A stretch of 64,000 bases of DNA from Paenibacillus sp. FSL H7-0357 (GTDB lineage: Bacteria; Bacillota; Bacilli; Paenibacillales; Paenibacillaceae), in the NCBI RefSeq assembly GCF_000758525.1, contig NZ_CP009241.1, positions 4,836,001 to 4,900,000 on the forward strand, written 5' to 3'. Below, piece by piece: positions 1 through 64,000 of the stretch. Both the position numbers and the translations under genes were made by a program. Numbering within the stretch: position 1 is the stretch's first letter; each line of letters opens with the position of its first letter. The notes beneath the pieces were generated by a model that saw nothing but the letters and a program-made list of their open reading frames with translations, was not told the origin of the DNA and did not search any database.

Positions 1-960
1 CTTATCCATAAAGCGATCTACTCTTTGGAAATATTCAGTGGGGTAATGATTGATGGCATCGATATGCTCCGTATTATGCGGGTACCATACTTCTGCATAT
101 GGGTCATCTTTTAATGACTCAAAAATTGCTTCTGTATTTTTATAACTAATTTGCTGATCTCCAGTTCCATGAATCAGCATAACTGGCTTGTCTTTCATCT
201 TTTTTACCGCATCCATAGGAGATATGGAATCAAGATCAACTTTATAGACCCAATTTGCCATCCATGTCGATGTATAACTGAATGGAAACGCAGGTAAACC
301 TGAAAAGAAGGGCAAACCCTCTCTCAGAAATAGACCAGCATTACGAAATGGACTATCCGCAATTACGGCTTTGATGTCATCACTTTCACTTGCGGCTAGC
401 AAAGAAGTAGCAGCGCCCATTGAAAAACCGATAACGCCAATGTTATCACCCGCATGGTCTCTGGATTTTAAATAGCTTACAGCTCCTAGCAAATCGTATT
501 TTTCATTGAGGCCCAGTGTAATCATATTACCATCAGATTCACCTTGTGAGCTGAGGTCAAATGCCAATACATTATAGCCTTTCGGAACGAAATGCTCTAC
601 TAACTTTTTGGTCCGCCCTTTGACTAAACGATTGCTTGTATATCCATGGACGACAATAATCGTCTTATCACTTGCCTTATTGGAAAGACCATTTGCATGA
701 AAGAAGGAACCTCTAATCGTATCATCATTTTTCAAACTCTTGAACTCAACCTCTTCGTAGGGAGTTTTATCAATATTCAAGTCGTAGCTGACATTCGTGT
801 CTCTAGGATGGTGCAGCAAGGTATCCATTACTTTATAGGAGATAAAAAATACTAAACCCACCACAAGCAACAGCACGATCCCTAGGATCAATAATATTTT
901 CCTCCGTTTTTTCGAACGAACGTTTAATGTCAAATTTGGTTGTAATGATGTTTCACTCAT
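1..960 (-). CDS. alpha/beta hydrolase, membrane-anchored (3' end outside window)
   Basis: Translating the minus strand from the ATG at 958-960 gives about 320 residues with no stop before the window edge. Residues 20-45 are basic and then strongly hydrophobic, an N-terminal membrane anchor with the catalytic part outside. The body has the alpha/beta hydrolase marks: IIVVHGYTSN (oxyanion region), a nucleophile elbow GFSMGA, and a late HGTGDQ strand carrying the acid, with a catalytic His expected in TEHIDA near the edge. This fits the serine aminopeptidase / YqkD-like family of 310-330 residues; the substrate is unknown. The ATG follows the stop of the TetR gene directly and its binding site (GAGGG) lies inside that gene, so the two are translationally coupled. 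Confidence 0.85.
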   Translation of the reverse strand, partial: MSETSLQPNLTLNVRSKKRRKILLILGIVLLLVVGLVFFISYKVMDTLLHHPRDTNVSYDLNIDKTPYEEVEFKSLKNDDTIRGSFFHANGLSNKASDKTIIVVHGYTSNRLVKGRTKKLVEHFVPKGYNVLAFDLSSQGESDGNMITLGLNEKYDLLGAVSYLKSRDHAGDNIGVIGFSMGAATSLLAASESDDIKAVIADSPFRNAGLFLREGLPFFSGLPAFPFSYTSTWMANWVYKVDLDSISPMDAVKKMKDKPVMLIHGTGDQQISYKNTEAIFESLKDDPYAEVWYPHNTEHIDAINHYPTEYFQRVDRFMDK

Positions 961-1590
961 TCAGATTCCCTCGCTTTTTTTAGGTTGTGTAGGTGCGAAC
1001 AAATATAAGGCGTGCTCCTTCAAATTTCCCCACTCGGGGTGATGAATAATACTTTCTCCAAGAGTTAATCCTATCCCATTTAAGAAAGAGATATAGGCAC
1101 GAGAGATCATAGCTGGTGAAAAGTTTTTGTTGAATTCTCCCATTAACTGTCCCTTGGCATAGACGCATTCGATAGTATCTGTCATTACTTTTGTACTTTC
1201 AAGGACCTTCTGTGTAAGTTCAGGAAATCTTATCCGCTGTCCTAAGACATATTGAACAAGCCGCAATTCATTTGTATAGCAATAGATATGATTGAATTGT
1301 TCTTCTACCATGTTCTTAATTAATATGCCCGGCGTCCCCTCTTGTTTTAGACAAGCAAGCGACTTCTCCTGAATGTCAGCAAGCGGCTCAATGACAGCGG
1401 CGTAGAATAAGGCTTCTTTGCTTGGGAAATATTGAAAAATGGTTCCAGCAGTCACTCCCACACTCTGCGCAATGAGAGCCGTTGTGGTATTTGAATATCC
1501 ATTTTCTGCGAACAGGACAATGGCTTCTTTTAGGATACAACTACGCCGCTCCTGTCTTTTTTCTTCATTAATTGGTCTTGCCAAATTCAT
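961..1590 (-). CDS. TetR/AcrR-family transcriptional regulator
   Basis: A 209-residue TetR repressor. The N-terminal helix-turn-helix (about residues 25-60) contains TTTALIAQSVGVTAGTIFQY followed by FPSKEALF, the classic TetR DNA-recognition signature; the C-terminal ligand-binding half is diverged, as usual. An upstream in-frame GTG at 1596 is possible, but the ATG at 1590 has GAGAGTGGG at suitable spacing and is preferred. It is the first gene of a two-gene unit with the coupled alpha/beta hydrolase, so it probably represses its own operon through the palindromes just upstream (1617-1642 and perhaps 1683-1708). The inducer is unknown. Confidence 0.85.
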   Translation of the reverse strand: MNLARPINEEKRQERRSCILKEAIVLFAENGYSNTTTALIAQSVGVTAGTIFQYFPSKEALFYAAVIEPLADIQEKSLACLKQEGTPGILIKNMVEEQFNHIYCYTNELRLVQYVLGQRIRFPELTQKVLESTKVMTDTIECVYAKGQLMGEFNKNFSPAMISRAYISFLNGIGLTLGESIIHHPEWGNLKEHALYLFAPTQPKKSEGI

Positions 1591-1616
1591 TCCCACTCTC
1601 TATAGATTTAATTATT

Positions 1617-1642
1617 ATTAATTAAATGATCATTCAATTAAT
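1617..1642. promoter_or_regulatory. probable TetR operator (26-bp palindrome)
   Basis: A 26-bp inverted repeat centred on TGATCA between bases 1629 and 1630, with 12 of 13 base pairs matching (only 1624/1635 mismatch). It starts about 27 bp upstream of the tetR ATG, the normal place for autoregulation. The function is inferred from symmetry and position. Confidence 0.6.
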
Positions 1643-1682
1643 TAATAGTGTATCTCTAATTACTAATTATTGCAATAGTGAA

Positions 1683-1708
1683 TTCATCTTACTCATGAGT
1701 AGGATGAA
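1683..1708. promoter_or_regulatory. second 26-bp palindrome upstream of tetR
   Basis: An inverted repeat centred on TACTCATGAGTA with 12 of 13 pairs matching (mismatch at 1689/1702). It lies 94 bp upstream of the tetR start and differs in sequence from the first palindrome, so it may be a site for another regulator, or part of the terminator region that follows. Confidence 0.4.
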
Positions 1709-1720
1709 ACTTCACAAATA

Positions 1721-1758
1721 AAAACAAGCCAGAGCGCTGCCGCTCCGACTTGTTTTTT
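1721..1758. terminator. bidirectional hairpin terminator
   Basis: An interrupted stem pairs ACAAG with CTTGT and GAGCG with CGCTC. There is an A-tract on the left and seven Ts on the right, so it can act in either direction. No intact gene ends here on the plus strand, so it may be left over from a lost gene. Confidence 0.6.
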
Positions 1759-1837
1759 TATATTACTTTGTACGAGTACACGCTCCGACTTCTTTAAGTA
1801 TTTCAGCAGATTTCCCAAAGGTATAAATGTATAAAGT

Positions 1838-1872
1838 ATAAGACGATTTCTCGGCGATTAATCTATTGGGTA
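1838..1872 (-). pseudogene. short relic of yyaL 5' end (copy 1)
   Basis: About 35 bp closely match the part of the other yyaL fragments encoding the segment after the first few residues (shared string AATCTATTGGGTA and flanking TTCTC). No start codon or further coding sequence remains. Listed because it is the fourth trace of this 5' end in the first 14 kb; identity is inferred by comparison inside the window. Confidence 0.4.
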
Positions 1873-2128
1873 TATGATTCGTTTTTTACAACCCGAAAAG
1901 GCGTTTCATTCTGGTAAAAAACATCAAAAAGTGAGTGGTTCCTGTAGTTTATAATTTTGTTGTTATTATTAACTCAACTTTCGCAGAGTCAAAATCGAGT
2001 TGACCCCAAGCCTGGGTAAAGGTGAAGCCTATTTAAGTACGGGTCTTGCAAACATAGAAAAACACCACTTCATTTGGTAATGTGAGATTGTCGAAGATCC
2101 ACTAAACCACAGAAGAGGTGTCCCTTCC

Positions 2129-2308
2129 ATGATAAAACAAAAGCCGTCTCTGGATCAACTCCCACCTGAAATGAGACCTGCTTTTCAGGAGCTCGGTGTA
2201 CTGAAGCACCTGAGAAAAGCAGGATTCAAAAAGACTTTCAGCTATACCTGCTCCCATCTGTTCCTGCTCGTTTTCGTGCTACTTTTCCATCAAAAAAAAC
2301 TGGTTTCA
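2129..2308 (+). pseudogene. truncated, frameshifted transposase (IS4-like N-terminus)
   Basis: The ATG at 2129 has AGAGGTG upstream and opens a frame starting MIKQKPSLDQLPPEM and running to the stretch SHLFLLVFVLLFHQK, which I recognise as the start of IS4-type transposases of Paenibacillus. An eight-A run at about 2293-2300 shifts the frame: with one A fewer it would read HQKNWF, the expected continuation. After about 2308 similarity stops and unrelated sequence begins, so only about 58 of some 400 residues remain. Sequence from about 1971 (TCAACTTTCGCAGAG) may be the left end of the element; the right end is gone, so terminal repeats cannot be confirmed. Confidence 0.6.
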
Positions 2309-2523
2309 TCCAACGGATAAGGATATTTAAGTTCTACCGTCCACTCTGTAGGTATGCTTTTAGGATCAAATAACGTGAATTTAGCTTTCTGCTTAACTTT
2401 ACCCAATGTTGTGCTATCCAACTTGTGATAATTTGATGTTTGACTAGGACTTACCTCTGCATGAACTAATGAACTGGTTGAAGCCATTATCGCAACAAGC
2501 ACTGCGTAAAAAATTCTTCGCAT
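2290..2523 (-). pseudogene. secreted protein, 3'-truncated by the transposase fragment
   Basis: The ATG at 2523 (GGTGGGATAAC upstream) opens a signal peptide: MRR, a hydrophobic stretch IFYAVLVAIMAS, then a likely cut at VHA-EV. The following segment (AKFTLFDPKSIPTEWTVEL) resembles the start of the folded part of DUF4367-like exported proteins, normally 150-250 residues. The last residues, LDETSFF, are read from the transposase fragment on the opposite strand, so the real C-terminus is lost. The family assignment is tentative; the truncation is clear. Confidence 0.55.
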
Positions 2524-2684
2524 GTTATCCCACCTAAAAAATGATTAGGAGTATTGTTACCAAAAATCCAAACGTTAAACAACCTTAAAACTGGTACTTA
2601 ATGAAACTGGACCTCTAGCAACCACGTCCATACATGCATGTCATAAAGTATACCCTATGAAAATCAATTTACGTGGTCAAATGA

Positions 2685-2717
2685 CTTAAGGGGCGCTAGC
2701 CCCGGGTCCGACGGACT
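2685..2717. repeat. 33-bp double-hairpin repeat, left copy
   Basis: Two adjacent hairpins: GGGGC-GCTA-GCCCC, then GTCC-GAC-GGAC. The right copy at 4063-4095 has the same orientation and differs at one base in the first loop. The two copies enclose a HAD gene, a structured spacer and a small unknown gene, so they may mark the edges of a mobile or duplicated block. Confidence 0.75.
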
Positions 2718-2762
2718 TAGCCAGTGCAGGGTTGTCTGCTGATTACGCTTCCTCAATTTCAC

Positions 2763-3452
2763 TTACAAATAATTCAATAATTCATTTAGATTTCTTATAC
2801 TTATTTGTTGGTTCCATTCATTATTTTGATCTTCTTTATCTATTAGAATTGATTTAATCCCTGTTAGATTTGCTCCCGTTACATCTTTTTCTTCATTACC
2901 AACAAACATCATTTGATCACTTGAGACCTTTAGTTGTTTACATAATGCTACAAATCCTTCAGGTCGCGGTTTTCTATATCCAACATCAACTGATGTCAGT
3001 AATACGTCTACATATTTTTTAATTGGCTCTATATCCCTTAAAACTAACGATTTACTCATACCGTATGGCACATCAGTAAGGATGCCAATTCTAATGTCTT
3101 TTCGTTTTAATTCCTTGAGTAGTGTTATTGCCTCTGGGTAAACCATCGAACGCTGCTGAAAAAAACCAAAAAATGTATTTATCACTTGATTGGTATATTC
3201 ATCACTCAATCCCCACACTGTCAATATCTCATCAAAGATCTCAATATCATTCACTTCATGTTCTCTAGGGTTTATTCTGGTGTTGTATCGAGATAATACG
3301 ATCTCTGCATTATGAATGATCTCATTACTAAATTGTAAGTTTAGATCTTGTGCTATCTTAATTAATGCACTTCTATAAAGGTTCCTCCAATTTAGAGGTA
3401 CATTATCATAATAGATCAAAGTATCCCCAAGATCGAAACCTACAGCTTTCAC
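2763..3452 (-). CDS. HAD-superfamily hydrolase
   Basis: About 229 residues. A GTG at 3479 is also in frame, but GGGGG eight bases before the GTG at 3452 supports the shorter start, MKAVGFDLGDTL. That segment carries motif I (nucleophile Asp7 and Asp10). Motif II is in IGILTDVPYG, motif III is the Lys of VGYRKPRPEG, and motif IV is MFVGNEEKDVTGA. The helical cap between motifs I and II makes this a subfamily I phosphatase of the phosphoglycolate phosphatase / YjjG type; the substrate is unknown. It is the last gene before the left copy of the 33-bp repeat and is AT-richer than the spacer before it. Confidence 0.85.
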   Translation of the reverse strand: MKAVGFDLGDTLIYYDNVPLNWRNLYRSALIKIAQDLNLQFSNEIIHNAEIVLSRYNTRINPREHEVNDIEIFDEILTVWGLSDEYTNQVINTFFGFFQQRSMVYPEAITLLKELKRKDIRIGILTDVPYGMSKSLVLRDIEPIKKYVDVLLTSVDVGYRKPRPEGFVALCKQLKVSSDQMMFVGNEEKDVTGANLTGIKSILIDKEDQNNEWNQQISIRNLNELLNYL

Positions 3453-3489
3453 TGAATTACCCCCAATCTCTATAATCACTTGCGGCTAT

Positions 3490-3710
3490 TTCTGATAACG
3501 TTCTTGTTCACCACGCCCCACCACCTTAAGGCACCAAAGGTGCCGGCCGCGATGCGGTTAGGTGGTGCGGGTGTGTCCGGCTGAATAAACTTCTCTGCTA
3601 CTGAAATTACCTCTCCGAATCCACTTCTAACCCCGGTCCGGACCGAGGGGCAAATGGCCCGATGCGTGAATATGGTGTTATCCGATGCCACCTCTTCTTC
3701 GAAAATCAGA
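3490..3710. other. GC-rich, highly structured spacer between two cassette-like genes
   Basis: About 220 bp, much more GC-rich than both neighbours. It contains a 20-bp near-perfect palindrome (CCCCGGTCCGGACC then GAGGGG), a perfect GGCACC-AAA-GGTGCC hairpin and other short inverted repeats. A minus-strand frame from 3781 is open through it, but it begins inside the upstream gene and looks like chance. It sits about midway between the two 33-bp repeats and shares their GTCCG-type hairpin character, as if it were a diverged boundary. Confidence 0.5.
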
Positions 3711-4055
3711 CTAGGATGTATAGAATCTATAATCTTGTATTTTTTCATCAAATTCAAAAGATCCTGTGGAAGGATAATCATTACCTACTATTGTGAAGAA
3801 TTTAACTATTTCATTTAGGTCGATATAATACAATTTTTCATTTCGCATTCTATCGGAACAAAAGAAAAATCCATCAATTACTTCTGTAGTTTCTTCAGTT
3901 GAGATAAGAAATATATAGCTATGTATTATTTGATTATATAATTTATCTGCTCCCATTTTTTCCTCTAATGGACTTTCAAATTCAAATAATTCATCAATTT
4001 GATGCCAGTTTAATCTTGTTACATTTTTAATATTTTTTTGTGTCCTCACATCCAA
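3711..4055 (-). CDS. hypothetical protein, possibly 5'-truncated
   Basis: 114 residues, acidic and aromatic-rich (segments LNWHQIDELFEFESP, VIDGFFFCSD, KLYYIDLNEIVKFF), compact and globular with no signal or membrane segment. The only start is a TTG directly after the right copy of the 33-bp repeat, with no clear ribosome binding site, so the gene may have lost its original 5' end when the repeat joined. A promoter-like motif lies just upstream (4104-4130). I do not recognise the family; size and setting recall small immunity-type proteins, which is only an impression. Confidence 0.5.
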   Translation of the reverse strand: MDVRTQKNIKNVTRLNWHQIDELFEFESPLEEKMGADKLYNQIIHSYIFLISTEETTEVIDGFFFCSDRMRNEKLYYIDLNEIVKFFTIVGNDYPSTGSFEFDEKIQDYRFYTS

Positions 4056-4062
4056 TTGATAT

Positions 4063-4095
4063 CTTAAGGGGCGTTAGCCCCGGGTCCGACGGACT
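4063..4095. repeat. 33-bp double-hairpin repeat, right copy
   Basis: Same orientation as the copy at 2685-2717 with one base change (GGGGC-GTTA-GCCCC followed by GTCC-GAC-GGAC). It lies between the promoter-like motif and the start of the 114-residue gene and would be transcribed in its leader. Confidence 0.75.
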
Positions 4096-4103
4096 ATGTT
4101 CTT

Positions 4104-4130
4104 ATTATACTATGAAATGGAAAAATACGA
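4104..4130 (-). promoter_or_regulatory. recurrent promoter motif, copy 1
   Basis: Read on the minus strand this gives TCCATTTCATAGTATAAT, with a perfect TATAAT -10 box. Four related copies occur at 5924, 11491, 29808 and 60404, all on the minus strand and each upstream of a gene or gene relic. Here it would drive the 114-residue gene and the HAD gene. Confidence 0.6.
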
Positions 4131-4136
4131 ATAATA

Positions 4137-4171
4137 AAACAAAAAACCTTCGCCAATTCCAATGGCGAAGG
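4137..4171 (-). terminator. intrinsic terminator (minus strand)
   Basis: A perfect nine-base stem (CCTTCGCCA pairing with TGGCGAAGG), followed on the minus strand by a run of Ts (the A-tract at 4137-4146). It closes off the decayed yyaL fragment upstream from the next promoter. Confidence 0.8.
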
Positions 4172-4181
4172 CATCTTAAAA

Positions 4182-4227
4182 TTGATTCACACGAACATCT
4201 CAACAATGACAGGTACGTATGAATCAA
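4182..4227. repeat. 46-bp imperfect palindrome, copy A
   Basis: Arms TTGATTCACACGAAC and GTACGTATGAATCAA flank a 16-base centre. Related copies lie at 11585-11630 and 23979-24024. All three sit between a gene end or relic and a terminator or promoter region. Confidence 0.65.
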
Positions 4228-4257
4228 CAACTAGCTATACCCAATAGATAAGAAGAC

Positions 4258-4391
4258 AGCTTGTTGTCACGCTTGGCGATTTCAAAAGCTTCTTCCGACC
4301 AAGGGAACCAGTTCACCGGGTTGTGTGCATGCTGCAGCAGATACGGCGACTTCTCCTTGATTAATATATTGGGTACTTTTTGAGTTGTCAT
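4258..4391 (-). pseudogene. yyaL: yyaL-like (DUF255 thioredoxin-domain) 5' fragment (copy 2)
   Basis: From the ATG at 4391 (GAGGTGATGCCCC as binding site) the minus strand encodes [10 protein letters not shown] then [17 protein letters not shown] and [13 protein letters not shown]. This is the highly conserved start of the YyaL / spermatogenesis-associated protein 20 family (about 680 residues), just before its CxxC thioredoxin motif. Homology ends near 4258, where the frame runs into unrelated sequence and a stop. Only the first 45 or so residues are left. The upstream sequence to about 4470 also matches the upstream sequence of the copy at 13665-13778, so a block of promoter plus 5' end has been copied. 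Confidence 0.75.
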
Positions 4392-4399
4392 GGGGCATC

Positions 4400-4690
4400 A
4401 CCTCGTTTCAGATGGGTTTGGGTAAAGTATTTCTTAGGGTTAGTTTACCCAAAATGGTGGGGGAAGGCGCAAGGGAACAAAACCTCCCTGCTGAGTGACT
4501 ATCTTTATGGCCAGCGATAATTTATCTGCTGACTTCTCTTCTTTCACCAAGTATCCGCCACAAGCTAAGTAGATAAACTCCGGGGATTCTTAAAATGTCA
4601 CGATGAAGGCAAAACCCCGGCGTGTTCATCCCTCACCCGTTATGCTAAGAGAGGATTTCCCTCGCACATACCTACTTCACTTATAGGGCA
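4400..4690. other. yyaL upstream region plus non-coding sequence
   Basis: Bases 4400-4480 match the upstream region of the yyaL fragment at 13778 (shared GGGTAAAGTATT and GGTGGGGGAAGGCGCA). The rest, to about 4690, has scattered short inverted repeats but no frame, promoter or terminator I can support. Confidence 0.45.
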
Positions 4691-4862
4691 TTTCCAACGT
4701 GAACCGGTTGCTGGAAGTGATGGAAAAGCTGGAAAAAAACCGGATGTGCGGCTTGTTAAATTACCAGCTTGCAGGATGGTGACCTCTGGATTGGAGCAAG
4801 GGGATACTCACGAGAAATTCGATAAGATATGGGGACGGCTTTTCATTTGATGAACGGCCCGG
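4691..4862 (+). pseudogene. decayed regulator remnant (AraC/GyrI-like)
   Basis: Two overlapping plus-strand frames look like broken coding sequence. One reads ISNVNRLLEVMEKLEKN, similar to the start of AraC-type DNA-binding domains; the next reads VRLVKLPACRMVTSG and then EKFDKIWGRLF, similar to a GyrI-like effector-binding domain. No intact start or continuous frame exists, and the following 200 bp, to about 5060, may be more of the same decayed gene. The family call rests on short matches by eye. Confidence 0.3.
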
Positions 4863-5116
4863 GCATGCTGTGACGTTTCAGGTTACTGTCCCACATACAT
4901 ACGAACGCTTGGGCTACCGGCAGGTAGAGTATTTTTCCCGGTTAAGATTCGGGAGGGGTGGCGGAGGGAGCTTGTGCGAAGGAGCAGTGAAATCGGCTGA
5001 TTTTCTCCACATAGCGGATCTCAGTCTGGTACCGCTCCTCCGTCATGTAACAATAGTTTGAATACGCGCCTCAATTTTATTGCACAGTCTTATGTGATTT
5101 CGTATGCTGAAATTGC

Positions 5117-5764
5117 TTATAAAATAAATATAATTACCATCATCATATATGAATATCGGATATTCTTTTTTAACAATATGTATACAATGCCATATAGAAT
5201 GGACATGAAGAAAGCATAAACACCTGTTAGACTTCCTTGGAGCAAAATGTGTATGAGTCCCCATGTGAGCGCAAGAAAAATCCCTCCATAAGGCAGACCG
5301 CCTCTTTTCATGAGCGTTTCACCGAATTTTTGTCCAAAAACAATCGTTAGCAGAATCAAGGCAGCTTCAAACAAGTAATAGATATTTTGAAAAATGAATT
5401 TAACGATACCATTGTATTCTTGAACTGGCTTAAAGCCACCCCATGCAATAGTGGTAACTGTAATTGCTATAACAGAAATCACAACCGCAAGTAACCATCC
5501 CTTGGAGTCTGGCGCTTCGTTTAACTTCATAATATCAAAGGAATATTTTTTCTTTGAAAGCCTTATCAAAAATAGTGCCATACTCCCCCACAAAATGCAT
5601 GTAAGCACCCAGTGTATACAATGATCGATGAGGGTATATTCAGAACCTCCAACACCGAATATAAAAGGCAATAGCATTGACAGTACAATTTCAAGACCGA
5701 ATCCTGCAAAAGCATATAAACCTAATCCAAGATAATCGCTTGCTCCAATTTTGTTTTCTCCCAT
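5117..5764 (-). CDS. multi-pass membrane protein, CPBP (Abi/CAAX protease)-like
   Basis: About 215 residues with six or seven hydrophobic segments. The ATG at 5764 is preceded by AGGAGG at nine bases; an open stretch upstream to 5863 lacks such a site and is probably not translated. The C-terminal pattern (FEAALILLTIVFGQKFGETL, a small loop, WGLIHILLQGSLTG) resembles the CPBP intramembrane protease fold and keeps a motif-like His in WGLIH. The expected EExxxR motif is reduced to a single Glu in FEAALI, so proteolytic activity is doubtful. Bacteriocin self-immunity is one role of this family; no bacteriocin gene is seen next to it. Confidence 0.6.
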   Translation of the reverse strand: MGENKIGASDYLGLGLYAFAGFGLEIVLSMLLPFIFGVGGSEYTLIDHCIHWVLTCILWGSMALFLIRLSKKKYSFDIMKLNEAPDSKGWLLAVVISVIAITVTTIAWGGFKPVQEYNGIVKFIFQNIYYLFEAALILLTIVFGQKFGETLMKRGGLPYGGIFLALTWGLIHILLQGSLTGVYAFFMSILYGIVYILLKKNIRYSYMMMVIIFIL

Positions 5765-5923
5765 AACCTGAATCCTCCTGCTAACATAAATTTGCCACTC
5801 TTCGCAGAATACTCCAAGATAGTTGATAAAAGCATTTTCCTCCCGATGTAGAAGGTTCGACACCAGCTTTTTTTACTCCTTCTTTTCTGTCCCCATTTCT
5901 TTACTAAATCTATCAGAATAAAG

Positions 5924-5952
5924 ATTTACTATGAAATGAAAGAATATTACGA
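5924..5952 (-). promoter_or_regulatory. recurrent promoter motif, copy 2 (degenerate -10)
   Basis: The minus strand reads TCGTAATATTCTTTCATTT then CATAGTAAAT, matching the other copies, but the -10 box is TAAAT-like instead of TATAAT. It lies 160 bp upstream of the CPBP-like gene. Confidence 0.4.
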
Positions 5953-6016
5953 TGCTAATTCTATACTTCCGAACAAAAAAGCTCCCACCAAAAGTACAGA
6001 CACACCGTAGCAATCT

Positions 6017-6215
6017 TCATTTATAACAAACTGTCAACTCCACCTGATTCCCACTTATACACAATCTACGCCACCAACTTCTTCATTGCCCTATTCTTCA
6101 CTTTACTCGTTACAGCGGCGTCCCATAATTCCCTAAACTGACCAAGCCGCTCATATATCTACTCCTCAGTCGGATAATTCTATCATCTATTACAACCTTA
6201 CTCTAATATTTCAAG
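6017..6215 (-). pseudogene. decayed C-terminal end of a large serine recombinase
   Basis: This stretch matches the last 190 bp of the intact recombinase gene at 18668-20176, including its stop context (CTTCATTTATAACAAAC) and blocks such as CCGCTCATATATCT and CAGTCGGATAAT, with many substitutions and no usable frame. The next gene upstream (6315-6632) is a paralogue of the gene upstream of the intact recombinase. The whole two-gene unit therefore once existed in two copies, and this one has lost nearly all of the recombinase. Confidence 0.75.
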
Positions 6216-6314
6216 CACTTTCCTGAAATGCATTAAACTTGGTTTGGTCAAAAAAACCGAAGCGAAATTCATCTCACCCCGGTTCTCTTTAAAAATAGTA
6301 TTCATCTCTAACTG

Positions 6315-6632
6315 TCACTTTGATTCATTACCTCCACTATTTGCCGAATCCCCGTTATTGCTCCAATCAAGTTCGCACTTATGTCTTATAACCTCCCTCT
6401 CCTCCTTCTTCAAATGCTTCAGTGAATTCTCAAAAGAATATGGAAACTTCGCCCTAAGTCCCAATAGCTTCTCAATCTCACCCATAGCAATAGCTTGCTT
6501 AATTGCGGGTACCCACTTCCCTTGATTATCGCCCCAATTTTCTGCCATAAGCAGTTCATCAATCAACAAGTGCTGTTTTGAACTAAATTTATTTGTTTTC
6601 CGTTCTACTTTACTCGATTCCTGCTCTCTCAT
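6315..6632 (-). CDS. hypothetical protein, paralogue of the recombinase-linked gene at 20514-21083
   Basis: 105 residues. The segment VPAIKQAIAMGEIEKL, then PYSFENSLKHLKKEE, closely matches IPAIKQVIAVGSVEKL and YSFENSLRYLKKSE of the 189-residue protein upstream of the serine recombinase. The long acidic N-terminal region of that paralogue is absent here. The ATG at 6632 overlaps the end of the DUF6809 gene by four bases, so the pair is co-translated. It is predicted helical, basic and soluble. Its constant place beside a recombinase suggests an accessory or DNA-binding role, which is inference only. Confidence 0.65.
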   Translation of the reverse strand: MREQESSKVERKTNKFSSKQHLLIDELLMAENWGDNQGKWVPAIKQAIAMGEIEKLLGLRAKFPYSFENSLKHLKKEEREVIRHKCELDWSNNGDSANSGGNESK

Positions 6633-6958
6633 GACTCTCTCCCATCCAACTTAATTTTTCCAAGGTACCCTTCCTCCGTATGTATAAGTTCTTCCTTGTG
6701 TCCTAATACTTCTATTATCATCGCAGCCCACATTCTAAATCCGAGAGTGTACGCAGAAGCGGAAGAGACAGAGCTCAGCATATCATTAAGATCCATGGCC
6801 CCTTCAACCATAGTGAAGTCATCGGGAGTCAGCTTTTCTTTTAGGATTTGTAGAAGCTCTGATATTTGCTTGGAGTACAGTGCATATTTGGGATCATTAG
6901 AATGGCTTCGTTCACTTGGGCAGATTTTTCCGTAATACAAATCCTCCAACAGGCTCAT
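6629..6958 (-). CDS. DUF6809 family protein
   Basis: 109 residues beginning MSLLEDLYYGKICPSER, the typical opening of DUF6809 proteins, which are common in Firmicute prophages and integrated elements. The rest is helical (ISELLQILKEKLTPDDF and a C-terminal helix over AYTLGFRMWAAMIIEVL). GGGAAGG precedes the ATG at 6958. It overlaps the following gene by four bases and is divergent from the XRE gene across an operator-bearing region, so it is probably repressed by that XRE protein. The biochemical role is unknown. Confidence 0.75.
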   Translation of the reverse strand: MSLLEDLYYGKICPSERSHSNDPKYALYSKQISELLQILKEKLTPDDFTMVEGAMDLNDMLSSVSSASAYTLGFRMWAAMIIEVLGHKEELIHTEEGYLGKIKLDGRES

Positions 6959-6993
6959 CTGCCTTCCCCTCCCTAATGTTCTTTTTAACCATC

Positions 6994-7012
6994 TTAGCGA
7001 ATTTATCGCTAA
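6994..7012. promoter_or_regulatory. probable XRE operator O1
   Basis: A 19-bp inverted repeat, TTAGCGAATTTATCGCTAA, in the divergent region between the DUF6809 gene and the first XRE gene. Confidence 0.6.
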
Positions 7013-7020
7013 AAATCAAA

Positions 7021-7037
7021 AGCGAATAATTCGCTAA
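7021..7037. promoter_or_regulatory. probable XRE operator O2
   Basis: A perfect palindrome, AGCGAATAATTCGCT, with the same half-site (TTCGCTAA) as O1, 27 bp downstream of it centre to centre. A single half-site, TTCGCTAAA, recurs before the second XRE gene near 7327. The arrangement is that of a small repressor switch. Confidence 0.6.
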
Positions 7038-7064
7038 GATATGCTTGTTTTGGAGGTGCTTAAA

Positions 7065-7283
7065 ATGTATCAACGTATCCGAGATTTGCGTGAAGATAAA
7101 GATTTGACTCAAACCCAAATGGCCGAATATTTGCAATGCAGCCAGCGGATATATAGTAATTATGAACGCGGTGATGTTGATATTCCCACGGCAATTCTAA
7201 TCAAACTGGCGGAATTCCATCAGACGAGCACTGACTATTTGCTGAACAGGACGAACCAAAAAGCTTCTTATCCAAAAAGTTGA
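7065..7283 (+). CDS. XRE-family HTH repressor 1
   Basis: 72 residues from the ATG at 7065, which has TTGGAGGTG upstream. It is essentially one Cro/C1-type helix-turn-helix: LTQTQMAEYLQCSQRIYSNY, then ERGDVDIPTAILIKLAEFH and the usual STDYLLNRT tail. Operators O1 and O2 overlap its promoter and that of the divergent DUF6809 pair, so it probably represses both. It is about half identical to the protein encoded 60 bp downstream. Confidence 0.85.
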   Translation: MYQRIRDLREDKDLTQTQMAEYLQCSQRIYSNYERGDVDIPTAILIKLAEFHQTSTDYLLNRTNQKASYPKS

Positions 7284-7341
7284 ACTAAAATAATCAGTAG
7301 GTCTCGCAGTTCTCAAAGGAAGCTATTCGCTAAACACACAG

Positions 7342-7572
7342 GTGATCTTGTACAAAAGAATCCGCGACTTACGCGAAGACAAAGATCTGACACAGCAACA
7401 AATGGCTGAGCTATTACATATCACTCAAGCCACCTATTCCCGCTATGAGAATGGAAATTTGGATGTCCCGAGTGCCGTTTTAATTACTCTGGCCAATTTC
7501 CATAAAGTAAGCATCGACTATATTCTGGATCAGACAGACAACCCCAAGCGTTATCCCGGCAAAAAAGAATAG
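7342..7572 (+). CDS. XRE-family HTH repressor 2
   Basis: 76 residues from a GTG at 7342 (a TTG at 7348 is an alternative; neither has a strong binding site). The helix-turn-helix LTQQQMAELLHITQATYSRY and the SIDYILDQTDNP tail closely resemble the preceding repressor, so this is a tandem duplicate. A half-operator lies just upstream. It is followed by a strong terminator. Confidence 0.8.
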   Translation: MILYKRIRDLREDKDLTQQQMAELLHITQATYSRYENGNLDVPSAVLITLANFHKVSIDYILDQTDNPKRYPGKKE

Positions 7573-7580
7573 TACGCAGC

Positions 7581-7620
7581 AAAAACAAGCTCCTGTGACA
7601 ATCTACGGGAGCTTGTTTTT
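7581..7620 (+). terminator. intrinsic terminator after the XRE pair
   Basis: An 11-12 bp stem (AAACAAGCTCC with GGGAGCTTGTTT), a 13-base loop and a run of Ts. The flanking A-tract means it can also serve the minus-strand membrane-protein gene. Confidence 0.9.
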
Positions 7621-7679
7621 CAATTATCCAATAAGTATATCAGCTTGATAGGACAATCCGAAAATATTAATAAAGTAGC

Positions 7680-8324
7680 CTATCCCACTGCTTCCTCCAT
7701 CCTCCCCAGCACCCTCAAGCCGAGAAAAATAAACCATGCAGCAAAAGCCAGTTGAGAAACAAATACCATAGCAGTTCCAACCATCCACGGATAGGCTCCG
7801 ATAAGATCCAATATCCCTACCACAAATCCAAAATAAGCTGCAGGCTTGCCGAGCACACTTTTTCTTATCACGAGACACAATATGATGGTTGCCATGCTCA
7901 GTATAATCGCTACAGAGTGCATGCCTCCATAGTATATGCTGATTACCAGCTTGTAGATATCAGGTGGGAGTTCAATATTAAAGACGGGATAGACCAAACG
8001 CCCCAAGATAATGACCAGTAAGATATTAACCGGTATGATAACAGCCAAAAGACCGCACCCCAGCATTGTTTTGATCTTGTCCACCTTCACCAATATCCGG
8101 TACAATGCGACGGTTGAGGGTATTAATAATAATGTAGCAAAAAACAACAGTTCGTCTGCCATCGAGAGATTGAACCGCCATTCCTGCAGCCATGTCACCA
8201 GGACCGCATCCGAGAGCGGAGGACTAGGCATAGGCAACATAAATAGATATTGGACAAAAAAGAGAATCCCCGAAAGGATCAATGTAATACCACCAAACTT
8301 AATAAGGCCGTATTTAGGTTCCAT
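7680..8324 (-). CDS. multi-pass membrane protein (DUF4386-like)
   Basis: 214 residues with six or seven hydrophobic segments: about residues 10-30, 58-75, 88-110, 125-150, 160-178 and 183-205. AGGCGG precedes the ATG at 8324. The layout (a first helix ending in a short Pro-rich loop MPSPPLSDAV, then LFFATLLLIPSTVALYRIL) resembles DUF4386-type proteins. No catalytic or transport motif is visible. It lies 35 bp after the lipoprotein gene on the same strand and may share a transcript with it. Confidence 0.65.
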   Translation of the reverse strand: MEPKYGLIKFGGITLILSGILFFVQYLFMLPMPSPPLSDAVLVTWLQEWRFNLSMADELLFFATLLLIPSTVALYRILVKVDKIKTMLGCGLLAVIIPVNILLVIILGRLVYPVFNIELPPDIYKLVISIYYGGMHSVAIILSMATIILCLVIRKSVLGKPAAYFGFVVGILDLIGAYPWMVGTAMVFVSQLAFAAWFIFLGLRVLGRMEEAVG

Positions 8325-8359
8325 CGTAATCCGCCTATTCTAATAAACTATCAACAGCA

Positions 8360-9046
8360 TTACATGCTCAAGAGTTCGGTTTCATATTTTTCAAGCTTCT
8401 CCATTACACCGTCAACCCATTCCCGGTCATCCCACAATTTAGGATTATCAAGCTTCCTTACCGCTGGGTGGCCTGTTGCCATCGTATCTACACCATCTTT
8501 GTTTCCAAAGTACAAATCCACTATTATTAATGACTTGTTAACAGATTGAACTAACAGCTTGCAGCTCATTCCAGAACCCTGGTTTGAAAAGGGTAACTCT
8601 AAATAGTAAAGATTGTTATCCAGCCTCTTGAGCTCTGCTTTCTTAAACTCATTGTCCAGGCCGAATATTATACCATTACCACCTTTCGAATCCTGCAGTT
8701 GTTCTAACTCCAACATTTTATTAGTGAACTGAAGGAGATTTTTATTAGCGATGTAGTTTTTAAAAGATACGGTTTCCTGTTCTGCAACAGCTCCGGTATA
8801 AAGATTTATGAATGCTTTTCCGAAGGCCTCCATAAAAGTATAATCATCTTCACTAATCTGACCTGCTTGGATTGAAAACTCTTGATTAGCCAGATCACTT
8901 AATATCTCTGCTGCAGATTTCTCTAGCGATTCAACAGAAGCTTCTATATAGGATATAGATTCCTTTGTTGGATGATTTTCCTTCTGTGAACAACCCGCAA
9001 GGATCACAAATACCAATACAGCAATACCTAACGTAAATTTTTCCAT
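8360..9046 (-). CDS. lipoprotein of unknown function
   Basis: 228 residues. The N-terminus is a lipoprotein signal: MEKFTLGIAVLVFVIL then LAGC, giving a modified Cys19. The mature part is soluble with a helical region (about 30-100) and then beta-rich sequence. AAAGGTGG precedes the ATG at 9046. I do not recognise a family. It should be tethered to the outer face of the membrane, possibly working with the membrane protein encoded next to it. Confidence 0.7.
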   Translation of the reverse strand: MEKFTLGIAVLVFVILAGCSQKENHPTKESISYIEASVESLEKSAAEILSDLANQEFSIQAGQISEDDYTFMEAFGKAFINLYTGAVAEQETVSFKNYIANKNLLQFTNKMLELEQLQDSKGGNGIIFGLDNEFKKAELKRLDNNLYYLELPFSNQGSGMSCKLLVQSVNKSLIIVDLYFGNKDGVDTMATGHPAVRKLDNPKLWDDREWVDGVMEKLEKYETELLSM

Positions 9047-9150
9047 AGCACCACCTTTTAATAAATCATACAGTTACCTCAGTCCACGAATTTCAAGACC
9101 CCTTACATTCCGGGAGGACCGCGGCGGTTTGTCCGCCATCAAAACATTCC

Positions 9151-9708
9151 TTAGGTCAGTGGGTTCTCTCCAAATCTTTCCCATAATAATGGGTACATTT
9201 CTTCCAGGTCTTCTTCCTCCCAATCATTTTCAATCTCTGTTACTTCAAAATTGTAGCCTCGAGCTTCCAGCTCATTATAGAATTCAGTGTTTATATCATC
9301 GTTGTACTCGAACATACCGGTTTTTTGATAAATGTACGCGTCTGAAGCAACTGACAGCATCTCTTCCAGTTGGGGTGCAAAAACATCCTCTTGCAAATTT
9401 TCTTCAGATAAATATTCTGCCAGAAATTCAGGATTCTTTATTACCTGATTGAAAACTTCTTCTCCGCGGGAGATTAGCCAACCCCTAAAGCAATCAAATC
9501 CATCATCTGAACATCCTCCCATTACTACAAACGCTGCCCCCCATAATGAAGAAGTATAGGATTGTTCCATCTTATTCCTAAATTCTATTTCAAATTGAAG
9601 GATCTCTTCTTTACTGGACTTTGTTAATTCTTTGGTTAACCATTCAATTTGTTCTTCACCATACTTTTTTGAGTTGTTTATCATTTCCCAGAATAAATCA
9701 GTCGTCAT
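9151..9708 (-). CDS. DUF4240 domain protein
   Basis: 185 residues with GGAGGT before the ATG at 9708. The N-terminal 130 residues follow the DUF4240 pattern: TDLFWEMINNSK at the start, GCSDDGFDCFRGWLISRGEE in the middle, and a helical segment to YIYQKTG. The C-terminus is very acidic (NDWEEEDLEEMYPLLWERF). DUF4240 proteins are small cytosolic proteins common in variable gene neighbourhoods of bacteria and often near toxin/immunity loci; no enzymatic activity is established to my knowledge. No toxin gene is seen adjacent. Confidence 0.8.
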   Translation of the reverse strand: MTTDLFWEMINNSKKYGEEQIEWLTKELTKSSKEEILQFEIEFRNKMEQSYTSSLWGAAFVVMGGCSDDGFDCFRGWLISRGEEVFNQVIKNPEFLAEYLSEENLQEDVFAPQLEEMLSVASDAYIYQKTGMFEYNDDINTEFYNELEARGYNFEVTEIENDWEEEDLEEMYPLLWERFGENPLT

Positions 9709-9744
9709 TGCAGAGAACCTCCGTTATTATATTTTTTATTGGGA

Positions 9745-10215
9745 TTACTTAACTTCATATTCATTTAATTTGGATTCAATATATTCCCAAGCACTATTTA
9801 GATCTTTAAACACCCATCCAATTTCTTCAATTGTTTTATTGCTTTCTAAGCCAACTATTAGAGTTCTAATAGCCTCTTCTGATCTGTGCCCTACAATTAA
9901 TGCTACTGGAAACGGTGTGTCTAAATATTTTTCTTCTCCAACAAAAAAGATGCTTTCAATTCGATCCCCCCACTCATATGATAGATCGCTTAAGTCAATT
10001 ATTAGTCCCCCAGGTTCCCAAGCTTCTAAAACGGCTTTACCAATTGCGCTCATATAAGTTGCATCCGAGTTCCCAGCTGATCCATATCCATAATCCCCGA
10101 TAAATTTTAAAATCATGATTTCGAGATAATCTACTACTCTTGATGTGCCAGTATGTACTTCATATTGGATATTGCTCAGATCCTCTAGTTTCAATTGCTT
10201 TGTAAATATGTTCAT
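9745..10215 (-). CDS. hypothetical protein
   Basis: 156 residues from the ATG at 10215 with CGGAGG at good spacing. A longer frame to 10326 runs through a yyaL relic in another frame and should not be used. Alternating strands and helices (EVHTGTSRVVDYLEIMILKF, then GGLIIDLSDLSYEWG, then ALIVGHRSEEAIRTLIVG) loosely recall a STAS-like alpha/beta fold, but I see no decisive motif. It lies 36 bp upstream of the DUF4240 gene and is probably co-transcribed with it. Confidence 0.65.
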   Translation of the reverse strand: MNIFTKQLKLEDLSNIQYEVHTGTSRVVDYLEIMILKFIGDYGYGSAGNSDATYMSAIGKAVLEAWEPGGLIIDLSDLSYEWGDRIESIFFVGEEKYLDTPFPVALIVGHRSEEAIRTLIVGLESNKTIEEIGWVFKDLNSAWEYIESKLNEYEVK

Positions 10216-10249
10216 ATGTTCCTCCGATTTGAGACTCGTGAATATTAAT

Positions 10250-10319
10250 ACAAAGCTTGTTGCAGCAGATACGGTGATTTCCCCTCGACTAACCAATAGG
10301 ATACTTTTTGAATTGTCAT
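10250..10319 (-). pseudogene. yyaL: yyaL 5' fragment (copy 3)
   Basis: The ATG at 10319 begins MTIQKVSYW, with GKSPYLLQQA a few residues on, matching the yyaL start of the fragments at 4258 and 13665, then stops. Its leader (GCCCCATGACAA and GAGGTAATG) is also kept. It has been joined directly to the leader of the 156-residue gene, which may use its promoter. Confidence 0.6.
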
Positions 10320-10360
10320 GGGGCATTACCTCTTTTCGGTACGATTTGGGGAAAGAGGTT

Positions 10361-11221
10361 TCATTTTACCTTACTGTAAACCATAGAATTCAATGTCTCT
10401 TTAGTTATCGGATCTATGTTAATTATATGTTTCTCAATATCCAATAAACTAAATACCTTCTCTTCAATGTCAGCCCTTTTATAAAAGTATTCCATTAAAT
10501 CTTCCCTGTTTCCGACTTCATTCTTCTCCCCATAGCTAGAATTCTTTACATATTCAATCATCCAATCAATCCAATCAGGATATAAATCATAATTATCTGA
10601 TAAGCGTTCAGATGCAACTTTATCTATAATTCCTTTAGTATTATCAGTGCGCAAATGAAACAATATGGGGTTCAATGGTTTTAAAATATTTGTCATTTTC
10701 GCTATACATGCTGAAATATATGTTTCTGATAAGTTACTGAAACGCAATAATTCATTTATAATGTGCTGAAATAAAACACTTTCAAAAATAAAAACAATAT
10801 CATCCTGTAATGCTTTCTCAACAAAATCATTAAATTTCATAAACATTATTCTTACAAAAGTATCACTATTCAATCTTCCTTCATATGCCTGATAAGACTT
10901 TAGTTTGTCTAATAATTCATTACAATCATCACTAATGTCCGGGTAATAAATTTGATAGTATTCATCATCAATTTTCTCAACTAAACTTTCAATCAAGCTG
11001 GATTGTTCAGGATACTGAATAGTTAGATTCTTATATTCTTCTTCATTTAATAAAGCTAAAAATCTAAGGTCACAGGGATTTCTTTGAGCATAGTCCATGT
11101 CCACTTCAAGATAGACTCTCGAGTTGAAACCTTGCTCCCTCAATTTTTCATTTAGCTTCCATGCAGTTGTTGATTTCCCACAACCATGTAATCCTTCAAC
11201 GTTAATGAACTTTGTTTTCAT
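10361..11221 (-). CDS. P-loop kinase-like NTPase
   Basis: 286 residues with AAAGAGGT before the ATG at 11221. The N-terminus MKTKFINVEGLHGCGKST carries a Walker A motif (residues 10-18), as in deoxynucleoside and thymidylate-type kinases. A hydrophobic strand ending in Asp/Glu (DDIVFIFESVLFQHI, about 140-155) could be Walker B, and ASERLSDNY may be the basic lid segment. Length and layout suggest a small-molecule kinase of the P-loop kinase superfamily; the substrate is unknown. It follows a decayed nucleotidase gene, which may hint at nucleotides. Confidence 0.65.
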   Translation of the reverse strand: MKTKFINVEGLHGCGKSTTAWKLNEKLREQGFNSRVYLEVDMDYAQRNPCDLRFLALLNEEEYKNLTIQYPEQSSLIESLVEKIDDEYYQIYYPDISDDCNELLDKLKSYQAYEGRLNSDTFVRIMFMKFNDFVEKALQDDIVFIFESVLFQHIINELLRFSNLSETYISACIAKMTNILKPLNPILFHLRTDNTKGIIDKVASERLSDNYDLYPDWIDWMIEYVKNSSYGEKNEVGNREDLMEYFYKRADIEEKVFSLLDIEKHIINIDPITKETLNSMVYSKVK

Positions 11222-11237
11222 TTCATACCTCTTTCGT

Positions 11238-11450
11238 TAAAAAATAGTCCCCAACTTCACACCAGTTGTTAACTCGCACAAAACCTTATTCATTGACATT
11301 GTGTGGAGCAGTAAATAGTTGTGGGATAAAAGGAAAGTTATCATTTAACCATTCAAATGTAGCGTATCCTCCATAACCTTCTGCCTTGCAAGTCCTCAAT
11401 AGTTCGCTTCAATGAATTCAGCCCAATTAGAGATTATTAAGTAGTTTCCA
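11238..11450 (-). pseudogene. relic of a 5'(3')-deoxyribonucleotidase-like gene
   Basis: Bases 11238-11319 match 29357-29440 almost base for base, then 11320-11364 match 29539-29583, and 11400-11450 match the upstream part near 29727-29760. It is therefore a second copy of the gene at 29325-29742 with about 100 bp and other pieces deleted, and it has no open frame. The promoter region of both copies (11425-11520 and 29739-29837) is also shared. Confidence 0.8.
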
Positions 11451-11490
11451 GGCTAGATCGTGTTTAGACGCCTGCTTGAAGCTTGTTTTA

Positions 11491-11520
11491 ATTATACTAT
11501 CAAATGGAAGAATATTACGA
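11491..11520 (-). promoter_or_regulatory. recurrent promoter motif, copy 3
   Basis: The minus strand reads TCGTAATATTC then TTCCATTTGATAGTATAAT, the best-preserved copy. It faces the decayed nucleotidase relic and, beyond it, the P-loop kinase gene. Confidence 0.6.
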
Positions 11521-11541
11521 TTTCAAAATACACTTAAAAAC

Positions 11542-11572
11542 TAAAAAGCCTCCACCTAACTCTGGAAGAAGC
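11542..11572 (-). terminator. weak terminator after the HNH gene
   Basis: An imperfect stem (AAGCTTCTTCC with GGTGGAGGCTT on the minus strand) followed by five Ts, about 80 bp after the stop of the HNH gene. Confidence 0.5.
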
Positions 11573-11584
11573 TTCCTTGAATAA

Positions 11585-11630
11585 TTTAATCATTCGAACA
11601 TCACATCAATGAGAGGTTCGTGTGGGTCAA
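11585..11630. repeat. 46-bp imperfect palindrome, copy B
   Basis: Contains CATTCGAACATCACATCAAT and GGTTCGTGTGGGTCAA, matching copies A (4182) and C (23979). It begins 22 bp after the stop of the HNH gene. Confidence 0.6.
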
Positions 11631-11652
11631 TAACTTGCTCTACACAATAATT

Positions 11653-13434
11653 CTAATTGTTATCTTTACCAATTCGCTTTATGTATTCAATAAAATAATA
11701 TCTTTCCCAAATTGGTTCGAGTAGTTTAATAACTTCCTTAATGACTATTTTATTAAGATTATTTATTGCATTCTTGCATTTAAGTGCTTCAATATAGCAC
11801 TTAAATAACTCACCAATTTGCCCCAAAGTTATATTTTCTTCAACAATAGTCTCTAATTTATGATTAATTAAAGCTATTGCATCCATATGATTATTTTTTT
11901 CAAGCATTGAATAATTAATTTGCTTTTTTATGTAATAGTAAGAGTAGTTTGGTAACTCTATATTCATCAGAATATACTTTATTCCTAAAAAAATAGACTT
12001 GATCTCTTCTAGAGATAAAGAAATACTTGGGTTAGTACTAAAAAACATTTGTAATGAACACATCTCAGATAACAAATCATCAGCACTGTCAATAAGTTTA
12101 AAGTCTCTTTTTATCTGAAAACTAGAATTTATTATGTAGTTGTCAATTTTAAAATCGTTACTGAATTCAAGAAAAGCCATACTTTTTTCAAACCAGCGTT
12201 TCTTTATATTGACTAGTTCATAGTAATAGACAACATAAGGAATAAACTTTTCTGTCAACCAATGAAATGTCTGTTCCGCCGTCCAAGGTTCTTCGTCCTT
12301 TATTAATCGATTATCATACCTCTTCCATTTAATCCATAAAGTTTCATCGGGATTCATATAAGATTCATAATGATAAGATTCTATGTTCTCAGGTTCTAGT
12401 CTTGTCAAGATTATACGATTTGGATAAAGCATTATAGTGCCATTTGTACGATTAAATATATGCCATTCTGAATTTCCATTTGCATAATCAAATTCCCACG
12501 AAAACTCAATCATCTTCCTCCATAAACTTCTTTTAATTTCAATAAGTTTTACTGAACATTCATATGGATCAAACTCACAAAAATTTGATACTCCCCATTT
12601 GTTTTCAATTGATTGAAATCGTTTAACAAAAACTCCTCCAAAGTCATCAATTATTTTACATAGATCTTCAACTTCTTCTTCCTTTAATGTAAAACGATTA
12701 TTACCAAGTTGTATATAATACAGATTTGGAAGATTAAAATGCTTACCTACTATAAAACCTCTTTTCTCTAATTTGTAATCAGTATTCAAACCTAAAAACA
12801 GTTGTTGGGTAATTTGCTTATGTGAAAGTGTGATCATACAATCACTAACAAAGACACTTCTGAATTCAAAACAACAACTACCACACTGCTCATAAATCCT
12901 AGGTAAAAATGCCATAAGACTTACCGAAGGCAGACTTCTTGAAAAATGCTCAGATGTAACTTCTCTTTTATTCTCAAAAGGACCAAATTGTTCAGGTAAT
13001 AATTCTACTATTTTTGAAAACTCTATCCTTGGGTTATTTGAACTACTAATGTAAGCGCTTATTGCCGCAAGATATCTTTCGAAATCTTTAAAATTCCTCA
13101 ACTCTTGGATTCTTTTTATTATTTCCGAGGCTTTTTCTTTTGCCCGATTTATTAAAAAAATTGCGTGTGGTACTTTGTATAATTTGTTGCTTTTTAATAA
13201 ATTTATCTTCCAGGTTGCAGGAACCAAATTATACAAATGATTTATGTCTACATCATGACCAAGTACTCTCTTATATTCATTTAGTTCGTCTAATTTACCT
13301 TCATAAGATTGCGGAACTATATGATCTATTGTTGCATTAAACATATTCAATGATTTTTCAGTATAATAGCATTGAAAACCATGTGCTTCCAAAATTGCAT
13401 AACGAACAATAGGATCTTTAGGATTAACCTCCAT
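11653..13434 (-). CDS. HNH-endonuclease-domain protein, 593 aa, candidate defence nuclease
   Basis: The N-terminal 85 residues hold an HNH nuclease fold: GFQCYYTEKS (Cys22), ATIDHIVPQS (Asp37-His38, the metal-binding HNH core), then NHLYNLVPATWKINLLKSN (Asn69, Asn78). The next 500 residues are of unknown fold, AT-rich, with beta-strand-rich stretches around 180-400 and helical ones after 450; no membrane segment. GGGGG lies upstream of the ATG at 13434. It appears as a single-gene unit with its own terminator. A small HNH domain on a large unknown partner domain, inside an island with recombinases, is typical of stand-alone phage-defence effectors; that role is inference. AT content is above that of the core genes to the right. 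Confidence 0.7.
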   Translation of the reverse strand: MEVNPKDPIVRYAILEAHGFQCYYTEKSLNMFNATIDHIVPQSYEGKLDELNEYKRVLGHDVDINHLYNLVPATWKINLLKSNKLYKVPHAIFLINRAKEKASEIIKRIQELRNFKDFERYLAAISAYISSSNNPRIEFSKIVELLPEQFGPFENKREVTSEHFSRSLPSVSLMAFLPRIYEQCGSCCFEFRSVFVSDCMITLSHKQITQQLFLGLNTDYKLEKRGFIVGKHFNLPNLYYIQLGNNRFTLKEEEVEDLCKIIDDFGGVFVKRFQSIENKWGVSNFCEFDPYECSVKLIEIKRSLWRKMIEFSWEFDYANGNSEWHIFNRTNGTIMLYPNRIILTRLEPENIESYHYESYMNPDETLWIKWKRYDNRLIKDEEPWTAEQTFHWLTEKFIPYVVYYYELVNIKKRWFEKSMAFLEFSNDFKIDNYIINSSFQIKRDFKLIDSADDLLSEMCSLQMFFSTNPSISLSLEEIKSIFLGIKYILMNIELPNYSYYYIKKQINYSMLEKNNHMDAIALINHKLETIVEENITLGQIGELFKCYIEALKCKNAINNLNKIVIKEVIKLLEPIWERYYFIEYIKRIGKDNN

Positions 13435-13577
13435 TCATAAAGCCCCCATTTCATTAGAAATATTTTTGTTTCCTGCAAGCGAATTTTATTTGCGGCTGAT
13501 TCTGATTTCTTCTAAAATAGATATAGAATTAGTAGAAGGTCGCTCTACATTATGTAACTTTATTATAAACTAAAAAC

Positions 13578-13610
13578 TAACCACCTATTGAAAAATAAGT
13601 GGTTACGTTT
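13578..13610 (-). terminator. intrinsic terminator (minus strand)
   Basis: A near-perfect 12-base stem (TAACCACCTATT with AATAAGTGGTTA) around a four-base loop, with T-rich sequence following on the minus strand. It separates the yyaL relic at 13665 from the promoter region of the HNH gene. Confidence 0.75.
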
Positions 13611-13664
13611 TATTGGTGAATTTTTTTATTATCTAGAATTTTTGCGCACTAAAGCTATCTTGAC

Positions 13665-13778
13665 TTTGTCAAAAGCTTCTTCCGACCAAGGAAACCAGTC
13701 AACTGGATTGTGTGCCTGTTTCAGCAATTACAGCGACTTTTCCTTGGCTAATCTATTGGGTACTTTCTGAGTTGTCAT
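13665..13778 (-). pseudogene. yyaL: yyaL 5' fragment with internal stop (copy 4)
   Basis: The ATG at 13778 starts [16 protein letters not shown], then a TAA, then [16 protein letters not shown] in frame, clearly the yyaL N-terminus with a nonsense mutation. Homology ends near 13665. The upstream sequence to about 13860 matches that of the copy at 4391, including GGTGGGGGAAGGCGCA. The copy is non-functional. Confidence 0.75.
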
Positions 13779-13935
13779 GGGGCATCACCTCGTTTCGTGT
13801 TGAATTTGGGTAAAGTATTGCTTAGGGGTAGTTTACCCAAAAAGGTGGGGGAAGGCGCAGTGAAAACAATTGAAGTATTTGCTCATGATAGTCATTAACA
13901 CCACCATTTAATATACCCATAAGTAACTACAATCT

Positions 13936-14121
13936 TTAAAAAGTTTCTTTTGTCAGTATTCGAACACTTTCCAAATCAGAAAAATACCTTGTAATCGCCA
14001 TTTCCAGGCATGCTTGTCTGTTTTCTGGGGTTCTTTGATTTATAAAACTTTTATTATAGTAGGATGCCATATCATGTATTGTTCCAAATATCATAGAGCA
14101 AGCTTCACTCCAACCCTTCAT
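13936..14121 (-). CDS. small hypothetical protein or 3' gene remnant
   Basis: 61 residues starting MKGWSEACSMIFG, predicted helical (HDMASYYNKSFINQR and ACLEMAITRYFSDLESV). It begins 15 bp after the stop of the nuclease-like gene on the same strand but has no recognisable ribosome binding site. It could be a third, small gene of the defence module or the end of a lost gene. Family unknown. Confidence 0.35.
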   Translation of the reverse strand: MKGWSEACSMIFGTIHDMASYYNKSFINQRTPENRQACLEMAITRYFSDLESVRILTKETF

Positions 14122-14136
14122 ATTATCTAATATAAA

Positions 14137-15042
14137 TCAATGAATTTTGACACAAATATGATACAAGATAACCGTTCTACTCGAACGATTATGATTGGTC
14201 TTCATTATTCTTAATTCTGAATACCCATATTCATCATCGATACTTGTATCTGATGAGAGCAAAGGTGCAGGATAGCTGTGATTCGTCACATGCGCAGAAT
14301 ATCTTTCCCAAAACGAATTGAAGTCTGCGATTTTGACGTAAGATAGGCATACATTGAATTTATTACCTGAAGTATCGTATGAAAAAATCTTATCCAAATG
14401 CTCGTTAATGTAGTTTGTACTTAAAGAACTAAGATTCATTGCTTCAATAACAGTAAACGGTAATCTGTCTTTTGACACGAATATATCAAGTTCACCAGAA
14501 CCTTTGCCTGACGAAGAACTTCCTCGTCTAGTTTGGTCTTTTATGTTATAACCGATGGCTGCAAGCATGTCACCAATATAATCATTACGCTCGTCTTCAC
14601 TTGCATTAGAATAATAATTTCTTGCTTGTAAAGTTAAACAAGCTACAATTAAATTTTTGATAAAACCTTCTTGCGAATCGAGATCTCTTGTAAAATTCAT
14701 AGAAAGAGCTTTGGGGCTATTCTTCAACTTTATTACAAATACATTTCTCCCATTAACATCTATGTTATCGTACTCAACCTCAAGTTCAACGGATATAAGG
14801 CTCAATGCAGTAGAGATAGGTTCTTTAGCACTGTCTTTAACCGTGAGGCTTAACCCAACAACCGCGTAATTGTTGATAAGCTTAGATACACCCATCACGA
14901 TATACCCATATTCTTCGGAGTTGTCTAATGCACGCAACATAAGCAAAGCCAATTCATACGGCTTTAATTCCATCCCTACACCGACTAGGTTCTTAAAAGA
15001 TGTTGAACCTAACAACGTACTGATTGTATGTCTATCAATCAT
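14137..15042 (-). CDS. nuclease-like partner of the sacsin-type ATPase (PD-(D/E)XK-like)
   Basis: 301 residues. Residues 25-70 (LKPYELALLMLRALDNSEEY, GYIVMGVSK, VVGLSLTVKD) look like a Schlafen/AlbA_2-type segment. The C-terminal half has a PD-(D/E)XK-like core: SGELDIFVSKDRLPFTVIEA, with Asp186 and Glu200 placed as metal ligands; the usual Lys is replaced by Met202. Then SSLSTNYINEHLDKIFSYD follows, a stretch I associate with a family of uncharacterised nuclease-like domains in conflict systems. The ATG lies inside the end of the ATPase gene (8-bp overlap), so the two are translationally coupled and probably work together. Catalytic competence is uncertain because of the Met. Confidence 0.6.
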   Translation of the reverse strand: MIDRHTISTLLGSTSFKNLVGVGMELKPYELALLMLRALDNSEEYGYIVMGVSKLINNYAVVGLSLTVKDSAKEPISTALSLISVELEVEYDNIDVNGRNVFVIKLKNSPKALSMNFTRDLDSQEGFIKNLIVACLTLQARNYYSNASEDERNDYIGDMLAAIGYNIKDQTRRGSSSSGKGSGELDIFVSKDRLPFTVIEAMNLSSLSTNYINEHLDKIFSYDTSGNKFNVCLSYVKIADFNSFWERYSAHVTNHSYPAPLLSSDTSIDDEYGYSELRIMKTNHNRSSRTVILYHICVKIH

Positions 15043-18000
15043 TATTCTTTAAACTCCTCAATGGAATTTTGTTTACCCCCGTCAATTTCAGTATTCTGCC
15101 AAGAGTAATTTTTTTGGGGATTGGATCAACTTCATTCTCCACCCATAGTTCACAATCTTTATCGAAATCCAGCAGATCTATTTCAGTATCGTAGTACAAA
15201 ATTATTTGTTCAAAATCCGAAGGTCTAGCAATAATATAAATTTCTCGCCCTAATTTACGAACTCTAAAAATCGTATTTGCTGTATTTTCTATAAGCTGAA
15301 GATTGTCTTTGTCAAACTCGTAATCATCATGTTCATATAAGAAGTTTACAATATTCGTTCTTGAGCGATTTAGAATATTTTTAACGTAACTAAAGAGCTC
15401 AGCACTATTTGTAGATTGATGAATCTGGGCAGAGCCAAAGACGTTCTTTGACAGAGCCTTACGAAGTTCTTCTTCTGATGATATACCCCACTGAGCAAGA
15501 AGTTCTTTTGAAATGCTAATAGCTTCGCTCCCCGCAGATGATTGAGTTGCAAGTATATTCGCCAATTCATTTATATCAGCTACATTATATCTTTTTAAAA
15601 CTTCATCATACTGTTCTGACTTTGCCATACTTTCAGCAATTTCTTCATCGTCATAGAACCAATGAAGATTTTCTATAAGTTCTTTAAAACACTTACTTAC
15701 TCTACTATCTTTGCGGTTATCCCTAATCCATGCGCAAGTGTTTCTAAATGTTTCTCTAAGCTCGAAATCGTTTAGTCTTATTGATTTATTGTTATTTCTA
15801 ACATAGTCAGTGATTGTTGGAGCTATAGTTTCAAGCGATATAGTTCGGTTTAAGGGTAACTCAATTGCAATGCCTTCAAACAACATTTTTCCCCTTACGT
15901 CATTGCCTGAATACGTAGCCGCGTCTTTTAGAATTTCATTAAGACTTCCGTCGTCAAAAAAGATTTCACTCTTACACATAAAATCCCCAATTTGATTTGG
16001 TAATACAGCGTATCTATCAAGTAAGTTTTCATCCTCACATATTCTGAAATGGTTTGCCAATTTTGAAACCCATTCAGCTACTTCTCTGTCATTTTGAAAG
16101 TCATAATGAACAAGGACACTACTAATAGAAGCACAGTCACTTAAATCTATACAAATCTTCTCCCTCCAAAACTTCAATGCGTCGGAGAGCAGTTTATCAT
16201 TAAGATAATTTACTCTGCTGTACTGATCAAAGCAATTTGGATATAGGCATTTAGCAATATCAACAAACTCATTTTGCTTTTCATTTTTTCCTGCACGAAG
16301 ATTGATGATAGCTTTATAAAATTCAGGTTTTGTTTCTTGATTAATTTGGGTTTGAATAAGCTCACTAAATACATTCTTTAAGTTAAATTCTTGTAACCCT
16401 TGCAGGTAATCTTTTGAAACCCTGTTATCAAGCAATCTTTCTCTGAAATTAATACCTGCAATTAAGGCTATATCCTTGTATATTTCGCCGATATTGTTTT
16501 CAGCATATATTCTGTCCAAAGGTAAGAAATCTCCACATTGGTTAGGAAGAATGGATGGATTACGCCCTAATTCAGCAATGAACTTACTTGAATTATGATA
16601 TAGAAGAATAATTAAATCGTTAAGCCATTTTATCGAATCACAGCCCAAACGAGTACTCAGGGTCACCAAATTACCGCAGTCCTCAACCTCTTTAATTAGA
16701 TCAACAATGCCAAAATTGCGGCACTCCACCCACAATGAGTTGTACCAGTTTTCGATTTCATCTTTTCGGGTCATCTTCGCAGGCATCAATATATTTGACA
16801 ACTCCCAAACTTTACTTCTATATTCAGGAGTTTCATCTTTCATAATCAAAATGCTTGAGGTACCCCAAACATCATAAAGAGAACAAATTTCATCCAAACT
16901 ATTATGAATGAAAGTAGTTGTTTTTATATGCTCTTTGATTGGATGAATAAGAATTTCCTCAACCCAATCTGAGTCGAGCCAATTTTTTTCGGATTGTTCA
17001 GAAATCTTAACAATATTATAGAGGTCTTTGTAACCTTTCGTTGAAAAATAGTCAAGCATATCGTTATATAGGTTTATTGCTTCTATAATTCTTTTTCTGT
17101 TCTCATCTGAGTCACCACCTGAACGCTCGGAATGAATCAAGGGGATGCCGTCACGAGGCTCTGTGGGATTAAACAATGGACTATTGACAACTACCGGAAA
17201 TGCAAAGTCATGAGTGCCTAATAAGGGGAAATCGCAAAAAATCCGTGGCAATTCCTTATGCAGCCCAATTAAATGTTTTTCATTTGTGCTGTTTTTTTTA
17301 ATTTCTACAGCGATCGATACCTCATTATTCGCTTGCACAAAGACATACCTATTGTCGAAAGTAGTGTTTTCGCCTTTTGATGTTGAGATTTGTACCTCGG
17401 TAACATTAGCAGATTGAAGTTCTACAGATAATTCCCCCCCTCTTCGAATCACTCTTTCATAATTATCCATGCTAACGGTTATTGAACTTAACTCTGGCAC
17501 AAATGCAAATACATATGGAATAGAAATTAGAAGATTTTTTAGGCCTGACTTTGCTGTTTCTATCCCTACTCTATCCAATTCGTAAACAAACTTTGTATTC
17601 ATTTGACTCTCATCAACAGCACATTCTGTTCCGTTGTCCAGCATATCACAACTGTCACTTATGGCATTCATGATTGATGTTTTATCTTGTCCAGTCCTGT
17701 CTAATAACGTCTTGAAGGAACGAGGGCTTTCATTATCATCTTGTAGAAATCCATGCACCTGAACTTTCTCAGAAAGCAAATGAGTCGTCAAGAAACCCGT
17801 TCCAAATTTACCAGTAGATTTCTTTTTGTTCTCAGCGGTCAATGAGCGTTCTTTTGTTGAAACCTGCTCAATCAAAAAAACTATGTTTTCAGTCGTAAAC
17901 AATCGACCATTATGGTTAAATTCAATAGTTTTATTAACTTCGCTAAATTTAATCTCGATATCAACGAATCCACTTGCATTCACGACATCCTTAGCGTTTT

Positions 18001-18142
18001 GAATCAACTCCCATATCCATCTATACGATGTATCTGGACCATTGCTGTCTTTAAGGGCCTTGAGCTTATCGATAATTTTTGTTGCAGATTGAGCCTCGCT
18101 TGCACCTTTACGCAATTGTTGGATTTTCTCACGAAACGTCAT
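15035..18142 (-). CDS. sacsin-like GHKL ATPase, 1035 aa, candidate anti-phage protein
   Basis: The first 130 residues are a sacsin/GHKL-type ATP-binding domain: RWIWELIQNAKD (Glu45, Asn49: the N-box), FNHNGRLFT at 75-83 (the G1 position; the usual Asp is Asn here), and KSTGKFGTGFLTTHLL at 108-123 (G2 lid). This matches sacsin N-terminal / NO VEIN-type proteins, which in bacteria often sit in defence islands. The remaining 900 residues are helical repeats plus mixed segments with no domain I can name. It is the first gene of a two-gene unit whose second product is nuclease-like. ATP-dependent sensing with a nuclease effector is the natural model; it is inferred, not shown. Confidence 0.75.
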   Translation of the reverse strand: MTFREKIQQLRKGASEAQSATKIIDKLKALKDSNGPDTSYRWIWELIQNAKDVVNASGFVDIEIKFSEVNKTIEFNHNGRLFTTENIVFLIEQVSTKERSLTAENKKKSTGKFGTGFLTTHLLSEKVQVHGFLQDDNESPRSFKTLLDRTGQDKTSIMNAISDSCDMLDNGTECAVDESQMNTKFVYELDRVGIETAKSGLKNLLISIPYVFAFVPELSSITVSMDNYERVIRRGGELSVELQSANVTEVQISTSKGENTTFDNRYVFVQANNEVSIAVEIKKNSTNEKHLIGLHKELPRIFCDFPLLGTHDFAFPVVVNSPLFNPTEPRDGIPLIHSERSGGDSDENRKRIIEAINLYNDMLDYFSTKGYKDLYNIVKISEQSEKNWLDSDWVEEILIHPIKEHIKTTTFIHNSLDEICSLYDVWGTSSILIMKDETPEYRSKVWELSNILMPAKMTRKDEIENWYNSLWVECRNFGIVDLIKEVEDCGNLVTLSTRLGCDSIKWLNDLIILLYHNSSKFIAELGRNPSILPNQCGDFLPLDRIYAENNIGEIYKDIALIAGINFRERLLDNRVSKDYLQGLQEFNLKNVFSELIQTQINQETKPEFYKAIINLRAGKNEKQNEFVDIAKCLYPNCFDQYSRVNYLNDKLLSDALKFWREKICIDLSDCASISSVLVHYDFQNDREVAEWVSKLANHFRICEDENLLDRYAVLPNQIGDFMCKSEIFFDDGSLNEILKDAATYSGNDVRGKMLFEGIAIELPLNRTISLETIAPTITDYVRNNNKSIRLNDFELRETFRNTCAWIRDNRKDSRVSKCFKELIENLHWFYDDEEIAESMAKSEQYDEVLKRYNVADINELANILATQSSAGSEAISISKELLAQWGISSEEELRKALSKNVFGSAQIHQSTNSAELFSYVKNILNRSRTNIVNFLYEHDDYEFDKDNLQLIENTANTIFRVRKLGREIYIIARPSDFEQIILYYDTEIDLLDFDKDCELWVENEVDPIPKKITLGRILKLTGVNKIPLRSLKNND

Positions 18143-18667
18143 AAACTATCTACTCCCTTGTAATAAAATAGCCTCTCGATATTCGTCGAGACAAATGGGA
18201 CAAAGCTTCCATTGATCTATCCAAACTCACATCCTCCTACTTTGCAGGAAGATTTTTATATGTCCTATTTATTTCATTCCGGAAAATCTTCTGGATGGTT
18301 TCTATCAATAAAACTTGACAATCTATCATTTATACACATGCTAAAACTACAATAAGCATAGACCATTTAGGTTTTAAATTCCAGAAATTTTTCCCATTTG
18401 CAACACAAAAAGACCTCCTCAAGTGACAGGAGCATCATTTTTAAGTAGTCCTATATATACTATTATCTATCCAACAAACGGTATCTTCATCAAATGTCTT
18501 ACGCTGAATTAATTACTTTGGTTATAACAAATAGCCCGAACTCTAGAAGCTTCGGGCAAAGTAGCTATTTAAACAGGTGAATGTGGCTCCAACTCACTAC
18601 TCCCTAACCAACAACACACAGCACTCAACATGTGAGGAGAAAGCAATAAGAACGAATATATCAATCT
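18143..18667. other. intergenic region upstream of the ATPase gene
   Basis: About 520 bp, AT-rich. On the minus strand a short open stretch (about 18145-18225) ends KLCPICLDEYREAILLQGS with a stop just before the ATPase start; the CPIC motif looks like a zinc-binding relic, but there is no start codon. A small hairpin, GCCCGAA with TTCGGGC, lies at 18534-18559 and an A-rich imperfect stem at 18408-18440. No clear promoter could be fixed. Confidence 0.35.
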
Positions 18668-20176
18668 TCATTTATAACAAACCGTCAGCTCCACCCGATT
18701 CCCTTCCCTATCATACACAATCCGCTCCACTAACTTCTTCAACGCCCGATTCTTCTCTTCACTTGTCACCGCAGCGCCCCATAACTCCCTAAACTCCCCT
18801 ATCCGCTCATATATCTGCTCCACAGTCGGATAATTCCCTTCATCTACTACAACCTTCCGCAAATCCTTCAACTCTTCCTCCAGCTTCTGTATCTGTCTTG
18901 AACGAACAGCCTTTCGCTCTAAAAACACTTGTTTCGTTATCATGTCCTCTTCATACGATTCATGCAGCTTGTCCAATGCCCGCTTCTGCTTCTTCAACTC
19001 CTGCGCTTTAACCTCGATGATCACTTGTGTATCATTATACCGACTGTCATGCATTTCAATCTCCCGCAAAATGTTTGGATCAACATGGATAATCCGATCA
19101 TACAGCGCATTGAAAAAGTCAACATCCATTACCTTGCCACGCTGTTCACATTTGCTTCCATCTTTGTATTGGTGATAGCATAATGCACTCCAATGCTGTC
19201 CCTGCTTCTTGTTCTCACCTACTCTAAATCTCATCCGAGAACCGCATTTCTCACAATAAAGCAAGCCTGATAAAGGAAAAATGTTACGTCTTGAATTTGG
19301 ATTCAACATGCGATTCTTAAGCAGCCGCTCCATAATTGCTTCATGTTCTTCCGGTGTTTTCAGCTTTTCATGTGTTCCCATGACTTTAATCCGCTCTTCC
19401 TCGGGTACAAGCTCCACCTGACCACGCTTGGAACGGGTTTTTCCATAAGTAATGTAACCCAAATGGATTTCGCTTGCCAGTAAACGTTGCACCGTAATGT
19501 TCGACCAGCCTTTGTTCTTTCCATCCGGCTTAATGTTATATGGTGTGGGTATCTTGTTATCCGTCAACCAAATGGCGATATGTCCAAGGTTTGTTCCATT
19601 AAGATATTTCTCTACAATCGCTCGGTAAATCGCACGCTTCGTCTCATCCACCAGTACCGATCTTGTGTTCTTATCGTAGTAGTAAGGAAACGGCGGCTTT
19701 CCATTGGTCCACATGCCTTTCTTCGCCCCGGCCTCTTTGCCCTGCTTCATTCTTCGCTTAATCGTTTTGTACTCTATTCGGGCAAAAATGGACATGAAGT
19801 CAAAGGATACATCGTCATTGTCTATTTCCAAATCGTATATCTTGTTCGGTGTAATGATTACCGTCTCTGAGTTCAAAAACGTATCTTTTATGAGTGCCCA
19901 ATCCTTATTTTCTCCACGCCCTAAACGGTCAATATCCATGACCACTACGCCATCATAGAGCTTGTCTTCAACATGCCGAAGTAACTTCTGCATTTCCTTA
20001 CGGGACTCTATCTTTTCCCCAGAGGCCACTTCTTCATATAGCCTATAGGTCCAATTTCGATTCTCGACCAAGGCCAGAAGGGTATCCCTATGCTTCGAGA
20101 GAACGTCTTCAAATTCACCATCATCACGTGATTTTCTTAAATAAACGGCTACGTGTTTAATTGTTTTGCTTTCCAT
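18668..20176 (-). CDS. large serine recombinase
   Basis: 502 residues from the ATG at 20176 (AGAGGAAC upstream). The frame is open further upstream, but that part overlaps a small gene on the other strand and is not expected to be coding. Domains: resolvase-type catalytic domain at 1-150 (VAVYLRKSRDDG with the nucleophile Ser, VVVMDIDRLGRG with catalytic Arg), recombinase domain at about 160-290, zinc ribbon (LYCEKCGSRM, then Cys residues after ALCYHQYKDGSKC), then a coiled coil (KAQELKKQKRALDKLHE onward) and C-terminal tail. This is the integrase/excisionase type that mobilises phages, ICEs and SCC-like elements. A decayed duplicate of its 3' end lies at 6017-6215. att sites could not be fixed. 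Confidence 0.9.
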   Translation of the reverse strand: MESKTIKHVAVYLRKSRDDGEFEDVLSKHRDTLLALVENRNWTYRLYEEVASGEKIESRKEMQKLLRHVEDKLYDGVVVMDIDRLGRGENKDWALIKDTFLNSETVIITPNKIYDLEIDNDDVSFDFMSIFARIEYKTIKRRMKQGKEAGAKKGMWTNGKPPFPYYYDKNTRSVLVDETKRAIYRAIVEKYLNGTNLGHIAIWLTDNKIPTPYNIKPDGKNKGWSNITVQRLLASEIHLGYITYGKTRSKRGQVELVPEEERIKVMGTHEKLKTPEEHEAIMERLLKNRMLNPNSRRNIFPLSGLLYCEKCGSRMRFRVGENKKQGQHWSALCYHQYKDGSKCEQRGKVMDVDFFNALYDRIIHVDPNILREIEMHDSRYNDTQVIIEVKAQELKKQKRALDKLHESYEEDMITKQVFLERKAVRSRQIQKLEEELKDLRKVVVDEGNYPTVEQIYERIGEFRELWGAAVTSEEKNRALKKLVERIVYDREGNRVELTVCYK

Positions 20177-20290
20177 AAGTTCCTCTACTCCAAACGTGTT
20201 AATATTTTGCCGCCTTCCAAATAGAATGTTGAGCATTTTTGATGACACATCATCGAATATGACAACTCTTAAATTTTGGAGGCGTAATTC

Positions 20291-20464
20291 ATGAAGAAAT
20301 GTGAATATGTAATCAAAGAAGTTAATCAGCAATCTGGCAAAGCGTTGCGGCAATTTCATGAGCATGTGATTGAGATATTGAGCCAAACGGTCCAAGCCAA
20401 GGCCGACATAGACATACCTCTCCCCAAAGTGCATCATTCTACGCAAGACAGCCAGAAAATTTAA
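20291..20464 (+). CDS. 57-aa protein divergent from the serine recombinase
   Basis: A short plus-strand gene: GGAGGCG seven bases before the ATG at 20291, then 57 codons beginning MKKCEYVIKEVNQQSG and ending TAA, followed by a strong shared terminator. It lies opposite a spurious 5' extension of the recombinase frame, which is easily mistaken for coding sequence. The product is helical and hydrophilic (ALRQFHEHVIEILSQTV). Small proteins next to large serine recombinases include recombination directionality factors and repressors, so this is a candidate; the sequence itself shows no known family. Confidence 0.6.
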   Translation: MKKCEYVIKEVNQQSGKALRQFHEHVIEILSQTVQAKADIDIPLPKVHHSTQDSQKI

Positions 20465-20470
20465 CAAAAT

Positions 20471-20513
20471 AAAAACAAGCCGGAGTACATGACCATCCAT
20501 GCTCCGGCTTGTT
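20471..20513. terminator. bidirectional terminator between convergent genes
   Basis: An 11-base perfect stem (ACAAGCCGGAG with CTCCGGCTTGT), flanked by A-tract and T-rich sequence. It lies between the 57-aa gene and the stop codon of the 189-residue gene, serving both. Confidence 0.85.
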
Positions 20514-21083
20514 CTATTTCAGGTTATTTTGAATGAATTCTCGCTCCGACTTTTTCAGATACCTTAGTGAGTTCTCGAAGGAATACAAATAAATGGAGCG
20601 AAGCAACCTCAGCTTTTCTACTGAGCCAACCGCAATCACTTGCTTAATGGCCGGGATCATTTGGCTGTTCGTTACTCCGAATTTTCCCGGCTTTACAATA
20701 TCTTCAATGGCAAGTGACGACTCTTCTTTGCCATCGTTTGATTCTGGCTGCAACTCTTGTATATTTGCTTCATTTAATATTACTTGCTGAAGTTTTCCAT
20801 CATTTAGGTCAGCCACGATCTCTTGTTCTTTATGAATAATTGGCTTTTCCTCTAAGTTCTCATTAGCTGCCTCAGTTGGAGCTGGTTCTTCCTGAACCGA
20901 GACCTCCTCGTCCTGTTGAGCTTGTTCTTGACCTGTATCTTCATGAACTTGAATATCCTCTGCCTCAATACTTGTCTGCTCATTTTCACTTTGAAGCTGT
21001 TCTGACATCGTTTGTTCACCTTCCAGTTCAAGATGATTACTTCCACGGCTGTTTCTGCCTGAAACCCTATTCTTATTTGCCAT
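20514..21083 (-). CDS. recombinase-linked protein with acidic N-terminal region
   Basis: 189 residues from an ATG with TAGGAG upstream. Residues 1-20 are basic (NKNRVSGRNSRG), residues 20-125 are very acidic, Gln/Glu-rich and probably disordered, and residues 130-189 form a compact helical domain (MIPAIKQVIAVGSVEKLRLL, YSFENSLRYLKKSEREF). That domain is shared with the protein at 6315-6632. The stop codon touches the terminator, so the downstream recombinase needs its own promoter. The charge pattern suggests a nucleic-acid or protein-binding adaptor; no function is known. Confidence 0.65.
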   Translation of the reverse strand: MANKNRVSGRNSRGSNHLELEGEQTMSEQLQSENEQTSIEAEDIQVHEDTGQEQAQQDEEVSVQEEPAPTEAANENLEEKPIIHKEQEIVADLNDGKLQQVILNEANIQELQPESNDGKEESSLAIEDIVKPGKFGVTNSQMIPAIKQVIAVGSVEKLRLLRSIYLYSFENSLRYLKKSEREFIQNNLK

Positions 21084-21279
21084 TTCTTAACTCCTATAAA
21101 TTGGTATTTTTCTTAAGTCGATCTTATCAACATGCTTGACCCTCGTACACCGTTTCTTCCGTTTAATATAGTAACTATTTTGCTATGTATCTTCATTTAA
21201 AAGGCAAAACAAAGCCCATAGTGAATTTCTACACTACAGGCTCATAAAGCTTGATTAAAATGAAGTTATCTTGCACGCT

Positions 21280-21606
21280 TTACGACAAGCTTCCCCAATC
21301 CCTAATGATTGTCCAAGGGTTCTTCCTTGTCCAGGTTACAATCTGCTCCGGTATAAATGGCTCTGTGATAATCTCCAGTTGGATAACTTGATCTGGACTT
21401 AAACTCAGAAAATGTGGTTTTGGCTCGCTATCCAAGTCCCACATATGATATTTGTAAAATTTGATCTTTGCTCGTTCACTAGGTGCCAAATCCAGTGGCG
21501 CACATCGTCTACTCCGTTCCTCTCCACTTCTGGTTGTAAACGTAACTCGTAGTAACCTTTTTCGCTCAATGGCATCTGCAAACATCAGCAGCATTTGTTT
21601 ATCCAT
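21280..21606 (-). CDS. WYL-domain-like small protein
   Basis: 108 residues from the ATG at 21606, chosen because AAGGAAG lies eight bases upstream; a longer frame to 21636 has no site. The segment LRVTFTTRSGEERSRRCAPL then HMWDLDSEPKPHFLSLSPDQ and IQLEIITEPF has the strand pattern of WYL domains, which bind nucleotides or nucleic acid in regulators of defence and CRISPR loci. Here the domain stands alone with no helix-turn-helix. The assignment is moderately sure. Confidence 0.5.
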   Translation of the reverse strand: MDKQMLLMFADAIERKRLLRVTFTTRSGEERSRRCAPLDLAPSERAKIKFYKYHMWDLDSEPKPHFLSLSPDQVIQLEIITEPFIPEQIVTWTRKNPWTIIRDWGSLS

Positions 21607-21771
21607 AATTGACACTTCCTTACACCTTATTTCCACTTTTGCGGCTTAGTTGAATCATATATCTTGTTGAGCAAAACATAACCTGAAGGAATAGCTTCAC
21701 ATGAAAGTGTAAAGATTCATTGAACAAAGAATTAACACTTTGACCACTTCAAGGCTATTCTTAAAAAAAAG

Positions 21772-22029
21772 CTATTCATCAAAATCAGTTTCCGCCCATA
21801 CCTGCTCCCGACCAATCATCTGATCTCCTTTAAAATAATGTTGTCCTTCCTTTTGTAAGCGTTCTCCACATTGTTTGCAGGAAAACCGTTCTTTACCAAC
21901 ATACATGTTTAAACCAGATTCTTTCATTGCTCGTACAAGTTTATTCCCACAAGAACAAGTTGCAACCCATACATACTTTACTTGTCCCGGATAAATGTTC
22001 GTTCCTTTGGCATTGATGATTTGCTTCAT
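21772..22029 (-). CDS. small zinc-ribbon-like protein
   Basis: 85 residues with a strong GGAGGCG site before the ATG at 22029. Two cysteine pairs, CSCGNK and CKQCGE, are spaced about 26 residues apart as in a zinc ribbon, and the C-terminus is acidic (AETDFDE). It is probably a small DNA- or RNA-binding protein of the mobile element; family unknown. Confidence 0.6.
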   Translation of the reverse strand: MKQIINAKGTNIYPGQVKYVWVATCSCGNKLVRAMKESGLNMYVGKERFSCKQCGERLQKEGQHYFKGDQMIGREQVWAETDFDE

Positions 22030-22069
22030 TAGTAAAACGCCTCCTTCATATGCTACTGAAAATGAAAAA

Positions 22070-22103
22070 GACGTTAACCAGATGTATTACATCCGTTAAC
22101 GTC
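22070..22103. terminator. intrinsic terminator after the tyrosine recombinase
   Basis: A long stem: GACGTTAAC with GTTAACGTC, plus an inner GATG/CATC pair, with T-rich sequence on the minus side. It lies directly after the recombinase stop codon. Confidence 0.8.
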
Positions 22104-22104
22104 T

Positions 22105-22653
22105 TCATAGGTTAAGATTGAAATAAACATTATCTAGCTCTTGTCGAGTGATTCCTATGTATGCCAGAGTGACACTCGGTGCTGAATGGTTGAGCAGCTT
22201 TTGAATACGAGTAATATCTACACCACTTTGGTAAGCATGAAAGGCAAACGACTTTCTCAAGGTATGTGTTCCAACGGCTTCTTTGATGCCAACACGGCTT
22301 GCCCCTTCACTCAGTATCCGGTAAGCATGTACTCGGCTAATTGGATTCCCACCTTTGCGGCTGGCAAACAGCGCTCCTGACTTATGACCTGTTGCTTTTA
22401 CATATTCCTGAATTGCTTTTTTACAGGTATCTGACAAGGGAAAATCTTTTCTTTTACCTGTCTTCTGCTCTCGAAGGCTGATCCGATCTTGATTGTACAC
22501 CTCTTCCACCTGAAGCTTGAGCAAATATGATATTCGCAATCCTGAGTTAATGCCAAGCACAAACAACAGATAGTCTCGGATATTCTGCCCTCGCAGATAC
22601 TTCTTCAAAGCATCAATCTGTTTCTTACTACGGATAGGTTCTACAAATTCCAT
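22105..22653 (-). CDS. single-domain tyrosine recombinase (integrase)
   Basis: 182 residues from the ATG at 22653 (AAGAGGTG upstream; a GTG three codons earlier is less likely). It is a catalytic domain almost without the usual N-terminal SAM-like arm-binding domain. All active-site residues are present: Arg in NSGLRISYLL, Lys in EQKTGKRKDF, His-x-x-Arg in GTHTLRKSFA, His in KLLNHSAPS, and the Tyr nucleophile in LAYIGITRQE. Such short recombinases act in resolution or inversion or as accessory integrases in Gram-positive elements. Short inverted repeats with TGTTAC/GTAAC near 22683-22856 upstream could be its targets. Confidence 0.9.
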   Translation of the reverse strand: MEFVEPIRSKKQIDALKKYLRGQNIRDYLLFVLGINSGLRISYLLKLQVEEVYNQDRISLREQKTGKRKDFPLSDTCKKAIQEYVKATGHKSGALFASRKGGNPISRVHAYRILSEGASRVGIKEAVGTHTLRKSFAFHAYQSGVDITRIQKLLNHSAPSVTLAYIGITRQELDNVYFNLNL

Positions 22654-22865
22654 ACCAAACACCTCTTAAACTTAATGTAACTAACTATATAATAATTATA
22701 TATTGTGTTACTTTCGACGTAAACGGCAAAGCTCCATGGAGCCGAAAAGAACCCGGATGTCTTACCCCGCCTACCCTCGTGGTCATTTGGCCTATGTAAC
22801 ACTATTCTATTGTGTAACATTCATGTTAATTGAAAGTAACTTCATGTTGTTTAATAGAATTGCGA

Positions 22866-22895
22866 AAACTCCCGTGCCTTTGACTGCGGGAGTTT
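22866..22895 (-). terminator. intrinsic terminator after the integrase-like gene
   Basis: Stem AACTCCCG with CGGGAGTT and a T-run on the minus strand, 40 bp past the stop codon of the gene at 22935. Confidence 0.8.
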
Positions 22896-22934
22896 AAGTT
22901 ATTAAAACATGCTTTAACCATTCGACAAAACTTA

Positions 22935-23876
22935 TTAATTTATCTGATAGGCTTTTTTTGAATTTTCTCTCATTATATACTCCTTCGTTGCACTTGTTAT
23001 TTGTGTATCTTTGTTAAAACCAATTATCTTATAAAAATCAATCAGACCTTTACCTTTTGTTTCCAATAAATCATTTAAAATTCTAGATCGTATTATTTTT
23101 TGTGTATTGACTCTTGTGGATAAAAATAAACTATTTGACTTATTATCATTTAACACATTTAATAATTTATTTATCGACAAATTGTCAGCGGATTGACCGT
23201 TAATACTTATCATATTGTCTGATTTTTCTATAATTTCATTTGATATTCTATAGTTGTAATATTTTTCGCAGACTTCATAAAATTTCTCATTCAATTCAAT
23301 CCATTCATTAACTAATGGATCTGTATCAAATCTAATATTCCGTATCCTCTTTAATTTAATGTCAAAATCACTCCACTTCAATTTTGCAAGATGATTCTGT
23401 TCAAACAAAGCAGAATATGACAAAGAAATAATCATGGGTGTTAACAAACTATCTTCGAAAGCCCTTCTCTTGCTATATTGATAATTAAAGTCTAGTAAAA
23501 AATTCAAATCATCTTTTATTAAAAAATCTAATGGTTCTTGTTTTTTACTTTGATATTGCTTCAATTCATTTTTTATTTCAATATAATCCTGTGGCTTAAT
23601 CCTTCCAACAATAAAGTAAAAATCAAGTAGATTTGTAACAGCATATCTGGCAGTAGCTGAACTTCTCAATTTGTGGTAGCTTTTTAGAGAATATTTACTA
23701 AAAAAATCTTTATAATCTTCAATAAGGACTTTACTATTAATACAATTTTGTATATAGAAATTCAAATCATCCAAATATCTTTTCTTTGTCTCATAGCTAG
23801 TAGATCGTTCTTTCATTTCAAGATAATTAATAAAATCATTAGAAACCGATTCAAATAACTTTTGTCTAAAATCCAA
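22935..23876 (-). CDS. integrase-like protein with degenerate active site
   Basis: 313 residues, Lys/Asn-rich and AT-rich. The N-terminal 120 residues resemble a SAM-like core-binding domain (RYLDDLNFYIQNCI), and the middle (TPMIISLSYSALFEQNHLAK then LKWSDFDIKLKRI) aligns with the start of a tyrosine-recombinase catalytic domain. The conserved Arg of that segment is missing, and no HxxR or Tyr nucleophile motif is evident in the C-terminus. It is therefore probably a catalytically dead relative acting as a DNA-binding or regulatory partner, or a decayed integrase still open. It ends at a clear terminator. Confidence 0.5.
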   Translation of the reverse strand: MDFRQKLFESVSNDFINYLEMKERSTSYETKKRYLDDLNFYIQNCINSKVLIEDYKDFFSKYSLKSYHKLRSSATARYAVTNLLDFYFIVGRIKPQDYIEIKNELKQYQSKKQEPLDFLIKDDLNFLLDFNYQYSKRRAFEDSLLTPMIISLSYSALFEQNHLAKLKWSDFDIKLKRIRNIRFDTDPLVNEWIELNEKFYEVCEKYYNYRISNEIIEKSDNMISINGQSADNLSINKLLNVLNDNKSNSLFLSTRVNTQKIIRSRILNDLLETKGKGLIDFYKIIGFNKDTQITSATKEYIMRENSKKAYQIN

Positions 23877-23978
23877 ATCACATACCTCCGATGAAATAGT
23901 TTTTCATAGTTATTGAAGCATAACATGAATTTTTCCTATCGTATATATATGATATTGTCTGTTCTATTAATTCAACAA

Positions 23979-24024
23979 TTGATTCACGCGAACATCCCAT
24001 CAGTGACAAATACGTGTGGGTCAA
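23979..24024. repeat. 46-bp imperfect palindrome, copy C
   Basis: Arms TTGATTCACGCGAAC and ATACGTGTGGGTCAA. It is the rightmost of three copies and lies at the right side of the accessory island, upstream of the integrase-like gene. The remaining bases between 24025 and 24234 show no gene. Confidence 0.65.
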
Positions 24025-24234
24025 TGACTAGCTATACCAATGTCTTTTGAAACATAGATCTTTGGTGCATCTCCTATCATTTTTAAAACTAAGCAACTTA
24101 TCCTTATACAGAACCTTGCATATTCACAATCTAAAAAGTTCTATTACAGTCGTGTCCAGTCCCTCTCATTGCTAACTTTCCAGAACGGATTCGTTAAAAA
24201 GAAATCAGATGAGTAATCGTTAATCTCAGAAAAT

Positions 24235-24266
24235 AAAAAAGGCAACTTCAAATGAAGTTACCTTTA
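24235..24266 (-). terminator. intrinsic terminator after the MFS/ABC operon
   Basis: Stem AAGGTAACTTC with GAAGTTGCCTT (one mismatch) and a T-rich tail on the minus strand, about 56 bp after the MFS stop codon. Confidence 0.85.
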
Positions 24267-24321
24267 ATAAACAATCGTTATGATGTCATTTCATCGTTTT
24301 TTTTGTTTATTGATCACAAAT

Positions 24322-25530
24322 TTACTGGCTTTTTATCTCCCCTGCCTCCTCATGATGAATAAGACATGCTGCTAGCAACCCAACGCACAGAATACATGCC
24401 AATAGAAGAAACGTAATTAAATAACTTGCATTATTCATCAATTGAAGCGAGATAATCGGACCGAAGCTTGTGCCTGTAAACAATATAAAAGTATATACGG
24501 ATACAGCTATCCCGCGCATCTTGCCGCCCACTTGCCCAACAAGCGAAACAAGTGAAGGAACGGCTAGTGCGATCCCTCCCACAAAAAGGATGCTCATCAC
24601 AATAAGAAGTGGCAGATTAGAAATCATCCCCATAGACGCCAAACCAATGATCGCTAGCAACAATCCACCGCGAAGCGTTCTACCTACGCCGACATGCTTG
24701 GATATTCTTCCCGCGAATGGAGAAACGAGCATCCCTACTATGCCGATAATACGGACAGAAAGAATTTCTTGCTTGCTTAGCTCATATGGAGCTGTACTTA
24801 GATAGTTACCCAGCACTGTATACATACTTACAAAAGACATAAGCAGAACGAATGCTACTAGATAACATAATACCAATTGTTTTTGAACAAACACTTTGCC
24901 AATTTGCTTAATAGGCTCCCAGATATTAGCGTGTGCCTGCTGGATACCGCCTTTGGGAAGGAAGAAGAACACTAATATGGTGGTCACCGCATAAACAACG
25001 GCAAGAATATAAAAAACAGCGTTCCAGCCATAATGCTCACTGAGTATACTACTAACCACTTGACCAACAATACCTGCAATCAGAAATCCTGTACTGATAA
25101 AACCAATGGTAGTTACCCGTTTTTCCGCTGGATACATCTCAACCGCATAGGCAAGTGCTACTGGAGAGAAGGTTGCTGCTGCTGCTCCCTGTAGTCCTCT
25201 TAATCCTAAAATCCATACAAAGCTGTGAACGGTCCCCAGAATTAATGATATCAATGTCAGGAAAAGGAGCCCTGCAAATATAACAGTCTTCCGTCCGTAT
25301 TTATCGGACAGCGCGCCATAGATTAAGCAACCAATGGCAAAGCCTATCGAAAAGGTGCTTCCCGCAGCGGCAGCATTCGTCGTGGAAATTTCAAAAAGCT
25401 GTGCAAACAATGTAATTAGCGGAATCGTTACGTATAGACTGGACATGACAACAAGGCCGGTCCAGCAAAGGATAATGGTCATAAGCTTATAATTTCTAGT
25501 TGTACCCGTTGCATTGATTGGATTGTTCAT
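24322..25530 (-). CDS. MFS transporter (drug efflux type)
   Basis: 402 residues from the ATG at 25530, where GAGGTG is well placed; a TTG at 25542 is in frame but too early. Twelve hydrophobic segments. The loop between helices 2 and 3 reads GALSDKYGRKTVIF, the classic MFS motif A, and the helix-4 region is LRGLQGAAAATFSP. It belongs to the 12-helix proton-driven family (YgaY/YnfM-type), and its place after an ABC exporter under a MarR repressor points to removal of a toxic compound. Only 12 bp separate it from the ABC gene, so the two are one transcript. Confidence 0.9.
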   Translation of the reverse strand: MNNPINATGTTRNYKLMTIILCWTGLVVMSSLYVTIPLITLFAQLFEISTTNAAAAGSTFSIGFAIGCLIYGALSDKYGRKTVIFAGLLFLTLISLILGTVHSFVWILGLRGLQGAAAATFSPVALAYAVEMYPAEKRVTTIGFISTGFLIAGIVGQVVSSILSEHYGWNAVFYILAVVYAVTTILVFFFLPKGGIQQAHANIWEPIKQIGKVFVQKQLVLCYLVAFVLLMSFVSMYTVLGNYLSTAPYELSKQEILSVRIIGIVGMLVSPFAGRISKHVGVGRTLRGGLLLAIIGLASMGMISNLPLLIVMSILFVGGIALAVPSLVSLVGQVGGKMRGIAVSVYTFILFTGTSFGPIISLQLMNNASYLITFLLLACILCVGLLAACLIHHEEAGEIKSQ

Positions 25531-25542
25531 ATTACACCTCAA

Positions 25543-27351
25543 TTATAAAATTTGTTCGAAGTTAGATTTTGTTGGAAATTGCATCTCGTATAGTTCCTTG
25601 TATCGCCCATTTCGGCGGAGTAGGTTTTCATGATTTCCCAGCTCCACTATCTCTCCATGCTCCAATACAACAATTTGATCGGCATTTTGAATCGTGGAAA
25701 GACGATGGGCGATAACCAGACAAGTTCGACCTGGAAGAAGCACAGATAACGCATGCTGAATACGTTGTTCAGATTCCGTATCCAGTGCAGCCGTAGCTTC
25801 GTCCAAAATAAGAATACGAGGATTGATCAAGAAAGCTCTGGCGATTGACAATCTTTGCTTTTGTCCTCCGGAAAGCTTGACCCCTCTTTCACCGATGGGC
25901 GTATCATAGCCCATTGGAAAGGCTGAAATAAATTCATGGGCGTTTGCGGCATGGGCAGCCGCTTTAATTTCATCTTCAGTGGCCTGAGGTCTACCGTACG
26001 CAATATTTTCACGTATCGTGCCATTGAGGAGGATTACGTCCTGAGATACGATCCCCATCTGCTGACGAAGCGACTTCACCGTCACTTCCGTTAACGGATA
26101 ACTGTCAATATAAATGTCCCCTCGCTGAACGTCGTACAAACGGGCAATCAAATAAGCAATCGTTGACTTTCCTGATCCTGACGAACCAACCAAAGCCGTA
26201 GTTTGGTTACATGGAAGCCGCAATTGAAAGTTTTGTAGAATGGGATGTCCTTCTTCATATGCAAACTCAACATCATCAAACACAATTTGTCCTTTTACTG
26301 GCGGCAGAACAATCGCTCCTTCCTTATCGTAAACCTCTGGAACGGTTGCTAAGACTTCTTGAATGCGCTCGAATGCTGCTGCCGATTGCTGCACTTTGGT
26401 AATCATTCTGCTAAAGGAGCGGATGGGCGCTTGCAACAAACGTAAATAAGCTAAGTAAGCTACGATATCACCAACGGACATGTTCCCATGCATAACCTGC
26501 CACGCTCCGAACAGGAGCACCGACGTCATACCTACATAATTCAGCCAATCGATAATTGGCGAGAAAGTTTCCGACAACCTTGAAGCAAAAACTGTGGCTA
26601 TCCGATGCTGTTCGCTCAATGCCTCGAACTGCTTAGCTTCCGCATCTTCACTTGCAAAAGACTTGATCATTCGTATGCCTGACAACGTATCTTGAAGTGA
26701 GTTGTTTAACTGAGCTGATATGTGACGTACCGCTCTATAGGCACTCTTAATGCGTAGGCTGAAATATCGTGACGTTACAAATAAGAATGGCAAGGTAATA
26801 AGCGTAATTAATGCTAGTTGCCAGTCCGTATATAATAAGTACCCCACGATCGCAGCGAAGGTTATGACATCCGCTATGATGGACAGGCTATCGGCTGAAA
26901 CCAGTTCCTGTAGTTGATTTACATCACTCGTTAACCTTGCCATAAGATCCCCGGTCCGATTACGATCAAAAAATTTCAGATCCAAACTTAATGTGTGTTT
27001 GTGCAATTTGTTTCGCAACTGGAGAATTGCCTTCTGACTAACAATTGTCATTACATAACTGCTACTGAAGTTAAATATCCCCAGCAGCAATGCAGTTAGC
27101 AGGATAAGACCTCCCGTTTCTAGTAGCGCGTAATACCTTTTTCCAGGGATGATCTGGTCTATGATCTCTTTAGTTAACTGAGGGATCATAAATTCAAGAA
27201 TGGAAATGGCTATCACTGTGACGGCACCAAGCATAAGCAAGACCCATTGCGTCCTTGTGTGCAAGAACATCTCCTTAAACATGATGCGCAGCGATATAAA
27301 ATGCTGTTCACGACTCTGCTGCTGGTCCCCGGAATGCCAAGCTTGTTTCAT
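25543..27351 (-). CDS. ABC exporter, fused permease and ATPase
   Basis: 602 residues, a half-transporter that should dimerise. Residues 35-330 are a six-helix exporter membrane domain; the C-terminal 240 residues are the ATPase: Walker A GSSGSGKST, signature LSGGQKQR, Walker B ILILDEATAALD, then the H-loop IAHRLST. It is a MsbA/LmrA/YheHI-type multidrug exporter. A MarR-type operator (27419-27441) lies between marR and this gene, so transcription is probably repressed there as well as at the marR promoter. Confidence 0.92.
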   Translation of the reverse strand: MKQAWHSGDQQQSREQHFISLRIMFKEMFLHTRTQWVLLMLGAVTVIAISILEFMIPQLTKEIIDQIIPGKRYYALLETGGLILLTALLLGIFNFSSSYVMTIVSQKAILQLRNKLHKHTLSLDLKFFDRNRTGDLMARLTSDVNQLQELVSADSLSIIADVITFAAIVGYLLYTDWQLALITLITLPFLFVTSRYFSLRIKSAYRAVRHISAQLNNSLQDTLSGIRMIKSFASEDAEAKQFEALSEQHRIATVFASRLSETFSPIIDWLNYVGMTSVLLFGAWQVMHGNMSVGDIVAYLAYLRLLQAPIRSFSRMITKVQQSAAAFERIQEVLATVPEVYDKEGAIVLPPVKGQIVFDDVEFAYEEGHPILQNFQLRLPCNQTTALVGSSGSGKSTIAYLIARLYDVQRGDIYIDSYPLTEVTVKSLRQQMGIVSQDVILLNGTIRENIAYGRPQATEDEIKAAAHAANAHEFISAFPMGYDTPIGERGVKLSGGQKQRLSIARAFLINPRILILDEATAALDTESEQRIQHALSVLLPGRTCLVIAHRLSTIQNADQIVVLEHGEIVELGNHENLLRRNGRYKELYEMQFPTKSNFEQIL

Positions 27352-27418
27352 TTTGAATCACATACCTTCATGTTGTAATATCCATCACGGTTATCAGATC
27401 ATATCCATCTCTTATTTC

Positions 27419-27441
27419 ATGTAATTAGATTATCTAACTAT
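27419..27441. promoter_or_regulatory. MarR operator, internal site
   Basis: A 23-bp site containing TAATTAGATTATCTAACTA. Its reverse complement differs by only one central base from the site upstream of marR at 28031-28053. Position: just before the ABC gene. Confidence 0.75.
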
Positions 27442-27454
27442 ATGACCAAAAAAA

Positions 27455-28009
27455 TTATCTACCCGATCCAAGTCGTTTTTCTAAGCTTGCATTTAGTTTA
27501 ACCAGCACTTTTTGGAACACCGCTTGCTCCTCTTTATCTAATTCATCAACAAGGGATGCGCAAGTAGACCAGAACGTAGGCAATATTTGATTCATAAGCG
27601 TACTGCCTTCAGCGCTAATACGAACGTGAGTCATGCGACCATCCTTGGCATACGGTTCACGAACAATCAAATTTTTTTTCTCCAGCCATATTAACAAGGC
27701 CGTTACAGACGATCGACGAATCCCCAATCGGTCTGCTATGGATGAAGGTGTAACCAACTCCTGATCTGCGTGAAGGGATAATAGGAGTAATAGATCCAGC
27801 TTACTCTCCGTGATGTCAAAAGCAGCTAAATCAATATCCACCATGTCTAAAGTGTTATCTCCCAGCCAGAGCATAATTAGTCCCAGGTGTGCTGAATTTA
27901 GATTGGTATCGGATGAGGCTGTACGCTCCATCAACTTCAAATAAGGTGATGTTCCAAGTCTCGGTAATTGTTGCTCGGTCGTATATTCCTTGGCAGGCTT
28001 TCTTTTCAA
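27455..28009 (-). CDS. MarR-family repressor of the efflux operon
   Basis: 184 residues. The winged helix-turn-helix covers about 85-150: LTPSSIADRLGIRRS-like recognition (VTPSSIADRLGIRRSSVT) and wing EPYAKDGRMTHVRISAEG with the conserved DGR. The N-terminal 40 residues are longer than usual. It is the first gene of marR - ABC - MFS. Near-identical operators on each side of its coding region mean it likely represses its own promoter and an internal one. The likely inducer is a substrate of the exporters. Confidence 0.9.
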   Translation of the reverse strand: MKRKPAKEYTTEQQLPRLGTSPYLKLMERTASSDTNLNSAHLGLIMLWLGDNTLDMVDIDLAAFDITESKLDLLLLLSLHADQELVTPSSIADRLGIRRSSVTALLIWLEKKNLIVREPYAKDGRMTHVRISAEGSTLMNQILPTFWSTCASLVDELDKEEQAVFQKVLVKLNASLEKRLGSGR

Positions 28010-28030
28010 TTTGTATACCTCCTTACTCCT

Positions 28031-28053
28031 ATAGTTAGATTATCTAATTACAT
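28031..28053. promoter_or_regulatory. MarR operator, upstream site
   Basis: Contains TAGTTAGATTATCTAATTA, 22 bp upstream of the marR start; an inverted copy of the site at 27419-27441. Confidence 0.75.
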
Positions 28054-28199
28054 TGAATATAACTGATTTCTTTTATTTTTGCAAACCAGCTTAAGAAACA
28101 AAGGTAAGCTTAGAGGCAGAGGTTTAGAATAAACGAACCGCATTACCAATGGATTTGTTGTATAATTATGTAATATTTTATTTTAGGAGGAAGGATCTT

Positions 28200-29141
28200 T
28201 TGAAAATCCTAATTTATGGTGCGGGCACAATCGGGAGTGTTTTCGCTGGGAAACTTGCTTTGTCAGGATATGATGTCACTATCCTTGCAAGGGGAGCAAG
28301 ACTTGTTGAGCTGAAAAAAAACGGTGTGATTCTCGTAAATCCAGGCAATAACCGAGAAGAAATCGCAAAGATAGATGTGATTGAACATCTGCTGCCAGAC
28401 CATATTTTCGACTACATACTCGTTGTAATGCAGAAAATACAGATAGATAGTGTATTACCGGTTCTTTCTCAAAACATATCTAAGAATATCATCTTTGTGG
28501 TCAATACGGCATCCGGTTATGACGATTGGGTTCAGGCTGTGGGTAGTGACCGGCTGATGCTCGGCTTTCCGTCCGCAGGAGGAGAACGTGTAGACGGTCG
28601 AGTACATTACTTTATCGGCAAGGGATTCATGCGGATTTTTCAGACCACAACCTTTTCAGAATACAATGGTCAAAAAACCGAACGGCTCAAAAAAATAGTA
28701 GATGTTTTTAACTGTGCCGGTATTCCTTCTGTTGTAAGCAATAATATGGATATGTGGCAGAAAACTCATGTAGCAATGGTTACAAGTATCGGAAACGCTC
28801 TTTATAAATACAATAGTAATAATTATGCTTTAGCAAAATCATATGCAGATATTAAGCTGCTGGTTCTGGGGATAAAAGAAGGATTTGCTGTGTTGACTAA
28901 ATTGGGTATAAATATCAAACCATCAAAACTCCATTATTTCAAACTTCCCGTTTTTTTGATTGCCCCAATTTTTAAAATTATTATGGGCACAAAGTTTGCC
29001 GAAACAGTCATGGCAAAGCATACGGCCGTGGCAAAATCCGAGATGGTCTGCCTTCAAAATGAATTTGATATGCTGATCATGAAGAGTAAGATGGAAACAC
29101 CTTCTATTGATAAGCTACGAAAAAACCTTGCGAAAGACTGA
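28200..29141 (+). CDS. ketopantoate reductase-like (ApbA/PanE) dehydrogenase
   Basis: 313 residues from a TTG at 28200, supported by TTAGGAGGAAGG ten bases upstream and by the Rossmann start KILIYGAGTIGSVFAGKL, which must lie at the N-terminus. The NADP-binding GxGxxG motif, the LARGARLVELKKNG segment and an internal KTHVAMVTSIGNAL (catalytic Lys region) follow the family. True PanE keeps a Glu and Asn-Ser pattern late in the protein that I cannot see clearly, and the C-terminal helices are hydrophobic, so the substrate may differ. It stands alone on the plus strand with a TATAAT box at 28161. Confidence 0.8.
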   Translation: MKILIYGAGTIGSVFAGKLALSGYDVTILARGARLVELKKNGVILVNPGNNREEIAKIDVIEHLLPDHIFDYILVVMQKIQIDSVLPVLSQNISKNIIFVVNTASGYDDWVQAVGSDRLMLGFPSAGGERVDGRVHYFIGKGFMRIFQTTTFSEYNGQKTERLKKIVDVFNCAGIPSVVSNNMDMWQKTHVAMVTSIGNALYKYNSNNYALAKSYADIKLLVLGIKEGFAVLTKLGINIKPSKLHYFKLPVFLIAPIFKIIMGTKFAETVMAKHTAVAKSEMVCLQNEFDMLIMKSKMETPSIDKLRKNLAKD

Positions 29142-29324
29142 TTTCGTTTTATGTAATGATACTTATATTATGTCGTATTCTTATACTATGTGGAAATATT
29201 TGAATGGTAGTAATTGCTTATCTTCAAATAATATAAACTCCCATTAGGCAGCTTGCTGGCACGCTGCGTGAATGCGATGTTGTCTGAAGTGTATGCCCCC
29301 TTCAAGCATACTCTCAAAATTCCT

Positions 29325-29742
29325 TTATGAGTCTTGTGTTGTTTGTTTATTATCACTTAAAAAATAGTCCCCAACTTCATACCAGTTGTTAACTCGCACA
29401 TAACCTGATTCGTTGACATTGTGTGGAGCAGTAAATAATATTCCTTGTCCTTGAAATCTTTGAAAATGCCTTGAACTATCATCTATAAGATACTCAGCAT
29501 TAATAATGCTTTTATCACCACAAAACACATAATTCATTTGTGGAATGAAAGGAAAGTTATCACTTAACCATTCAAATTTAGCTTGAAATGAAGATGGATG
29601 TTCCATTGCTGCTGTTGTGATATAAATCTCGTAATATTTACTCAATTCTCTGATTACTTTCTGACTTCCCTCCATTACTTTCAAGTCCCGAAAAAAACCT
29701 GGATCATCCACAAAATCCAATATTTCTATGAATTCACCCTCA
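29325..29742 (-). pseudogene. 5'(3')-deoxyribonucleotidase-like gene, N-terminus missing
   Basis: The open frame (about 131 residues from a TTG at 29720) matches the C-terminal two thirds of HAD-type NT5C/YorS nucleotidases: PGFFRDLKVMEGSQKVIREL, then YYEIYITTAAMEHPSS (motif II Thr), KSIINAEYLIDDSSRHFQRF (motif IV Asp pair). The N-terminal DxDxT nucleophile segment is absent, and the sequence upstream is a promoter region with stops. The product would be inactive. A further decayed copy with the same missing 5' end lies at 11238-11450, so the truncation predates the duplication. Confidence 0.75.
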
Positions 29743-29807
29743 ATTAGAGATTATTAAGTAGTTTTCATGCTAGATCGTGTTTAAACGCCTGCTTGATGCA
29801 TGTTTTT

Positions 29808-29837
29808 ATTATACTACTAAATGGTAGAATATAACTT
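29808..29837 (-). promoter_or_regulatory. recurrent promoter motif, copy 4
   Basis: The minus strand reads TATTCTACCATTTAGTAG then TATAAT. It lies upstream of the truncated nucleotidase and is shared, with about 60 bp of leader, with the copy at 11491. Confidence 0.6.
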
Positions 29838-30006
29838 ATTTTTCGAAGTTTGCACTTCTGCCTGTGACCCTCTTCGATCTGTCAACTATGCGCAGGTAAT
29901 GACAGGACAGTATGAAAGAAAAACAATATCATAATATGCAGAGGGGTGAGTATAAGCCACCCGCTTATAAAATATTTGAAAAATAGTCTGAAAGAAGGCG
30001 CTCACC

Positions 30007-31140
30007 ATGTCAAACCAGTTCGTTAGCTTTTCAAAATTCGTCTCAGAGGGCAGCCATTACGAGATTGGCACTAAGCTGGCTCATACAGTCAGAAACAACC
30101 CGGAGCTTATGAGTATCAATATACAAGGTGATTGTATGGATAGTTTTTTATTAAGAAAGAAACAAACCCTTTTAGATGAATTTTGTCCCGGAGTAAACGA
30201 GGAAATCCTTGGACTTTCAGACAGCTTAAAAATCCCACTGGGGAAATTGGCTGTATTTGCGGATGATGTAATAGAAGCTGGAGCATGCAGTCAATTCGCA
30301 GCTTTGCCAAGTATTACATCTGATGGGCACACTTTAATTGGCAGAAGTTATGAATTTTCGACTGAAGATGAGATGTGTTTGTGTGTAACAAGGGCAGACG
30401 GAAAACCTGCACATATAGGTTTTTCACTGCTATTGTTTGGGAGATTTGACGGAATAAATGAGCATGGCTTAACAGTAAGCATGTCATCTTGTGAATTTGG
30501 ACAACGCCCTTTTGGTGAAGGACTTTGGTTCCCGTTTGTGCTGAGGTCTTTATTGGATAATTGCTCCTCTGTTGAGGATGCCATATATCTTTTGAAGAAT
30601 ATGCCTATACGAAGCAATGTAAACCTGCTGATTGCTGATACTTACGGAAATGCCACAATAGCTGAAACTGCCTGCTTCGGAGACGATAGAAAAATATCTT
30701 TTAGAAACAGTGAAGATCTTCTTATCGCGACGAATCATTATCAGAATAACGAAATGTTGCCTTATGATAATAATCGCAGAAGGCATTCTGTGATTCGATA
30801 CAACACTATAAAAGATTTTTTTTCAAAAAAGAAAGGATCTATTTCTGTAGAATCAATAAAGACAATCCTAGAGGAAAAAGTGCCACAGGGCGTATGTTGC
30901 CCATTTTATGAAGATTGTTTAGGAACCTTGCATTCAATGGTTTTTGACACGACGGAGATTAGCGTACAGGTGTGTTTTGGGGCAGCATCCCCGCAAAAAT
31001 GGGAAAAAATCTCTTTTAATAGTCCATGTGAAAATTCTAAAATACAAGTCCCTATAAATAACGAGTTCCCCCAGAACCCCACAACCTTTTGGGAGCACTT
31101 AAACCCTGGAAGTATGGAGCAGAATCGTCTTCATCGGTAA
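30007..31140 (+). CDS. C45-family (acyl-CoA:6-APA acyltransferase-like) Ntn hydrolase
   Basis: 377 residues with AGAAGGCG before the ATG at 30007. The opening EGSHYEIGTKLAHTV and the segment EAGACSQFAALPSITSDGHT fit the peptidase C45 / penicillin-type acyltransferase family. These are made as precursors and cut themselves before the catalytic Cys, here Cys94 after Ala93. Downstream, LIGRSYEF, FDGINEHGLTVSM and IAETACFGD are the expected core strands. Such enzymes cleave or transfer amide-linked acyl groups; the natural substrate is unknown. No signal peptide, so cytosolic. It seems to be a single gene, with a small lipoprotein gene 98 bp downstream. Confidence 0.85.
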   Translation: MSNQFVSFSKFVSEGSHYEIGTKLAHTVRNNPELMSINIQGDCMDSFLLRKKQTLLDEFCPGVNEEILGLSDSLKIPLGKLAVFADDVIEAGACSQFAALPSITSDGHTLIGRSYEFSTEDEMCLCVTRADGKPAHIGFSLLLFGRFDGINEHGLTVSMSSCEFGQRPFGEGLWFPFVLRSLLDNCSSVEDAIYLLKNMPIRSNVNLLIADTYGNATIAETACFGDDRKISFRNSEDLLIATNHYQNNEMLPYDNNRRRHSVIRYNTIKDFFSKKKGSISVESIKTILEEKVPQGVCCPFYEDCLGTLHSMVFDTTEISVQVCFGAASPQKWEKISFNSPCENSKIQVPINNEFPQNPTTFWEHLNPGSMEQNRLHR

Positions 31141-31237
31141 CCGTAGCCGCATATCACTTTCATGCAACCTGACGCCCTTCTGGCCGTATGAACTACAGTA
31201 AACTTGGCACATACGATACTCTAAAGGAGTGAAGCAA

Positions 31238-31678
31238 ATGAAGAAATATGGCTTAAGTCTGCTGCTACTCATCTTGCTGGTTGTACCGGGTTGCGGGATT
31301 GCGGAAAAGGTAGGAGACAGCGTCAATTTCACCGCCGATACCGCTTCTTATATGCAAACTTTGACGGAGTTCGGACAAGAGATGGGAACCTGGGCCACGG
31401 ATGCTGCCACAGACCCGCAGGCCAGGGATGAATTAAAGGATAGGCTGCTTGCCCTCAAGGAACAGATCGTCCAATATGCCGGGCTTCAGGTTCCGGAATA
31501 TGCGGCAGGCCTGCATCAATCTATTGTCGGATACAATGAAACACTGCAGCAAGGACTGGATCAGGCCATAACCAACCTGGAAGAAGGAAAAGCCGCCTTC
31601 GAATCGACAGGTATTCCCGAGACTATAAACCAAGTCAACGAGCTATTGAACCAGATCACCCAGCTCATCCCGCAGTAA
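31238..31678 (+). CDS. DUF6376-family lipoprotein
   Basis: 146 residues from the ATG at 31238, placed nine bases after AAAGGAGTG. Signal peptide MKKYGLSLLLLILLVV ends in the lipobox PGCG. The mature part is a long helical region, FTADTASYMQTLTEFGQE to TINQVNELLNQITQLI, typical of the small DUF6376 lipoproteins of Bacillales. It is surface-anchored; the function is unknown. A terminator follows within 15 bp. Confidence 0.85.
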   Translation: MKKYGLSLLLLILLVVPGCGIAEKVGDSVNFTADTASYMQTLTEFGQEMGTWATDAATDPQARDELKDRLLALKEQIVQYAGLQVPEYAAGLHQSIVGYNETLQQGLDQAITNLEEGKAAFESTGIPETINQVNELLNQITQLIPQ

Positions 31679-31688
31679 CAGTCTAAAT

Positions 31689-31730
31689 AAGCGCTCAAAG
31701 TATGGGAAAACATACCTGGAGCGCTTTTTC
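31689..31730 (+). terminator. intrinsic terminator after the DUF6376 gene
   Basis: Stem AAGCGCTC with GAGCGCTT plus an inner GTATG/CATAC pair, then a T-rich tail. Confidence 0.85.
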
Positions 31731-31802
31731 TTTTGTCAGCCGCATCTAAGGGAGCACGTGAAAAAGAAGTGGCAGGTTTCTCCACTTCTCTCAAATTTTC
31801 AT

Positions 31803-32708
31803 TTACGATGCTATTTCTGCTTTTTGTACACTAGTTACAATCTCTTGGCTGATAGGAATTACTGCCTTTTTATCTTCTTGCTCTTCAAAATTCCCATGTT
31901 TATCTAGCGTATAACAACTCTTGATCAGGTAGCCCTGTTGACAATTGGGACAATGACCAAACTTAAATCCATATTTAACATTAGTATCTGAAGCTCCACC
32001 CTCACAAAGTGTCTTTTGTTCAGTGATATATTTTGTTAATCCTTCACCGTTGTTATTTTGTATGTATTGATTGATTTCACTTAATACCGGCTCTATCATT
32101 TCATCATTTACATCTAAGAGCTTATGTTCCTGTAAATAGGCTTTGTTACACGAAGAACAATGTGTCTTACCACTTGTCACCAGCAATCCGGCACTTAGAC
32201 CACCTATTAATAAACCAACACATTGTATGAGGAATTTGCTGATGTTTACCCACTTATTTGGTTCAATATCTATTGCATTGCCTACATGTCCTCTTGAAAA
32301 TATGCTTAAACTGCTATTATTAAATTTATAATCATAATAGTTCAATAGTGTTATAGGTTTATCTGATTCTCCAAACACAAAATTGCTTATATGCTCCCCC
32401 TCAAACTTATAATTAATTTCATTCGATGATGAGACATATGCCATCTGATATTCTCCATACATAAACCCGCTAAATGAAAGTAATATGAAAATAACCGATA
32501 TTAAATAGTTGTTTTTATTCGGCTTTAATCCCTGTCTTACAGTTTTAGAAAAATACCCGAAGGTGGCTATACCTCCGAGAATAATCCCCCCTACCGGAAT
32601 AATGAATAACACAGAAAAGCTAAAAAAGTTAAAACCTAAGAGACTCAAGATAAGCAATTGCACAATTACTGATACTGCCGCCGTTATTACTCCCCAAACC
32701 CATTTCAT
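31803..32708 (-). CDS. membrane protein with zinc-ribbon cytosolic region
   Basis: 301 residues from the ATG at 32708 (AGGAGGAAG upstream). Hydrophobic segments at about 5-28, 32-55, 70-88 and 160-180; the stretch between segments 3 and 4 is probably extracytoplasmic. The C-terminal half has cysteine pairs CSSCNK and CPNCQQ, expected to bind zinc as a split ribbon. I do not recognise a family. Single gene, minus strand. Confidence 0.6.
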   Translation of the reverse strand: MKWVWGVITAAVSVIVQLLILSLLGFNFFSFSVLFIIPVGGIILGGIATFGYFSKTVRQGLKPNKNNYLISVIFILLSFSGFMYGEYQMAYVSSSNEINYKFEGEHISNFVFGESDKPITLLNYYDYKFNNSSLSIFSRGHVGNAIDIEPNKWVNISKFLIQCVGLLIGGLSAGLLVTSGKTHCSSCNKAYLQEHKLLDVNDEMIEPVLSEINQYIQNNNGEGLTKYITEQKTLCEGGASDTNVKYGFKFGHCPNCQQGYLIKSCYTLDKHGNFEEQEDKKAVIPISQEIVTSVQKAEIAS

Positions 32709-32901
32709 AAATATTACTTCCTCCTCTTTCTGAATAAGATATATTTTAACATCTGATGCAAAATGCCCCAATAATAAAAATTACATCATTTTTCGACAGT
32801 TTAATCTTGTATTCCTGCCTGTTCACTGGCTTGGGCTTCCTGTTTATTCGCCCCTAGCAGTTTGACGAGCTTTTCCGATCCATGCTGGAGGGGCAGTACA
32901 G

Positions 32902-33180
32902 ATGGCGGCTTATTTGGATGCCATTCATCAGGCGGATTTGCTGATGGGAGACCGGAAAGCGGCGGATGAATATGCGAGACCGCTCAAGGAAGGCAGCTTA
33001 AAATTATGCCATGATGCACCGCTTCAAAGTTGGTTGCCTTATCTTGAAAATGCGCTGGATCGAGGAGATTTCGAGGATGCGGCTGCCAGTGCTAATGCGC
33101 TTTATCGGCAGGGAAGCGGAATAGCTCTGACTATTTTGCACGGGATTTGGAAGCTGCCGAGCGGCTTTTACTCCAGCACA
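32902..33180 (+). pseudogene. gene remnant, plus strand
   Basis: About 90 codons from 32902 read MAAYLDAIHQADLLMGDRKA, then SWLPYLENALDRGDFEDAAA, coherent helical coding sequence with GC-rich codon use. There is no ribosome binding site, the sequence upstream continues in another frame (FSDPCWRG), and after about 33180 the frame enters unrelated sequence. It looks like the C-terminal piece of a lost gene; family unknown. Confidence 0.45.
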
Positions 33181-33328
33181 GCCAGAAGTGATTCAGAGCA
33201 GAGCCTTAATGCAGAGAGAGTCGGCAGGTTCCCCACATTCTCTCTACAAAACGCAAATAGGGTTGTTACCGCGCTATGCGATAACAACCCATTTTCAAAC
33301 CAAGGAAATCAGTTCACGCAGTTACTTT

Positions 33329-34096
33329 TTAAACAAACACATACTCACCAGCACCAACTTGAATTGTCTTTCCTTTTAATCCGGTGGAATCCGTTTCAAA
33401 AATGACCTGTTTGAATTGGTTCTCATCCCCTTGCAGAAAAGCAAAAGACTTATCTCCAATCTTAAGGGTGAAGGTGTTATTAACCTCTGACTGTTCAATT
33501 GGCAGTCCAAATAACGCTCCCCAATGTTCAGCGGCGGCTGCAGGATCTGAGACACGGAATACCGCCCTCACGATTTCCGCATGTCCCGCAGGATGGGATT
33601 GAATGACTCCGGATGCCGTTAACCGTTCCAATCGCTCTTCATCCGTCCCGTTCCATTGAATGATAAACGGATAGACCAGTCCTTGAAAGTCTCCATCTAT
33701 GGTCATCATCCGCCACTCTATTAATCTTCCTTTATTATCCAGACGTTTACCATCGATTATAGGAGATAACGATAAACCGGCTGCCTTCAAGGAAGCAGCG
33801 ATTTCTTCAATATCATTCGTCCGGATCACAACTCTGCTTAAGACTTCCTGTTCTGGAAGAAGGTTAACCGCATCCCTCACTACAACATTGTGCTCGGTTG
33901 CCTTCGCTAATTCCAGATCCTCGATGCCAAGAAACTCAAGATAGGTTAGCCCAAAGTAACTTAAGGCATTATAGGTTCCCCAATCCTTATGAGAACCTCC
34001 CTTAAAAGCAATCAAACCATGATCTCCGAAGATTTCAACCGGTTTATCCAGATCATTGACATAGTGTACTAAATGATCCCATTTCAGGATTGCCAT
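33329..34096 (-). CDS. VOC-family (glyoxalase-like) protein
   Basis: 255 residues. It starts ILKWDHLVHYVNDLDKPVEI, a vicinal-oxygen-chelate beta-alpha-beta-beta-beta unit with a metal-binding His in WDHLVHYV, and has a second unit from about residue 165 (AEIVRAVFRVSDPAAAAEHW). The layout matches the Glyoxalase_3-like group. It is the last gene of the GntR-metNIQ operon and overlaps the ProC-like gene by one base (TAATG). Likely an isomerase, dioxygenase or lyase step on the imported compound; no terminator was identified after it. Confidence 0.8.
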   Translation of the reverse strand: MAILKWDHLVHYVNDLDKPVEIFGDHGLIAFKGGSHKDWGTYNALSYFGLTYLEFLGIEDLELAKATEHNVVVRDAVNLLPEQEVLSRVVIRTNDIEEIAASLKAAGLSLSPIIDGKRLDNKGRLIEWRMMTIDGDFQGLVYPFIIQWNGTDEERLERLTASGVIQSHPAGHAEIVRAVFRVSDPAAAAEHWGALFGLPIEQSEVNNTFTLKIGDKSFAFLQGDENQFKQVIFETDSTGLKGKTIQVGAGEYVFV

Positions 34097-34905
34097 TATT
34101 CCTTCACTCCCAGCTCAGTAGTACGCTTTACGGCTGCCAGAACACTTCTTTGCAGTCCGGCCGCGAAATCACTGTTGTTCAGCTCGTACAAGCCGTGAAT
34201 GCCAACACCGCCAGGCGAATTATTAATATCAAGCAATTGTCTTGGATGCAGACCTGTCTGCTGCAGCATCACAACCGCTCCCATAACATTCTCCAGCGCT
34301 ACCTTCCATGCTTGCTCCCTTGGCAGTCCTGCGAGGACACCCGCATCCGCAAGAGATTCAATGAAATAATAGATATAGTTAGGTCCAGCTACACCGAACC
34401 CAGTGAAGATATCTATATATGACTCCTCCAGATATTGTACTTTGCCGAACCCGAGCAGGAACTTTTCAACTTGATCACGAGTGGCGTAGGCATTTAAAGC
34501 TACACCGCTATAGCCGTAACCCGTATCGGTCAACGTATTGGGAATGACCCGAATGATTGGGCGTTCAGCTCCAAAATATTGTCCTAACTTCGCAATCGTT
34601 ACCCCCGCCACAATCGATACGACTGCGGCAGCAGGTGAAGCGAATTGTTGCACAATTTGTCCGAGTGCAGTCAAATCATCCTGTGGACGAACTGCAACTA
34701 CAATCAACTCTGCTGTTGAGAGGCCGTGCTCCTGCGAACTATCTGTATTTACGCTGTATTTTGTATTCAACAACTGAAGACGGGCTTCATTAATATCGGA
34801 TACACTGATTTGTTCTGCAGACAGGGTATCATTGGCAATACTTGCGCGGATGATCGCTTCCGCCATCTGTCCTCCGCCAATAAAATGAATCTTTTGCTTG
34901 GTCAC
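34096..34905 (-). CDS. pyrroline-5-carboxylate reductase-like enzyme
   Basis: 269 residues, the normal ProC length. Rossmann motif FIGGGQMAEAIIRASI at 8-23, RVIPNTLTD in the middle, and the family signature near 230 reads NNSPGGVGIHGLYEL. In typical ProC this is SPGGTT and is followed by GLxxLE; the conserved Thr/Ser is Gly here and Leu-Glu is changed to Leu-Asn. The enzyme may thus reduce a related cyclic imine instead of pyrroline-5-carboxylate. Its operon of uptake, deacylation and methyl-transfer genes supports a catabolic role over proline synthesis. Confidence 0.75.
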   Translation of the reverse strand: MTKQKIHFIGGGQMAEAIIRASIANDTLSAEQISVSDINEARLQLLNTKYSVNTDSSQEHGLSTAELIVVAVRPQDDLTALGQIVQQFASPAAAVVSIVAGVTIAKLGQYFGAERPIIRVIPNTLTDTGYGYSGVALNAYATRDQVEKFLLGFGKVQYLEESYIDIFTGFGVAGPNYIYYFIESLADAGVLAGLPREQAWKVALENVMGAVVMLQQTGLHPRQLLDINNSPGGVGIHGLYELNNSDFAAGLQRSVLAAVKRTTELGVKE

Positions 34906-34922
34906 GTACGTTCACTCCTTAC

Positions 34923-35753
34923 TTAATTATTTTTCCATGCTTCAGGCAAAATGAAACCATCATATTTCTCGATTCCAAGGATATATTCTTCAAACTCTTT
35001 GGATTCATAGGCAGCCTTCAAGTCCTTGGCCCACTGCGAATTTTCATCCTTTTTGTTAACCGATACGATGATTCTGTGTTGCATTGGCGTGTTTTCAATC
35101 TTGAGTGCATCCGTAATCTTTCTGTCGGGTGAATTCGCAATATAATTACCGTTCACAACACCATAATCCACATCTTGAAGGGAAACCAGAATTTGCGCCG
35201 GGTCCAAAATTTTAATATCAATATTATACTTATCCGGCTCCATGCTGTTAATGTTGAAGTCTGCTACACCTGCTCCTTCTTTAATTTTGATCCAGCCCAA
35301 TTCCTCCAGAATACGCAGTGCACGCTCCTGGTTAACCGGATCGTTGGGAACCGCCACCGTTGTACCATCTTTAACATCGTCAAGAGTAGTATGATTTACG
35401 GAATAAAGACCTTGTGGAGCGCCTGGCACATAAGCAATTCCTGTCATGTCTGCATTAATTTCTTTATTAATGGCTTCCATGTAAGCTGTGCTTTGGAATA
35501 TGCTCGCATCAATGGAGCCTTCCTTCATCGCCGGATTAACCTGCATGTTTTGCGAGAAGGTTTTAATATCAACGGTATAGCCTTGTTTCTCCAGGATCGG
35601 CAGAATCGATTGACGGAATTGTTCCTCATAGGTTCCGACACCGAATCCAACGGTAAGCTTCTTTTTATCTCCAGAACTTTCTGCTTCCTTATTGCCGCAG
35701 GCTGTTAACACCGCCAGAACACCTATCAACATTACTAACATTAACTTTTTCAT
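34923..35753 (-). CDS. metQ: MetQ/NlpA-type substrate-binding lipoprotein
   Basis: 276 residues from the ATG at 35753, with AGGAG nine bases upstream (an ATG at 35762 is too close to it). Lipoprotein signal MKKLMLVMLIGVLAVL then LTACGN. The mature protein follows the NlpA family (GFGVGTYEEQF, DGTTVAVPNDPVNQERAL, YGVVNGNYI). These bind methionine or related amino acids for MetNI. It is encoded after the UroD-like gene and not next to metI, an unusual insertion. Confidence 0.88.
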   Translation of the reverse strand: MKKLMLVMLIGVLAVLTACGNKEAESSGDKKKLTVGFGVGTYEEQFRQSILPILEKQGYTVDIKTFSQNMQVNPAMKEGSIDASIFQSTAYMEAINKEINADMTGIAYVPGAPQGLYSVNHTTLDDVKDGTTVAVPNDPVNQERALRILEELGWIKIKEGAGVADFNINSMEPDKYNIDIKILDPAQILVSLQDVDYGVVNGNYIANSPDRKITDALKIENTPMQHRIIVSVNKKDENSQWAKDLKAAYESKEFEEYILGIEKYDGFILPEAWKNN

Positions 35754-35765
35754 TACCTTCATCTC

Positions 35766-36785
35766 CTATTCAAATACTGAGTTTTTTAGTTGTTCTAACG
35801 CCTCATCTGTAACATTTAGCGGGATCGCACAATTTGGCGAGAGAATAAAAGGCTGGTTTTTCATTAACGTCAAAGCTTCCTTCGCCTGCTTTTGAATTTG
35901 ATCTAAATTGTTTTCTGCAAACAATCCATGATCAACGCCGCCTACTTTAGTAGCTTTAAGATTCGCTTCTAAACCTGGATTGCCTTCGGCTATAGTATCC
36001 CAGCTGATCCCATCAATACGATAATCATTGAATTTCTCCGGCTTTGCATGGGCTCCACAGGTATGAAGGATGTTTTTTCCATAACTTGCGGCCTCCAACA
36101 CAATAGAATCATAGGGTCTGGACAGCTCATCGAACATCGCTTCATCAAATAATCCCGGATGTGCTGTACCTGTCACCGCGTAGAACAAACCATCTGAACC
36201 CGCATGCTGCAACTCTTGCACATAATCAGCTAAGGTTAATGAAATAGCATGTAACGCATGGTGTGCTGCCGCTCTATGCTCTTTAAACAACGATTCCAAA
36301 GTAACAGGCTGCTCAATGCCAAACACTGTTTTTGTTACATATGCAGAACGCCCTACGATAAACAGCAACACCGTTAATGGCGAAAATACGGTTTGGATTA
36401 GCGGAGTGTCCGGTAACCCTTGACGAATTTTTCTGACCGCCTCTAAATGCTCCTGCAGAGATGCAGTCTGGGTTGCCTTTTTCACTTCGAGATCCCACAG
36501 GTTATCGGCTGTAGGAATAGCAGTCGTCTTCTGTCTTGGAAAGACAGTCTGATAATCCGTAAAGTCATACTGATTACCCCAAGCTTCAGCTAAATAAGTT
36601 GCTCTAGGATTAATTTTGACCCAGTCCCAATCATATTTTTTCGTGAAAGAAATCGTTGTTGCTGCTAAATCATCCGCATTTTGTTCCTTGTCAATAAAAT
36701 GACGCCATCCGCTGACAATGTGACGATCCGCCCGTTCTCCGGACAATATTGCTTTAAACCGATCTTGCTTACTCCATTCACTCAT
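35766..36785 (-). CDS. uroporphyrinogen decarboxylase-family protein (methyltransferase-like)
   Basis: 339 residues with GGAGGG before the ATG at 36785. The fold is that of the UroD/MtaA/CmuA family: SKQDRFKAILSGERADR at the start, QTVFSPLTVLLFIVG in the middle, and near the C-terminus NILHTCGAHAKPEKF with His and Cys that in methyltransferase members bind zinc, then ISWDT. True HemE lacks this HxCG-type zinc site and has a different N-terminal motif, so a thiol/methyl transfer or decarboxylation on the imported compound is likelier than heme synthesis. It lies between metI and metQ. Confidence 0.8.
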   Translation of the reverse strand: MSEWSKQDRFKAILSGERADRHIVSGWRHFIDKEQNADDLAATTISFTKKYDWDWVKINPRATYLAEAWGNQYDFTDYQTVFPRQKTTAIPTADNLWDLEVKKATQTASLQEHLEAVRKIRQGLPDTPLIQTVFSPLTVLLFIVGRSAYVTKTVFGIEQPVTLESLFKEHRAAAHHALHAISLTLADYVQELQHAGSDGLFYAVTGTAHPGLFDEAMFDELSRPYDSIVLEAASYGKNILHTCGAHAKPEKFNDYRIDGISWDTIAEGNPGLEANLKATKVGGVDHGLFAENNLDQIQKQAKEALTLMKNQPFILSPNCAIPLNVTDEALEQLKNSVFE

Positions 36786-36814
36786 CTGCCAATCCCTCCA
36801 TGTCTCTGTAATAA

Positions 36815-37474
36815 CTAATAGCGGCGAATTTTTCTTGCCAGCTTGTTACCTAAAGATTGAATGCCTTGCACCAAAATGATGAGAATAAGAACGGTGGCTA
36901 CCACGACTACGGTGTCAAATCGCTGGTATCCATAGACTATGGCCAAGTTGCCGACTCCGCCGCCGCCTACTGTTCCGGCCATTGCAGTTGCACCTATCAA
37001 TCCGATCGTTGCTGTTGTCAATGACAGGATTAAGGATCCGACCGCTTCCGGCAACAAAAAGTACCAGATGACTTGAAAGGGAGTAGCCCCCATCGCCTCT
37101 GCGGCTTCCAGAATTCCCGGGTTCACTTCAAGCAGCGAGTTCTCTACCAAACGTCCTATATAAGGCGCGATATAGATAATCAGCGGTACGATCGCTGCGC
37201 TTGTCCCAATCGAAGTATGCACAATGGCCCGTGTAAACGGAACAATCGCAACCAGCAAAATAATAAAAGGTAGAGAGCGAATGATGTTGATCATCGGATT
37301 TATGATGGCGTAAAGGGCTTTGTTCTCCAAAACACCGCCTGGACGAGTGATTACAAGCAATATCCCGATTGGAATCCCGAGCAGGGAACCAAGAAACAAG
37401 GAGAACCCTACCATTTGAATCGTTTCTATTATGGCCTGCATAAATTGTTCACTTGTTACTGTGGTCGAAAACAT
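36815..37474 (-). CDS. metI: MetI-type ABC permease
   Basis: 219 residues with five or six membrane segments and the permease EAA-like loop GILEAAEAMGATPFQVIW. The N-terminal segment and MVGFSLFLGSLLGIPIGILL match MetI. Its start overlaps the end of metN by 26 bp. With MetN and MetQ it forms a methionine-type importer (ECF-unrelated, type I). Confidence 0.92.
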   Translation of the reverse strand: MFSTTVTSEQFMQAIIETIQMVGFSLFLGSLLGIPIGILLVITRPGGVLENKALYAIINPMINIIRSLPFIILLVAIVPFTRAIVHTSIGTSAAIVPLIIYIAPYIGRLVENSLLEVNPGILEAAEAMGATPFQVIWYFLLPEAVGSLILSLTTATIGLIGATAMAGTVGGGGVGNLAIVYGYQRFDTVVVVATVLILIILVQGIQSLGNKLARKIRRY

Positions 37475-38492
37475 AAGATTCTACCTCCTCTACACCGACT
37501 CCGCTTCTTTTCAGAAAAGCTAAGGCATTGTTAATCTCTGATTGCTCTCCATTTAATTGAATGATCACTGTTCCGAGTGTCGTTTCTTGAATCTCTGTCA
37601 TATTCGCAAATAAAATATTGACCTTTATCTCGGAAGAACGAATCATCTCATACAGAACGGGCTCAGATGCACTTTCACCAACAAAATTAAGTTTATAGAG
37701 CAGACTTCCATGTTCTGCTTTTATTGATTTTTGAACACTGGACGTCATGCTGTTTTGAATAACGGTTTTCACAAAATTTTGCGTGGTCTCATGTTTGGGT
37801 TGACCGAATACATCCAGCACGCTTCCTTGCTCGATGATCCGCCCCTCTTCCATCACAGCCACCTTGTTGCAAATCTCTTGAATGACAGACATTTCATGCG
37901 TAATGATCATCACCGTAATGTTGTATTCCGCATTGATTTTTTTCAAAAGCTGTAAAATAGATCGTGTTGTCTGTGGATCTAAGGCAGAAGTCGCTTCGTC
38001 ACACAGCAGGATAGACGGATTCGAGGCAAGCGCTCTGGCAATCCCGACCCGCTGCTTCTGTCCACCTGATAATTCACTCGGGTAACTTCCAGCTTTGTCA
38101 CTTAATCCGACAAACTCAAGCAGCTCCTGTACCCGCTTGCGGATTTCATCTTTATTCTTTTTCAACAGAACGAGAGGAATCGCGACATTATCAAATACTT
38201 TTTTAGATTCTAACAGGTTAAAATGTTGAAAAATCATGCCGATATTTTTCTTGGCCGCCCGCAGCTCTTTATCGTTGTATGTTCCCAAATCACGCCCGGC
38301 TACTAGAACCTGTCCTTTTGTGGGTCTTTCCAAATAATTGACTAAACGGATTAATGTGCTTTTTCCCGCACCACTATAGCCGATAACCCCGAATATATCG
38401 CCTTTTTCAACCTTTAAATTGATCCCTTGCAGAGCATCAATCGTAATATCTTTGCGAGTGAATGTTTTGTACACATTCTTTAATTCAATCAT
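37449..38492 (-). CDS. metN: MetN-type ABC ATPase
   Basis: 347 residues from the ATG at 38492, seven bases after GAGGGG; earlier in-frame TTG and ATG codons overlap that site. Walker A GYSGAGKST, signature LSGGQKQR, Walker B LLCDEATSALD, switch His in ITHEMSV. The C-terminal 90 residues form the NIL (ACT-like) regulatory domain that binds methionine in MetN and inhibits transport. About 240 bp with a hairpin repeat separate it from the deacylase gene upstream. Confidence 0.92.
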   Translation of the reverse strand: MIELKNVYKTFTRKDITIDALQGINLKVEKGDIFGVIGYSGAGKSTLIRLVNYLERPTKGQVLVAGRDLGTYNDKELRAAKKNIGMIFQHFNLLESKKVFDNVAIPLVLLKKNKDEIRKRVQELLEFVGLSDKAGSYPSELSGGQKQRVGIARALASNPSILLCDEATSALDPQTTRSILQLLKKINAEYNITVMIITHEMSVIQEICNKVAVMEEGRIIEQGSVLDVFGQPKHETTQNFVKTVIQNSMTSSVQKSIKAEHGSLLYKLNFVGESASEPVLYEMIRSSEIKVNILFANMTEIQETTLGTVIIQLNGEQSEINNALAFLKRSGVGVEEVESYVFDHSNK

Positions 38493-38595
38493 GTTCATTC
38501 CCCTCAATCATATTGTAGATTTAAGATTGAACTGAAAAGTTTAGAGTAAAGGTTCAGTCGCAACTACGGGTAATGTTTGGACTTCCGGCCGCTGT

Positions 38596-38648
38596 TGTCT
38601 TCGGATTTCTTGATTATGACCGCTGTTCGCGGATGAAATCCGAAGACA
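38596..38648. repeat. hairpin repeat inside the operon
   Basis: Perfect 14-bp arms, TGTCTTCGGATTTC and GAAATCCGAAGACA, around a 25-base loop, inside a 200-bp GC-rich intergenic stretch (38560-38735). It has the look of a dispersed intergenic repeat (REP or small MITE) and may act as an attenuator or mRNA-stability element between the deacylase and metN. Confidence 0.65.
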
Positions 38649-38735
38649 AAGGCGGTCGCTATCGCTCCTACAGTTCCAAAATTCCCCTCCGCCGCTCCGC
38701 TCTCTTCCCTCAAGTTTCAAGTTCAATCTATAGGA

Positions 38736-39896
38736 TTAAGCCTTCTCTTGCAGCTTCTGAAGTGCTTGCTCTGCCAATGAAGCAAAATATTTAGCGGCAG
38801 GCAGTATAGCTGCCTCATCAACATCGAATCGGGGGTGATGCAAAGCATAAGCCGGTCCTGTTCCGATATTTACAAATGCACCCGGTATCTGCTGTAAATA
38901 GTATGAGAAATCTTCTCCCCCCATTTGCGGCGGGATATCATGCACATCATATCCGGCTTCTAAGGCGACTTCCTTGGTGAAATCAGCCCAGTCCCCATGA
39001 TTGATAGTTGCTGGCGGGCCTGGATACCAATGCAATTGCGCCTCAGCCCCGGCTCCTGCAGCAATCCCTTCGATAATTCGGGTCATTTGTATAGGAATCT
39101 GGCGGCGGATCTCTTCATTGTAAGTACGTACCGTACCTTCTAATTCAACTTTTTCCGGCAATACATTCCATGTGAAGCCTCCGTTAATTCTGGTAACACT
39201 TAACACAACCGGCTCTAAAGTATTATTTTGGCGGCTTACGACGGTTTGCAGCATTGTAACAATTTGCGCAGCGGTCACAATTGAATCCACACCTTTTTCC
39301 GGAGTAGCAGCATGAGCGCCAACGCCTTTTACAGTGATTTCAAACCGGTCAACACCTGCCGTTAAAGCTCCCGATCTCGTTCCAAAAGATCCTGTTGGCA
39401 AGTCTGGTGAGTTATGTAAACCGAATATAGCTGTTACATCCTTGAGGCCTCCTGATGCTAAGACACCTTCCGCCCCGTGTCCTGTTTCTTCTGCCGGCTG
39501 GAACAACACTCTAACTCTTCCCGGCAATTCACTTTCACGCTCTTTCAGCAACAAAGCAGCGCCTAAGATGGTAGCAGTGTGAAAGTCATGTCCACATGCA
39601 TGCATTTTCCCTGGAATCTCTGAGGCAAAAGGTAATTCTGTTTGTTCTTCTATCGGAAGTGCATCAATATCACAGCGAATGGCCACAACAGGCCCGTCAC
39701 CTTGTCCAATCTCTGCGATAAGTCCAGTCTCTAAAGGGAGGTCTAAAATATGTATATTGGCAGATGTCAGCCATTCCCGCAGTTTCTTTGTTGTTCTGAA
39801 CTCTTCATATGCCAGCTCTGGTTCTCGATGCAGGTTTCTTCGAACCTCTATCAATTGACTAGCTAAAGCTTGATCAATCTTATGCAGTGGCTTCAT
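38736..39896 (-). CDS. M20-family amidohydrolase (N-acyl amino acid deacylase)
   Basis: 386 residues, the typical length of the YxeP/HipO/AmaA group. Metal-binding residues are visible: Cys and His in MHACGHDFHTATILG, Glu in FQPAEETGHGAEG, His in FGLHNSPDLP, and the late His in ALHHPRFDVDE; the lid domain covers 180-295 with the VGAHAATPEKGVD motif. These dizinc or dicobalt enzymes remove acyl groups from N-acyl amino acids or cysteine conjugates. Being first after the GntR regulator and before the met transporter suggests that acylated sulfur amino acids are the operon's substrate. Confidence 0.9.
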   Translation of the reverse strand: MKPLHKIDQALASQLIEVRRNLHREPELAYEEFRTTKKLREWLTSANIHILDLPLETGLIAEIGQGDGPVVAIRCDIDALPIEEQTELPFASEIPGKMHACGHDFHTATILGAALLLKERESELPGRVRVLFQPAEETGHGAEGVLASGGLKDVTAIFGLHNSPDLPTGSFGTRSGALTAGVDRFEITVKGVGAHAATPEKGVDSIVTAAQIVTMLQTVVSRQNNTLEPVVLSVTRINGGFTWNVLPEKVELEGTVRTYNEEIRRQIPIQMTRIIEGIAAGAGAEAQLHWYPGPPATINHGDWADFTKEVALEAGYDVHDIPPQMGGEDFSYYLQQIPGAFVNIGTGPAYALHHPRFDVDEAAILPAAKYFASLAEQALQKLQEKA

Positions 39897-39917
39897 AGGT
39901 GAAGTAATCCCCTTTCG

Positions 39918-40601
39918 TTATGGACCGATATGGTCTATCTCGTTTTCTTCCAGCCCTTTGATTCGCGCAAGCGCAGTAGATAAGCTGCTTAGAATATGAT
40001 CCCTCATTGCTTTTTCTGCACCATCTTCATTTTTGTCAGCGATCATTTGCAGGATATAATTATGTTCTTCATCCGCCTGTGTGTTCCAATCTCCATGCAT
40101 GGTGACATAGCGACAGTAGCGAAGCGAATGATCTCTTAATTGATTCAGAACTTTCTCAAAGGTTCTAAGTTCGCTTATTTCAGATAAATAATCATGGAAC
40201 TCAAAGCCATAGGATACAAAATCCTGTTTGTCACCTAACTGGAAGGAATGTTTGATTCGCTCCATCATCGTCGTTAAATGTAGAATATCTTTATCTGTAG
40301 CATGCTTAGCTGCACTTCTTGCAATATAGCCTTCAAGCATGCTGCGAATCAGAAATACCTCTTCCACCTCTTTGATAGTTACGGAGGCTACCCGCAACCT
40401 TCCATTCGGCTGACGAACGAGAAAATCCTCATTCTCCAATCTCTGAATGGCCTCTCTTAAAGGAGTCCGGCTGACCCCGAGCAACGCTGCCAAATTTTCT
40501 TCATTTACCGCTTGATTCGGCTCTAACTCACTATCAATAATTTTTTGTTTTAATGCATAATAGGTATTATCCTTTGACAACCTTCGTGATCGTATCACCA
40601 T
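39918..40601 (-). CDS. GntR (FadR-type) transcriptional regulator
   Basis: About 227 residues from the ATG at 40601, with GAGGAG upstream; an ATG at 40619 has none. Winged helix-turn-helix at about 15-75: AVNEENLAALLGVSRTPLRE then AIQRLENEDFLVRQPNG. The C-terminal FCD domain (LIRSMLEGYIARSAAKHA, FHDYLSEISELRTF, DHILSSLSTAL) binds the effector and carries metal-type His residues. It is the first gene of an eight-gene operon; an 18-bp perfect palindrome at 40653 is its probable operator. Confidence 0.9.
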   Translation of the reverse strand: MVIRSRRLSKDNTYYALKQKIIDSELEPNQAVNEENLAALLGVSRTPLREAIQRLENEDFLVRQPNGRLRVASVTIKEVEEVFLIRSMLEGYIARSAAKHATDKDILHLTTMMERIKHSFQLGDKQDFVSYGFEFHDYLSEISELRTFEKVLNQLRDHSLRYCRYVTMHGDWNTQADEEHNYILQMIADKNEDGAEKAMRDHILSSLSTALARIKGLEENEIDHIGP

Positions 40602-40652
40602 ACCTTTATTGCTCCTCATCGATAAATTGAGAGTGGCTTTAAATATATTTGT

Positions 40653-40670
40653 ATAATTGTATACAATTAT
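40653..40670. promoter_or_regulatory. probable GntR operator
   Basis: A perfect 18-bp palindrome, ATAATTGTATACAATTAT, about 50 bp upstream of the regulator start. The core TTGTATACAA is a common FadR-subfamily site in Bacillales. Confidence 0.75.
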
Positions 40671-40977
40671 TAATTTAATAGATTAAATAGAAGATTATTT
40701 TAAAACACGTCTCTGTTTTTCAAGCTTTTTTCATACTATAAACCTATTATTCCCCCTAGTCAAGTGGGTATTATGGGTGAATAAACTCAGGCTTATCCGA
40801 AGTATACTGTGCCCCATAAGAAAGACACTTAAAAACAGTAAAACTGTTGAGAGTCTTGCAAATACGTATAGAGTTTCCTACTAGTTCAGAGTTGGTTTCG
40901 AGTCGTCATTGGAAATCCCAGGAACAGCAAAAGAAAGACAAAAAGTATCTCCAGTATTGAAATCACCCTTAGCTAGC
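40671..40977. other. intergenic region, nothing identified
   Basis: About 300 bp between the GntR gene and the terminator of the aldo-keto reductase gene. No frame, promoter or repeat could be supported. Confidence 0.5.
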
Positions 40978-41004
40978 AAAAGACACTAACGCAGGTTAGT
41001 GTCT
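40978..41004 (-). terminator. intrinsic terminator after the aldo-keto reductase gene
   Basis: Stem AGACACTAAC with GTTAGTGTCT, four-base loop, T-rich tail on the minus strand. Confidence 0.88.
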
Positions 41005-41033
41005 TTGTCTGTTCATAGCTTGCAATTTTATCA

Positions 41034-42020
41034 TTACATCGAAATAGGACCCACTACCGGATGTGGAACATATGGCTCTTCCAGCGACGCAATTTCTTCA
41101 GCTGTTAACTTAATGGAAAGAGCGGCTACGGCATCTTCAAGGTGAGACATTTTCGTGGCACCGATAATCGGGGCTGTTATTGGTGCTTTCTGCAACACCC
41201 AGGCAAGTGCAATTTGAGCGCGGGGAACACCACGGTGCTCTGCGATTGCTGCAACTTTCTCTACAATTAACCGGTCCGTATTCGCAGTCGCATCATATTT
41301 AGATTTCTGGACTTGGTCGGTTTCGGAGCGATGTGTGGTTTCCGACCAATCACGCGTCAATCTCCCTGATGCAAGTGGGCTATATGGAATCACAGCGATT
41401 TTTTCTTCCTTACAAAGCGGCAGCATCTCTCTCTCCTCTTCACGGTATACGAGGTTTAGATGATTCTGCATGGATACAAACTTAGTCCATCCATTGTTCT
41501 CAGCTACATGTAATGCCTTTAGAAACTGCCAAGCGAACATGGCAGAAGCACCAATATATCTTGCCTTCCCGGCCTTGACAACATCATGCAAGACTTCCAT
41601 CGTTTCTTCAATGGGAGTATTGAAATCCCAGCGGTGAATCTGGTATAGATCCACATAATCTGTTCCCAGTCTCTTGAGACTCTTGTCTATTTCACTCATG
41701 ATCGCCTTTCGGGAGAGTCCGGCACCGTTTGGACCTTGATGCATCCGGAAATGAACTTTCGTCGCCAGGACAATTTCATCTCGATTAGCATAATCCTTTA
41801 AAGCCCGTCCAACGATTTCCTCGCTTGTTCCGTCTGAATATACATTTGCTGTATCAAAAAAATTGATCCCATTCTCCAGAGCTTGTTTAATAATGGGACG
41901 ACTCCGCTCTTCATCAAGGACCCATGGATGGACCCATCGTTCTGCTTCACCAAAGCTCATACAACCCAGACATAGCCGAGAGACATCCAAACCAGTATTT
42001 CCGAGTTTCACATATTCCAT
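41034..42020 (-). CDS. aldo/keto reductase
   Basis: 328 residues from the ATG at 42020 (a GTG five codons earlier is possible). The TIM-barrel family motifs are complete: GLDVSRLCLGCMSFG at the start, catalytic Asp and Tyr in NFFDTANVYSDG, Lys in LATKVHF, His in YQIHRWD; the NADPH-binding end carries PYSPLASGRL and PIIGATKMSHL. It belongs to the YhdN/AKR11-like group acting on aldehydes. A MerR-type promoter just upstream suggests induction by reactive carbonyls or a similar stress. Confidence 0.92.
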   Translation of the reverse strand: MEYVKLGNTGLDVSRLCLGCMSFGEAERWVHPWVLDEERSRPIIKQALENGINFFDTANVYSDGTSEEIVGRALKDYANRDEIVLATKVHFRMHQGPNGAGLSRKAIMSEIDKSLKRLGTDYVDLYQIHRWDFNTPIEETMEVLHDVVKAGKARYIGASAMFAWQFLKALHVAENNGWTKFVSMQNHLNLVYREEEREMLPLCKEEKIAVIPYSPLASGRLTRDWSETTHRSETDQVQKSKYDATANTDRLIVEKVAAIAEHRGVPRAQIALAWVLQKAPITAPIIGATKMSHLEDAVAALSIKLTAEEIASLEEPYVPHPVVGPISM

Positions 42021-42065
42021 TTGATTGTTCCCCACTTCCCCATAGATATTGTTTCCTTCAAATGT

Positions 42066-42096
42066 AGTTTACTCCTTGGAGTTAACTCCAATGCAA
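42066..42096 (-). promoter_or_regulatory. MerR-type promoter with 19-bp spacer
   Basis: On the minus strand: -35 TTGCAT, 19-bp spacer, -10 TAAACT. The spacer carries the perfect palindrome TTGGAGTTAACTCCAA (42076-42091). The over-long spacer with dyad symmetry is the hallmark of MerR-activated promoters. No merR gene is adjacent in the window. Confidence 0.75.
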
Positions 42097-42207
42097 GCGA
42101 AATTATTACTCACTGCGGATGAATAGATGTCTTCATTGACCATAGCCGCTAAGCGCGGTAATCGTTACGCTTAATAGAGCAAAAACAATATAGAGAGGAT
42201 GAACCTG

Positions 42208-42996
42208 ATGTTGGAACACCATAGACAGACAATGGAGAATTTCGTGAACAAGCTGAAAGTTGACGCTTCATGTCTGGCGGTCATCACCTCTGGGTCGGTT
42301 GCCCGGGACCGGGCGAAGGAAACTTCCGATGTGGATGTCCATCTGTTGGTAACTGATGAATCCTACGAAGCGCATGCAAGAAACAACAACCTGTCTTATG
42401 TGGACCGGGAGGCCAGCACCTATGAAGGCGGGTACGTGGATGTGAAGGTGATTAATCTCCGCTTTCTGGAGCTGGCCGCTGAGCGCGGTAACGAGGCGAC
42501 ACGGTATGCATTTACCGGTTCGCAAGTACTTTTCTCAAGAATACCTGAACTGGAGCGTCTTGTAGCTCGAATCCCTATTTATCCCGAAGAGAACCGTGAG
42601 CGCAATTTGCAGGACTTCAGCGCGCAGATTCATCTGTATGCTTTTTATTTCTCTAAGGAAGCCGCCAAAAATAACGATGCCTATCTAATGGCGCATACGG
42701 TAAGCAATCTGGTATTTTACAGCGGGCGGATGATCCTGGCCTATAACCGTATGCTCTTCCCCTGCCACAAGGCCTTGCTTGATACGGTCGAGACCGCGCC
42801 GCACAAACCAGAGGATTTCAAACAGCGGGCTACAGAGCTTCTGCTTAATCCGAATGTCAATAAAAGCACACGGTTTGCAGCGATGATGCTCTCTTTCCAC
42901 AACCCCGGGCTTTCCTCTGACCAGGCACTGGGGATCTATGTAAAGAACAATGAGCGCAACTGGATAGACCAGCCGCCTCCCTTGTCAGACCGTTAA
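42208..42996 (+). CDS. nucleotidyltransferase-domain protein
   Basis: 262 residues from the ATG at 42208, nine bases after GAGAGG; an ATG at 42199 is too close to the site. The N-terminal domain has the polymerase-beta-type nucleotidyltransferase signature TSGSVARDRAKETSDVDVHL, with the two metal-binding Asp residues and a third expected in the YVDVKVI strand. The C-terminal half is helical (SKEAAKNNDAYLMAHTVSNL). This layout resembles aminoglycoside/lincosamide nucleotidyltransferase relatives; no resistance phenotype can be read from it. It shares a terminator with the convergent biosynthetic cluster. Confidence 0.8.
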   Translation: MLEHHRQTMENFVNKLKVDASCLAVITSGSVARDRAKETSDVDVHLLVTDESYEAHARNNNLSYVDREASTYEGGYVDVKVINLRFLELAAERGNEATRYAFTGSQVLFSRIPELERLVARIPIYPEENRERNLQDFSAQIHLYAFYFSKEAAKNNDAYLMAHTVSNLVFYSGRMILAYNRMLFPCHKALLDTVETAPHKPEDFKQRATELLLNPNVNKSTRFAAMMLSFHNPGLSSDQALGIYVKNNERNWIDQPPPLSDR

Positions 42997-43006
42997 TCCG
43001 CACACA

Positions 43007-43058
43007 AAAAACAGTCTGATCCCTAGACCAGGTTCTGGCCACCGGATGCAGACTGTTT
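43007..43058. terminator. bidirectional terminator between convergent genes
   Basis: Perfect stem AAAACAGTCTG with CAGACTGTTTT and inner pairs around CCAGG. It ends the nucleotidyltransferase gene on the plus strand and the five-gene cluster on the minus strand. Confidence 0.88.
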
Positions 43059-43064
43059 TCTTAT

Positions 43065-44078
43065 TTACCTATAGCTCCAGGCCTGTTCGGCCATAGCCAT
43101 CATTCGCGATTGAAGAGTTACCCGTTCCAAGGAACGCACCAGTCCAGCCTCACGGGTCCCGTCCATTATTTCAGCGAAAGCTCGAAGCTGGTTCACGTAA
43201 TAATTCATTGGTTCAAAATCTTGAACTGTGCTGCGGTCATCCGGCAGATCATGGCGTATTTTCATAGGATAGAATCCTTTGAGCGGCCGTAAGAAATCGG
43301 GTACCGTCAGCACCGTCTGATCAAAATAAAGGGTATGCGAGGCGCGGTAAGGCAGTTCAAAGGAGATCAGACATTCCGCATCCAGCCCGCTGTCATACTT
43401 AAGCGATGCCTGAAAGGTCCAGTCGCAGCCGTCCGGACCGTCAAATTTCGACTGCCCGGAGATTTGCACATGTTGAAGCCCCACTATGTTCTCCACGAAC
43501 TGTAGCCAGTAACAGCCCAGGTCGGCAAAGGCACCGCCGCCTTTTGACTTGATGCTGCGGTAATTCCCGGAATGTTGGTCCTTGGCAGGAATGGTTATGC
43601 GGGTCTTCAGACTGCGCAACTGGCCATATTGACCGGAATCAATGATGGATTTGAGCGCCTGCTGCCAAGGATGATGGGCCACCATCAGGCCTTCGACTAG
43701 CTTCGGAGCTGCAGGCTGTGCCGAAGCCGTCCTCAATTGTTCCGCCTCTGCGGTAGTCAAGGCAATTGGCTTCTCGACCAGCACATGCTTGCCAGCCGCC
43801 AGTGCCTTGAGGGCCCACTCTGCATGCAGGTCGTTGCTGAGAGCGATATATACCGCATCCAGCTCCTTCATTTCCAGCAACGCCTCAAGACTGCCTGCAA
43901 CTTGGGGGATGTTGTATGCGTGAGCCAGTTCCGCCGCCTTCTCCGTGGTGCGGTTGGCAATAGCGGATACGGTAATACCATCAACATAACGAGCCGGTTC
44001 CAGCAGGGCAGGCCTGACGATATTCGAAGCACCGAGAATGCCGAGCCTGTAAGAGTGTGTCCCGCCTTCAGTCCTCAT
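43065..44078 (-). CDS. Gfo/Idh/MocA-family oxidoreductase
   Basis: 337 residues from the ATG at 44078, which overlaps the radical SAM stop codon by four bases. Rossmann start YRLGILGASNIVRPAL, then AIANRTTEKAAELA and the family's EKP motif in GKHVLVEKPIALT (catalytic Lys). The C-terminal sheet domain has FADLGCYWLQFVENIVG, close to the usual GGGALxDxGxH pattern. These NAD(P)-dependent enzymes oxidise sugars, inositols and amino sugars. As the last gene of the cluster it probably modifies the sugar or cyclitol part of the product. Confidence 0.9.
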   Translation of the reverse strand: MRTEGGTHSYRLGILGASNIVRPALLEPARYVDGITVSAIANRTTEKAAELAHAYNIPQVAGSLEALLEMKELDAVYIALSNDLHAEWALKALAAGKHVLVEKPIALTTAEAEQLRTASAQPAAPKLVEGLMVAHHPWQQALKSIIDSGQYGQLRSLKTRITIPAKDQHSGNYRSIKSKGGGAFADLGCYWLQFVENIVGLQHVQISGQSKFDGPDGCDWTFQASLKYDSGLDAECLISFELPYRASHTLYFDQTVLTVPDFLRPLKGFYPMKIRHDLPDDRSTVQDFEPMNYYVNQLRAFAEIMDGTREAGLVRSLERVTLQSRMMAMAEQAWSYR

Positions 44079-45268
44079 ACATGTGTCAGTGCCGAATAGG
44101 TATTCAGGTACAGCACATTGCACTTGGAGCAGGCCGGGGACAACCCTTCATCCAGAATCCGCCGCAGCCGGTCATAACGCTCGGAGTTCCAAATATCCGT
44201 TAACGTTTGTTCGTTTACATTGCCGATGGACAACTCAGAAAAGAACTTGCAGGCGCTCACATCGCCATTCGGGGCAATATCGACCCGGGTGCTAAGCGCC
44301 AGACATTTCGAGGTGCTGCGGGACGCCATCGGCTTGCCGGCCACGAAATCCTCAATCTCATCGAAGTCCAGTCCCGGCTGGTAACGGATGCGGGTATTTT
44401 TCCAGGTGTGGGCATTGATCCGTTTCAGGTCTTCCGTCAGCCTGACCACATTGTCAGGTTTGATATGATACTTGAAGGCATGCCAGCTGCTGCGGTGGTC
44501 CGGGCTCAGCTCGGCAAGCCATTGGAAGCGCTCGTCATAGAACCGGTCCATTTCCAGACTGGTCTCACTGGATATATACCAGGGGAAGCAGAGCAGCACC
44601 AGATCGACACCCTTTTGCTCAAAGTATTCCACCATTTCGTATAGCTTGCCGATCATATTGTCATTGATCACATTATGCACCGATATTCTGCCTCTGAACT
44701 TCCCTTGCTCCCGCAAGGCAAGCAGCCGGTCCACAGCCTCGACCACTTTTTGAAAAGAGCCTTTCCCCCGCAACAGATCATGTTCTTCCTCGAAGCCCTC
44801 AATCGGGATCAGCAGTTCCAGATTGTCCGAGATCGCACACAGCTCCTCTTCATATTTAGAGAGAAGAAGGGCATTGGTGCAAATCGTCGTATCTCTGGGA
44901 TGCGCCTTGAGCAGCTCCAGAATTTGCTGTGTATCGCGGTGAAACAACGGCTCTCCGCCCCACAAGTACAGCCTGGACTGTGCTTCATCGGTCTCCTCCA
45001 GCAGTTCGCTGATCATGTCCAGCCTCATGTCGAGATTCTGTTCGGCCTTGTCCATATCATGGTGATAGCCGGATTCATTCCACTGATAGCAATGCTTGCA
45101 ACGAAGATTACAACGGTTGGTCAGCTTGAGCGACATAATTTCCGGCATCACCGTCTTGAAGCCGGGATCAAGCTTCCGCTCTCTATGAGGAACGACTACA
45201 TTTTTGATGGTGCGTTTCAGCGCTTCAAAGGACTTGGCGTCCAGCGCTACTTTGCTGCTTGGTTGCAT
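44075..45268 (-). CDS. radical SAM protein with SPASM/twitch-type C-terminus
   Basis: 397 residues. CxxxCxxC at 53-60 (NRCNLRCKHCYQW) binds the SAM-cleaving iron-sulfur cluster, WGGEP at 103-107 is the GGE motif, and C322, C340, C380 and C383 are placed to hold an auxiliary cluster, as in SPASM and twitch enzymes. Such enzymes modify peptides (sactipeptide, PQQ, mycofactocin pathways) or oxidise cyclitols (BtrN). No precursor peptide gene was found nearby, so a carrier-bound amino acid or a sugar is the likelier target. It overlaps both neighbours by 1-4 bases. Confidence 0.88.
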   Translation of the reverse strand: MQPSSKVALDAKSFEALKRTIKNVVVPHRERKLDPGFKTVMPEIMSLKLTNRCNLRCKHCYQWNESGYHHDMDKAEQNLDMRLDMISELLEETDEAQSRLYLWGGEPLFHRDTQQILELLKAHPRDTTICTNALLLSKYEEELCAISDNLELLIPIEGFEEEHDLLRGKGSFQKVVEAVDRLLALREQGKFRGRISVHNVINDNMIGKLYEMVEYFEQKGVDLVLLCFPWYISSETSLEMDRFYDERFQWLAELSPDHRSSWHAFKYHIKPDNVVRLTEDLKRINAHTWKNTRIRYQPGLDFDEIEDFVAGKPMASRSTSKCLALSTRVDIAPNGDVSACKFFSELSIGNVNEQTLTDIWNSERYDRLRRILDEGLSPACSKCNVLYLNTYSALTHV

Positions 45269-46386
45269 TAGTTTCTCCCTTCTGCTGCATACAGACGTTC
45301 TGCATAGCTTTTGGCATAATCAGGATACCATTCTCTGGACGTTAGGATGTTCTCCGATAACCTCCGCAGCAGTTCACGGTCAAAGCCAGCCTGCTTCCAC
45401 TCCTCATAACGGATACCGAAGCCAAGCCCGACCCAGAGATCACTGTTGATTTGCTCGTGGGGACCGAACGGGTCCAGCAGCACGAGCGGAGTCCCGGAAG
45501 ACAGTGAATCGACCAAGGCACCACCACCAGGTTTACTGATGACTGCAGAGGCCTGGCGGATAACACCATACATGCCTTCTGGATAATTCTGACAAGTCGG
45601 GAACCGGTTCTCCCCGCTGCCGCTCACCTTGGCAAAAGGAGGGAAGCTGTAGTGTCCGCTGCTGTCACGGAGCCATGTCCTCCACTGCGGGTCATTCATA
45701 TAGTAATGTCTTCCGTGGATTTCTTCGCCGATCTCCTCATTGCTGTAAGCAGCTATATCAAGCAGGTAGCCCGCTGCCTCCAGCTCAGCAAATTTCTCGC
45801 GGAATGTTCCGATTCCCCAACCTCCGCCATGCACAACCAATCGGCCATTCCTTGCTGTCATGGGCAGCGGCTCGATACCCGTGTCAATTCTGCACAGCAC
45901 CTTCCGATTCACAAGGTCATACATGTTCACTTCATGGTAGCCCTGCGCATACCCGGGGTTCAGTCTGCGGAGGTTCTTCCAGGAAGGAGAGAGGTCCGCA
46001 TCGATATAGAGCAAATCGGCCAAGACTTCATAAGCCGCCGTTTCCCGGTACATATCCAGTACATGAACCCAGTGTCCGGAGAGTGTAATGAAATGCTGCC
46101 TTCCTTCCCCGCGCCAACGTTCAAATAGAGCTTTAACCACAGTGGGGTCAAGGCTGTTGCGGATATCCCCCGGTATTTTTTGCGAAGTCAGCGCCACGGC
46201 AAAATTCTCCCTGTAAGCTTTGCGGCTGTTATCTGTCGTCTTCTTCTTATCTTCAAACATTAAGGTTTCGAAGACCTCCACCTCCGCCTTGATTCCCAAA
46301 ACCTTCAGCGCCCGTTCAATCAGCAGGCCAGGGACATAAAAGCCCAGCCCAAAGCCAGAACATAGTATTGTCACTGTATCCTTCAT
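45268..46386 (-). CDS. GT-B glycosyltransferase-like protein
   Basis: 372 residues from the ATG at 46386 (GAAGGGAAG upstream); the longer open frame overlaps the ATP-grasp gene and is not used. N-terminal Rossmann domain starts VTILCSGFGLGFYVPGLLIE; the C-terminal domain has SKPGGGALVDSLSSGTPLVL and DPFGPHEQIN, the nucleotide-sugar binding region of MurG/UGT-type enzymes, with a Glu after the Pro-His pair. It should transfer a sugar from a nucleotide donor, or act in reverse. It starts 13 bp after the ATP-grasp gene. Confidence 0.75.
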   Translation of the reverse strand: MKDTVTILCSGFGLGFYVPGLLIERALKVLGIKAEVEVFETLMFEDKKKTTDNSRKAYRENFAVALTSQKIPGDIRNSLDPTVVKALFERWRGEGRQHFITLSGHWVHVLDMYRETAAYEVLADLLYIDADLSPSWKNLRRLNPGYAQGYHEVNMYDLVNRKVLCRIDTGIEPLPMTARNGRLVVHGGGWGIGTFREKFAELEAAGYLLDIAAYSNEEIGEEIHGRHYYMNDPQWRTWLRDSSGHYSFPPFAKVSGSGENRFPTCQNYPEGMYGVIRQASAVISKPGGGALVDSLSSGTPLVLLDPFGPHEQINSDLWVGLGFGIRYEEWKQAGFDRELLRRLSENILTSREWYPDYAKSYAERLYAAEGRN

Positions 46387-46399
46387 TGGCTGCTTCCCT

Positions 46400-47734
46400 T
46401 CATTTCCGCAAAATAGTATATCCGCTGCTTTGCAGCGCCTCGTCCAGCTTGACCGACAGCTCCTTCTTATGCGCAGTATCGCGGTAAGCAAGTGCCGCAT
46501 ACAGCTTGCCTTTGGTGCCTGCGGAGTGCTCCTTGCCCGGCGGATGAAGCGTTTTTGAAGTTAAAGGAATCACGCCTTCCCCGTTTTCCGCGAAGAACAG
46601 AATATTCGCTTGCTCCAAATGCTGCAGCAGCACTTCATAAGAGGCTTGCCCCATAGAAACCAGCGGGACCTGAATCAGAACTGTATGGATGTCTTCCCGG
46701 TTCAGATACCGGTCTACGCTGTGCTTGATCAGACTCATCGATTTCCGTGCGTTAATCTCGACCAGAGGCGCGATTGAGCCGTCGCGCAGCAGCATCGAAT
46801 CCACACAGACATCGCCATAATAGCCATCCTTGTAGAGATTTCTCCCTATACTGTGCATGATTTCACAATAATTCTCCTGCTCCAGCCTATCCAGCAGCGC
46901 TTTGCCGGGAGACTGTGATTCTCCGAAGGCAAACCCGTTGTTCACCAGTTGCTGCACAGACACAATGGAGATTGCACCTGCTTGATCAATGTGAAATTGA
47001 CAGGAGAAATCCATTTCGCGGTCAAGCAGCCGCTCCAGTACAAAACGGATTCGCTTCTCCTTATTCCTGCCGGATTCCAGATACCCGGCAATTCTGCGCA
47101 GGGTCCGCTCGGAATCTACCAGCTGGTTTCCTTTGCCGGAAACACCATACTCATCCTTGATCAGGAATGGGCCCTTCTTCAGCATTTGCAGCCCGGTATT
47201 CAGCAATTCCTGGACGCTGTCAACTGCTAATCCTACGTTCGGCAACGACAATCGGTCCCGCATCGCAATCGAGTAGGATTTGGTGTTCACGCTGCGAACC
47301 GTCTGCTCGTCCGGCAGTTCGGGCTGAAGGCGGTAGCGCCTTAGGGCATTCTGTGTTCCGGGAAGCACGGCAAAAGGGGAAAGCGACGCTCCCCCGGGTA
47401 TCATCCTGGCTAATGGGCCTTCCGGGTCCAGTCTGTCCAGCAGCTCAAATATATTCAGACTCTCCTGCGCAGCACCTTCCTCTTGCAATGTCATCGGATA
47501 CACATTGGTAGTGAATGCGTAGCCGAGGGAATGCAAATAATCGACCTGCGCTTTGTTCATGCCGTAACGGGTCAGCAGAACATCGCCGCTGCCGCAGAAT
47601 ACAAACAGCATTTCATCCATAGCCTGCACAATGGACATCCCGCTCAGGTCGGGAATGGAAGGCAGCGCGGCGAGGTCTTTCTCCCGCCAGTACCGTTCCG
47701 ACTCAAAGCTGCCGCAATGCACCGTAGTCTTCAT
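46400..47734 (-). CDS. ATP-grasp ligase (preATP-grasp type, BtrJ/PGM1-like)
   Basis: 444 residues, start overlapping the carrier-protein stop by four bases. Residues 1-150 look like a preATP-grasp domain (LFVFCGSGDVLLTRYGMNKA). The ATP-grasp core follows: phosphate-loop region GPFLIKDEYGVSGKGNQLV (Lys193), and the metal-binding strand APLVEINARKSMS (Glu326, Asn328, Arg330). The family makes amide or thioester bonds through an acyl phosphate. Directly after a carrier protein, the best model is BtrJ-like loading of an amino acid onto its phosphopantetheine arm. The amino acid cannot be read from the sequence. Confidence 0.8.
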   Translation of the reverse strand: MKTTVHCGSFESERYWREKDLAALPSIPDLSGMSIVQAMDEMLFVFCGSGDVLLTRYGMNKAQVDYLHSLGYAFTTNVYPMTLQEEGAAQESLNIFELLDRLDPEGPLARMIPGGASLSPFAVLPGTQNALRRYRLQPELPDEQTVRSVNTKSYSIAMRDRLSLPNVGLAVDSVQELLNTGLQMLKKGPFLIKDEYGVSGKGNQLVDSERTLRRIAGYLESGRNKEKRIRFVLERLLDREMDFSCQFHIDQAGAISIVSVQQLVNNGFAFGESQSPGKALLDRLEQENYCEIMHSIGRNLYKDGYYGDVCVDSMLLRDGSIAPLVEINARKSMSLIKHSVDRYLNREDIHTVLIQVPLVSMGQASYEVLLQHLEQANILFFAENGEGVIPLTSKTLHPPGKEHSAGTKGKLYAALAYRDTAHKKELSVKLDEALQSSGYTILRK

Positions 47735-47973
47735 TGTCCGGTAAGTCCGGCAACATAACCCGTGAAACGGTCTACCGATTTCAAATGCTCCAGATCAAAG
47801 GTATCGAAATCAACTTCGATATTAAACTCGTCTTCGATCCTAAGAATAAAATTAATAATCTGGAGAGAATCCAGAGCAGCGTCAATCGTCAAATCGGAGC
47901 TGCCGTCAAGCGTTTGCAACAACGCTGGATCCTCCTTGATTTCCGCTATGATTTCAATAACTTTTTGCTGCAT
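47731..47973 (-). CDS. acyl/peptidyl carrier protein
   Basis: 80 residues, acidic, four-helix carrier-protein pattern. Ser36 in AALDSLQIINFIL is the phosphopantetheine site (DSL motif). AAAGGAG precedes the ATG at 47973. It is not next to fatty-acid synthesis genes and heads the five-gene minus-strand cluster, so it is a dedicated carrier, comparable to BtrI. A 4'-phosphopantetheinyl transferase must come from elsewhere. Confidence 0.92.
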   Translation of the reverse strand: MQQKVIEIIAEIKEDPALLQTLDGSSDLTIDAALDSLQIINFILRIEDEFNIEVDFDTFDLEHLKSVDRFTGYVAGLTGQ

Positions 47974-48048
47974 GTGTATACTCCTTTCTCTGTGCTTACT
48001 TGGATGGAATGAAAAGAATATACCAAATTTAAAACTGTTAATATATGG

Positions 48049-48077
48049 TTGAATGCGCCAAAATATTCAGTTATACT
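48049..48077 (+). promoter_or_regulatory. sigma-A-type promoter of the AraC gene
   Basis: -35 TTGAAT and -10 TATACT separated by exactly 17 bp, 65 bp before the AraC start, in the divergent region between the two halves of the biosynthetic cluster. Confidence 0.6.
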
Positions 48078-48141
48078 AGATGGATTCCAGACTACTAATC
48101 TTATTTATTCTTCTACTTCTAGCTGAAACGGAGGTTCGTCT

Positions 48142-49074
48142 ATGGAGGTTTTTCCGGTAGTTGCTGGGGAATATCTATTTGACACAAATTCACCGGTTCA
48201 AGTGTTGCTGACCGAAGAATCGCTCACATCTGTTCTCCACCAGCATGATTTCATGGAGATCGCATATGTGCTTGAGGGAGAGGGCATTCAGCTTATCGCC
48301 GGGGACAAGATACAGGTTGCAAAAGGTGATCTGTTTGTCATCCCGCCTGAGGTATCCCATGTGTTCCAGCCCCGGGATCTGAGTGGAACACAGCCGCTGC
48401 GGATCTTGAACTGTATGCTCAGTCCTGAGGTGTTCAAGCTTCCTGCCGCTTTGCCGGCGCTCTTCACGGGGCTGTTCGATGAAGAACAGCAACGCCGGTT
48501 GCGGTTGCTGAAAGAACAGAAATCCTGGTTCGGATGCCACGGGCAGGGAATGGAACTGGAGGTCTTGTTCCGCCGCATGCAGGAGTTACATAACAACAGC
48601 CCGTCGGCAGATCCACTGAGGCTGTATCCATTATTATTCGAACTTCTAAGGATTGTCGAGCCTTGTGCGGGTGTTCCTTTCTCAGACCGTTTACAGCAGG
48701 CAGATGATCCGCTGCATGATGTAATTTTATATATGGTCAGTAATTTCAAGCAGAGAATTTCATTGAAGGAGATCAGCCGCTATATTTCCATGAGCTCGCG
48801 CCAGTTTCAAAGACTGTTCAAGCTGAAGACCGGCAAATCCTATATCCAGGTGTTTCAGGAAATTCGTATGAAATACAGCTGTGCACTGCTGATGTTCACA
48901 GACTTCGGCATTCAGAAAATTGCGCTTGAGGTCGGGATCGGAGATATGAAATACTTCTACCGTTTGTTCCGCGAATACAGCGGGATGACACCGGGTAATT
49001 ACCGTAATTGGGGGCACAGCCATTTCTCAATTGCCAAGGAGGTGATAAGTTTTGCTGAACATCCTGCCCGTTAA
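48142..49074 (+). CDS. AraC-family regulator of the biosynthetic cluster
   Basis: 310 residues with CGGAGG before the ATG. N-terminal cupin (HQHDFMEIAYVLEGEGIQ, KGDLFVIPPEVSHVFQP) and C-terminal double helix-turn-helix (ISLKEISRYISMSSRQFQRL and IQKIALEVGIGDMKYFYRLF, ending REYSGMTPGNYRN). It is divergent from the carrier-protein operon and overlaps the BtrH-like gene by 23 bp, so it probably activates both arms in response to a small molecule bound by the cupin. Confidence 0.9.
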   Translation: MEVFPVVAGEYLFDTNSPVQVLLTEESLTSVLHQHDFMEIAYVLEGEGIQLIAGDKIQVAKGDLFVIPPEVSHVFQPRDLSGTQPLRILNCMLSPEVFKLPAALPALFTGLFDEEQQRRLRLLKEQKSWFGCHGQGMELEVLFRRMQELHNNSPSADPLRLYPLLFELLRIVEPCAGVPFSDRLQQADDPLHDVILYMVSNFKQRISLKEISRYISMSSRQFQRLFKLKTGKSYIQVFQEIRMKYSCALLMFTDFGIQKIALEVGIGDMKYFYRLFREYSGMTPGNYRNWGHSHFSIAKEVISFAEHPAR

Positions 49075-50038
49075 AAGCACCCCCTACCCTACGCTTCGCA
49101 GCTGTATCGATGACTGTATCCAATCAGTGGCTGAATGGCAGGGTAAAGACAGCAAGTACATGTACGGCAATGCCTGGCAGTTCTCCTTCAAGCAACAACA
49201 GTCTTCAGGACAGTCCGTCATCGACCGGGTATCTACTCCGCGAATCAGCAAGGAGTATCTGGCGGCTTATCATGGGATAAATTTCACATATGTCAACCGT
49301 GAAGAGCCGGCGATGGACAAGTCTTTTCTGCTTGAAATGCTGGAGAAGCGGCTCGCTGGCGGCATGCCTGTTCTGGTAGGATTCGATTCCTATAGCTGCC
49401 CCTGGTGTCTGGCCTACCGTAGGCTGCATACTTCACATGCCTGTCTGGCTGTAGGCGTCGATCGTTCAAGCCGGAAGATTTATTTAACGGATGGCTACTA
49501 CGGCCGCCCCCTGGAAACGGTGGATTTGGATGAATGGGAGTCCGCCTGCCATTTCTTCGCAGAGTTCAGCCTGTGCGAAGCATCGCGCCCCCTTGGGCAA
49601 TGGCGCCTCGCCCTTGAGCATACGCTGCTGAATCAAGAGCATGAAGTCCAGCCGCTCCAGGTTGCGGAGCATCTAAGGGCCTATGCTGATGCCTACCTCG
49701 AGACAGGAATAATCGCCGAGAATCCCGAGGAATATAGTGCCTATTTCTTGCTGGCTGCCAACACCCTTCCGATCACACGGATAAGGTACAGCCTTTTCCT
49801 GAGTGCCATTTCCGCTGATCAAGAAGTGCCTGAGCTTACCCGGATTGCCGAGGGCTACCGGATTGCCGGGGAGATGTGGAATATGGTGAATCAATTTATG
49901 ATAAAGGTGATGTGTTCGGGTAACAAACCGGCACAACGCGGCAAAATTCATAAGAAAATGCTTGAAATCATTCACTCGGAAGAAGAGCTGCTGCTTGAGC
50001 TGGTGCAATTAGTGAACCAACCCGCATTCAAGAGTTAG
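49052..50038 (+). CDS. BtrH-like acyltransferase (C39-type fold)
   Basis: 328 residues from a TTG at 49052, eight bases after GGAGGTGATAAG, inside the end of the AraC gene. The N-terminal part has the BtrH_N layout: Cys18 in TLRSCIDDCIQSVAEW as probable nucleophile, MPVLVGFDSYSCPW, then a catalytic His in LHTSHACLAVGVDR and Asp in YLTDGYYGRPLE. In butirosin synthesis, BtrH moves the acyl group from the BtrI carrier to the amino sugar. The C-terminal 150 residues are helical, as in the NRPS/carrier-linked members. Together with the carrier and ATP-grasp genes this defines an aminoacyl-transfer pathway. Confidence 0.78.
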   Translation: MLNILPVKSTPYPTLRSCIDDCIQSVAEWQGKDSKYMYGNAWQFSFKQQQSSGQSVIDRVSTPRISKEYLAAYHGINFTYVNREEPAMDKSFLLEMLEKRLAGGMPVLVGFDSYSCPWCLAYRRLHTSHACLAVGVDRSSRKIYLTDGYYGRPLETVDLDEWESACHFFAEFSLCEASRPLGQWRLALEHTLLNQEHEVQPLQVAEHLRAYADAYLETGIIAENPEEYSAYFLLAANTLPITRIRYSLFLSAISADQEVPELTRIAEGYRIAGEMWNMVNQFMIKVMCSGNKPAQRGKIHKKMLEIIHSEEELLLELVQLVNQPAFKS

Positions 50039-50063
50039 ATTTCCCATAGACACCACTACAAAT

Positions 50064-50093
50064 AGACCGCTCCTTATTAGGAACGGTCTTCTC
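50064..50093 (+). terminator. intrinsic terminator after the BtrH-like gene
   Basis: Interrupted stem AGACCG with CGGTCT plus CC/GG inner pairs around TTATTA, T-rich tail. Confidence 0.75.
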
Positions 50094-50165
50094 TTATTAC
50101 GCTTAGATCAAATAGATTTTAAGAAATCGTTAACGGCTTGAGTTTTTTAATCTCCGTTCAAACAA

Positions 50166-51065
50166 CTACTTCTCTAATTGTTCCATGACCAGTGCAATGA
50201 ACGACTGAACATAACCTTCCTGCTCTGCCTTGGGTCTGCTGGCCATCCATATGGAATGCTTGGTCACAGTGTCTCCTGTTTCAACCTTGGCTAACGTCCC
50301 CTGATCAAGATAAGGCTGTGCCAACAAGGAAGAGACAAAGGTAATTCCATAACCGGCTATCACGGCCAGAATCGTCTCGTTCACACCATTAAATTGCAGT
50401 TCGATCTTGGGTTGGCCTACTTTTCTGTCTTCGCACAGCCGAAGCAGTCTCTCTCTGGCCGCACTGCCTTCCTCTCTCATAATAAACGCCTCAGATACCA
50501 TGTCTTCAAGGCAGACCTGCTGCTTGGCAAAAGGGTGCCCGGAAGAAACCACAAACACATACTCATCCTTGTACAATTCGCGGTATTCAAAGTTTCCCGT
50601 ATTATGTGAAGGAAATTCCATATCACTGTAAATAGCCACGTCCGCTTCAAAGTTTATTAATTTTTCCATAGTTTCGTAAGAATTGGCGGTCGAAATCTGA
50701 ATTCCAAGGTCGCGAAACCGTTGTTTAAATAAGGAGGCCCATCTGGGAATGAGCAGGCTTGTGGCAAGGTAATTGCCTGCGATGCGGATATTCCCTATCG
50801 GAAATTTGTGATAATCTTCAATCATTTGCTCTATTTGTTCACCCATGGCAAACAGTTTCTCAAGTGGCTGGATCAGCCTGTGTCCAAGTGGTGTGAGCGC
50901 CATCCTCTTTCCTCTCACTTCTAATAACGTAATGTTATTCTCCCGTTCAAACTTACGAATCTGTGCGGATATCGCGGGTTGGCTGATATGCAATCGTTCC
51001 GAGGCTTTGGTTACACTACCTGTTATCGCCACGTAATAAAACAATCTCAATACATGAAAGTTCAT
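50166..51065 (-). CDS. LysR-family transcriptional regulator
   Basis: 299 residues. N-terminal helix-turn-helix NFHVLRLFYYVAITGSVTKA then SERLHISQPAISAQIRKFE, a textbook LysR start, followed by the type 2 periplasmic-binding-like effector domain (GNIRIAGNYLATSLLIPRW). It is divergent from the histidine phosphatase gene; the AT-rich region between (51066-51220) has TATTAATTATTATATAAT-like sequence and probably carries its sites. Target and ligand unknown. Confidence 0.92.
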   Translation of the reverse strand: MNFHVLRLFYYVAITGSVTKASERLHISQPAISAQIRKFERENNITLLEVRGKRMALTPLGHRLIQPLEKLFAMGEQIEQMIEDYHKFPIGNIRIAGNYLATSLLIPRWASLFKQRFRDLGIQISTANSYETMEKLINFEADVAIYSDMEFPSHNTGNFEYRELYKDEYVFVVSSGHPFAKQQVCLEDMVSEAFIMREEGSAARERLLRLCEDRKVGQPKIELQFNGVNETILAVIAGYGITFVSSLLAQPYLDQGTLAKVETGDTVTKHSIWMASRPKAEQEGYVQSFIALVMEQLEK

Positions 51066-51220
51066 CTGAATACCTTCCTAACGATATGAATGGAACGCTG
51101 TATTTGTGCAAACAGGAATTTTCAACTATAAATATACATTATGAATATTAATTATTATATAATGTTTATTTATATTTTCTTATTTTATACTTACATCTAT
51201 AAATAAGGGAGGCTTCGAAC

Positions 51221-51880
51221 ATGACAGAAACCGTATTATATTTAACCCGCCATGGGCAGACAGAATGGAATTTGCAGAAAAGAATGCAAGGGCATCAGAA
51301 TTCAGCGCTTACTACCCTGGGAAAGCAGCAAGCTGAATGGTTGAAGGAACGTTTAGAGGGAGAGAACTTAGGCGCGATCTATTCAAGTAGCAGTCTAAGA
51401 GCATTGCATACCGCACAAATTTTGAGGGGAAATCGAACGCTGCCTATACAACAGTTGGATGAGCTGATGGAAATCAATATGGGGATATGGGAAGGAATGA
51501 AAACCGAGCAAATAGAGCAGGATTATCCCTTGCAATATGCTCGATTTTTCACCAGTCCTGATCTATATGTTCCTGTCAGCTTAGGCGAAACGTATGAACA
51601 GCTAGAACAAAGAGTGATTCCCGCTGTTGAGTGCATCCTTAAAGATAACCTGGGACAGCAGCTGCTCATTGTTACACACCGAATGACCTTGAAAGTTATA
51701 ATGGCTCATTTTCTCAATAAAACACTGCGGGAAATCGGGGAAATGCCGGATATTTTCTCCACTGCTTTATGTAAAGTACAAGTAATAAATGGAATACCAC
51801 ACGTCGATTTGCTGGGTGATACTTCACATTATCGTGGAGCACAGAACCAGGGAAGCAGAACCGGTAAAGCTACTTGTTAG
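51221..51880 (+). CDS. histidine phosphatase (phosphoglycerate mutase-like)
   Basis: 219 residues with GGGAGG before the ATG. Catalytic RHG in LYLTRHGQTEWNLQKRMQG, Arg in SSSLRALHTAQIL, Glu in LDELMEINMGIWEG, and the second His in LIVTHRMTLK (usually THG, here THR). It fits broad-specificity phosphatases of the PhoE/CobC type. Divergent from and possibly controlled by the LysR protein. The last 20 residues (YRGAQNQGSRTGKATC) are an odd basic tail. Confidence 0.9.
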   Translation: MTETVLYLTRHGQTEWNLQKRMQGHQNSALTTLGKQQAEWLKERLEGENLGAIYSSSSLRALHTAQILRGNRTLPIQQLDELMEINMGIWEGMKTEQIEQDYPLQYARFFTSPDLYVPVSLGETYEQLEQRVIPAVECILKDNLGQQLLIVTHRMTLKVIMAHFLNKTLREIGEMPDIFSTALCKVQVINGIPHVDLLGDTSHYRGAQNQGSRTGKATC

Positions 51881-51906
51881 CAAATGGGAGACCGGTTCAG
51901 GTTGAG

Positions 51907-53403
51907 TTAAGACAAATTGCTCCTAAGGACTCCTAGCTTTTTCAAATTCAATATAATCGATAACATGCAGCTGAGTGAAACAAGGCCCATCCATAGGAAT
52001 AGGGAATACGACATCCACACGCTAATCATGTAGTAATTATTGTTTAACAGATAAGGCCAGAACATAACCATTACCAGCAACATCGCTCTTAGGATAATAA
52101 CAAGAATTACTATAATCCTTTTGTTCCTTGTCTTTTGAACATTTTTATTTTGCTTGCTTCCTCCAGCTAATTTAATCACCTTAAGACTGAAACTAATGGC
52201 TGCTAGTAAGGCCAGGAACGAAAAGATCAAATCAAGCAATATATAACTGTCATCGTATGTAAATTTATTCATTGGATTACCATTCATATTCTCATGCAGG
52301 TTATGTGCAATCAGTGATGGTGCAGTTGAATTCAAATTAGTTAATACTAATACGGCCTCAAGTTTCCCTATATCCATAATAAAATGTGAGGAATAATTAG
52401 GATTACTTCCACTGTGACTAATCACCCGTTCTTCTGGATCATTACTCCAACCGTATGAATAGTATTGGTTCTTCTCTTCATATCCAGCGGTTTGGAGGTC
52501 CACCTCATGAGATTGCCGAATAGCTCTCCTCAGACCCTCCGGGATATCACCCATTCCTAATTGGGCATTCATCCAATGCTCCAAATCCTTTATATTCGTC
52601 ACCAAATATCCTGCAGCAATATTCCCATAATATCTGGGGGCATCATATTGGAAGCTTTTGCCGAAAAACACCCGGTATCCTCTGGTAAGCTGATCCGGTT
52701 TCTGTTCCTGACCTGTTGAAAAATAACTGTCCGTCATTTTTAGCGGAACCAGTATATTCTGAGTTACATAATTCTGATAGCTTGTACCTGTAACTTTCTC
52801 AATAATCATCGCCAGAATATCATAATTTACAGTTGCATACTGATATTCTGCCCCCGGGTATGTATCCAATGAAATATCTGAAATCTTATTTATGGTTTCG
52901 TCAAGCAGATTCTCAGTAGTTCCTTCAGGAATTAACTTTATACTCCAAGACGGAATCCCACTTGTATGTGCTAACAGCTGATCAATTGTAATATTCACAT
53001 TCTCTTCTTGAAAGGTTGGGACAAAACGGGGAAGATACTCTGAGACAGCATCCGAATAAGCCAATTTCCCCTCATCTTTCAACAGAATAATAGCCAGAGC
53101 TGTAAACGCCTTAGTCGTCGATCCTAATTCAAATAACGATTCTTCAGTGACCTTCTTGTCTAGGTCAACATCTGCGTATCCGTATACTTTATAATCTGTA
53201 TTGCCCTGCTTGGATGAGACTATCGCTACTCCTGGAGTCGCTGTTTTGGCCATAAGGGTCTCTACCATATGCTCCTCAGTATCATATTTCCCTACCGTAA
53301 ACAACGTTCCAAACGCGCCCCTGTCAACAGCGGCAGTAATGATTACGATAAGCAAGATTACACTTGCTAGTGCTAAGCCTTTTCTCCTAAATAAGTTCTT
53401 CAT
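51907..53403 (-). CDS. serine hydrolase, beta-lactamase/PBP4* family, with C-terminal membrane domain
   Basis: 498 residues. Signal anchor at 10-27; catalytic domain about 40-365 with SxxK nucleophile motif S95-T-T-K98, YxN in YATVNYDILAM, and HSG in VISHSGSNPNYSS; then four membrane segments from about 390. This is the class C-like penicillin-binding-related group (AmpH/PbpE/FmtA-like), acting outside the cell on peptides, peptidoglycan or esters. Resistance to beta-lactams is not implied. Single gene. Confidence 0.9.
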   Translation of the reverse strand: MKNLFRRKGLALASVILLIVIITAAVDRGAFGTLFTVGKYDTEEHMVETLMAKTATPGVAIVSSKQGNTDYKVYGYADVDLDKKVTEESLFELGSTTKAFTALAIILLKDEGKLAYSDAVSEYLPRFVPTFQEENVNITIDQLLAHTSGIPSWSIKLIPEGTTENLLDETINKISDISLDTYPGAEYQYATVNYDILAMIIEKVTGTSYQNYVTQNILVPLKMTDSYFSTGQEQKPDQLTRGYRVFFGKSFQYDAPRYYGNIAAGYLVTNIKDLEHWMNAQLGMGDIPEGLRRAIRQSHEVDLQTAGYEEKNQYYSYGWSNDPEERVISHSGSNPNYSSHFIMDIGKLEAVLVLTNLNSTAPSLIAHNLHENMNGNPMNKFTYDDSYILLDLIFSFLALLAAISFSLKVIKLAGGSKQNKNVQKTRNKRIIVILVIILRAMLLVMVMFWPYLLNNNYYMISVWMSYSLFLWMGLVSLSCMLSIILNLKKLGVLRSNLS

Positions 53404-53608
53404 TGTCTCTCCTCTTCATGTTCGTATTATTTCATACTCCGTACAGCATCGTTCTTCATTTAGTTAGACGTTATATTCCTCAACTTCTCTGCAACTATTT
53501 GACAGGAATCCTCTCCACTAACCGTTTACACAAATCTAAAGACAACCAAAAAAGCTCCTGCCAAAACATCAGCAAAAGCTTCTTTGAACTATTTTTAGAC
53601 ATTTCAGG

Positions 53609-53827
53609 TCAATTAGTATCTTCGTCACTTTTGTATTCTAAGATATCGCCAGGCTGACATTCTAAAGCCTTACAAATCGCCTCTAAAGTGGAGAAGCGAA
53701 TCGCTTTTGCCTTTCCATTTTTTAATATAGACAGGTTAGCCATCGTGATTCCAACCCTCTCCGTAAGTTCGGTTACGCTCATTTTCCGCTTAGCCAACAT
53801 CACATCAATATTGATTATAATCGCCAT
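53609..53827 (-). CDS. XRE-family regulator (YozG-like)
   Basis: 72 residues from the ATG at 53827 (GAGGTG upstream). The sequence MAIIINIDVMLAKRKMSVTE then LTERVGITMANLSILKNGKA and ICKALECQPGDILEY is a minimal Cro/C1 helix-turn-helix. It starts 10 bp after the DUF2975 gene; this XRE/DUF2975 pairing is common in Bacillota. Confidence 0.9.
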   Translation of the reverse strand: MAIIINIDVMLAKRKMSVTELTERVGITMANLSILKNGKAKAIRFSTLEAICKALECQPGDILEYKSDEDTN

Positions 53828-53837
53828 AGTTTTCACC

Positions 53838-54320
53838 TCAGACTGTCAAATCATTTTCAGATTTTAGTTCAATCGCCTCTGTTAAAAGCCTTTGGAGAAC
53901 AGCAGTAAAAACGGCAATCACCATGGAGGCAAAGATAATAATCAATCCGATGACTATGATTCCAGGGGCATCATCCTTCTCCGCTATGAGATAGAAGAGT
54001 GGCATGCCTAACACATACACGCTGCTGATTGTAATCGCACAGTATTTTATATTTTTTAATACTCGTACTGATAATTCTGAGAAAGCTTTGTTCTTGTCAA
54101 TATAGCCCAGAAGTTTAAAAGCTTGATACAGAGCAATGTAAAAAGGAATCGCCGATGCATATAAATCGAGATAAACGAGAAATTGGATGTACGTCATCTC
54201 CGGATACAATTCTGCTGCAAAATTTGCGATCTCAGGTACCAGAAATATGCACAAAGCCAGAACCGGGATTCCAATCAGAATAACTGCTGCCTTTAAAAAG
54301 AGTGTTGTTCCTCGTTTCAT
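53838..54320 (-). CDS. DUF2975 family membrane protein
   Basis: 160 residues from the ATG at 54320 (GAGGGG upstream); the longer open frame to 54452 runs through a terminator and is not used. Four membrane segments: about 10-30, 45-65, 95-118 and 122-145. The family pairs with a small XRE regulator downstream; its role is unknown, possibly sensing or membrane stress. Confidence 0.85.
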   Translation of the reverse strand: MKRGTTLFLKAAVILIGIPVLALCIFLVPEIANFAAELYPEMTYIQFLVYLDLYASAIPFYIALYQAFKLLGYIDKNKAFSELSVRVLKNIKYCAITISSVYVLGMPLFYLIAEKDDAPGIIVIGLIIIFASMVIAVFTAVLQRLLTEAIELKSENDLTV

Positions 54321-54436
54321 AAAAAGCCCCTCACTTATGTTTAAATTTAATATGACTTTAGCATATAATTTATCGTTTTTCAATAAATAATTAGTGAATT
54401 TAAATATATTATTGTTGTTAAAAGTAAAATCCAAAA

Positions 54437-54469
54437 AAAGCTCCTGCAGCACTATGCTGCAGAAGCTTT
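54437..54469 (-). terminator. intrinsic terminator after the ABC-F gene
   Basis: Stem of about 14 bp (AAGCTTCTGCAGCA with TGCTGCAGGAGCTT on the minus strand, one mismatch), three-base loop, run of Ts. Confidence 0.9.
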
Positions 54470-54548
54470 AATCTTTTCGTCACTTAAGCGCAACGCCCTT
54501 TACGCTCACTCAAATCTGCGACAACAGACCAGCTCTGTTGCCGGCTGT

Positions 54549-56105
54549 TTAAAACACTTTTGTCGTCCACGATTCGCAGTTCCAGGTTTCTGTCACAATA
54601 TCGCGGTAAAACTCGGGCTCATGGGAGATCAGCAAAATACTGCCCTTGTACGCCTTGAGCGCACGCTGTAGCTCGTCCTTCGCATCCACGTCAAGATGGT
54701 TGGTTGGTTCGTCCAGTACGAGCAGATTTGTCTCACGGTTGATCAGCTTGCACAAACGGACTTTGGCTTTCTCGCCGCCGCTTAAGACCGCGATCTTGCT
54801 CTCGATATGCTTGGTCGTCAGACCGCATTTAGCAAGAGCCGCCCGAATTTCAAACTGCGTATAGGACGGGAACTCGGTCCATATTTCTTCAATACAGGTG
54901 TTGTAGTTCGCATCCTTCATTTCCTGCTCGAAATAGCCGATTTCCAGCAGGTCACCGAGCTTGACCGAACCGGAGATCGCCTGAATCTGGCCGAGAATGC
55001 TGCGCAGCAGCGTCGTCTTCCCGATCCCGTTCGCACCGACGAGCGCTATTTTTTGTCCCCGCTCCATGCGCAGGTTCAGCGGTCTGGACAGCGGAGAATC
55101 GTAGCCGATCACGAGTTCATTCGTTTCGAAAATCAGCTTGCCGGAAGTGCGCGCGTCCTTAAAGTTGAACTGCGGCTTCGGTTTTTCCCTCGCGAGCTCG
55201 ATAACCTCCATCTTGTCCAGCTTCTTCTGCCGGGACATCGCCATATTCCGCGTAGCCACACTGGCCTTATTCCGCGCAACAAAGTCCTTCAGATCTGCGA
55301 TTTCCTGCTGCTGACGTTTGAACGCAGATTCAAGCTGCGATTTTTTCGCCTCGTACACCTGCTGGAAATAGTCATAATCCCCCACATAACGGGTCAGTGC
55401 CTGATTCTCCATATGGTAGATCAGGTTGATGACACTGTTCAGGAACGGAATGTCATGCGAGATCAGAATGAAGGCATTTTCGTATTCCTGCAAATACCGC
55501 TTCAGCCACACGATGTGCTGCTCGTCAAGATAGTTCGTAGGCTCGTCAAGCAGCAGAATGTCCGGTTTCTCCAGCAGCAGTTTAGCCAGCAGCACCTTAG
55601 TCCGCTGCCCCCCGCTAAGGTCATGGACGTCCTTATCCAAGCCGATGTCGGTAAGTCCAAGTCCGCGGGCGGTTTCGTCGATTTTGGCGTCGATCATATA
55701 GAAATCCTGGCTCGTCAATGTGTCCTGAATGGTTCCAACATCCTCGAGCAGCTGCTCCAGCTCCTCTGGGGACACCTCACCCATTTTGCCATACATGTCG
55801 TTCATCTCTTGTTCCATATCGAACAGATACTGGAACGCTCCGCGCAATACATCGCGGATCGATTGTCCTTTGGTAAGCACCGCGTGCTGGTCCAGATATC
55901 CGGTCCGCACTCGTTTAGCCCATTCAACTTTACCTTCGTCCGGTTGAAGCTTGTCTGTGATGATGTTCATGAAGGTGGATTTACCTTCACCGTTGGCACC
56001 GATCAGACCGATATGTTCGCCCTTCAGCAGGCGGAAGGATACATCGGTGAAAATCGCGCGGTCGCCAAACCCGTGACTCAGCTTTTCTACGTTTAATATG
56101 CTCAT
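54549..56105 (-). CDS. yfmM: ABC-F family ATPase, YfmM-like
   Basis: 518 residues from the ATG at 56105 (AAAGGTG upstream); upstream in-frame codons are not needed. Two ATPase domains: Walker A GANGEGKST and GANGIGKTT, signatures LSGGQRTKV and LSGGEKAKV, Walker B ILLLDEPTNYLD and LLVLDEPTNHLD, joined by the charged ABC-F linker (AFKRQQQEIADLKDFVARN). No membrane domain. ABC-F proteins act on the ribosome; length and the start MSILNVEKLSHGFGDR match B. subtilis YfmM as I remember it. Antibiotic resistance is not implied. Confidence 0.9.
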   Translation of the reverse strand: MSILNVEKLSHGFGDRAIFTDVSFRLLKGEHIGLIGANGEGKSTFMNIITDKLQPDEGKVEWAKRVRTGYLDQHAVLTKGQSIRDVLRGAFQYLFDMEQEMNDMYGKMGEVSPEELEQLLEDVGTIQDTLTSQDFYMIDAKIDETARGLGLTDIGLDKDVHDLSGGQRTKVLLAKLLLEKPDILLLDEPTNYLDEQHIVWLKRYLQEYENAFILISHDIPFLNSVINLIYHMENQALTRYVGDYDYFQQVYEAKKSQLESAFKRQQQEIADLKDFVARNKASVATRNMAMSRQKKLDKMEVIELAREKPKPQFNFKDARTSGKLIFETNELVIGYDSPLSRPLNLRMERGQKIALVGANGIGKTTLLRSILGQIQAISGSVKLGDLLEIGYFEQEMKDANYNTCIEEIWTEFPSYTQFEIRAALAKCGLTTKHIESKIAVLSGGEKAKVRLCKLINRETNLLVLDEPTNHLDVDAKDELQRALKAYKGSILLISHEPEFYRDIVTETWNCESWTTKVF

Positions 56106-56210
56106 GTATTTAACACCTTTTCCTTTATTCTTTATACTCGTCATATTATAAAGGCTAAAGCGCCACAACTCCATACGGTTTTAAAAAATCTTACATTTCC
56201 CTTAACCAAA

Positions 56211-56251
56211 AACAAGCCATCCCCTCACACGGTCTAAGGGGAAGGCTTGTT
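56211..56251 (-). terminator. intrinsic terminator after the amidohydrolase gene
   Basis: Stem AACAAGCC with GGCTTGTT, inner CCCCT/AGGGG pairs, then TTTTTGG on the minus strand. Confidence 0.85.
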
Positions 56252-56295
56252 CAATTATGCTTCATTGCACTGTGGCTGGGCTGTCCCCGGAAGTA

Positions 56296-57171
56296 TCAGA
56301 GCGCCGCAATCCGCTGCTGGATGCGCGGAAACAGCCCAAAGGCATTCTCGTAAAATACCTTCTCGTGATGCTGCTCAGGCACAAGCCGGCGGACGAATTC
56401 CGCATACAGGTCAATTGGGGCAAGCGGCCAATCGGTGCCGAACAACATTTTCTCGTAATGGTCGGAGTACACCAGTGCCCGGCGGAAATGGTCCATGAAC
56501 AAGGGTTCGTTCATAAACCGTTCAAAATGGGGCCGGTCGCCGACGACAAGGCCGGACAAATCGGCATAGACGTTCGGATTCTTGGCCACCACTTCGGCAG
56601 CGTCCATCACCCAGGGATCGCCCAGATGGCAGATCATAAAGTTCACGCCCCGCTGCTGGTAGGCTAATTCATCCACGGTAAGAGGATGCGAATACTTAAG
56701 CAATCCATTCATCGAATACGTATCGCCGGTATGAATGACCACAGGCAAACCGTATTTGGCAGCCAGCTCATAGACGGGTGTATAGATTTTGTCATAGACG
56801 TAATGATGGTAGTACCCGGCGTAGAGCTTAATTCCCGCTACCTCGGGAGCTTGCAGCCGTGCTTCGATTCGGTCAAGCTCCTCTTGGACATGGCCCCCTG
56901 CAAGCATGTTCGGGTTGATGCCAACGCATTCCATTAAGAACGGCGGAACACTGGCTTCCAAATCAAGACCCATCGGATTGGGTGAAGTAGAGTCAGGAAA
57001 GGCACCCTTCGTCTGTTCCGTGACCCCCATACCAATACCGAGAACAACGTCGTTCTTGTCAAACTCCGCCTTGAGGCCAGCGGCTGTGTAATCGACCTTG
57101 GACAGATCCGCCGCTGTTTGATGAAAGCTGTCGATGTCAGACAGATGAATGTGTATATCAATGATCGGCAT
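56296..57171 (-). CDS. amidohydrolase-family metal-dependent hydrolase
   Basis: 291 residues. TIM-barrel amidohydrolase marks: HIHLSD at 6-11 (metal-binding HxH), IHTGDTYS in the middle, MICHLGDPWVMDA (metal His), and FGTDWPLAP near 250 (catalytic Asp). This is the Amidohydro_2 / YcfH-like group, which hydrolyses or decarboxylates small substrates. The start overlaps the end of the GNAT fusion gene by 14 bp, so both are made from one mRNA and may act on the same compound. Confidence 0.88.
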   Translation of the reverse strand: MPIIDIHIHLSDIDSFHQTAADLSKVDYTAAGLKAEFDKNDVVLGIGMGVTEQTKGAFPDSTSPNPMGLDLEASVPPFLMECVGINPNMLAGGHVQEELDRIEARLQAPEVAGIKLYAGYYHHYVYDKIYTPVYELAAKYGLPVVIHTGDTYSMNGLLKYSHPLTVDELAYQQRGVNFMICHLGDPWVMDAAEVVAKNPNVYADLSGLVVGDRPHFERFMNEPLFMDHFRRALVYSDHYEKMLFGTDWPLAPIDLYAEFVRRLVPEQHHEKVFYENAFGLFPRIQQRIAAL

Positions 57172-60100
57172 TTAAGCTCTCCTTTTCGTCAGTGGGACTG
57201 GCAAAGGCCAGCTTCAGGAGACCACGTACATCCTCTGGATTCAGAGGGATCTCCCCCATGATCAGGAAGATTGGCTGTGTCCAAGCGGTTTCTCCGTTCA
57301 GAAGTGGAAGATGATGACCCACATCATGAGCGAATACCTTATTGTTCACATACGCTGAAGCCCTCTGGTTGGGGTAATTATTCACAACATGCAGCATATC
57401 CTTACGTGAAGCCGCACCGACTCGCAAGATCCCCTTGGAATCCAGATGAGCTTCCACTTTCCCAAGAATGAATTTGCCTTCCCCGGGGAATTCCATCCAT
57501 CCTTCGGAAAAAACAGGTGAAGGCTTGAAGTAACTATCCTCCGATAGCGAATACTGTGGCAGAACCATTCCACTTCCGTTGGTCACTGAATGGAGCATAC
57601 AGAGCACCGGAACGCCGGGCAGCATAAGGTAATGCTGGTTGATTGTGATCCCCCGGTTTGCCTCCTGCTTTTCGATAGAAGTGGTTAACCGCAGGCCTTT
57701 CCAGACATTGCCGTGAACATCCTTCCGCTTCACCCATGCTGCGGTTCTCGTCTCCTGCTGCCGGCTGAATCCGCCCATTCCGGAAATTCCTACGCCGAGA
57801 CCGCCGTACCAAGGATTCCACCAGGAACGCGGAACGGCTTCCGGGTAGGAGCTGTCCAGCCATTCTTCCCCTTGGTGCTTAAGGGAATACACCACGCTTC
57901 CGAACTGAGGGGCAGCCGCTATCGAGAGTACTCCATTACTCACCGTATAAACGGAACCCGCCGGACCTTCCTCGATCTCGCAAACAACAGTTGTTTCCGT
58001 CTGAGGGAACCAAAGACCCGACCGTTCCTGAATGCGATCCTCACCGCGATAGACGACCCGGACCTTCTGGCCGGAGTTGCTGTGTCCCGGTGATCCCATT
58101 TCCTCAGGAGAGAGCTCAAAGCCCGCAGAGCGTAAATCCTGCTCCCTTTGCAACTCGATACCAGCCGTTCTCCGCTCCGCTCCGCCATCGTTTTGCACAT
58201 ACAGATCGAGGCTTCCTGCAAGCGGGGTCATCTTTCGTTCGAGTAGTTCTGCCTGAAGCGCACCCCCCGCAAACGGATTTCCGCCGCCGAGTGTGAGTTC
58301 CAGATGATCGTCCAGCACCGGGATGACCGAATTCTTCTGCTTTCTGGCGAAGGCGCGGAATTCCGGCCACTTAGGAAAGGTGTTTAGTGCAAACACAGTT
58401 GCCTTTGTCCGCACGACCTCTCCAGCGGAAATCTGCCCAAGGTTATGCTCAAGCCCAAGCGTGTATTCCGGGCGAAGCAGCTTCAGAGAAGGGTCCCAGC
58501 AAATTCCGCAGGTGACGTTCTCTTCCTTGCAGAACATCCAGTTCTCCGTGACATGGTCGCTGTCCCAAAGACCCGGATCACCGGCGTACGCATCGCCCAT
58601 GTCCACGTAATGTCCCTGATACGGCAGGATGAGCCGCTTGCCAAAAAAGCCGAAATTCGTCAGTACATACATATTCTCATCCAGTGCTTTGCTGCTGGTG
58701 TTGCAGATCTCATGATGAAACTCAGCGATTCCGTTTGCGGATAGCTTAGCCACTGTTGTTATCTCCATACCCGGGAATTCATCCGACGCGTAGAGCGCTT
58801 CGAGAACCTGGCTCTCCCCTTCCGGGTAGATCTTCACGCTGACGGCCTGCTTCTTAGAGAATTCTTCTGCGAACGGCTTGCCTAGCTTCGGAAAGGTCCA
58901 CCAGAAGTTATGGCTGGAGCCGGGATATTCAATCCACATTCCATTGTCGGACTTGTTCATATGGAGCGAGAAGGCGCCGTTCACAGCGACCCACTGATCA
59001 CCCTCCTGCCCGCCGAAGCGGCCCTGCGTTCCCTTCATTAGAACGGATAGTTTACTTGTGAAGGAGACCGCCTTTTGCCCAATTGGAACGGCCGTCACTT
59101 CAATATCTTGTGAGTAAAGCCCGTAGGACAACAGGGTGAAGGGTACCGGGATAGAGGCTTTGCTCTTAGCCGGAACCGTGAAGCGTACTGCACGTTCACC
59201 CCACTGCAGGAAATCCTCCTCCGGCAAGTCAAAAGCGAACTCCGCTTCCGAGGCGAAGTTATTCTCAACGTTCAGATACAGCTCAGCCGGACGGCCCGGA
59301 TACAACTCCCGGGTTGGCAATACAATCTTCATCTTGACCGGAAATTTCGGAGCTACGCCAAGGCGGAACTCAGCCCGCTTGCCACCGATGATCCATTGGC
59401 TCGTCACAACCGGATGGGTCTTCTTGTCATTCTGCTCCTCCCGAACCGGATCAAGCTCGAAATCACCCTCTACAATGACCGTTTCTCCCGCAGCGAGCGT
59501 AAGTGTAGCGGAAAGATCAAACCGGATGTTCTTGTCGTTCTGGCCCTTGATCTCAATCGCCAGCTCGGAAGCAGAACGATTCTTGATCACATAACGAATC
59601 TTGTAAGCGGAGCCAAACACAAGATCATGATCGTCGATTTCAGTGGAGATTTCATAGTCAGGTGTATCAAGAGCGGTCAGCCCGCGACCGGACTTCTCGA
59701 ATTCTGCCCGCAAGGAGAGTTCTCCCTTTTGCCAAGTGTAATCAAAGAAATCAAAACCACGCTCCCGCCGGCCATCCGGCTGAATGGGAAGTTCGCGGGT
59801 GCTGTCTGCGTACCAATCCAGCTCCTCGAAATAGGGAGCAAGCGCCTCCGTCTGCAGAACGGTTGGAATGAAGTTCATCAGATGGACGTAATCTTCATTC
59901 TTTTCCCAGAAGAATCCGCATTTCTTATACATCGGCACAGCCTTGGTGTTGCCTGCCCAGGTAAACAGATCGAGACGAGGCCACCCCGCTTCGACTGTCT
60001 TACGGACGGCGTTCAAAATCAGATTACGGCCTACCTTGTAACCGTGATAATCAGGTCGCACATTTAATAACGGTACGTACAAAGCCCCTTCATCTTGGCG

Positions 60101-60328
60101 GTAATGTGCAAAACTGCAGAATCCGACCACCTCTTTGCCATCGACAGCGAGAAACACATGAAGATTGGCCGAAACCTCCATCTCCCTGCGCACACTGTCT
60201 TCTGTTCTGTGGTTGGTACCGCCCCCCCAGCTTTCGTTGCTGCGGTTCCACATCTCTGCGACCGCCCCAGCGTAAGAAGGATCGTATTCAATAATGCGGA
60301 TTTGTTCCGTAGGGATAATTGCTGTCAT
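57158..60328 (-). CDS. GNAT acetyltransferase fused to a ~890-aa beta-rich domain
   Basis: 1056 residues with AAGGAGATG before the ATG at 60328. Residues 10-165 are a GNAT domain: VFLAVDGKEVVGFCSFAHY, then VRPDYHGYKVGRNLILNAVR (acetyl-CoA loop) and NTKAVPMYKKCGFFWEKN. From about 220 the sequence is beta-sandwich-like with CARDB-type segments (YPGRPAELYLNVENNFASEA) and then a large beta-rich region, perhaps a sugar-binding super-sandwich fold, to the end. No signal peptide, so the beta part is cytosolic, which is unusual. A recurrent promoter motif lies 76 bp upstream. Substrate unknown; linked to the amidohydrolase. Confidence 0.8.
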   Translation of the reverse strand: MTAIIPTEQIRIIEYDPSYAGAVAEMWNRSNESWGGGTNHRTEDSVRREMEVSANLHVFLAVDGKEVVGFCSFAHYRQDEGALYVPLLNVRPDYHGYKVGRNLILNAVRKTVEAGWPRLDLFTWAGNTKAVPMYKKCGFFWEKNEDYVHLMNFIPTVLQTEALAPYFEELDWYADSTRELPIQPDGRRERGFDFFDYTWQKGELSLRAEFEKSGRGLTALDTPDYEISTEIDDHDLVFGSAYKIRYVIKNRSASELAIEIKGQNDKNIRFDLSATLTLAAGETVIVEGDFELDPVREEQNDKKTHPVVTSQWIIGGKRAEFRLGVAPKFPVKMKIVLPTRELYPGRPAELYLNVENNFASEAEFAFDLPEEDFLQWGERAVRFTVPAKSKASIPVPFTLLSYGLYSQDIEVTAVPIGQKAVSFTSKLSVLMKGTQGRFGGQEGDQWVAVNGAFSLHMNKSDNGMWIEYPGSSHNFWWTFPKLGKPFAEEFSKKQAVSVKIYPEGESQVLEALYASDEFPGMEITTVAKLSANGIAEFHHEICNTSSKALDENMYVLTNFGFFGKRLILPYQGHYVDMGDAYAGDPGLWDSDHVTENWMFCKEENVTCGICWDPSLKLLRPEYTLGLEHNLGQISAGEVVRTKATVFALNTFPKWPEFRAFARKQKNSVIPVLDDHLELTLGGGNPFAGGALQAELLERKMTPLAGSLDLYVQNDGGAERRTAGIELQREQDLRSAGFELSPEEMGSPGHSNSGQKVRVVYRGEDRIQERSGLWFPQTETTVVCEIEEGPAGSVYTVSNGVLSIAAAPQFGSVVYSLKHQGEEWLDSSYPEAVPRSWWNPWYGGLGVGISGMGGFSRQQETRTAAWVKRKDVHGNVWKGLRLTTSIEKQEANRGITINQHYLMLPGVPVLCMLHSVTNGSGMVLPQYSLSEDSYFKPSPVFSEGWMEFPGEGKFILGKVEAHLDSKGILRVGAASRKDMLHVVNNYPNQRASAYVNNKVFAHDVGHHLPLLNGETAWTQPIFLIMGEIPLNPEDVRGLLKLAFASPTDEKESLNADH

Positions 60329-60403
60329 GAGCTCATCTCCTTATGTTTCAAATATGGATATGTAATCTTCTTTAGCAGGGCAATAATAGCCCTATAAGTT
60401 CTC

Positions 60404-60433
60404 ATTATACTATTAATTGGAAGACCATTACGA
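60404..60433 (-). promoter_or_regulatory. recurrent promoter motif, copy 5
   Basis: The minus strand reads CTTCCAATTAATAGTATAAT with a perfect TATAAT box, 76 bp upstream of the GNAT fusion gene. It shows that the motif is not confined to the accessory island. Confidence 0.65.
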
Positions 60434-60492
60434 GGGCTAAAACTCTTATACTTAAAGAATACATAGCACAGTCTGACCCTATTATAGGAAAT

Positions 60493-60540
60493 AGCGGCAG
60501 CCATGGACGACGAAATTATGTCCGGACTGCCGCTGTTTTA
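60493..60540. terminator. hairpin, probable terminator after the MFS gene
   Basis: Stem AGCGGCAG with CTGCCGCT, an inner GGAC/GTCC pair, short T-tract on the plus side. It lies 80 bp after the MFS stop codon on the minus strand. Confidence 0.65.
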
Positions 60541-60617
60541 TTGGAGTATCGTTCTCTCTTAACCCATAACACTCAGCTTCTTGTTAGGTTGCTAGAGCAA
60601 GCGCGTTACCGCGCTGA

Positions 60618-61922
60618 CTAGTTCAACCCGCTCGTCTTGCGGCCATGACGTCCGCCTGGCAAACCGGCATCCTGTCCCCTTCCCGGCTCCGGCACTAGCA
60701 TGAGAATGACAATACCTGCGATGAACAGGACGACAAGGCTGAAGACCCCCATGTTCGTGTGGCCGGTGAGCTGCGCGGTGACTCCGATTAGAAGAGGCCC
60801 CAGAATCGATGCGAACTTGTCGAAAATATTATAAAACCCGAAAAACCGGTTAGCGTTCTCCTTCGGCACCATCCGTGCGAAGTAAGCCCGGCTCAACGCC
60901 TGAATGCCGCCTTGCGAGGTGGCGACCAGCATCGCAAGCACCCAGAAGTCGAACACCGACTTCATGAAATACGCGTAGATACATACGATGATGTAGACGC
61001 AGATACCGACATATAGCATGGTTTTGCCCGAGAACCGATCCGCCAGACGCCCGTACAACATCGCAAATGGAGCAGCGACGACTTGCGTGACGAACAATAT
61101 AATAAGCAAATCAGTCGATTTGATGCCCAGATCAGTTCCATAAGCGGTAGACATCGTAATGATCGTCCCGACGCCGTCGATATAGAAAAAATAAGCGAGC
61201 AAAAAAAGGAAAATCGCACGATGCTGCTTGATTTGCTTTAAGGTCTCGTAGAGACGCTTGAAGCTGTTCGCGATAATTCGCGGCTCGCGGTTCAAGTAAT
61301 GCTTCTGGTGTACATTGCGGAGCATGGGTAAGGTGAAGATGCCCCACCAGAGGGCCGTAATGAAGAAAGCGATCTGGCTCGACGCCGTGACGGAGATCGG
61401 CAGAATTTCTTGCTCAGCAAGAAGAATGATCGCGATGCTGATGATAAAAGGAATCGTGCTGCCTATATACCCGATCGCAAATCCGCGGGCAGATACCTTA
61501 TTCATCCGTTCGTTGTCGGTTACGTCTACTAGGAACGCGTCGTAGAACACATTGGAGCCCGCCGACCCGACCGCGATGAACATATAGCAGATGAGCAGCA
61601 GCTCCCAGCTATCGTTCGGAATAAACGTGAGCAGCGCGGTAGCGACTATGCCGAGCAAGCTGAAGCAGGCGAAAAACGTTTTTTTGAACCCTTGGTAATC
61701 AGCAATTGTGCCCAAGATCGGGCCTAGCAGGGCAAGGATAAACGTCGAAACTGCAACAGCATATCCCAGGTAGGCCGTAGAATCCCCGGCACTAATGCCA
61801 GCATCCTGAGCTGCTGCTTTGTAGAAGAGCGGAAAGACTGCCGTCGAAATGATGATAGAGTAGGCAGAATGACCCCAGTCGTACCACATCCAGCTTTTTT
61901 CTTCCTTCGAATATGTACTCAT
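60618..61922 (-). CDS. MFS transporter, UMF1/Atg22-like
   Basis: 434 residues with 12 membrane segments and GGAGGC upstream of the ATG. The start EEKSWMWYDWGHSAYSIIIS is characteristic of the UMF1 (vacuole effluxer Atg22-like) family, followed by ADYQGFKKTFFA (motif A region) and VLAMLVATSQGGIQALSRAY in the second half. Substrate in bacteria unknown. The C-terminal tail is polar and GC-rich. Single gene. Confidence 0.9.
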   Translation of the reverse strand: MSTYSKEEKSWMWYDWGHSAYSIIISTAVFPLFYKAAAQDAGISAGDSTAYLGYAVAVSTFILALLGPILGTIADYQGFKKTFFACFSLLGIVATALLTFIPNDSWELLLICYMFIAVGSAGSNVFYDAFLVDVTDNERMNKVSARGFAIGYIGSTIPFIISIAIILLAEQEILPISVTASSQIAFFITALWWGIFTLPMLRNVHQKHYLNREPRIIANSFKRLYETLKQIKQHRAIFLFLLAYFFYIDGVGTIITMSTAYGTDLGIKSTDLLIILFVTQVVAAPFAMLYGRLADRFSGKTMLYVGICVYIIVCIYAYFMKSVFDFWVLAMLVATSQGGIQALSRAYFARMVPKENANRFFGFYNIFDKFASILGPLLIGVTAQLTGHTNMGVFSLVVLFIAGIVILMLVPEPGRGQDAGLPGGRHGRKTSGLN

Positions 61923-62173
61923 AAACTGAGCCTCCTGAATGAACCGAATGCTTTTATGTGTAGGGAATTTTGGACTAGGTGAAATGACTCATAAAGGAAG
62001 TATAAGGCTTGAAATCGCAAAAATAACACGATATTTGTAAAAATTGATGGATATAGAATTTATAAAGAGCGATGAAGATGATCAAGAAAAAAAACAATTT
62101 AGGCATTAGTCGTTACAGAGATAGGGACAGATACATAGTATGGGGTATAAGTTAAAGCAAAGGAGGAACAACA

Positions 62174-62266
62174 ATGAGTGGTTGTGCAGGATTTGGAGGG
62201 TATACTTCTACTACTGTCATCTTGGTGCTTTACATTCTGTTGGTAATTGTTCTGAGAACGTTCTAA
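62174..62266 (+). CDS. YjcZ-family sporulation peptide
   Basis: 30 residues, one hydrophobic helix: MSGCAGFGGYTSTTVILVLY and a short tail ending RTF. The ATG at 62174 is seven bases after AAAGGAGG. The Gly/Cys-rich start and single membrane helix match the small YjcZ/sporulation proteins of Bacillales. A terminator follows 18 bp later. It supports a spore-forming host. Confidence 0.85.
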   Translation: MSGCAGFGGYTSTTVILVLYILLVIVLRTF

Positions 62267-62283
62267 AATGATATTAAAAAAAC

Positions 62284-62310
62284 AAGAGCCTACGCTATGG
62301 AGGCTCTTTT
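62284..62310. terminator. bidirectional terminator
   Basis: Stem AAGAGCCT with AGGCTCTT, nine-base loop, A-tract before and T-run after. Shared by the sporulation peptide gene and the convergent gene. Confidence 0.88.
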
Positions 62311-62320
62311 CCCATTTATG

Positions 62321-62641
62321 TTATGTGTACAATAAAGTAATGACAAGCAGCTCGTACAGGACAAGAGTTAGAATCATCTCATCACTACTGTAAGAAGGAC
62401 CTCCGAAAAAAGCACGCTGCCCTCCTTGCTTTGGAACTGCGAAATACAGTAAGCCTCTGTCACAATGCACAATTCTCCCGACGTAAACTTGACCGTCCAG
62501 GGTTTCAATTCTGACAATTTGATTACCATGTTGTTTGCATATATGCTGTAGGTGACTTCTAATGTTTTTTAAGTTTTGAACAGATTGGCTGTCTGCTTGA
62601 TACAAAACTTTTTGCTGATATCCTGCAGTTTGGAAACTCAT
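62321..62641 (-). CDS. hypothetical protein, possibly spore-associated
   Basis: 106 residues from the ATG at 62641 (GGGAGTG upstream; a GTG three codons earlier is in frame). Helical start (SQSVQNLKNIRSHLQHICKQ), then a short Sm-like strand set (NQIVRIETLDGQVYVGRIVH), and a hydrophobic C-terminus (MILTLVLYELLVITLLYT). The layout resembles small Bacillales proteins seen next to sporulation genes; family not certain. Convergent with the YjcZ-type gene. Confidence 0.65.
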   Translation of the reverse strand: MSFQTAGYQQKVLYQADSQSVQNLKNIRSHLQHICKQHGNQIVRIETLDGQVYVGRIVHCDRGLLYFAVPKQGGQRAFFGGPSYSSDEMILTLVLYELLVITLLYT

Positions 62642-62805
62642 GGTTAACACTCCCTTCTAATAAACTAATACATCATATGCCTAGTGCAATTACGTGGTTC
62701 GTTGCTTTAGAAAAAAGTTCTATGAACCTCCCCTCTTCCTTTTATTTGAAATGAACCCGTTTTATTTGGTATAACATAAGCAAACTGGTAAGGAGGTGAG
62801 CTCAT

Positions 62806-63504
62806 ATGAACCATAAACTGCTTAAAGCACTGAATAAGCTGTACAAATATCCTAATTACGATTACGACAGAGAGAGGGAAGTAAGCGTCTACCTGGTGGA
62901 TACCCTGTCATCCCGATCGTGAACTGCTGGAACAGCATCATTGGCAGGCTAATGATATCGGGCACATCACACATGATTCTGTGATTCTGTGTGCGGGTTC
63001 AGCCACAACGATGAAGGCTGGACAAACGCATCCTATATTAGATATGCCATTCACTTAGGGAATGTATATGGAAATAGTCCAATCGGCGCCTATGTGGACA
63101 TAACCGAGTTTGCGCAAATCATAAAGAATGAGCCTATAATCCCGAGTAGTGAGGATATTGCCGTTTTTAATCGGCTGCTCCGCAGTCTCGCTGAGGCGCC
63201 GGAAGATGAGACTCCAGGTAAATATGAGAAACGCCTAACCTCCATGAAGCTGGTTAAAGGAACGGCAGGTGTGCGCCGGGGTATCCTGCAATCACTGGCA
63301 ACGGTCGGCATCCTGCCCAATCAGGTGTTGGAGCTTCAAGCTGATCGTTGGAGCAATAGGGAAGACATTGTAAACGGAGAACTGCAGTTGAACAATACAA
63401 GAGGCCGGTCCGACATGGAAATGCCGTGGGCGGGATGGTACGGAGACCTTGGGGTGGATTGGGACAAGGCGCAGCAGTTATTTGGCGAATGGATACAGCC
63501 CTAA
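62806..63504 (+). pseudogene. hypothetical gene broken by frameshifts
   Basis: A strong GGAGGTG site and ATG at 62806 start MNHKLLKALNKLYKYPN and stop at 62922. A sensible middle piece (RELLEQHHWQANDIGHITHD) is in a second frame, and from about 62990 the first frame resumes (GFSHNDEGWTNASYIRYAIH to LFGEWIQP). Two compensating frameshifts, near 62910 and 62985, would restore one protein of about 230 residues. It is either a recent pseudogene or has two sequencing errors. Family not recognised. Confidence 0.65.
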
Positions 63505-63653
63505 TATTAAAGCGGAGCTGCACAAGAAAGTCGGCAAGAAACTACGAGCAAGAACAATGGTGTTAGATGCATGTAAAAAAGCGAATTTCACGACTGTCCA
63601 ACTTTTGAAAACTTCATAGCCGTTTCGATTATTGGAAGGGAGTACACCTATTT

Positions 63654-64000
63654 ATGGATAATCTAAAAGCGATTTTGCAAGAAAAAGGGGTTCAATATGA
63701 GATTATTCATCATGAAAAACAGATTCGTACAGCCCAGGAAGGCGCAGATTATTTTGGAATTGAAATAGGTCAAACAGCACCCACTTTGGTTCTCAAGTCA
63801 GAAAAAGGATATTTTGCAATGATTGTTTCTGGAAATCGTGGGCGTGTAAATTTAGAAGAAGTGTCAGACATTTTAGAATGCAACCAATTGAAAATGGCAA
63901 CCCCAAAAGAAGTCCAGCAAATAACTGGATACACTGTTGGTAGTGTCTCCTTAGTGCTTTCTTTGCCTTGTATCGTAGATAGAGGGCTTTTTTATTATCC
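63654..64000 (+). CDS. YbaK/EbsC-type aminoacyl-tRNA deacylase (3' end outside window)
   Basis: The ATG at 63654 has GGAAGGGAG upstream and opens at least 115 residues to the edge: MDNLKAILQEKGVQYEIIHH, then TAQEGADYFGIEIGQTAPTL, and VLSLPCIVD. This matches the YbaK/ProX editing-domain fold (about 155-160 residues), which hydrolyses mischarged tRNA. The family's conserved Lys is seen in LVLKSEKGYF. Partial. Confidence 0.88.
   Translation, partial: MDNLKAILQEKGVQYEIIHHEKQIRTAQEGADYFGIEIGQTAPTLVLKSEKGYFAMIVSGNRGRVNLEEVSDILECNQLKMATPKEVQQITGYTVGSVSLVLSLPCIVDRGLFYY

Follow-up and report, generated by a model that had tools for sequence, protein, structure and literature searches.

A conserved carrier protein, ATP-grasp ligase, glycosyltransferase and radical SAM cassette in Paenibacillus, with a proposed role in glycosylating a carrier-bound acyl group

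A compact set of genes in Paenibacillus sp. FSL H7-0357, a bacterium of soil type, brings a free-standing carrier protein (ACP) together with an ATP-grasp ligase, a glycosyltransferase (GT), a radical SAM protein and a BtrH-like protein, and raises the question of whether a sugar is added to an acyl group held on the carrier or is made apart from it. The parts recall the butirosin side-chain pathway, which involves BtrJ, BtrI, BtrK, BtrO, BtrV, BtrH and BtrG. The locus lies in a stretch of 64,000 nucleotides (the window) and is read here, at a probability of roughly 0.55, as a thiotemplated pathway, independent of NRPS, in which a glycosylated (amino)acyl group is assembled on the free-standing carrier. 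All seven open reading frames listed in an earlier note on this DNA are present, and they do form the single compact unit proposed there (Table 1). The window cluster has eight genes, because a nucleotidyltransferase gene absent from that account belongs with the seven; in 12 of 80 related loci it adjoins the cassette. These 80 named loci are the best 80 of 127 and were picked through the ligase, and the profiles of their gene families were built partly from the same ligase-picked loci.

Table 1. Features of the cluster, in window coordinates.
Feature	Position	Strand	Basis
Nucleotidyltransferase-fold protein (265 aa)	42199..42996	+	NTP_transf_2
Gfo/Idh/MocA-type dehydrogenase	43065..44123	-	PF01408 + PF22725
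Radical SAM protein with SPASM/twitch-type C-terminal domain (397 aa)	44075..45268	-	PF04055 + PF13186
GT-B glycosyltransferase (372 aa)	45268..46386	-	AlphaFold model + Foldseek
ATP-grasp ligase (444 aa)	46400..47734	-	Fold match + conserved residues
Carrier protein (ACP/PCP, 80 aa), phosphopantetheine site Ser36 (DSL)	47731..47973	-	PP-binding
Candidate AraC operator, direct repeat TTTGGYRYATTC	48016..48062 (copies 48051-48062, 48016-48027)	-	Divergent promoter
AraC-type regulator with cupin sensor domain	48142..49074	+	HTH_18, AraC_binding
BtrH-like papain-fold protein	49052..50038	+	BtrH_N just below cut-off

The genes are closely packed. Those for the ACP and the ligase overlap by 3-4 bp (ATGA), 13 bp separate the ligase stop from the GT start at ATG 46386 (a longer alternative GT frame, to 46500, overlaps the ligase gene), and the GT and radical SAM genes share 1 bp. 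As listed, the GTG frame of the Gfo/Idh/MocA gene overlaps the radical SAM gene by 49 bp; the likely start is the internal ATG 44078, which makes this junction another ATGA overlap. The AraC and BtrH-like genes, the latter starting at TTG 49052, overlap by 23 bp. Pfam cut-offs are passed by the Gfo/Idh/MocA, radical SAM plus SPASM, PP-binding and AraC proteins of the window, and neither the ligase nor the GT has a Pfam match above cut-off.

The carrier protein scores 29.7 bits against a PP-binding cut-off of 20.8, and its Ser36 is kept in 81 of 81 relatives; the host genome has two matches to PF01648 (phosphopantetheinyl transferase). The AlphaFold model of the ligase (mean pLDDT 91.4) retrieves ATP-grasp peptide ligases in a structure search, and K193, D194, D312, E326, N328 and R330 are each present in 81 of 81 relatives. 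A ligase search across genomes, in which at most five candidates per genome were scored, gives one match in the host (five of six candidates scored), and a plasmid search with the ligase returns four records. In the window, as in 67 of the best 80 of 127 loci, the ligase gene stands beside that of a free carrier protein, an arrangement consistent with an enzyme that would charge the ACP with an amino acid.

The GT model (pLDDT 89.3) likewise finds GT-B enzymes, with Foldseek matches to SnogD (4an4, E 4.7e-10) and MurG (7d1i) at TM-scores of 0.45-0.60. Its HGGGWG motif occurs in 81 of 81 relatives, the residues K285, P286 and G287 (KPG) in 81, 80 and 81 of 81, and E311 and N314 are also conserved; model, matches and residues together indicate a GT-B fold with a GT1/MurG-like nucleotide-sugar motif, which may act on the carrier-bound acyl group. 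The family is widespread in Actinomycetota, where gene context comes from two Streptomyces plasmids only. A plasmid search with a Streptomyces GT gives two records. In a protein search with that GT, no named S. pactum protein occurs among the 120 matches listed of 307, many of them nameless. An in-frame TGA that seemed conserved in a single genus, flagged in six GT genes and a GT fragment, was rejected: in each locus it proved to be the ordinary stop codon, lying among the last aligned residues.

The radical SAM protein carries the CX3CX2C motif (C53, C57, C60) and auxiliary-cluster cysteines (C322, C340, C380, C383), as expected of a SPASM/twitch enzyme. Each of the seven is present in 81 of 81 relatives, and the last four align with four cysteines of BtrN (4m7t). 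Viperin models from PADLOC match the core domain alone, with at most 57.5 bits, and a defence reading was set aside in view of the SPASM domain and the gene context. The Gfo/Idh/MocA gene is found in 44 of the 80 best loci, and the lysine of its EKP motif, K118, in 45 of 46 sequences.

The AraC gene lies divergent from the ACP gene in loci L039-L048 as well. The first copy of TTTGGYRYATTC, within a 23-base block, is present in 11 of 11 intergenic regions, and both copies are exact and 35 bp apart in seven of the 11. The window contains two matches to the repeat against 0.12 expected, and a scan of 7.69 Mb finds a single paired site (reversed control, 0). The regulator probably acts on the divergent promoter through this conserved direct repeat. 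The nucleotidyltransferase scores 22.7 bits against an NTP_transf_2 cut-off of 21, and at most 21.8 bits with defence models; it may protect the host, or cap or tailor the product.

Carrier protein, ligase, GT and radical SAM protein constitute a conserved cassette. All four occur in 79 of the best 80 of 127 loci, the remaining one being cut by a contig end. From the side of the GT, 98 of 112 GT genes in 295 genomes of the window's family have a same-strand ligase gene no more than 1 kb away. Co-occurrence in related genomes, whose failure the earlier note had named as grounds for refutation, is thus borne out from both sides. The gap between the ligase and GT frames is at most 300 bp in 69 of 75 measured loci of the ligase-picked best 80, and 59 of the 80, if a second radical SAM gene may intervene, retain the order ACP-ligase-GT-radical SAM, which argues against a chance arrangement. 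That the order holds in no more than these 59 counts, on the other side, against the proposed pathway: the ACP and radical SAM genes stand apart from the ligase in 13 of these 80 loci, the GT stands apart from it in L095, L097 and L098-L100, and in L096 the radical SAM gene is about 6.5 kb away on the other strand. Among the 14 GT genes that lack a ligase at this short range of 1 kb, three have a ligase relative 3.7-6.2 kb off, which in genomes G028 and G260 is a distant one (24 and 28% identical); five adjoin a distant ATP-grasp gene, five have no ligase match and an AMP ligase beside the cassette, and one (L138) has no loader that could be found. As counter-examples these genes were dismissed, since another loader was present in 10 of the 11 loci read. 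Those 11 and one locus from a phylum sample (L128-L139) all have an ACP near the GT, together with two or more radical SAM matches.

The core is found in five phyla, two of them represented only by metagenome bins. Distance matrices of the four core genes correlate at r 0.86-0.92 over 81 loci, and in hand-picked comparisons cassettes of the same type resemble each other far more between two species than different types do within one genome; both observations indicate that the core genes move as a unit. The genes around them vary: loaders are ATP-grasp or AMP ligases, and the likely off-loaders are BtrH-like proteins or condensation domains. Relatives add genes of sugar-supply and deacetylase type (NDP-sugar dehydrogenase, glucose-1-P cytidylyltransferase, PIG-L, YdjC). 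In Streptomyces decoyicus (L121), a ligase relative is accompanied by an ACP, a KASIII and a LysA-type gene, with no GT or radical SAM match.

The BtrH-like protein is no constant member of the cassette, unlike the ACP, GT and radical SAM protein. Its own family is present in 14 of the best 80 of 127 loci; counting all four BtrH-like families raises this to 60 (43 if the family without a Pfam match is left aside), and a free-standing condensation domain (L115, L119) or a DUF1796 papain-like protein (L091) can take its place as off-loading candidate. Membership of BtrH_N is marginal for the window protein, at 28.2 bits against a cut-off of 29.7, and five of six scanned relatives in its family also fall below the cut-off, the sixth above it. 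C18, H126, H129, D137 and D147 are identical in all 15 aligned sequences, that of the window included, and the protein is plausibly an off-loading acyltransferase.

From these gene calls, folds, conserved residues, linkage and co-inheritance we infer a chemistry, substrate and product of the following kind. The ATP-grasp enzyme would convert an amino acid to its acyl phosphate and pass it to the phosphopantetheine on Ser36 of the ACP; the GT-B enzyme would then use a nucleotide sugar to glycosylate the ACP-bound acyl group, most simply at its free amine. The radical SAM protein, with its BtrN-like auxiliary domain, and the Gfo/Idh/MocA enzyme would oxidise or otherwise rework the sugar while it is still carrier-bound, and the BtrH-like papain-fold protein would move the finished acyl group to an acceptor or release it otherwise.

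Linkage by itself fits equally a GT that acts on the carrier, before it or after it. The constancy of ACP, GT and radical SAM genes, set against the variable BtrH-like genes, favours, without proving, addition of the sugar to the carrier-bound acyl group, and disfavours delivery of a carrier-made side chain to a separately made sugar or cyclitol. The latter scheme follows butirosin logic: the carrier makes only the aminoacyl side chain, a free glycoside or cyclitol is assembled apart from the carrier by the GT, dehydrogenase and radical SAM protein, and the BtrH-like protein acylates it. A BtrH-like gene, the BtrN-like auxiliary cysteines, a LysA-type decarboxylase encoded close to 14 of the best 80 of 127 cassettes and aminoglycoside-kinase-like (APH) genes adjoining Streptomyces and Lachnospiraceae cassettes all speak for it; it is nevertheless considered unlikely, given a GT that is constant where BtrH-like genes reach only 60 (or 43) of the 80, and no conserved second-acceptor gene recognised among the neighbour families grouped. 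The 'aminoacylated sugar' of the earlier note is partly supported: it keeps its butirosin-like loading and unloading parts and loses ground in its picture of a side chain attached to a ready-made sugar or cyclitol.

A further point against glycosylation on the carrier is that the closest solved structures to the ATP-grasp protein are labelled peptide ligases (8ynd, E 3.5e-23; also 3wvq and BesA, 8yi6). Together with loci such as L055, which hold both an ATP-grasp and an AMP ligase, they lend some substance to a carrier-independent peptide ligase, with another enzyme loading a different acyl group on the ACP. Such a division of labour appears improbable in the face of an ACP gene that, among the genes recognised, immediately precedes the ligase in 67 of the 80 best loci, and overlaps it in the window, and of the five ligase-less loci that keep the ACP beside the GT with an AMP ligase nearby. 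A cell-envelope system akin to D-alanylation, in which the ACP gives aminoacyl groups to a GT-made surface glycan, finds a hint in the carrier's score of 30 bits (E 4e-7) with the DltC model, below the cut-off of 68. It is very improbable: the scan of proteins surrounding the cluster showed no DltB-like membrane acyltransferase or polymerase; related loci include genes for ABC-2-type exporters, methyltransferases and KASIII, as small-molecule clusters usually do; and occurrence is patchy, the GT being present in 95 of the 295 genomes sampled from the window's family and in four of 398 in the phylum sample.

Glycosylation on the carrier, if extended beyond the window, would point to an undescribed pathway class, so far in five phyla, in which exchangeable acyl loaders and unloaders serve a fixed machine of carrier protein, GT-B enzyme and a radical SAM protein bearing one auxiliary-cluster motif that glycosylates carrier-bound amino acids, the sugar being remodelled to a keto-sugar or cyclitol-like unit before release. 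This wider proposal is tentative and leans to the doubtful side. No described product or paper combining this enzyme set was found in the open-licence PMC literature searched. Were the proposal true, on-carrier glycosylation would be a general strategy and not a single case, and a family of uncharacterised products would be opened; the variety of cassettes would then offer natural pairings of loader and unloader with which to test the chemistry, and the window version, with eight genes only, should transfer easily to a laboratory host.

Among known systems, butirosin shares with the window an ATP-grasp ligase, a free-standing carrier and, marginally, a BtrH-like protein, and BtrN shares the aligned auxiliary cysteines, in keeping with the resemblance in loading and unloading parts noted earlier. 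The window differs in its GT and Gfo/Idh enzyme, and in a BtrH counterpart below the Pfam cut-off. A BtrK-like gene had been said to be missing, and no LysA profile match occurs in the 64 kb; no BtrO, BtrV or 2-deoxystreptamine genes are present among ten proteins scanned around the cluster.

To our knowledge, glycosylation of a carrier-tethered substrate has one proven case, pactamycin, reportedly set out in papers by Eida from 2019 and 2023. In that pathway, PtmI is the ACP and PtmS its AMP ligase. Like the window, pactamycin clusters an ACP, a GT, radical SAM and sugar-modifying genes, and the combination of ACP, GT and radical SAM recurs in 79 of the best 80 of 127 loci; a further likeness is that relatives of the window cassette add KASIII, PIG-L, or an AMP ligase without ATP-grasp. 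Unlike pactamycin, the window has an ATP-grasp loader and a BtrH-like protein, with no PKS gene recognised in the cluster. One published cluster description names the GT ptmJ, ptmI, the radical SAM genes ptmC/H/L/M and the sugar-modifying ptmA/B/G/N (PMC13402214).

Closthioamide, in the sections available of its description, employs the ATP-grasp enzyme CtaD, the synthetase CtaI, carriers CtaE and CtaH and the transferase CtaG, the ATP-grasp enzyme being predicted to load a free carrier (PMC6772006). It resembles the present proposal in being NRPS-independent and thiotemplated, with predicted ATP-grasp carrier loading and tailoring on the carrier; it differs in its thioamide chemistry and oligo-beta-alanine, and those sections name no glycosyltransferase or radical SAM protein. 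The suggested likeness of GT and ligase to PtmJ and BtrJ is one of enzyme type and gene content, and on that footing the best reading of the pathway would join butirosin-type loading and unloading to pactamycin-type glycosylation on the carrier.

All seven open reading frames that the earlier note had read as a butirosin-like pathway to an aminoacylated sugar or cyclitol were found where that note placed them, and the cluster is both real and larger, with an eighth gene at its edge (see table). On the minus strand, genes for a carrier protein (ACP), an ATP-grasp ligase, a GT-B glycosyltransferase (GT), a radical SAM protein, and a Gfo/Idh protein follow in this order, with neighbors touching or 13 bp apart and the GT most likely starting at 46386; on the plus strand, the AraC and BtrH-like genes overlap. 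The genome is a single contig of 7.69 Mb, and the closest ligase relative, at 91% identity, is filed under P. donghaensis. Protein matches place the genome in Paenibacillus. Another ligase, P0007 (70% identity to that of the window), is recorded for the fungus Hortaea werneckii, an assembly that probably contains bacterial contamination. Among the carrier-domain matches listed for the genome, 23 of 25 fall in G000:C1:2273605-2310609 and 4216724-4262989, which are probably NRPS/PKS clusters because these domains lie mostly within very long open frames.

Features located in the window in addition to the seven genes
Feature	Position	Arrangement	Remark
Divergent promoter with direct repeat	48016-48078		Strongly conserved
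Nucleotidyltransferase-domain gene	42199-42996	Convergent with Gfo gene	Pfam; absent from the earlier note

Pfam matches above cut-off identify Gfo/Idh, radical SAM with SPASM, PP-binding, and AraC proteins; the ligase and GT have none above cut-off, and BtrH_N scores 28.2 bits on the BtrH-like protein versus a cut-off of 29.7. Structure models support an ATP-grasp fold for the ligase (pLDDT 91.4; matches to 8ynd, E 3.5e-23, 3wvq, and BesA 8yi6) and a GT-B fold for the GT (pLDDT 89.3; matches including SnogD and MurG, with moderate TM-scores of 0.45-0.60). Across 81 relatives, ACP Ser36, ligase K193, D194, D312, E326, N328, and R330, the GT HGGGWG motif, and the CX3CX2C motif plus four more cysteines of the radical SAM protein are invariant. 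Those four extra cysteines align with four of BtrN, the radical SAM dehydrogenase of butirosin synthesis, which we take to be its auxiliary-cluster ligands; over its core, however, the radical SAM protein has its best PDB sequence matches in SkfB and a SPASM peptide maturase rather than in BtrN. In the BtrH-like protein, C18, H126, H129, D137, and D147 are conserved in 15/15 aligned sequences, a pattern that fits a papain-type triad. A passage in one source places BtrH_N close to C39 and C70 and describes BtrH as an ACP:aminoglycoside acyltransferase (PMC10318531).

The core is conserved. In profile searches of the best 80 of 127 ligase relatives, ACP and ligase occur in 80/80 loci and GT and radical SAM in 79/80, the one incomplete locus (L093) ending at a contig end. 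When the called ORFs from L039-L121 were grouped independently by all-against-all BLAST, with the groups labelled by the window proteins, radical SAM was recovered in 80/83 loci, ligase in 79, GT in 77, and ACP in 59, a shortfall due in part to how ORFs were called. The strict order ACP-ligase-GT-radical SAM, with a second radical SAM gene tolerated inside it, is kept in 59/80 loci; in 67 of the 80 the ACP immediately precedes the ligase, and in 74 the GT immediately follows it. Searching from the GT instead, this gene is present in 95/295 Paenibacillaceae genomes, and 98/112 GT genes have the ligase on their own strand no more than 1 kb away; the GT is rare in a phylum-wide sample (4/398 genomes). 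Nine further family loci (L143-L151), picked for a separate question, all contain the four core genes, the ligase match being in pieces in several and the GT match also in L149. Some genomes (G134 and G202) hold four GTs of the family, belonging to more than one cassette type. An inner TGA flagged in the GT matches of G114, G169, G122, G098, G176, G146, and G138 proved to be the genes' own stop codon, lying where the alignment ends.

Related loci occur in Bacillota (Paenibacillus, Cohnella, Clostridium, Lachnospiraceae, Thermoflavimicrobium), Bacteroidota (Niastella, Pedobacter, one Cyclobacteriaceae bin), and Actinomycetota (two Streptomyces plasmids), and, in metagenome bins only, in Pseudomonadota (Methylococcaceae/Methylumidiphilus) and Cyanobacteriota (Nostoc). 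The lineages of Nostoc, Niastella, Methylococcaceae, and Thermoflavimicrobium were confirmed by look-up; the other groups are placed by common taxonomic usage.

Across 81 loci (the two Streptomyces ones and 79 others), pairwise distances of the four core proteins give correlations of r 0.86-0.92, all reaching the lowest value that the permutation test allows (0.001). These correlations include species relatedness, and two-cassette genomes were therefore compared in hand-picked pairs: genes of same-type cassettes in two species share 57-99% identity (6 pairs), and those of two types within one genome 31-51% (5 pairs). The cassettes are inherited as units. The ACP/AraC intergenic region holds a 23-base block, invariant at 22 positions in 11/11 loci, that starts with TTTGGYRYATTC; a second copy follows 35 bp on, exact in 7/11 loci and degenerate in the remaining four. 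The pair, which occurs once in the whole genome, makes a good AraC operator candidate.

The loader is exchangeable. Fourteen of the 112 GT genes have no ligase within 1 kb, and 11 of these loci were fetched and read. Three of the 14 have a ligase relative at 3.7-6.2 kb, two of them distant (24 and 28% identity). Five of the 11 retain ACP, GT, and radical SAM but show an AMP ligase and no ligase match; in another five a distant ATP-grasp lies next to the GT; and no loader was found in L138. Since some loci (e.g. L055) hold both an AMP ligase and an ATP-grasp, the former may act on a second carrier. On a Streptomyces decoyicus plasmid (L121), a distant ligase relative lies in an NRPS neighborhood with KASIII, a LysA-type enzyme, and an ACP; a profile search of this locus gave no GT or radical SAM match.

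Unloading candidates likewise vary by clade: Paenibacillus has BtrH-like families (four compared profile-to-profile give probabilities of 27 to 98%, and one has no Pfam match), Niastella and Streptomyces have free-standing condensation domains, Methylococcaceae has a papain-like DUF1796 protein, and Clostridium and others (12/80 loci) have a KASIII-like gene that might extend the acyl group rather than unload it. Any of three NDP-sugar families occurs in 23/80 loci and PIG-L in 6/80, and YdjC adjoins a Clostridium cassette. Profiles of these additional genes match nothing in the window except ABC-type ATPases elsewhere in it, so the sugar donor is likely a common nucleotide sugar. A nucleotidyltransferase-fold gene adjoins the cassette in 12/80 loci, and an aminoglycoside-kinase-like gene is seen in Streptomyces and Lachnospiraceae cassettes; together these genes perhaps reflect a self-protection theme.

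Because the ACP-GT-radical SAM core is fixed and loaders and unloaders are exchangeable, the simplest account would have the GT and redox enzymes act on a carrier-bound acyl group; we infer all four steps of loading, glycosylation, sugar oxidation, and transfer. Pactamycin offers a precedent for GT and redox work on an ACP-bound substrate, two Eida papers, by title, reportedly concerning glycosylation and modification on the ACP. Its cluster, as outlined in part of one source, contains ptmI (listed with PKS genes), the GT gene ptmJ, four radical SAM genes, and the sugar-modifying ptmA, B, G, and N (PMC13402214), and a passage in another calls PtmJ an N-glycosyltransferase (PMC7435583). Closthioamide is the precedent for ATP-grasp loading of a free carrier, a step predicted there, in a passage of PMC6772006, and proposed here. 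Three Paenibacillus loci (L084, P. terrae; L075, sp. BJ-4; L078, P. brasilensis) have two ATP-grasp genes, two carriers, a BtrH-like protein, an ABC exporter, and a LysA-type decarboxylase, a version nearer to butirosin logic than that of the window. No product or paper for the window's combination was found in the open-licence literature. The window cluster is a variant that would join loading and unloading logic to on-carrier glycosylation, each already known.
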